From contig CALMID010000438.1 in assembly GCA_937863915.1 (NCBI GenBank), forward strand, positions 1 to 11,490: 11,490 bases of DNA. Reading direction: 5' to 3'. The notes under the pieces were generated by a model, which searched no databases, was not told the DNA's origin, and saw only the letters and a list, made by a program, of their open reading frames with translations. The translations under genes were made by a program, and so were the position numbers. Below, piece by piece: positions 1 to 11,490 of this stretch (the first letter of the stretch is position 1; the number at the start of each line of letters is the position of its first letter). The DNA is from an uncultured Pseudomonas sp. GTDB lineage: Bacteria > Pseudomonadota > Gammaproteobacteria > Pseudomonadales > Pseudomonadaceae.

Positions 1-754
1 CGGTGATGCCCATGATGTCTTTCTCATCGAGGAAGCTGGTCTCGATGTCGATCTGAGTGAATTCCGGCTGACGGTCGGCACGCAGGTCCTCGTCGCGGAA
101 GCACTTGGCGATCTGGTAGTAGCGGTCGAAGCCGGCCACCATCAGCAGTTGCTTGAACAGCTGCGGCGACTGCGGCAGGGCGAAGAAGCTGCCGGCGTGG
201 GTACGGCTCGGCACCAGGTAGTCGCGCGCGCCTTCAGGGGTGGCACGGGTCAGGATCGGCGTCTCGACGTCGAGGAAGCCGTTCTCGTCCAGGTAGCGGC
301 GGATGCTCGAGGTGATGCGCGAACGCAGCTTGAGCTTCTCGGCCATTTCCGGGCGACGCAGATCGATGAAGCGGTAGCGCAGGCGGGTTTCCTCGCCAAC
401 GTCGGTGTATTCGTTGAGCGGGAACGGCGGGGTCTCGGCTTCGTTGAGCACGTCCAGCTCGTAGCCCAGTACCTCGATGGCGCCGCTGGCCATGTTCGGG
501 TTCACCGCACCAGCCGGACGCAGACGCACCTTGCCGGTGATCTTGACCACATACTCGCTGCGCACACGGTCGGCCTTGGCGAACGTCTCGGCGCGATCCG
601 GATCGAATACCACCTGGGCCAGACCCTCGCGGTCACGGATGTCGAGGAAGATCACCCCACCGTGGTCACGGCGACGGTGAACCCAACCGCAAAGAGTGAT
701 TTCCTGGCCGTCCAGGCTCTCGTTCAACTGGCCGCAATAATGGCTGCGCATCAT
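1..754 (-). CDS. aspS: Aspartyl-tRNA synthetase, N-terminal 251 residues (3' end outside window)
   Basis: Class II synthetase that charges tRNA with aspartate in the cytoplasm. The visible part starts [10 protein letters not shown] and contains the N-terminal OB-fold anticodon-binding domain (about residues 1-110) and the start of the catalytic core. That core includes the class II motif 2 loop [16 protein letters not shown], which binds ATP and the acceptor end. The gene runs off the left edge, so motif 3 and the bacterial GAD insertion are not seen. The family is about 590 residues, so roughly 40% is present. Two adjacent ATGs (754 and 751) could start it. I chose 754, with GAGAAG about 12 bases upstream. 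With that numbering His31 and Gly82 are present, residues linked in P. aeruginosa work to non-discriminating AspRS, which also makes Asp-tRNA(Asn) for GatCAB. It lies 44 bases downstream of the FmdB-type gene on the same strand, probably one operon. Confidence 0.97.
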
Positions 755-798
755 GATCGTCGTTCGCTTCTCGTTAGTCTTTAAGTCGTCAGGGCCGC

Positions 799-1071
799 TT
801 ATTCGCCGGCGCCACACCCGCCAGCGGCTCCACAGCCACCCGCCGGACAGGCCGGCGCGCTATCGCTGCCAGCCAGGTTTTTCTTCGCCCCGGTCTTGAA
901 GTCGGTCTCGTACCAGCCGCCACCTTTCAGGCGAAAGCCAGGCACGGACAACAGTTTCTTCAACCCTGCCGCCTGGCAGGCCGGGCAATCGACCAGCGGC
1001 GCATCACTGAATTTCTGAATGGCTTCCAGTTGATGACCGCAGGCGCTGCATTGATATTCGTAGATTGGCAT
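799..1071 (-). CDS. FmdB-family zinc ribbon protein, 90 aa
   Basis: Small cytoplasmic protein of the FmdB/CxxC regulatory family. It begins [12 protein letters not shown], the family signature, and has two CxxC knuckles (Cys8/Cys11 and Cys29/Cys32) that should hold one zinc. The central part has the usual GGGWYETDF segment. The molecular role of the family is not settled; a regulatory role has been proposed from an amide/formamide utilisation context. The last 20 residues form a Cys/Gly/Ala-rich tail with three more cysteines (75, 80, 86). I chose the ATG at 1071 because the family starts with MPIYEY. An upstream in-frame start at 1203 would run through the promoter. The Shine-Dalgarno (GGGAAAG) is weak. 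Order FmdB then aspS, 44 bases apart, suggests cotranscription from the promoter at 1138-1167. Confidence 0.93.
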
Positions 1072-1137
1072 CACTGCTTTCCCACAAATCCCGCTAAATA
1101 CCTGATGCCCAGACCACCGGCCTGGACAAAGTTGCGG

Positions 1138-1167
1138 ATTATAGACTGAAAGGCCAGGCACTTGCAG
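1138..1167 (-). promoter_or_regulatory. Sigma-70 promoter for the FmdB-aspS unit
   Basis: On the minus strand a perfect -10 box TATAAT (plus positions 1138-1143) lies 18 bases from a weak -35-like CTGCAA (1162-1167). Transcription would begin near 1131, about 60 bases ahead of the FmdB-type start codon. The -10 is clear; the -35 matches only three of six bases. Confidence 0.65.
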
Positions 1168-1187
1168 CCGCCGGACGGCAGCTCTCC

Positions 1188-1193
1188 TATACT
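1188..1193 (+). promoter_or_regulatory. Probable -10 box for the Hpt/HD-GYP-like gene
   Basis: TATACT matches five of six bases of the -10 consensus and would place the transcript start near 1200, about 22 bases before the ATG at 1222. No good -35 sits at the ideal distance; TTGCAG at 1162-1167 is 20 bases away. This box lies downstream of the in-frame ATG at 1162, which argues against that codon as the start. Confidence 0.5.
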
Positions 1194-1221
1194 CAGTTTT
1201 CACTGCCGCCGGAGCGCTGCC

Positions 1222-2343
1222 ATGGCCCTGAATCCATCAGTCGACACATCGGCCGAACTGCTCGAGGAATTCCGCCTGGAGTCCTCCGAACAGCTGCCGC
1301 GCTGCGAGCAGCTGCTGATCGAGCTGGAGCAGCACCCTCAGGACCGTGAGCGACTGCGCGAGCTGTTCCGCCTGCTGCACACGGTCAAGGGCAATTTGGG
1401 CGTGGTCGGCCTGCCGCAACTGACGCCGCTGCCGCAAGCCATGGAAGACGTGCTGGCAGGCCTGCGCGAAGGCCAACTGCAGTTCGACAGCATCCTGGGC
1501 GATATCCTCCTGCTCAGCCTCGACCAACTGCGCGCGCTGCTGCGTGAAGCGTTCGGAGGCGCGCCCAGCGGGCTCTCCAGCGCACAGATCGGCAGTTTCT
1601 GCCAGGCACTGCATGCCCTTGCCGCCGCGCCGGCAGAACGACAGGACGAACTGCGCCGTCTGCTGCTGCAACAGCTTGACCCCAGCACCCGCTTGCAGCC
1701 GGCAGCCCCGAGCCAGAGCACCCCCGACTGCCTGCAGATTCTGGCTCGGCACAACATCCCGCTGGACGAGGACATGGCCTTTTTCCTCGAACTGATGCAG
1801 GCCAGTGAAAAGCGCTCGCACTACTGGCAGGGCCGCGGCCTGCGCCTGCTGGCCCTGGCCCTGGCGATGAATCACCTCGGCGGACACCCGACACAGCCGG
1901 CGCAACTGGCGGCCGCCATCTGCCTGCATGATCTGGGCATGGCCTTTCTTCCGCTTAGCCTGCTGCACAAACAGGAACGACTGAGTCGTGAAGAGCGCCG
2001 CCAGGTGCAAAGCCACCCACGCCTGGGCTACGACCTGCTGCGGCGCCTGCCGCAGTGGCAGGCGGCCGCCGAAATCATCCTGCAGCATCAGGAGCATGCC
2101 GACGGCAATGGTTATCCCAAAGGAAACAGCGAAGCGGAAATCGTGCCCGGCGCACTGATCCTGGCCATTGCCGACACCTTCGATGCACGAACCCACGAGC
2201 GCGCCCACCAGACCCTGAGCAAGCGCCCACGGCTGCGCGCCATTCTGGAAATCAACAACCTGGCTGGACGCCAGTTCAGCGCCCATTGGGTCGAGGTGTT
2301 CAACCGCACCCTGCAGCAGCAGCCGGAACTCACCCGGCTTTGA
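1222..2343 (+). CDS. Hpt domain fused to a variant HD-GYP-like domain, 373 aa
   Basis: Two-domain signalling protein, predicted cytoplasmic with no membrane segment. Residues about 8-110 form a histidine phosphotransfer domain with the motif LLHTVKGNLG; His53 is the expected phospho-acceptor. Residues about 195-365 resemble an HD-GYP c-di-GMP phosphodiesterase: His200, HD at 236-237 (HDLGM), His265, then HQEHADGNGYPKG at 289-301 and IADTFDA at 316-322. Two usually conserved positions differ. The HDxGK lysine is Met240, and HHExxDGxGYP reads HQE, so one metal-binding histidine is Gln290. Hydrolysis may be weakened or altered. The linker (about 111-195) shows no domain I recognise. The start is the ATG at 1222, with GGAG 7 bases upstream and a promoter box just before it. 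The next gene (2419) follows 75 bases later and may be separately transcribed. No receiver domain is present, so it likely takes phosphate from a kinase or hybrid elsewhere. Confidence 0.88.
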   Translation: MALNPSVDTSAELLEEFRLESSEQLPRCEQLLIELEQHPQDRERLRELFRLLHTVKGNLGVVGLPQLTPLPQAMEDVLAGLREGQLQFDSILGDILLLSLDQLRALLREAFGGAPSGLSSAQIGSFCQALHALAAAPAERQDELRRLLLQQLDPSTRLQPAAPSQSTPDCLQILARHNIPLDEDMAFFLELMQASEKRSHYWQGRGLRLLALALAMNHLGGHPTQPAQLAAAICLHDLGMAFLPLSLLHKQERLSREERRQVQSHPRLGYDLLRRLPQWQAAAEIILQHQEHADGNGYPKGNSEAEIVPGALILAIADTFDARTHERAHQTLSKRPRLRAILEINNLAGRQFSAHWVEVFNRTLQQQPELTRL

Positions 2344-2347
2344 GCAG

Positions 2348-2377
2348 TTGCCCTGCGGGGGCGGGGCTGACTACTCT
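2348..2377 (+). promoter_or_regulatory. Possible promoter for the short-chain dehydrogenase gene
   Basis: TTGCCC (2348-2353) is separated by 18 bases from TACTCT (2372-2377), in the 75-base gap before the gene at 2419. Both boxes are imperfect, about three of six bases each for the -10 and the -35. Read-through from the upstream gene is an alternative. Confidence 0.3.
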
Positions 2378-2418
2378 GCGCCAGTCTTTCCCGATAACAA
2401 TTAATAAGAGGCGCACAG

Positions 2419-3243
2419 ATGCAAGTACTCGATGGCAAGGTTGCCGTGATCACCGGCGCAGGCTCAGGCATTGGCCGTGCACTGGCCGAACAACTGGCCA
2501 AGGAAGGCTGCGCCCTGGCGCTGGCCGACATCAATCAGGAGAACCTGGAAAGCCTGGCCGCCGAACTGCGTCTGGCCAAGGTCGATGTCAGCTGCCATGT
2601 ACTGGACGTGGCCAATCGCGCCGCCGTCTACGCCTTTGCCGATGAAGTGCTGGCCCACCACGGCAGCGCCCAGATCATCATCAACAACGCCGGCGTCGCG
2701 GTATCGCAGACGGTCGCCGACCTCTGTTATGACGACTTCGAATGGCTGATGGGCATCAATTTCTGGGGCGTGGTGCACGGCACCAAGGCCTTCCTGCCCC
2801 ACCTGCTGAAGAACAACGACGGACATATCGTCAACGTTTCCAGCATTTTCGGCATCATCGGCGTGCCCACCCAGAGCGCCTACAACGCCAGCAAGTTCGC
2901 CGTGCGCGGCTTTACCGAAGCGCTGCGCCAGGAGGTGCAGTGCACCCAGGTCAAGGTCAGCTGCGTGCACCCGGGCGGCATCAAGACCAACATCGCCAAA
3001 TCCGCACGTTTTTACCGCGACATGAGCGGCAATCAGGATGCCGCACGCTCGGCGGCCAACTTCGACAAGATCGCCCGCACCACGCCAGCCGAAGCGGCGC
3101 GAGTGATCATCGACGGCATCAAGCGCAACAATCCACGCATTCTCATCGGCGCCGACGCGCGCCTGCTCGACCGCCTGCAACGCCTGATGCCGGTGAGTTA
3201 CAGCCGCATCCTGGCCAAGCTGACGGGCAGTCGTGGCAACTGA
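2419..3243 (+). CDS. Short-chain dehydrogenase/reductase (classical SDR), 274 aa
   Basis: NAD(P)-dependent oxidoreductase with a Rossmann fold, predicted soluble. The glycine-rich cofactor loop TGAGSGIG is at residues 12-19. Asp37 at the end of the second strand favours NAD(H). NNAG is at 89-92. Catalytic residues are Ser142, Tyr155 and Lys159 (YNASK), followed by the HPGGIKT segment at 184-190. All expected motifs are intact and the length is normal for the classical class plus a basic C-terminal tail of about 30 residues. The start at 2419 has a good Shine-Dalgarno (AGAGG, 7 bases spacing). The substrate cannot be told from sequence. Neighbours (a c-di-GMP-type signalling protein and a Dps) do not point to a pathway. 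It resembles the second SDR of this window around SKFAxRGFxEALR, a stretch common to many SDRs of this type. Confidence 0.9.
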   Translation: MQVLDGKVAVITGAGSGIGRALAEQLAKEGCALALADINQENLESLAAELRLAKVDVSCHVLDVANRAAVYAFADEVLAHHGSAQIIINNAGVAVSQTVADLCYDDFEWLMGINFWGVVHGTKAFLPHLLKNNDGHIVNVSSIFGIIGVPTQSAYNASKFAVRGFTEALRQEVQCTQVKVSCVHPGGIKTNIAKSARFYRDMSGNQDAARSAANFDKIARTTPAEAARVIIDGIKRNNPRILIGADARLLDRLQRLMPVSYSRILAKLTGSRGN

Positions 3244-3274
3244 GAGGAGATATGCAGGCTCCACATCAACTCAA

Positions 3275-3320
3275 TTGACACAACGCATGTCAGGCTGCCC
3301 TGCAGCACTGCTAACCTGAC
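3275..3320 (+). promoter_or_regulatory. Probable dps control region with inverted repeat
   Basis: The 111-base gap before dps contains a consensus TTGACA (3275-3280) that lacks a good -10 at normal spacing. It also holds GCTAACCT (3310-3317), which loosely resembles a stationary-phase sigma-S -10 element and would start the transcript about 30 bases before dps. An inverted repeat GTCAGG (3290-3295) / CCTGAC (3315-3320), with a 19-base spacer, overlaps that element. No OxyR-type or Fur-type site is recognisable. Assignment is tentative. Confidence 0.3.
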
Positions 3321-3354
3321 GCCAGACATTACCGCCCCGGAGGAGACATACCCC

Positions 3355-3825
3355 ATGGAAATCAATATCGGCATACCCCAGGCAGACCGCGCCGCTATCG
3401 CCGAGGGCCTGTCACGGCTGCTGGCGGACACCTACACCCTGTATCTGAAGACCCACAACTTCCACTGGAACGTCACCGGACCGATGTTCAATACCCTGCA
3501 CCTGATGTTCGAGGCGCAGTACACCGAGCTGGCACTGGCCGTCGACCTGATCGCCGAGCGCATTCGCGCCCTGGGTTTCCCGGCACCGGGCACCTACGCG
3601 GCCTACGCCCGTCTGTCGTCGATCAAGGAAGAGGAAGGCGTGCCCAACGCCCAGGACATGATTCGTCAGCTGGTGCAGGGCCAGGAGTCGGTCGTACGCA
3701 CCGCGCGCGGCATTTTTCCGCTGATCGAACAGGTCAGTGACGAGCCAACCGCCGACCTGCTGACCCAGCGCATGCAGGTGCATGAAAAGACCGCCTGGAT
3801 GCTGCGCAGCCTCTTGGACAGCTAA
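3355..3825 (+). CDS. dps: Dps-family DNA-protecting ferritin-like protein, 156 aa
   Basis: Dps proteins form hollow dodecamers that oxidise Fe(II) with hydrogen peroxide, store the iron and may coat DNA in starvation or oxidative stress. The protein shows the Dps signature [13 protein letters not shown] followed by LHLMFE. The inter-subunit ferroxidase ligands can be placed at His37, His49, Glu53, Asp64 and Glu68 (HxxxE then DxxxE). It has no lysine-rich N-terminal tail of the kind used by E. coli Dps to bind DNA, so DNA binding is uncertain and a mini-ferritin role is possible. Length is typical. The start at 3355 has a very strong Shine-Dalgarno, GGAGGAG at 3339-3345 with 9 bases spacing, fitting high expression. 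The gene is followed directly by a strong terminator, so it appears monocistronic or last of its unit. Confidence 0.93.
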
Positions 3826-3834
3826 CCAGCACAC

Positions 3835-3858
3835 AAAGGCCCGCAAAAGCGGGCCTTT
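3835..3858 (+). terminator. Rho-independent terminator after dps
   Basis: A perfect 10-base-pair stem AAAGGCCCGC (3835-3844) / GCGGGCCTTT (3849-3858) with an AAAA loop, 9 bases past the dps stop. Only three T's follow the GC core, but A-rich and T-rich ends flank it, so it may work in both directions. Confidence 0.85.
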
Positions 3859-3924
3859 GACTGGTTACGCTCTGCGCCCTGCTCTATGCTTGGCGCATTG
3901 GCCCCTCTGTTCACAGTGACGTGC

Positions 3925-4992
3925 ATGACCCAGCCAGGAAAAGCATCCAGCATCCTTGATCTCTTCCCCGAAGATACCCGGGAGGCCGCCGATCTACTCA
4001 AGCAAGCCGTGCCGCAAATGATGCGCCACGACATAGCACCAACGCCCCTGCATTTTGCCCTGTGGTACAGCTATTGCCGCGGCAACGACCAGGAGCTGAA
4101 CCGGCGATTGGACAAACTGATCAAGGATTTCGACTCTGTTCCGCCGGAATCGGCCAGCAAACTGTTTCGCGAACACATCATTCGCGGCGAGCTGGAGGAA
4201 GCCCGCGCCGGTCAGCAGCAGGTAATCGAACTGGTCGATGAGATCGAAGGTGGCGTGGTCAGCAGCGTAGCGGGCAGCAAGGCCTACCAGCAGAGCCTGG
4301 TCGCCGGTCTGGAGGCGCTGCGCGAGCCGGTGGTCGACGAGCTACCCAACGTCCTCAACGATCTGCAAGTCAGCACCCAGGCCATGCAGGATCAGCAGGA
4401 AAAGTTCCTCTATCGCCTGCAGGCTGCCCAATCGGAAATCCAGCACCTGCGCGACCAGCTGGAACGCGCGCACATGGCCGCCACCCTCGACGGCCTGACT
4501 CAGGTGTTCAACCGCAGCTCCTTCAACCGCCTGCTGCATCAGGCCGTCGAGCGGGGCCACAACGGCCTGGCGCTGCTGATGATGGATATCGACCACTTCA
4601 AGAATTTCAACGACCAGTACGGTCACCCCCTGGGCGACCGCGTGCTGCAGCACGTCGGCCAACTGCTGCGCGAACTGCTGCCGCCGGGTGGCCTGGCGGC
4701 CCGCTACGGCGGCGAAGAGTTCAGCGTCATACTGCTCAACTGCCCGGACATGCGCACCGCGCACGAGTTTGCCGAACAGTTGCGGCACAAGCTGCAGGCT
4801 CTGCGGGTCAAGGTCCGCAGCACCGACAAGGTGCTCAACACCATTACCGCCTCCTTTGGCATCGCCATGGCCCAGCCCGACGACACCCCGGAAAGCCTGC
4901 TGGTACGTGCCGACGATGCGCTCTACCAGGCCAAGCGCAATGGCCGCAATCAGGTCCAGCCGGCCCTCGACACACCACAGCTAAGCGCTTGA
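3925..4992 (+). CDS. GGDEF diguanylate cyclase without I-site, 355 aa
   Basis: Predicted to make c-di-GMP from two GTP in the cytoplasm. The C-terminal GGDEF domain spans about residues 185-345. It has DGLTQVFNRSSF at the start, the metal/substrate stretch MDIDHFKNFNDQYGH (220-234), the active motif YGGEEF (261-266) and the distal FGIA and ADDALYQAK elements, all intact. The allosteric inhibition motif RxxD, expected nine residues before GGEEF, is absent (PPGG there), so product feedback through that site is unlikely. The first 180 residues are soluble and mostly helical with a Gln-rich probable coiled coil (about 145-185); this sensory region matches no domain I can name. I chose the ATG at 3925. 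The upstream ATG at 3886 has no Shine-Dalgarno and overlaps the likely promoter area (TATGCT at 3885-3890). The Shine-Dalgarno for 3925 is also weak, so the start is moderately sure. Confidence 0.92.
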   Translation: MTQPGKASSILDLFPEDTREAADLLKQAVPQMMRHDIAPTPLHFALWYSYCRGNDQELNRRLDKLIKDFDSVPPESASKLFREHIIRGELEEARAGQQQVIELVDEIEGGVVSSVAGSKAYQQSLVAGLEALREPVVDELPNVLNDLQVSTQAMQDQQEKFLYRLQAAQSEIQHLRDQLERAHMAATLDGLTQVFNRSSFNRLLHQAVERGHNGLALLMMDIDHFKNFNDQYGHPLGDRVLQHVGQLLRELLPPGGLAARYGGEEFSVILLNCPDMRTAHEFAEQLRHKLQALRVKVRSTDKVLNTITASFGIAMAQPDDTPESLLVRADDALYQAKRNGRNQVQPALDTPQLSA

Positions 4993-4993
4993 T

Positions 4994-5022
4994 TTGAGTG
5001 GCGTTACGCTTTGCGGTTAAAT
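4994..5022 (+). promoter_or_regulatory. Probable promoter of the membrane cold-shock gene, with long leader
   Basis: TTGAGT (4994-4999) and TTAAAT (5017-5022) are exactly 17 bases apart; each matches four of six consensus bases. Transcription from about 5029 would give a leader of about 100 bases, a feature known from cold-shock mRNAs where the leader folds with temperature. No terminator for the upstream GGDEF gene is visible, so read-through is possible. Confidence 0.45.
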
Positions 5023-5128
5023 AACGCGCGTGTCGCAGCGAGTTCCCTCCTGACGATATAGGCAAGCAACGTCACCGCTGACGCTGCGTGCTCTTGTATT
5101 TACCTTCCATGCCACGAGTTGATTATCA

Positions 5129-5752
5129 ATGCTGAAAATCGTCCATCTGCTGACGGGCGTTACCGCCCTGCTGTTGTCCTTTATTCCCTCCCTGCGCGCC
5201 GAAGCGGTTCCTTATCTGCAACAGGCCGACGCCATCTACCTGACCCTGCTGGGCCTGCTCAACCTGCTGCTGGCACCGCAGCTGCCGCATTGGCAAGGCA
5301 ATCGCCAGCTGCTGCAAAGCTTCTGCTCTGCCCTGCTGGTTGCCGCCGTGGCACTGCAAAGCCTGGGCGTCCTCGCCCCGCTCAGCACCCTGGGCGGCCA
5401 ACCGGTGATCCTGCTCAGCCTGCTGAGTGCCGCTGTTGCCACGCTGCTGCATGTTGCCAACAACTTCCGCGGCGAAGCCCGCCAGGGCGAAAGTTTTGCC
5501 TACAGCTCCAGTGAAAGCGGCAGCGCCCAGGGCAACCGCGAGACCGGTACGGTCAAGTGGTTCAATACTTCCAAGGGCTTTGGCTTCATCTCCCGCGATA
5601 CCGGCGACGATATCTTCGTGCACTTTCGCGCCATCCGCGGCGAAGGCCACCGCATCCTGATCGAAGGCCAGCGCGTGGAATTCTCGGTGATTCAGCGCGA
5701 CAAAGGCCTGCAGGCCGAAGATGTGATTGCCGCTGCCCCCAATCGCCGCTAA
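5129..5752 (+). CDS. Membrane-anchored cold-shock-domain protein, 207 aa
   Basis: The N-terminal half carries about four hydrophobic segments (near residues 4-22, 36-50, 64-84 and 91-109) and should sit in the inner membrane. A polar Ser/Gly-rich linker (about 112-138) joins it to a complete cold-shock domain (about 139-203). That domain begins [16 protein letters not shown] and contains RNP1 KGFGFI (149-154) and RNP2 IFVHF (162-166), the nucleic-acid-binding faces of CspA-type proteins. The domain is thus predicted to bind single-stranded RNA or DNA next to the membrane. Ordinary Csp proteins are about 70 residues and soluble. I recall a similar gene beside dps in P. aeruginosa (PA0961), but have not checked it. 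The start at 5129 has only a weak Shine-Dalgarno. Its stop is followed by the bidirectional terminator at 5767. Confidence 0.88.
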
Positions 5753-5766
5753 ACGCAGGCGATAGA

Positions 5767-5793
5767 AAAAAGCCCAGCAATGCTGGGCTTTTT
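5767..5793. terminator. Bidirectional terminator between convergent genes
   Basis: A 12-base-pair stem AAAAAGCCCAGC (5767-5778) / GCTGGGCTTTTT (5782-5793) with a 3-base loop. It has a T run after the GC core on both strands. It lies 14 bases after the cold-shock gene stop and 12 bases after the slyX stop, so it should end both transcripts. Confidence 0.92.
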
Positions 5794-5805
5794 CATGTGC
5801 GCCAT

Positions 5806-6015
5806 TCAGTAGTGCGGCGGCGGTGGTTCATCGCCCATAGGCTCGCCGACCTGGCCAGCCAGGTCTTCCTGGCGCCGCGCCAGCGCCTGTAGCTGCAGCT
5901 GCAGGCGCTCGATATCGCGCTGCTGACGGGCAATCTCATCACTCATGGTCATCAGGGCGTCATCCTGGAAGGCCACCCGGGTCTCCAGCTCCATCAAACG
6001 CAGTTCAACGCTCAT
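5806..6015 (-). CDS. slyX: SlyX family protein, 69 aa
   Basis: Short cytoplasmic protein of unknown function. Residues about 3-55 form a continuous heptad-rich coiled coil beginning SVELRLMELETRVAFQDD. It ends with a Pro-rich tail closing in PPPPHY, the hallmark of the SlyX family. Length is normal. The ATG overlaps the stop of the upstream HIT gene (ATGA, 6015-6012), so translation is very probably coupled. The pair ends at the bidirectional terminator at 5767-5793. No specific role can be inferred beyond the conserved linkage. Confidence 0.93.
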   Translation of the reverse strand: MSVELRLMELETRVAFQDDALMTMSDEIARQQRDIERLQLQLQALARRQEDLAGQVGEPMGDEPPPPHY

Positions 6016-6443
6016 GCCGACGCTCCGGCGAACTGAAAGTCATCGTCCAGTGCCATGCGCAACTTGTCCCGCAGGGCAGCCACCTGTTCGTCGCTGTAGG
6101 CTTTGGCCGGGTGCTTGCCCCAGACAGGCGCTGGCCAGGCCGGATCATCCTTGCGCCGAACGATGACATGCATGTGCAACTGGCTGACCACATTGCCCAG
6201 GGTTGCCACGTTCATCTTGTCGGCCTTGAAGGTGTCCTTGAGCACTTCGGCCAGCTCCGTGCTCTCCCGCCACAGCTGCTGCTGCTCCTGGGCATCGAGC
6301 TGGAACAGTTCGCTCACTTCGTCGCGACGCGGCACCAGAATGAACCAGGGGTAGTTGGCATCGTTCATCAACAACAGGCGACAGAGAGGGAAGTCTCCCA
6401 GCAGCACAGTGTCCTGCTGCAGGCGTTGATCCAGGGTGAACAT
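6012..6443 (-). CDS. HIT-family protein, 143 aa
   Basis: Member of the histidine-triad superfamily of nucleotide hydrolases/transferases, soluble. The triad region reads NVVSQLHMHVIVRR. Aligned to Hint-type HVHLHV, the middle His90 (the nucleophile position) and His92 are kept, but the first histidine is Gln88. The downstream WP.PVWGK segment (103-110) is typical of this proteobacterial HIT subgroup. Activity on nucleoside phosphoramidates or related substrates is plausible but not shown. I chose the ATG at 6443 because it has GGAG with 7 bases spacing; an in-frame ATG at 6458 would add five residues without a ribosome site. It overlaps slyX by four bases. The sensor kinase gene ends 79 bases upstream, so the two may share transcription in part. 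Confidence 0.87.
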   Translation of the reverse strand: MFTLDQRLQQDTVLLGDFPLCRLLLMNDANYPWFILVPRRDEVSELFQLDAQEQQQLWRESTELAEVLKDTFKADKMNVATLGNVVSQLHMHVIVRRKDDPAWPAPVWGKHPAKAYSDEQVAALRDKLRMALDDDFQFAGASA

Positions 6444-6522
6444 GGCGTTTCTCCGCAAAGGCCGTCGAATTCAGCGTAGCCGCACAGCGGGCGGCAACGT
6501 GCTGCAGAGAATACCGCACCAC

Positions 6523-7983
6523 TCACTGGCGCGGCAGACGCACCCGCACTTCAAGCCCGCCCAGTGTCGCCGTGTGCAGGCTGATCTCGCCGCGATGCAG
6601 CTCGACAATACGCTGCACGATGGACAGCCCCAGACCGGCGCCCTGCCCCGGCCCCTGCCGATAGAATCGCTGGAACAATCGCTCGCGCTGTTCCTGCGGC
6701 ACCCCGGGGCCACTGTCCTGCACGCTGAGCAGCAGACTGCCGTCCTGATCCACCAGGCCGAGCTGGATACGGCCACCTTCCGGGGTGTACTGCAAGGCAT
6801 TGCCGACCAGGTTCTGCAGGAGAATACCCAGGCTCGGCGCATCGCCACGCAACTGGAAATCGCCCGATTCATCAAGCTCCAGAGCCAGCTCCTGATCGCG
6901 CTCCAGCGCCAGCGGGATCAGCTCGGCCAGTTCCTGACGCAGAAAAGCCGCGAGATCAAAGGGCTGCATGGCCAGCTGCACGGCATTGGGTTCTAGGCGG
7001 GCCAGGGTCAGCAACTGGGTCACTACCCGCGTGGCGCGATCCACGCCACCGATCAACTGCGCCAGGGCGGCATCACGCTCGTCGGCGCTAGCGGCAGAAA
7101 CGGCGTTCTGCGCATGAATCCGCAGCACCGCCAGCGGGGTGCGCAACTCATGAGCGGCATCGGCGAGAAAGCGTTTTTCCCGCTCCAGCAACACATTGAC
7201 CTGCTGCAGCAGACGATTGAGCGAGGCGGCCATCGGCTCCAGCTCACTGGGCAGAGGTGCCAGCACCAGCGGCGCCAGATTGTCCGGATCGCGACTCTTG
7301 AGAAAATTGACCATCTGCTGCAACGGCAGCAGCCCCATACCCACCGCAACCCACACCAGCAGCGCCAGCAGTGGCAAGCCGAGCAGATCGGGCAGCAGGC
7401 TGCGCATGGCTATTTTACCTACCAGTTCGCCACGCACATCATCACGCTCGGCGACCATGATCCACTTGCCGGCCAGCTGGTCATGCAGCATGAACACCCG
7501 CCAGTGGTAATGACCGAGCGGAACGGTGTGATAGCCGAGCAGATCGGCACCGGTACTGCTCAGCGGCTCATCACTACCATGCGCGTGAGGTTGCGGTGCC
7601 TGCTGGTGGAAATCCACGATCATCCGCCGCAGCAGATCGGCTGGAGCACTGGCCGATTGCAGCAGTACCTGCCCGTGATCGTCGAGCACCTGAAAGGCCA
7701 GTTTGCCTTCATAGGGATGCCCGTTCGCCGGCAATGCTCTGGTCGTCTCGCGCTGACTGAGCAGGGCACTATTGAGCGCACGCTGCATCAACTCCCGGGT
7801 CGCCAGCGGCATGTCGCCACCGACCATGCCCTGGAGAATGCGCGCGGTCTGCGCCAGCTGGGCATCGAACAGCTCCTCGATCTCATGCTGTGCATCGAAG
7901 TAGCTTTTCAGCGAGATGGCCGTCAGCGACAGCACCAGCACACCCAGCACCAGACCGAGAATCCGCGCGCGAATCGAGCGCAT
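6523..7983 (-). CDS. QseC/PmrB-type sensor histidine kinase, 486 aa
   Basis: Inner-membrane sensor kinase. Membrane segments lie near residues 7-26 and 198-217, flanking a periplasmic sensor region of about 165 residues. A short HAMP-like or linker zone (about 219-265) follows. The phosphoacceptor motif is FLADAAHELRTPLAVL with His278. The ATPase has N box NLVGNALQYT (391-400), G1 DSGPGVP (423-429), F box LFQRFYRQ and G2 GAGLGLS (448-454). All catalytic motifs are intact. The periplasmic part contains several histidines (H126, H133, H135, H152, H158, H160), including an HAH motif, which could suggest metal or pH sensing. I see no ExxE iron motif. The start codon overlaps the regulator's stop by one base (TGATG), with GGAGAAG upstream inside the regulator gene. 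Its partner is certainly the gene at 7983-8642. The signal is unknown. Confidence 0.95.
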   Translation of the reverse strand: MRSIRARILGLVLGVLVLSLTAISLKSYFDAQHEIEELFDAQLAQTARILQGMVGGDMPLATRELMQRALNSALLSQRETTRALPANGHPYEGKLAFQVLDDHGQVLLQSASAPADLLRRMIVDFHQQAPQPHAHGSDEPLSSTGADLLGYHTVPLGHYHWRVFMLHDQLAGKWIMVAERDDVRGELVGKIAMRSLLPDLLGLPLLALLVWVAVGMGLLPLQQMVNFLKSRDPDNLAPLVLAPLPSELEPMAASLNRLLQQVNVLLEREKRFLADAAHELRTPLAVLRIHAQNAVSAASADERDAALAQLIGGVDRATRVVTQLLTLARLEPNAVQLAMQPFDLAAFLRQELAELIPLALERDQELALELDESGDFQLRGDAPSLGILLQNLVGNALQYTPEGGRIQLGLVDQDGSLLLSVQDSGPGVPQEQRERLFQRFYRQGPGQGAGLGLSIVQRIVELHRGEISLHTATLGGLEVRVRLPRQ

Positions 7984-8642
7984 CAGGCCTTCTCCGCCAT
8001 GTAGCCAACGCCGCGCACAGTACGGATCAATTCGGGGAAGAATTTCTTGCGCAGGTGATGCACATGCACTTCCAGCGCGTTGCTCTCGACTTCCTCATCC
8101 CAGCCGTACAGCACCTGCTGCAGGCGGTCACGGGTCAGCACGCGGCCCGGCTGCACCAACAGCTCGTGCAGCAGCAGAAACTCCTTGCGCGGCAGACTGA
8201 GACTCTGGCCCTGCCAGGTCACCAGCTGACTGGAGGGATCGAGGACAATGCCGCGGTACTCCAGCAGCGGCTCGGAGCGATTGAAGCTGCGCCGCAGCAA
8301 GGCGCGCAGGCGCGCCTTGAGTTCGGCGACATCGAAGGGTTTGACCAGATAGTCGTCAGCTCCCGCATCCAGCCCGGCAATACGATCATCCGTGGCATCG
8401 CGGGCCGTGAGCACCAGTACCGGCAACTGGTGCTTGCCGCTGCGCACGCGCTTGAGCACCTGCAGGCCATCCAGGCGCGGCAGCCCCAGGTCGAGAATCA
8501 CCAGATCGAAACTTTCCTGCTCGATGGCGTGCACGGCACTCAAACCATCCTGCAGCCAGTCCACCGTATAGCCCTCGGGCTTGAGGGCGGCACGAATACC
8601 CTCGCCGAGGGCCGGATCATCTTCTACCAGCAGCAAACGCAT
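7983..8642 (-). CDS. OmpR-family response regulator (QseB/PmrA type), 219 aa
   Basis: DNA-binding response regulator. The receiver domain (1-115) has acidic pocket EDD (7-9), phospho-acceptor Asp51 (ILDLGLPRLDG), Thr79 and Lys101 (KPFD). The C-terminal winged helix (about 125-217) contains LPRKEFLLLHELLVQPG. Its recognition region, WDEEVESNALEVHVHHLRKK, is characteristic of the QseB/PmrA branch, and it ends TVRGVGYM. All key residues are intact and the length is standard. The ATG at 8642 has AAGGA 6-7 bases upstream. It lies 20 bases after the exported TPR-like gene and overlaps the kinase gene by one base. It may regulate its own operon and thereby the ligase-oxidase-reductase genes ahead of it, but no binding site is visible because the operon's promoter is outside the window. 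Confidence 0.95.
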   Translation of the reverse strand: MRLLLVEDDPALGEGIRAALKPEGYTVDWLQDGLSAVHAIEQESFDLVILDLGLPRLDGLQVLKRVRSGKHQLPVLVLTARDATDDRIAGLDAGADDYLVKPFDVAELKARLRALLRRSFNRSEPLLEYRGIVLDPSSQLVTWQGQSLSLPRKEFLLLHELLVQPGRVLTRDRLQQVLYGWDEEVESNALEVHVHHLRKKFFPELIRTVRGVGYMAEKA

Positions 8643-8662
8643 GCACAGTCCTTAGAGTCTGG

Positions 8663-9310
8663 TTACTTCAGTTCAGCCGCTACCTTGTCCAGCAGCGCCT
8701 TGATTTCCGCCTGACGGCCCTGATCGGCCACCTCGCGCCCCGGACGCGGCTTGGCGGCCTGAGCCTTGAGCAAGGCCACGCGGGCGTCAGCATAGCGCTC
8801 CTGACGATAGAGGAAATCGCCATAGAAGTAGTTGGGGTCGATGCCATCCGGATTCAGGGTCAGCGCCTTGCTCAGCATGGCCTGGGCCTTGTCGTCATCG
8901 CCAAAGCCGACCGGCCAGCCCGGCACCTGATAATACAGCGCGCCCAGACTGGTATACGCCGAACCTTCAAGGGCCTGGTCATTCTTGGCCAGCGCCTGCT
9001 CCAGGCTGGCCTTGGAGGCCTTGACCAGATCCAGCGCACCCAGGCCGCCCTTGGCTCCGGCATAGGTACTCAGAATGATGCCGCGCCAGATCAGCAGCTC
9101 CGGCGCCGGGTTGTTGCGCACCTCGGTCTCGGCCTGCGCCGCCAGCTCGGCGAAAGCCGCTTCGCGCTGTTTCTCCGGCAACTGGTAATTGACCTCAGCC
9201 CAGCGGCTCTGCAGGCGAGCCAGAGTCTCATTGACGTCAGCCGCCCAACTCATCAGCGGCGCTGCCAGCAGTCCGGCCAGCAATACCGCGGTCATTTTCA
9301 TCTTGCGCAT
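8663..9310 (-). CDS. Exported TPR-like protein of unknown function, 215 aa
   Basis: An N-terminal signal peptide is clear: basic MRKMKM, a hydrophobic core to about residue 20, then SWAAD, with cleavage likely after Ala23 or Ala24. The mature part is helical. From about 113 to 190 it looks like tetratricopeptide-type repeats (LEGSAYTSLGALYY, then AQAMLSKALTLNP, then YFYGDFLYRQERYADARVALLKAQAAKP). The GWPVGFGDDDKA segment (131-142) sits at the turn between repeats. There is no lipobox cysteine, so it should be soluble in the periplasm. TPR proteins bind partners, so an accessory or signal-relay role beside the sensor kinase is conceivable, but this is inference. The start at 9310 has a strong Shine-Dalgarno GGGAGGAA. 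It lies 26 bases after the second SDR and 20 before the response regulator, all in one run. Confidence 0.82.
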   Translation of the reverse strand: MRKMKMTAVLLAGLLAAPLMSWAADVNETLARLQSRWAEVNYQLPEKQREAAFAELAAQAETEVRNNPAPELLIWRGIILSTYAGAKGGLGALDLVKASKASLEQALAKNDQALEGSAYTSLGALYYQVPGWPVGFGDDDKAQAMLSKALTLNPDGIDPNYFYGDFLYRQERYADARVALLKAQAAKPRPGREVADQGRQAEIKALLDKVAAELK

Positions 9311-9336
9311 GGCGATTCCTCCCAGGAATGTCTTGG

Positions 9337-10122
9337 TTACTTGCGGGCAAAGCGTTGAATGACGGGCAGCTGCTTGCGCAGCGCCTGATCGACGACCCGT
9401 GGCAACAGGCCGTTAAGACGCACGAAGAGCTTCTCCGGCCAGCCCATATACAGCTCTTCGCGTTCGGACTCGATCGCCGCGCGCACGGTACGGGCCACCA
9501 GTTGCGGATCGTCCATGGCCACTTTCAGCTCGGTGTTCATGGCCACCACGCTGTCGCTGTTCATGCTGGTGCGTGTAGCCCGGGGCGCCAGATAGAGCAC
9601 CTTGACCTGGGTATCGGCCAGTTCGCGGCGCAGCGCCTCGGAAAAGCCGCGGATGGCGAACTTGCTGGCGCAATAGGCGGTAAAGCCCGGATAGCCGATG
9701 GAGCCGAAGGTAGAGCCGATATTGACCACCAGCGCCCGCCCCTGCTGCCGCAGAATCGGCAACAGACGATGGGTCAGCTGCAGGGTTGCGGTGACATTGA
9801 GCTGCACCAGCTCGGCAATGGCTTCCTCATCCTGCTGATCGAGCAGGCTGAACTGATTGACCCCGGCCGCATTGATCAGCGCATTGATGCCGGAGAAGCG
9901 CCGGGCCGCCGACTGCACGGCTTCGCGGCCGACTCGCTCGCGGATGTCCGCCACCACCCATTCGATCTGCCCCGGATAGGCCGCCGCCATCTGCTCCAGA
10001 GCGGCCGCCGTGCGCCCGACCAGCAGCAGGCGGGCGCCACCGGCAGCCAGGACTGGCACCAGGGCCCGACCGATGCCGCCACTGGCACCGGTGACCACCG
10101 CCCGACATTCATTGAGCTGCAT
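9337..10122 (-). CDS. Short-chain dehydrogenase/reductase in the ligase-oxidase operon, 261 aa
   Basis: Soluble Rossmann-fold oxidoreductase. TGASGGIG is at 11-18. Gly36-Arg37 at the end of the second strand suggests NADP(H) preference. NAAG is at 84-87. Catalytic Ser137, Tyr150 and Lys154 (YCASK) are all present. The usual PG turn after the sixth strand reads APRATRT (179-185), so the glycine is replaced by Arg181. This can alter the substrate loop but is not known to abolish activity. The C-terminal about 35 residues are basic and may be amphipathic (KLFVRLNGLLPRVVDQALRK), which could suit a lipid-like substrate; this is inference. The Shine-Dalgarno GAGGAG overlaps the stop of the preceding diiron oxidase gene, 10 bases upstream, so the two are probably translated in coupled fashion. 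Confidence 0.93.
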   Translation of the reverse strand: MQLNECRAVVTGASGGIGRALVPVLAAGGARLLLVGRTAAALEQMAAAYPGQIEWVVADIRERVGREAVQSAARRFSGINALINAAGVNQFSLLDQQDEEAIAELVQLNVTATLQLTHRLLPILRQQGRALVVNIGSTFGSIGYPGFTAYCASKFAIRGFSEALRRELADTQVKVLYLAPRATRTSMNSDSVVAMNTELKVAMDDPQLVARTVRAAIESEREELYMGWPEKLFVRLNGLLPRVVDQALRKQLPVIQRFARK

Positions 10123-10132
10123 GCTTATCTCC

Positions 10133-10786
10133 TCAGGCCGACAACGGCAGGCTGCGGAACATGTCGCCGTACAGGCGGTAAACCACCCGTGCGGTATGGA
10201 TCACGGCCTGCTTGTCTTCGTCGCTTTCCAGCTTGTTCATCAGGTTCTCGTAGAACTTGATGTGCTCGATATCCAGGCTGCCGTGGGATGTCAGGTAGCT
10301 GAAAGCCTTGTTCGGCAGCCCCAGCTTGCCCTGAATGACACCGGCCGCCTGAGTAGCCAGGGCGATGCTGGTGCCCTCAAGCACGTTGACCATGCCGAAG
10401 AAGCTCACTGGATTGCCGCGATTGATGCGGTCGTAGACATAGCTGACCATCAGCTCGGTCGCCAGATGCGGCTGTCCGTGACGGACCGCTTCGGCGTCAG
10501 CACCGCAGGCGCGGATATCGTTGAGAATCCACTCCTGATGGCCGTACTCCTCCTCGATGTATTCGGCAATCGCCTCGCGCAACCACTCCAGGCGCTCCGG
10601 CAGACGCGCGCCACAGGCCATCAGTAGCGGCACGGTGTGCTTGACGTGGTGGTAAGCCTCGGTCAGGAACGCCACATAGCTGGGCAGGCTGACCGTACCG
10701 GCCATCGCCTGCTGAATGATCGGCGCGCCCAGCAGGTATTCACGGTCGGCAGCGGTTTCTTGTTGCAGCAGATCAAAGAAGTTCAT
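10133..10786 (-). CDS. Heme-oxygenase-like diiron oxidase (HDO) candidate, TenA/PqqC fold, 217 aa
   Basis: All-helical protein of the TenA/heme-oxygenase-like superfamily. It carries the six-ligand pattern of the non-heme diiron subgroup (UndA, CADD, SznF, BesC): Glu80-x2-His83 (EYGHQEW), Glu137 in NVLEGTS, and His168-x3-Asp172-x2-His175 (HGSLDIEHIKF). UndA has the same spacing, including the EG pair. Such enzymes use O2 and Fe for fatty-acid decarboxylation, N-oxygenation or C-C cleavage. TenA thiaminases have different catalytic residues (an active-site Cys), so a thiamine role is unlikely. The substrate is unknown. I start it at the ATG at 10786, with GAGGA 6 bases upstream overlapping the ligase stop; a TTG at 10792 directly abuts the Shine-Dalgarno and is excluded. 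It is flanked 9 bases from the ligase and 10 bases from the SDR. Confidence 0.87.
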   Translation of the reverse strand: MNFFDLLQQETAADREYLLGAPIIQQAMAGTVSLPSYVAFLTEAYHHVKHTVPLLMACGARLPERLEWLREAIAEYIEEEYGHQEWILNDIRACGADAEAVRHGQPHLATELMVSYVYDRINRGNPVSFFGMVNVLEGTSIALATQAAGVIQGKLGLPNKAFSYLTSHGSLDIEHIKFYENLMNKLESDEDKQAVIHTARVVYRLYGDMFRSLPLSA

Positions 10787-10795
10787 GTTCAATCC

Positions 10796-11490
10796 TCAAA
10801 GAGTGTGAGTAGCCATCAGGGTTTCGATGGCGGTCTGGTAGTGAGCAAACAGGGCAACACGGCGCAGCCGGCCATTGCTGGTGGCCAGGCCGTTGTCGGC
10901 AGTAAAGGGTTGTTCGGCGCGGATCCAGTGATGCACCCGGGCGTAATCCGGCAGGCCGGCATTGACCGCATCGACGGCGGCCTGCACATCGGCATCGGAA
11001 GTGGCGGGAAAGCGCAGCGCCAGCACCGCCACATTGGCCGGCAACGCCTCGCCATGCAGCCAGGCCTGAGCAATCGGTAACTGCTGAACCAGCTCAGCCT
11101 CCACCCACTCGGGGTTGACGTTGCGCCCGTAGGCCGTGATGAACTGGTTCTTCTTGCGCCCATGCAGGACCAGAAACGAGTCCTCGAAATGGCCCAGGTC
11201 GCCCGTCGCCAGCCATTCCTCGCGGACACAAGGCTCTCCGAGATAGCCCAGCATCTGCGCACCGCGCACCAGCACCTCGCCATCATCGGCCAGGCGCACT
11301 TCGACGTGCGCCAGCGGCTCGCCGACTGTTCCCGGACGGCGGGCCTCGGGGCGATTAAGGCAGACCACCGAAGCGCATTCCGACAGGCCATAACCTTCGA
11401 ATACCGGCAACCCCAGCGCACCGGCGCGTTCCAGCAGCGGCTGCGCCACCCGGCCACCACCCACCGCGATAAAGCGCAGCGAGGACGGAA
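10796..11490 (-). CDS. AMP-forming acyl/aryl ligase, C-terminal part (5' end outside window)
   Basis: Member of the ANL adenylating superfamily; the visible 230 residues are the C-terminal portion. The first visible stretch, SLRFIAVGGGRVA, is followed by EGYGLSECASV (motif A5), a GTVGEPLAHVEV segment, ATGDLG (A7) and the hinge motif A8 as GRKKNQFITAYGRNVNP. The final motif A10, which normally carries the catalytic lysine (NGK.xR), reads NGLATSNGRLRR, so that lysine appears to be arginine. The family activates carboxylic acids as acyl-AMP and usually passes them to CoA or a carrier. The spacing between motifs is normal and no frameshift is seen. The stop codon (TGA at 10796-10798) overlaps the Shine-Dalgarno of the diiron oxidase gene. 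It looks like a fatty-acid-type ligase, but the acid specificity pocket lies mostly outside the window. Confidence 0.9.
   Translation of the reverse strand, partial: PSSLRFIAVGGGRVAQPLLERAGALGLPVFEGYGLSECASVVCLNRPEARRPGTVGEPLAHVEVRLADDGEVLVRGAQMLGYLGEPCVREEWLATGDLGHFEDSFLVLHGRKKNQFITAYGRNVNPEWVEAELVQQLPIAQAWLHGEALPANVAVLALRFPATSDADVQAAVDAVNAGLPDYARVHHWIRAEQPFTADNGLATSNGRLRRVALFAHYQTAIETLMATHTL

Follow-up and report, generated by a model that had tools for sequence, protein, structure and literature searches.

The window analysed here is a stretch of 11,490 nucleotides from an uncultured Pseudomonas sp., and it spans one entire contig from G000, a bin that is 77% complete. It carries genes for an acyl ligase of the ANL type, a haem-oxygenase-like oxidase (HDO) and an SDR oxidoreductase, with Pfam matches to AMP-binding, Haem_oxygenas_2 (PF14518) and adh_short, respectively. 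Downstream of the SDR gene, the same strand encodes a TPR protein, a response regulator and a histidine kinase. The features are as follows.

10796..11488, minus strand: ligase (ANL, AMP-binding acyl ligase), C-terminal part; AMP-binding 8.7e-13 (Pfam)
10787..10798, minus strand: ligase/HDO junction; TGA overlaps GGA, 9 bases to the HDO ATG
10133..10786, minus strand: HDO, haem-oxygenase-like oxidase, 217 aa from ATG; PF14518 4.1e-33
10123..10135, minus strand: HDO/SDR junction; TGA overlaps GGAG, 10 bases to the SDR ATG
9337..10122, minus strand: SDR oxidoreductase of the NCBIfam PRK09072 type, 261 aa; NF006565 393 bits, cut-off 238
8663..9310, minus strand: TPR protein, 215 aa; TPR_19 2.4e-05, 25 bits, exactly at the cut-off
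7983..8642, minus strand: OmpR-type response regulator, PmrA/QseB-like; Response_reg and Trans_reg_C
6523..7983, minus strand: sensor histidine kinase, QseC-like; HisKA and HATPase_c

A sequence-only reading had placed the ligase, HDO and SDR genes on one strand, 9 and 10 bases apart, with each stop codon overlapping the next Shine-Dalgarno element, and direct reading of the DNA confirmed both statements. The ligase TGA occupies 10798-10796 and the HDO ATG lies at 10786, leaving 9 bases (TGAGGATTGAACATG); 10133 is the last base of the HDO frame, and 10 bases separate it from the SDR ATG at 10122 (TGAGGAGATAAGCATG). The spacing stays tight further down, with 26 bases between SDR and TPR, 20 between TPR and response regulator, and an overlap of 1 base between regulator and kinase. 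The HDO start is M3 of a 219-aa open reading frame with a listed start at TTG 10792, and this methionine is kept in 101/108 sequences. As the contig, which comes from an incomplete bin, ends with the window, the ligase runs off its edge and is truncated to about 230 of roughly 486 residues, the full length being taken from the homologue in locus L002 (486 aa; AMP-binding PF00501, 3.7e-46).

The same reading treated these three genes as the pathway. We found a larger unit, one of seven genes that recurs in Proteobacteria, is usually equipped with a sensor-regulator pair of its own and has the trio at its centre. The order is T_hemolysin (PF12261), ligase, HDO, SDR, TPR protein, response regulator and kinase, so that one gene is added before the ligase and the TPR gene, often with a two-component system, after the SDR. 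Among the best 80 of 398 HDO relatives, which are a sample of close relatives, the ligase gene adjoins HDO in 78/78 loci with flank, the SDR gene adjoins it in 80/80, and T_hemolysin is present in all 76 loci able to show it. Where these loci extend 4.5 kb downstream, the TPR gene is found in 66/70 and the regulator and the kinase in 68/70 each. A genome search yielded 29 further loci, and ligase and SDR flank HDO in every one of them. No HDO match was found among 50,697 phage records in a search for phage carriage.

How does the unit look when it is drawn from its first gene instead? We assembled 58 T_hemolysin loci, comprising all 28 loci from the window's class and 30 of 68 phylum matches that were picked for family spread, not randomly, and that include two lone second copies. 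Seven were set aside and the 51 with 4.2 kb of room were kept. The ligase was present in 48 of these, HDO in 45, SDR in 46 and TPR in 46, and all four occurred together in 43. The two-component genes are missing from many, as the regulator was found in 29/51 and the kinase in 31/51 when both strands were counted within 9 kb, a range in which some may be unrelated. HDO is absent from six of the 51. Locus L154 keeps ligase, SDR and TPR genes but no HDO, and T_hemolysin stands without a ligase in L162, L166, L309 and L332. In the window's own genome, a 77% complete bin, neither the PF12261 profile nor a protein query detected a T_hemolysin gene. The linkage of the trio thus held throughout the best-80 relatives with flank but is not universal. 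These neighbourhood counts exceed what chance would give. Since the three genes are linked in every such relative, and six loci carry a ligase-HDO fusion, the data support the view that ligase, HDO and SDR act together.

What kind of oxidase is the HDO? The expected diiron ligands (219-aa numbering) are E82, H85, E139, H170, D174 and H177, and all six, three histidines and three carboxylates (3H/3C), occur in 136/137 homologues; the exception is L164, where the first two positions fall in a gap. These positions come from the alignment to CADD, together with the ligand numbering of CADD and UndA, rather than from a metal-bound structure. The AF2 model is all-helical with a mean pLDDT of 90.1. 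The closest solved chain is 3dde (E 2e-18), a protein of unknown function whose title names the haem-oxygenase fold, and the second match is CADD (E 0.006). A haem-oxygenase-like fold is therefore probable, and the enzyme is predicted to have a dimetal centre that activates O2. The sequence-only reading had left room for a known TenA/thiamine or PQQ-type enzyme; the HDO is neither, as PF14518 is its sole match at E ≤0.001, a threshold at which PF03070 (TenA / PqqC) is not matched, and its ligand positions are of the 3H/3C type. The HDO half of the fusion in L168 scores 20.8 bits against PF03070, below the cut-off of 22. Neither of the two outcomes that the sequence-only reading had named as refuting its proposal was observed. 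The 3H/3C positions are common to UndA, CADD and other characterised HDOs, as described in the available text of PMC13108848, although none of these is close to the window HDO in sequence. Orthology with UndA has no sequence support, and no UndA chain appears at E ≤1 among the solved structures listed.

The tetrad N-S-Y-K of the SDR (N109, S137, Y150, K154) is intact in 112/112 homologues. In the ligase, the motif that we take to be A3 (T141, S142, G143, T145) is present in 110/110 homologues, its residues falling in the part missing from the window. The lysine of the presumed A10 motif, which we take to be catalytic, is replaced by Arg in 103/110 (Lys 2, gap 3, Ser 1, Ala 1), and a looser pattern gave R 114, K 7, Q 3 and not found 15 (n=139). 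Because arginine stands in place of this lysine, adenylation by the ligase is not assured. The models that match the ligase include several for fatty-acid ligases; the best is menE, and all those listed score below their cut-offs. The six ligase-HDO fusions are in loci L167 and L168 (both by Pfam), L319, L324, L325 and L333. In a quick ligase tree the fusion needs five label changes, which may include losses, at least four of them forced by starred branches, and 64/500 label shuffles needed as few. In two loci, L165 and L321, a TauD-type oxygenase replaces HDO; the TauD query covered loci L305-L334 and L139-L173, with L165 the only match in the latter set. In L321, two class-III aminotransferases and an amidase come after the TauD variant.

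These features bear on whether the HDO could decarboxylate fatty acids in the manner of UndA, giving a volatile alkene while the ligase and SDR handle by-products. The ligand positions shared with UndA (PMC13108848, available text) and the sub-threshold fatty-acid ligase models would fit such a hydrocarbon pathway. Decarboxylation, however, needs neither activation nor an acyltransferase, yet the ligase and T_hemolysin are nearly constant members of the unit; the fusion of ligase to HDO in six loci also speaks against it, as does the lack of UndA among the solved structures listed at E ≤1. We consider this explanation quite improbable.

The first gene of the unit belongs to a family known as heat-stable haemolysin. 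Profiles were built from LuxI (10 of the 11 loci fetched, later 38 of 41), FeeM (15 of the 18 loci tried, out of 30 fetched), OlsB (14 of 30, longer fused frames being dropped) and T_hemolysin (111 sequences, then 159 unique of 197), keeping in each set the sequences that matched one another. With hhalign, T_hemolysin matched the profile of 10 LuxI sequences at a probability of 89.6 (E 1.9e-6) and that of 38 at 49.9 (E 1.7e-4), so the match weakened as LuxI sequences were added; the lowest E among shuffled controls was 0.064 of 39 and 0.054 of 60. The match is collinear over about 160 columns, and the conserved E of T_hemolysin aligns with the E of the LuxI E-L-S-R stretch, in which the arginine is replaced. 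Readings of the protein as a FeeM-type acyltransferase (0.1 to 0.2% profile match) or an OlsB-type one (5 to 6%) gained no support. Pfam does not make the LuxI connection: PF12261 is matched by 48/48 T_hemolysin members, and PF00765 (LuxI) by none of the 48 at E ≤10 with HMMER filters applied, nor is it among the five families matched at that threshold. No solved structure matched at E ≤10. Taken together, these comparisons suggest that T_hemolysin remotely resembles the LuxI acyl-homoserine-lactone synthases, at a level above controls, and that it may be an acyl-transferring enzyme. An amine as its acyl acceptor is a guess. Unlike LuxI synthases, T_hemolysin often has a sensor kinase linked to it.

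How might the unit be controlled? The response regulator scores 243.5 bits against NF007928 and 228.2 bits against NF007663, both below cut-offs, and the kinase 241.8 bits against NF007664, below its cut-off of 475. We scanned one strand from -350 to +150 bases around the first possible T_hemolysin start for a direct repeat coded NTTAAK-N5-NTTAAK, which we take to be what is called the PmrA/QseB box, with shuffles in two-base blocks as controls. The repeat occurs in 67/76 close relatives (shuffle mean 0.1) and in 16/34 and 11/30 loci of two further sets (shuffle means 0.1 and 0.05). In 12/14 loci examined it lies 57 to 67 bases upstream of the T_hemolysin start. The repeat tracks the linked regulator, being present in 89/109 loci that have one versus 5/31 that lack one (Fisher P 2.8e-11, relatedness ignored), although it is absent from 20/109 loci despite a linked regulator; L070, for instance, has the regulator and no repeat within 350 bases. 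We infer that the response regulator binds it.

A PmrA/QseB-like regulator and a QseC-like kinase could also report envelope, iron or oxidative stress, in which case the enzymes might make a modified membrane or protective lipid that is not secreted. Metal genes beside two plasmid copies (an iron transporter and cupredoxin at L335, a VIT family gene at L336) point in this direction, as does another HDO, DtpC of Acinetobacter, which according to the available text of PMC13232832 guards against oxidative stress on drying. Such metal genes are not annotated in a Variovorax copy, however, and an acyltransferase-like gene accompanied by tailoring enzymes looks more like dedicated product synthesis; the poor OlsB match likewise argues against a membrane-lipid acyltransferase. 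We regard a stress or envelope role as unlikely.

The sequence-only reading knew of no named pathway with this trio. We found no biosynthetic reading of the gene set in titles or abstracts among the literature matches listed, where subscription papers and preprints are thinly covered, but the set itself has been published. On a plasmid of Pseudoalteromonas carrageenovora it is a 'potential virulence cluster' whose members include QseBC, an iron transporter, two 'long-chain acyl-CoA synthetases' and haemolysin, and the available text of that account presents it without a diiron oxidase, repeat, fusion or biosynthesis (PMC6262041; strain 9T). In strain KCTC 22325 (NZ_CP027525.1), seven genes stand in the order of the window's unit, annotated as thermostable hemolysin, AMP-binding, iron-containing redox enzyme, SDR, hypothetical, response regulator and kinase. 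All seven match the unit's profiles, the hypothetical protein matching the TPR profile at 250 bits, and the repeat lies 72 bases upstream of the first gene. A Vibrio cholerae relative is published as the dth region (DthC VCA1110), in which a fatty-acid ligase adjoins the delta-thermostable haemolysin gene; the available text reports that a vca1110 transposon mutant fed C13:0 formed C15:0 and not C17:0 (PMC12208996). In Serratia sp. ATCC 39006, the or1352-or1355 operon contains a T_hemolysin homologue, an AMP-dependent ligase, an iron oxygenase that is TauD rather than HDO and, as its fourth gene, a Bcr/CflA transporter. Its available description mentions neither SDR nor TPR nor sensor genes, and or1354 showed the highest change, a 184-fold rise (PMC4046660).

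Could T_hemolysin itself be a lytic effector, with the enzymes modifying or supporting it? This is the published view for Pseudoalteromonas, in a paper whose available text says that the Vibrio alginolyticus protein has been characterised and is toxic to zebrafish (PMC6262041), and the 22.8-kDa V. cholerae protein is reported to lack a signal peptide and to be haemolytic both in supernatant and in lysates (available text of PMC4046660, reporting Fallarino 2002). The title of the V. cholerae paper, however, denies a direct contribution to virulence. Hosts of the operon include species known chiefly as environmental, such as Azotobacter, Thauera, Hydrogenophaga and Pseudomonas fluvialis, and T_hemolysin is remotely LuxI-like and stands in the steady company of metabolic genes. 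We think it very unlikely that the unit is a virulence cluster.

We instead propose, at about an even chance, that the seven genes form a conserved, autoregulated biosynthetic operon for a small, lipid-like N-acyl molecule in oxidised form; the product is probably an oxidised fatty-acyl compound. What the computation shows is the gene set and its order, the fusions, the exchange of oxygenase, the expected diiron ligands, the catalytic residues of the SDR and the repeat; the steps below are inferred. The ligase would most likely activate a fatty (or other lipophilic) acid. The HDO, with its predicted diiron centre and O2, would oxidise that same acyl unit or a compound built on it, the LuxI-like T_hemolysin protein may pass the acyl group, once activated, to an amine, and the SDR would shift a carbonyl or hydroxyl to another oxidation level. 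The linked two-component system would turn the operon on through the repeat upstream of the first gene. The TPR protein, which by eye has an N-terminal signal-like stretch and is probably periplasmic, may act by binding the product or by passing input to the sensor. An amphiphilic product could explain the family name. The earlier scheme, in which an acid is activated, oxidised and reduced, stands insofar as the three genes act together, but it omits a probable acyl-transfer step because the remotely LuxI-like T_hemolysin gene precedes the ligase.

Might the product be a signal? It is doubtful, in our estimate, that the operon is a chemical communication system complete in itself and new in type. 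In such a system T_hemolysin and the ligase would make an N-acyl signal that HDO oxidises and SDR reduces, the TPR protein and QseBC-like kinase would sense it in the periplasm, and the regulator would then activate the operon through the PmrA/QseB-like repeat. If true, this would combine LuxI-like synthesis with two-component detection.

Why does this operon matter? The HDOs whose function has been validated number only about twelve, according to the available text of PMC13108848. The PF12261 marker occurs in 28/274 sampled genomes of the window's class and in 66/299 of the phylum (41 of those 66 from one family), and the operon product may therefore be a fairly common metabolite. What was a vague guess becomes testable through the fusions, the exchange of oxygenase and the repeat. 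Finally, our comparisons suggest that the members of a family now carrying a toxin annotation, and appearing as such in lists of virulence genes, may be acyltransferases.

The sequence-only reading had placed the ligase, HDO (haem-oxygenase-like oxidase) and SDR genes on the same strand, separated by gaps of 9 and 10 bases, with stop codons that run into the next ribosome site. Reading the sequence confirmed both points, and Pfam assigns the trio to AMP-binding, Haem_oxygenas_2 and adh_short. We found that the series continues on the same strand: after a gap of 26 bases comes a TPR protein whose N-terminus looks signal-like, 20 bases further on a PmrA/QseB-like response regulator, and then a QseC-like kinase that overlaps the regulator gene by 1 base. 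The features are as follows.

10796-11488, minus strand: ligase, C-terminal 230 residues only
10133-10786, minus strand: HDO
9337-10122, minus strand: SDR
8663-9310, minus strand: TPR protein
7983-8642, minus strand: response regulator
6523-7983, minus strand: sensor kinase
6012-6458, minus strand: HIT-domain protein, longest frame starting 64 bases past the kinase end
2419-3243, plus strand: second SDR, outside the operon (PRK06181 model, 215.2 bits; cut-off 215)

The ligase is partial because the window is an entire contig, 11,490 bases long, from an incomplete bin. At L002, the locus of a 98% relative, a T_hemolysin gene (PF12261) precedes a full-length ligase gene, and the complete order is T_hemolysin, ligase, HDO, SDR, TPR, regulator, kinase. 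By HDO, the closest named relatives are Pseudomonas sp. HAR-UPW-AIA-41 and P. fluvialis S00202 (98% identity). The mechanical HDO reading frame starts at TTG 10792; the likely true start is ATG 10786, whose methionine is kept in 101/108 relatives. Several close HDO relatives carry ill-fitting public names (P0037, P0054, P0084 and P0095: 'biliverdin-producing heme oxygenase', 'TenA family transcriptional regulator', 'long-chain fatty acid--CoA ligase', 'carbamoylphosphate synthase large subunit').

The linkage of HDO to the ligase and SDR recurs in other genomes. Among the best 80 of 398 HDO relatives in GTDB genomes, a ligase lies within 150 bases upstream in 78/78 loci with flank, an SDR within 150 bases downstream in 80/80, and T_hemolysin is linked in 76/76 loci with flank; where 4.5 kb downstream was available, TPR was present in 66/70 and the regulator and kinase each in 68/70. 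Ligase and SDR also adjoin HDO in all 29 further loci from whole genomes. The unit is nowhere near universal in the window's genus: of 58 other genomes, 25 have a close HDO (E <=1e-89).

Sampling from the T_hemolysin side involved no selection for HDO. PF12261 is present in 28/274 class genomes and 66/299 phylum genomes; we read all 28 loci from the class genomes and 30 of 68 phylum matches, and 51 of these 58 loci had enough room. The 51 encode the ligase in 48, HDO in 45, SDR in 46 and TPR in 46, with all four in 43; the regulator is found in 29 and the kinase in 31. Of the six loci without HDO, one (L154) retains ligase, SDR and TPR, three (L162, L166, L309) have T_hemolysin without ligase, and two (L165, L321) have a TauD-type oxygenase instead. 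The genes very probably work together as a single functional unit. Genomes G510 and G533 each carry a second T_hemolysin gene (L309, L332) with no ligase or HDO adjoining. Cytochrome b561-type genes adjoin T_hemolysin in two distant clusters, at L164:7798-8946 (Pfam Ni_hydr_CYTB, with a dihaem cytochrome c) and L336:3829-4413 (annotated 'cytochrome b/b6 domain'), and possibly supply electrons to the oxidase.

What might this unit make? The six expected HDO ligands are kept in 136/137 homologues and make up the superfamily's 3H/3C set (PMC13108848). The predicted HDO model is all-helical, and the nearest solved chain is 3dde, of unknown function (profile E 2e-18). The ligase A3 motif is invariant; at the A10 position arginine replaces lysine in 103/110, and a looser pattern count finds lysine in 7/139, with 15 of the 139 giving no match. 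SDR catalytic residues are invariant (n=112).

Ligase and HDO form a single reading frame in L167 and L168 (Pfam), and their top matches share one frame of 672 to 738 residues in L319, L324, L325 and L333. Explaining the six fused rows on a quick ligase tree (82 rows) takes 5 changes, of which starred branches force at least 4, indicating that the fusion was gained, or lost, repeatedly. These fusions suggest that ligase and HDO would act on a common substrate or hand it over. At L165, TauD occupies the HDO slot in an otherwise familiar set; L321, from the window's own genus, has T_hemolysin, ligase and TauD; two class-III aminotransferases and an amidase come next, and SDR and TPR are missing. 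That two unrelated kinds of oxygen-activating iron enzyme fill this slot suggests that its role is an oxidative step and not a structural one. In Serratia sp. ATCC 39006, a four-gene operon described in the literature comprises TauD, ligase, a T_hemolysin homologue and a transporter; all four genes are in the top ten of rsmA mutant RNA-seq, the T_hemolysin homologue showing the largest change, 184-fold (PMC4046660).

For T_hemolysin itself, solved structures yield no relative at E up to 10, and Pfam offers no second family of any weight. Against LuxI profiles it scores 89.6% (E 1.9e-6; 10 sequences) and 49.9% (E 1.7e-4; 38 sequences), with much the same collinear alignment. Other operon proteins tried scored below 1%, and column-shuffled LuxI gave best E-values of 0.064 (39 shuffles) and 0.054 (60 shuffles). 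An OlsB profile gave 5 to 6% and a FeeM profile nothing, whereas the LuxI, FeeM and OlsB profiles detect each other at 91 to 99.9%. We regard the profile resemblance to LuxI as no more than suggestive. Another reading is a lytic protein: the thermostable hemolysin of Vibrio alginolyticus is reported to have been characterised and to be toxic to zebrafish (PMC6262041), which speaks for lysis. The delta-thermostable haemolysin gene of V. cholerae has the ligase DthC (VCA1110) as its neighbour (PMC12208996); another paper, which lists VCA1111 as dth, questions whether it plays a part in haemolysis in the assays used there (PMC6474259).

An N-acyl product is favoured by the near-constant acyltransferase-like first gene and by the amine- and amide-handling enzymes that accompany TauD in its variant. 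In the pathway we propose, ligase and HDO would share a substrate, the product would be N-acylated and the SDR would finish a carbonyl or alcohol; we give this whole reading an even chance. A signalling role is a less likely possibility. The TPR protein has weak similarity to the sterol transport protein BstC (38.6 bits, cut-off 350), a faint hint of possible lipid binding.

How is the unit controlled? A direct repeat, NTTAAK-N5-NTTAAK, which has the form of a PmrA/QseB box, was sought between 350 bases upstream and 150 bases downstream of the first possible T_hemolysin start. It occurs there in 67/76, 16/34 and 11/30 loci of three sets, whereas shuffling in two-base blocks gives it in 0.1, 0.1 and 0.05 loci on average. 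Across 3.0 million strand-bases, the loci of the first set contain 84 of these sites in all. The repeat starts 57 to 67 bases ahead of the assigned start in 12/14 loci examined, and is present in 89/109 loci with a linked regulator vs 5/31 without (P uncorrected for kinship). Neither L070, which has two-component genes, nor L048, which lacks them, has a repeat within 350 bases of the T_hemolysin start. The window, whose contig ends before this region, has none. Most simply, the linked two-component system would control its own operon. Two Hydrogenophaga loci (L047, L048) retain the enzymes and TPR, with regulator and kinase not found in the locus.

The unit is also found beyond Pseudomonadaceae. 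Copies from Thauera, Rhodoferax (metagenome bins), Hydrogenophaga, Quisquiliibacterium and Aromatoleum nest among Pseudomonadaceae on that quick ligase tree, partly across open forks. An HDO relative is on 25 of 72,556 plasmid records, 10 of the 25 in Pseudoalteromonas. All seven genes are on a P. carrageenovora plasmid and on a Variovorax plasmid, the latter with the sensor pair on the opposite strand; Pantoea deleyi carries the first five genes and lacks the sensor pair, and Methylibium has a 30% relative in a different context.

In P. carrageenovora the gene set has been described as a potential virulence cluster; 24 Pseudoalteromonas genomes conserve it (PMC6262041). Among the literature matches listed, no title or abstract treats it as a pathway. 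New here are the HDO and its ligand set in this gene context, the ligase-HDO fusions and the oxygenase swap within the set, together with the upstream repeat and the suggestive resemblance of T_hemolysin to LuxI.
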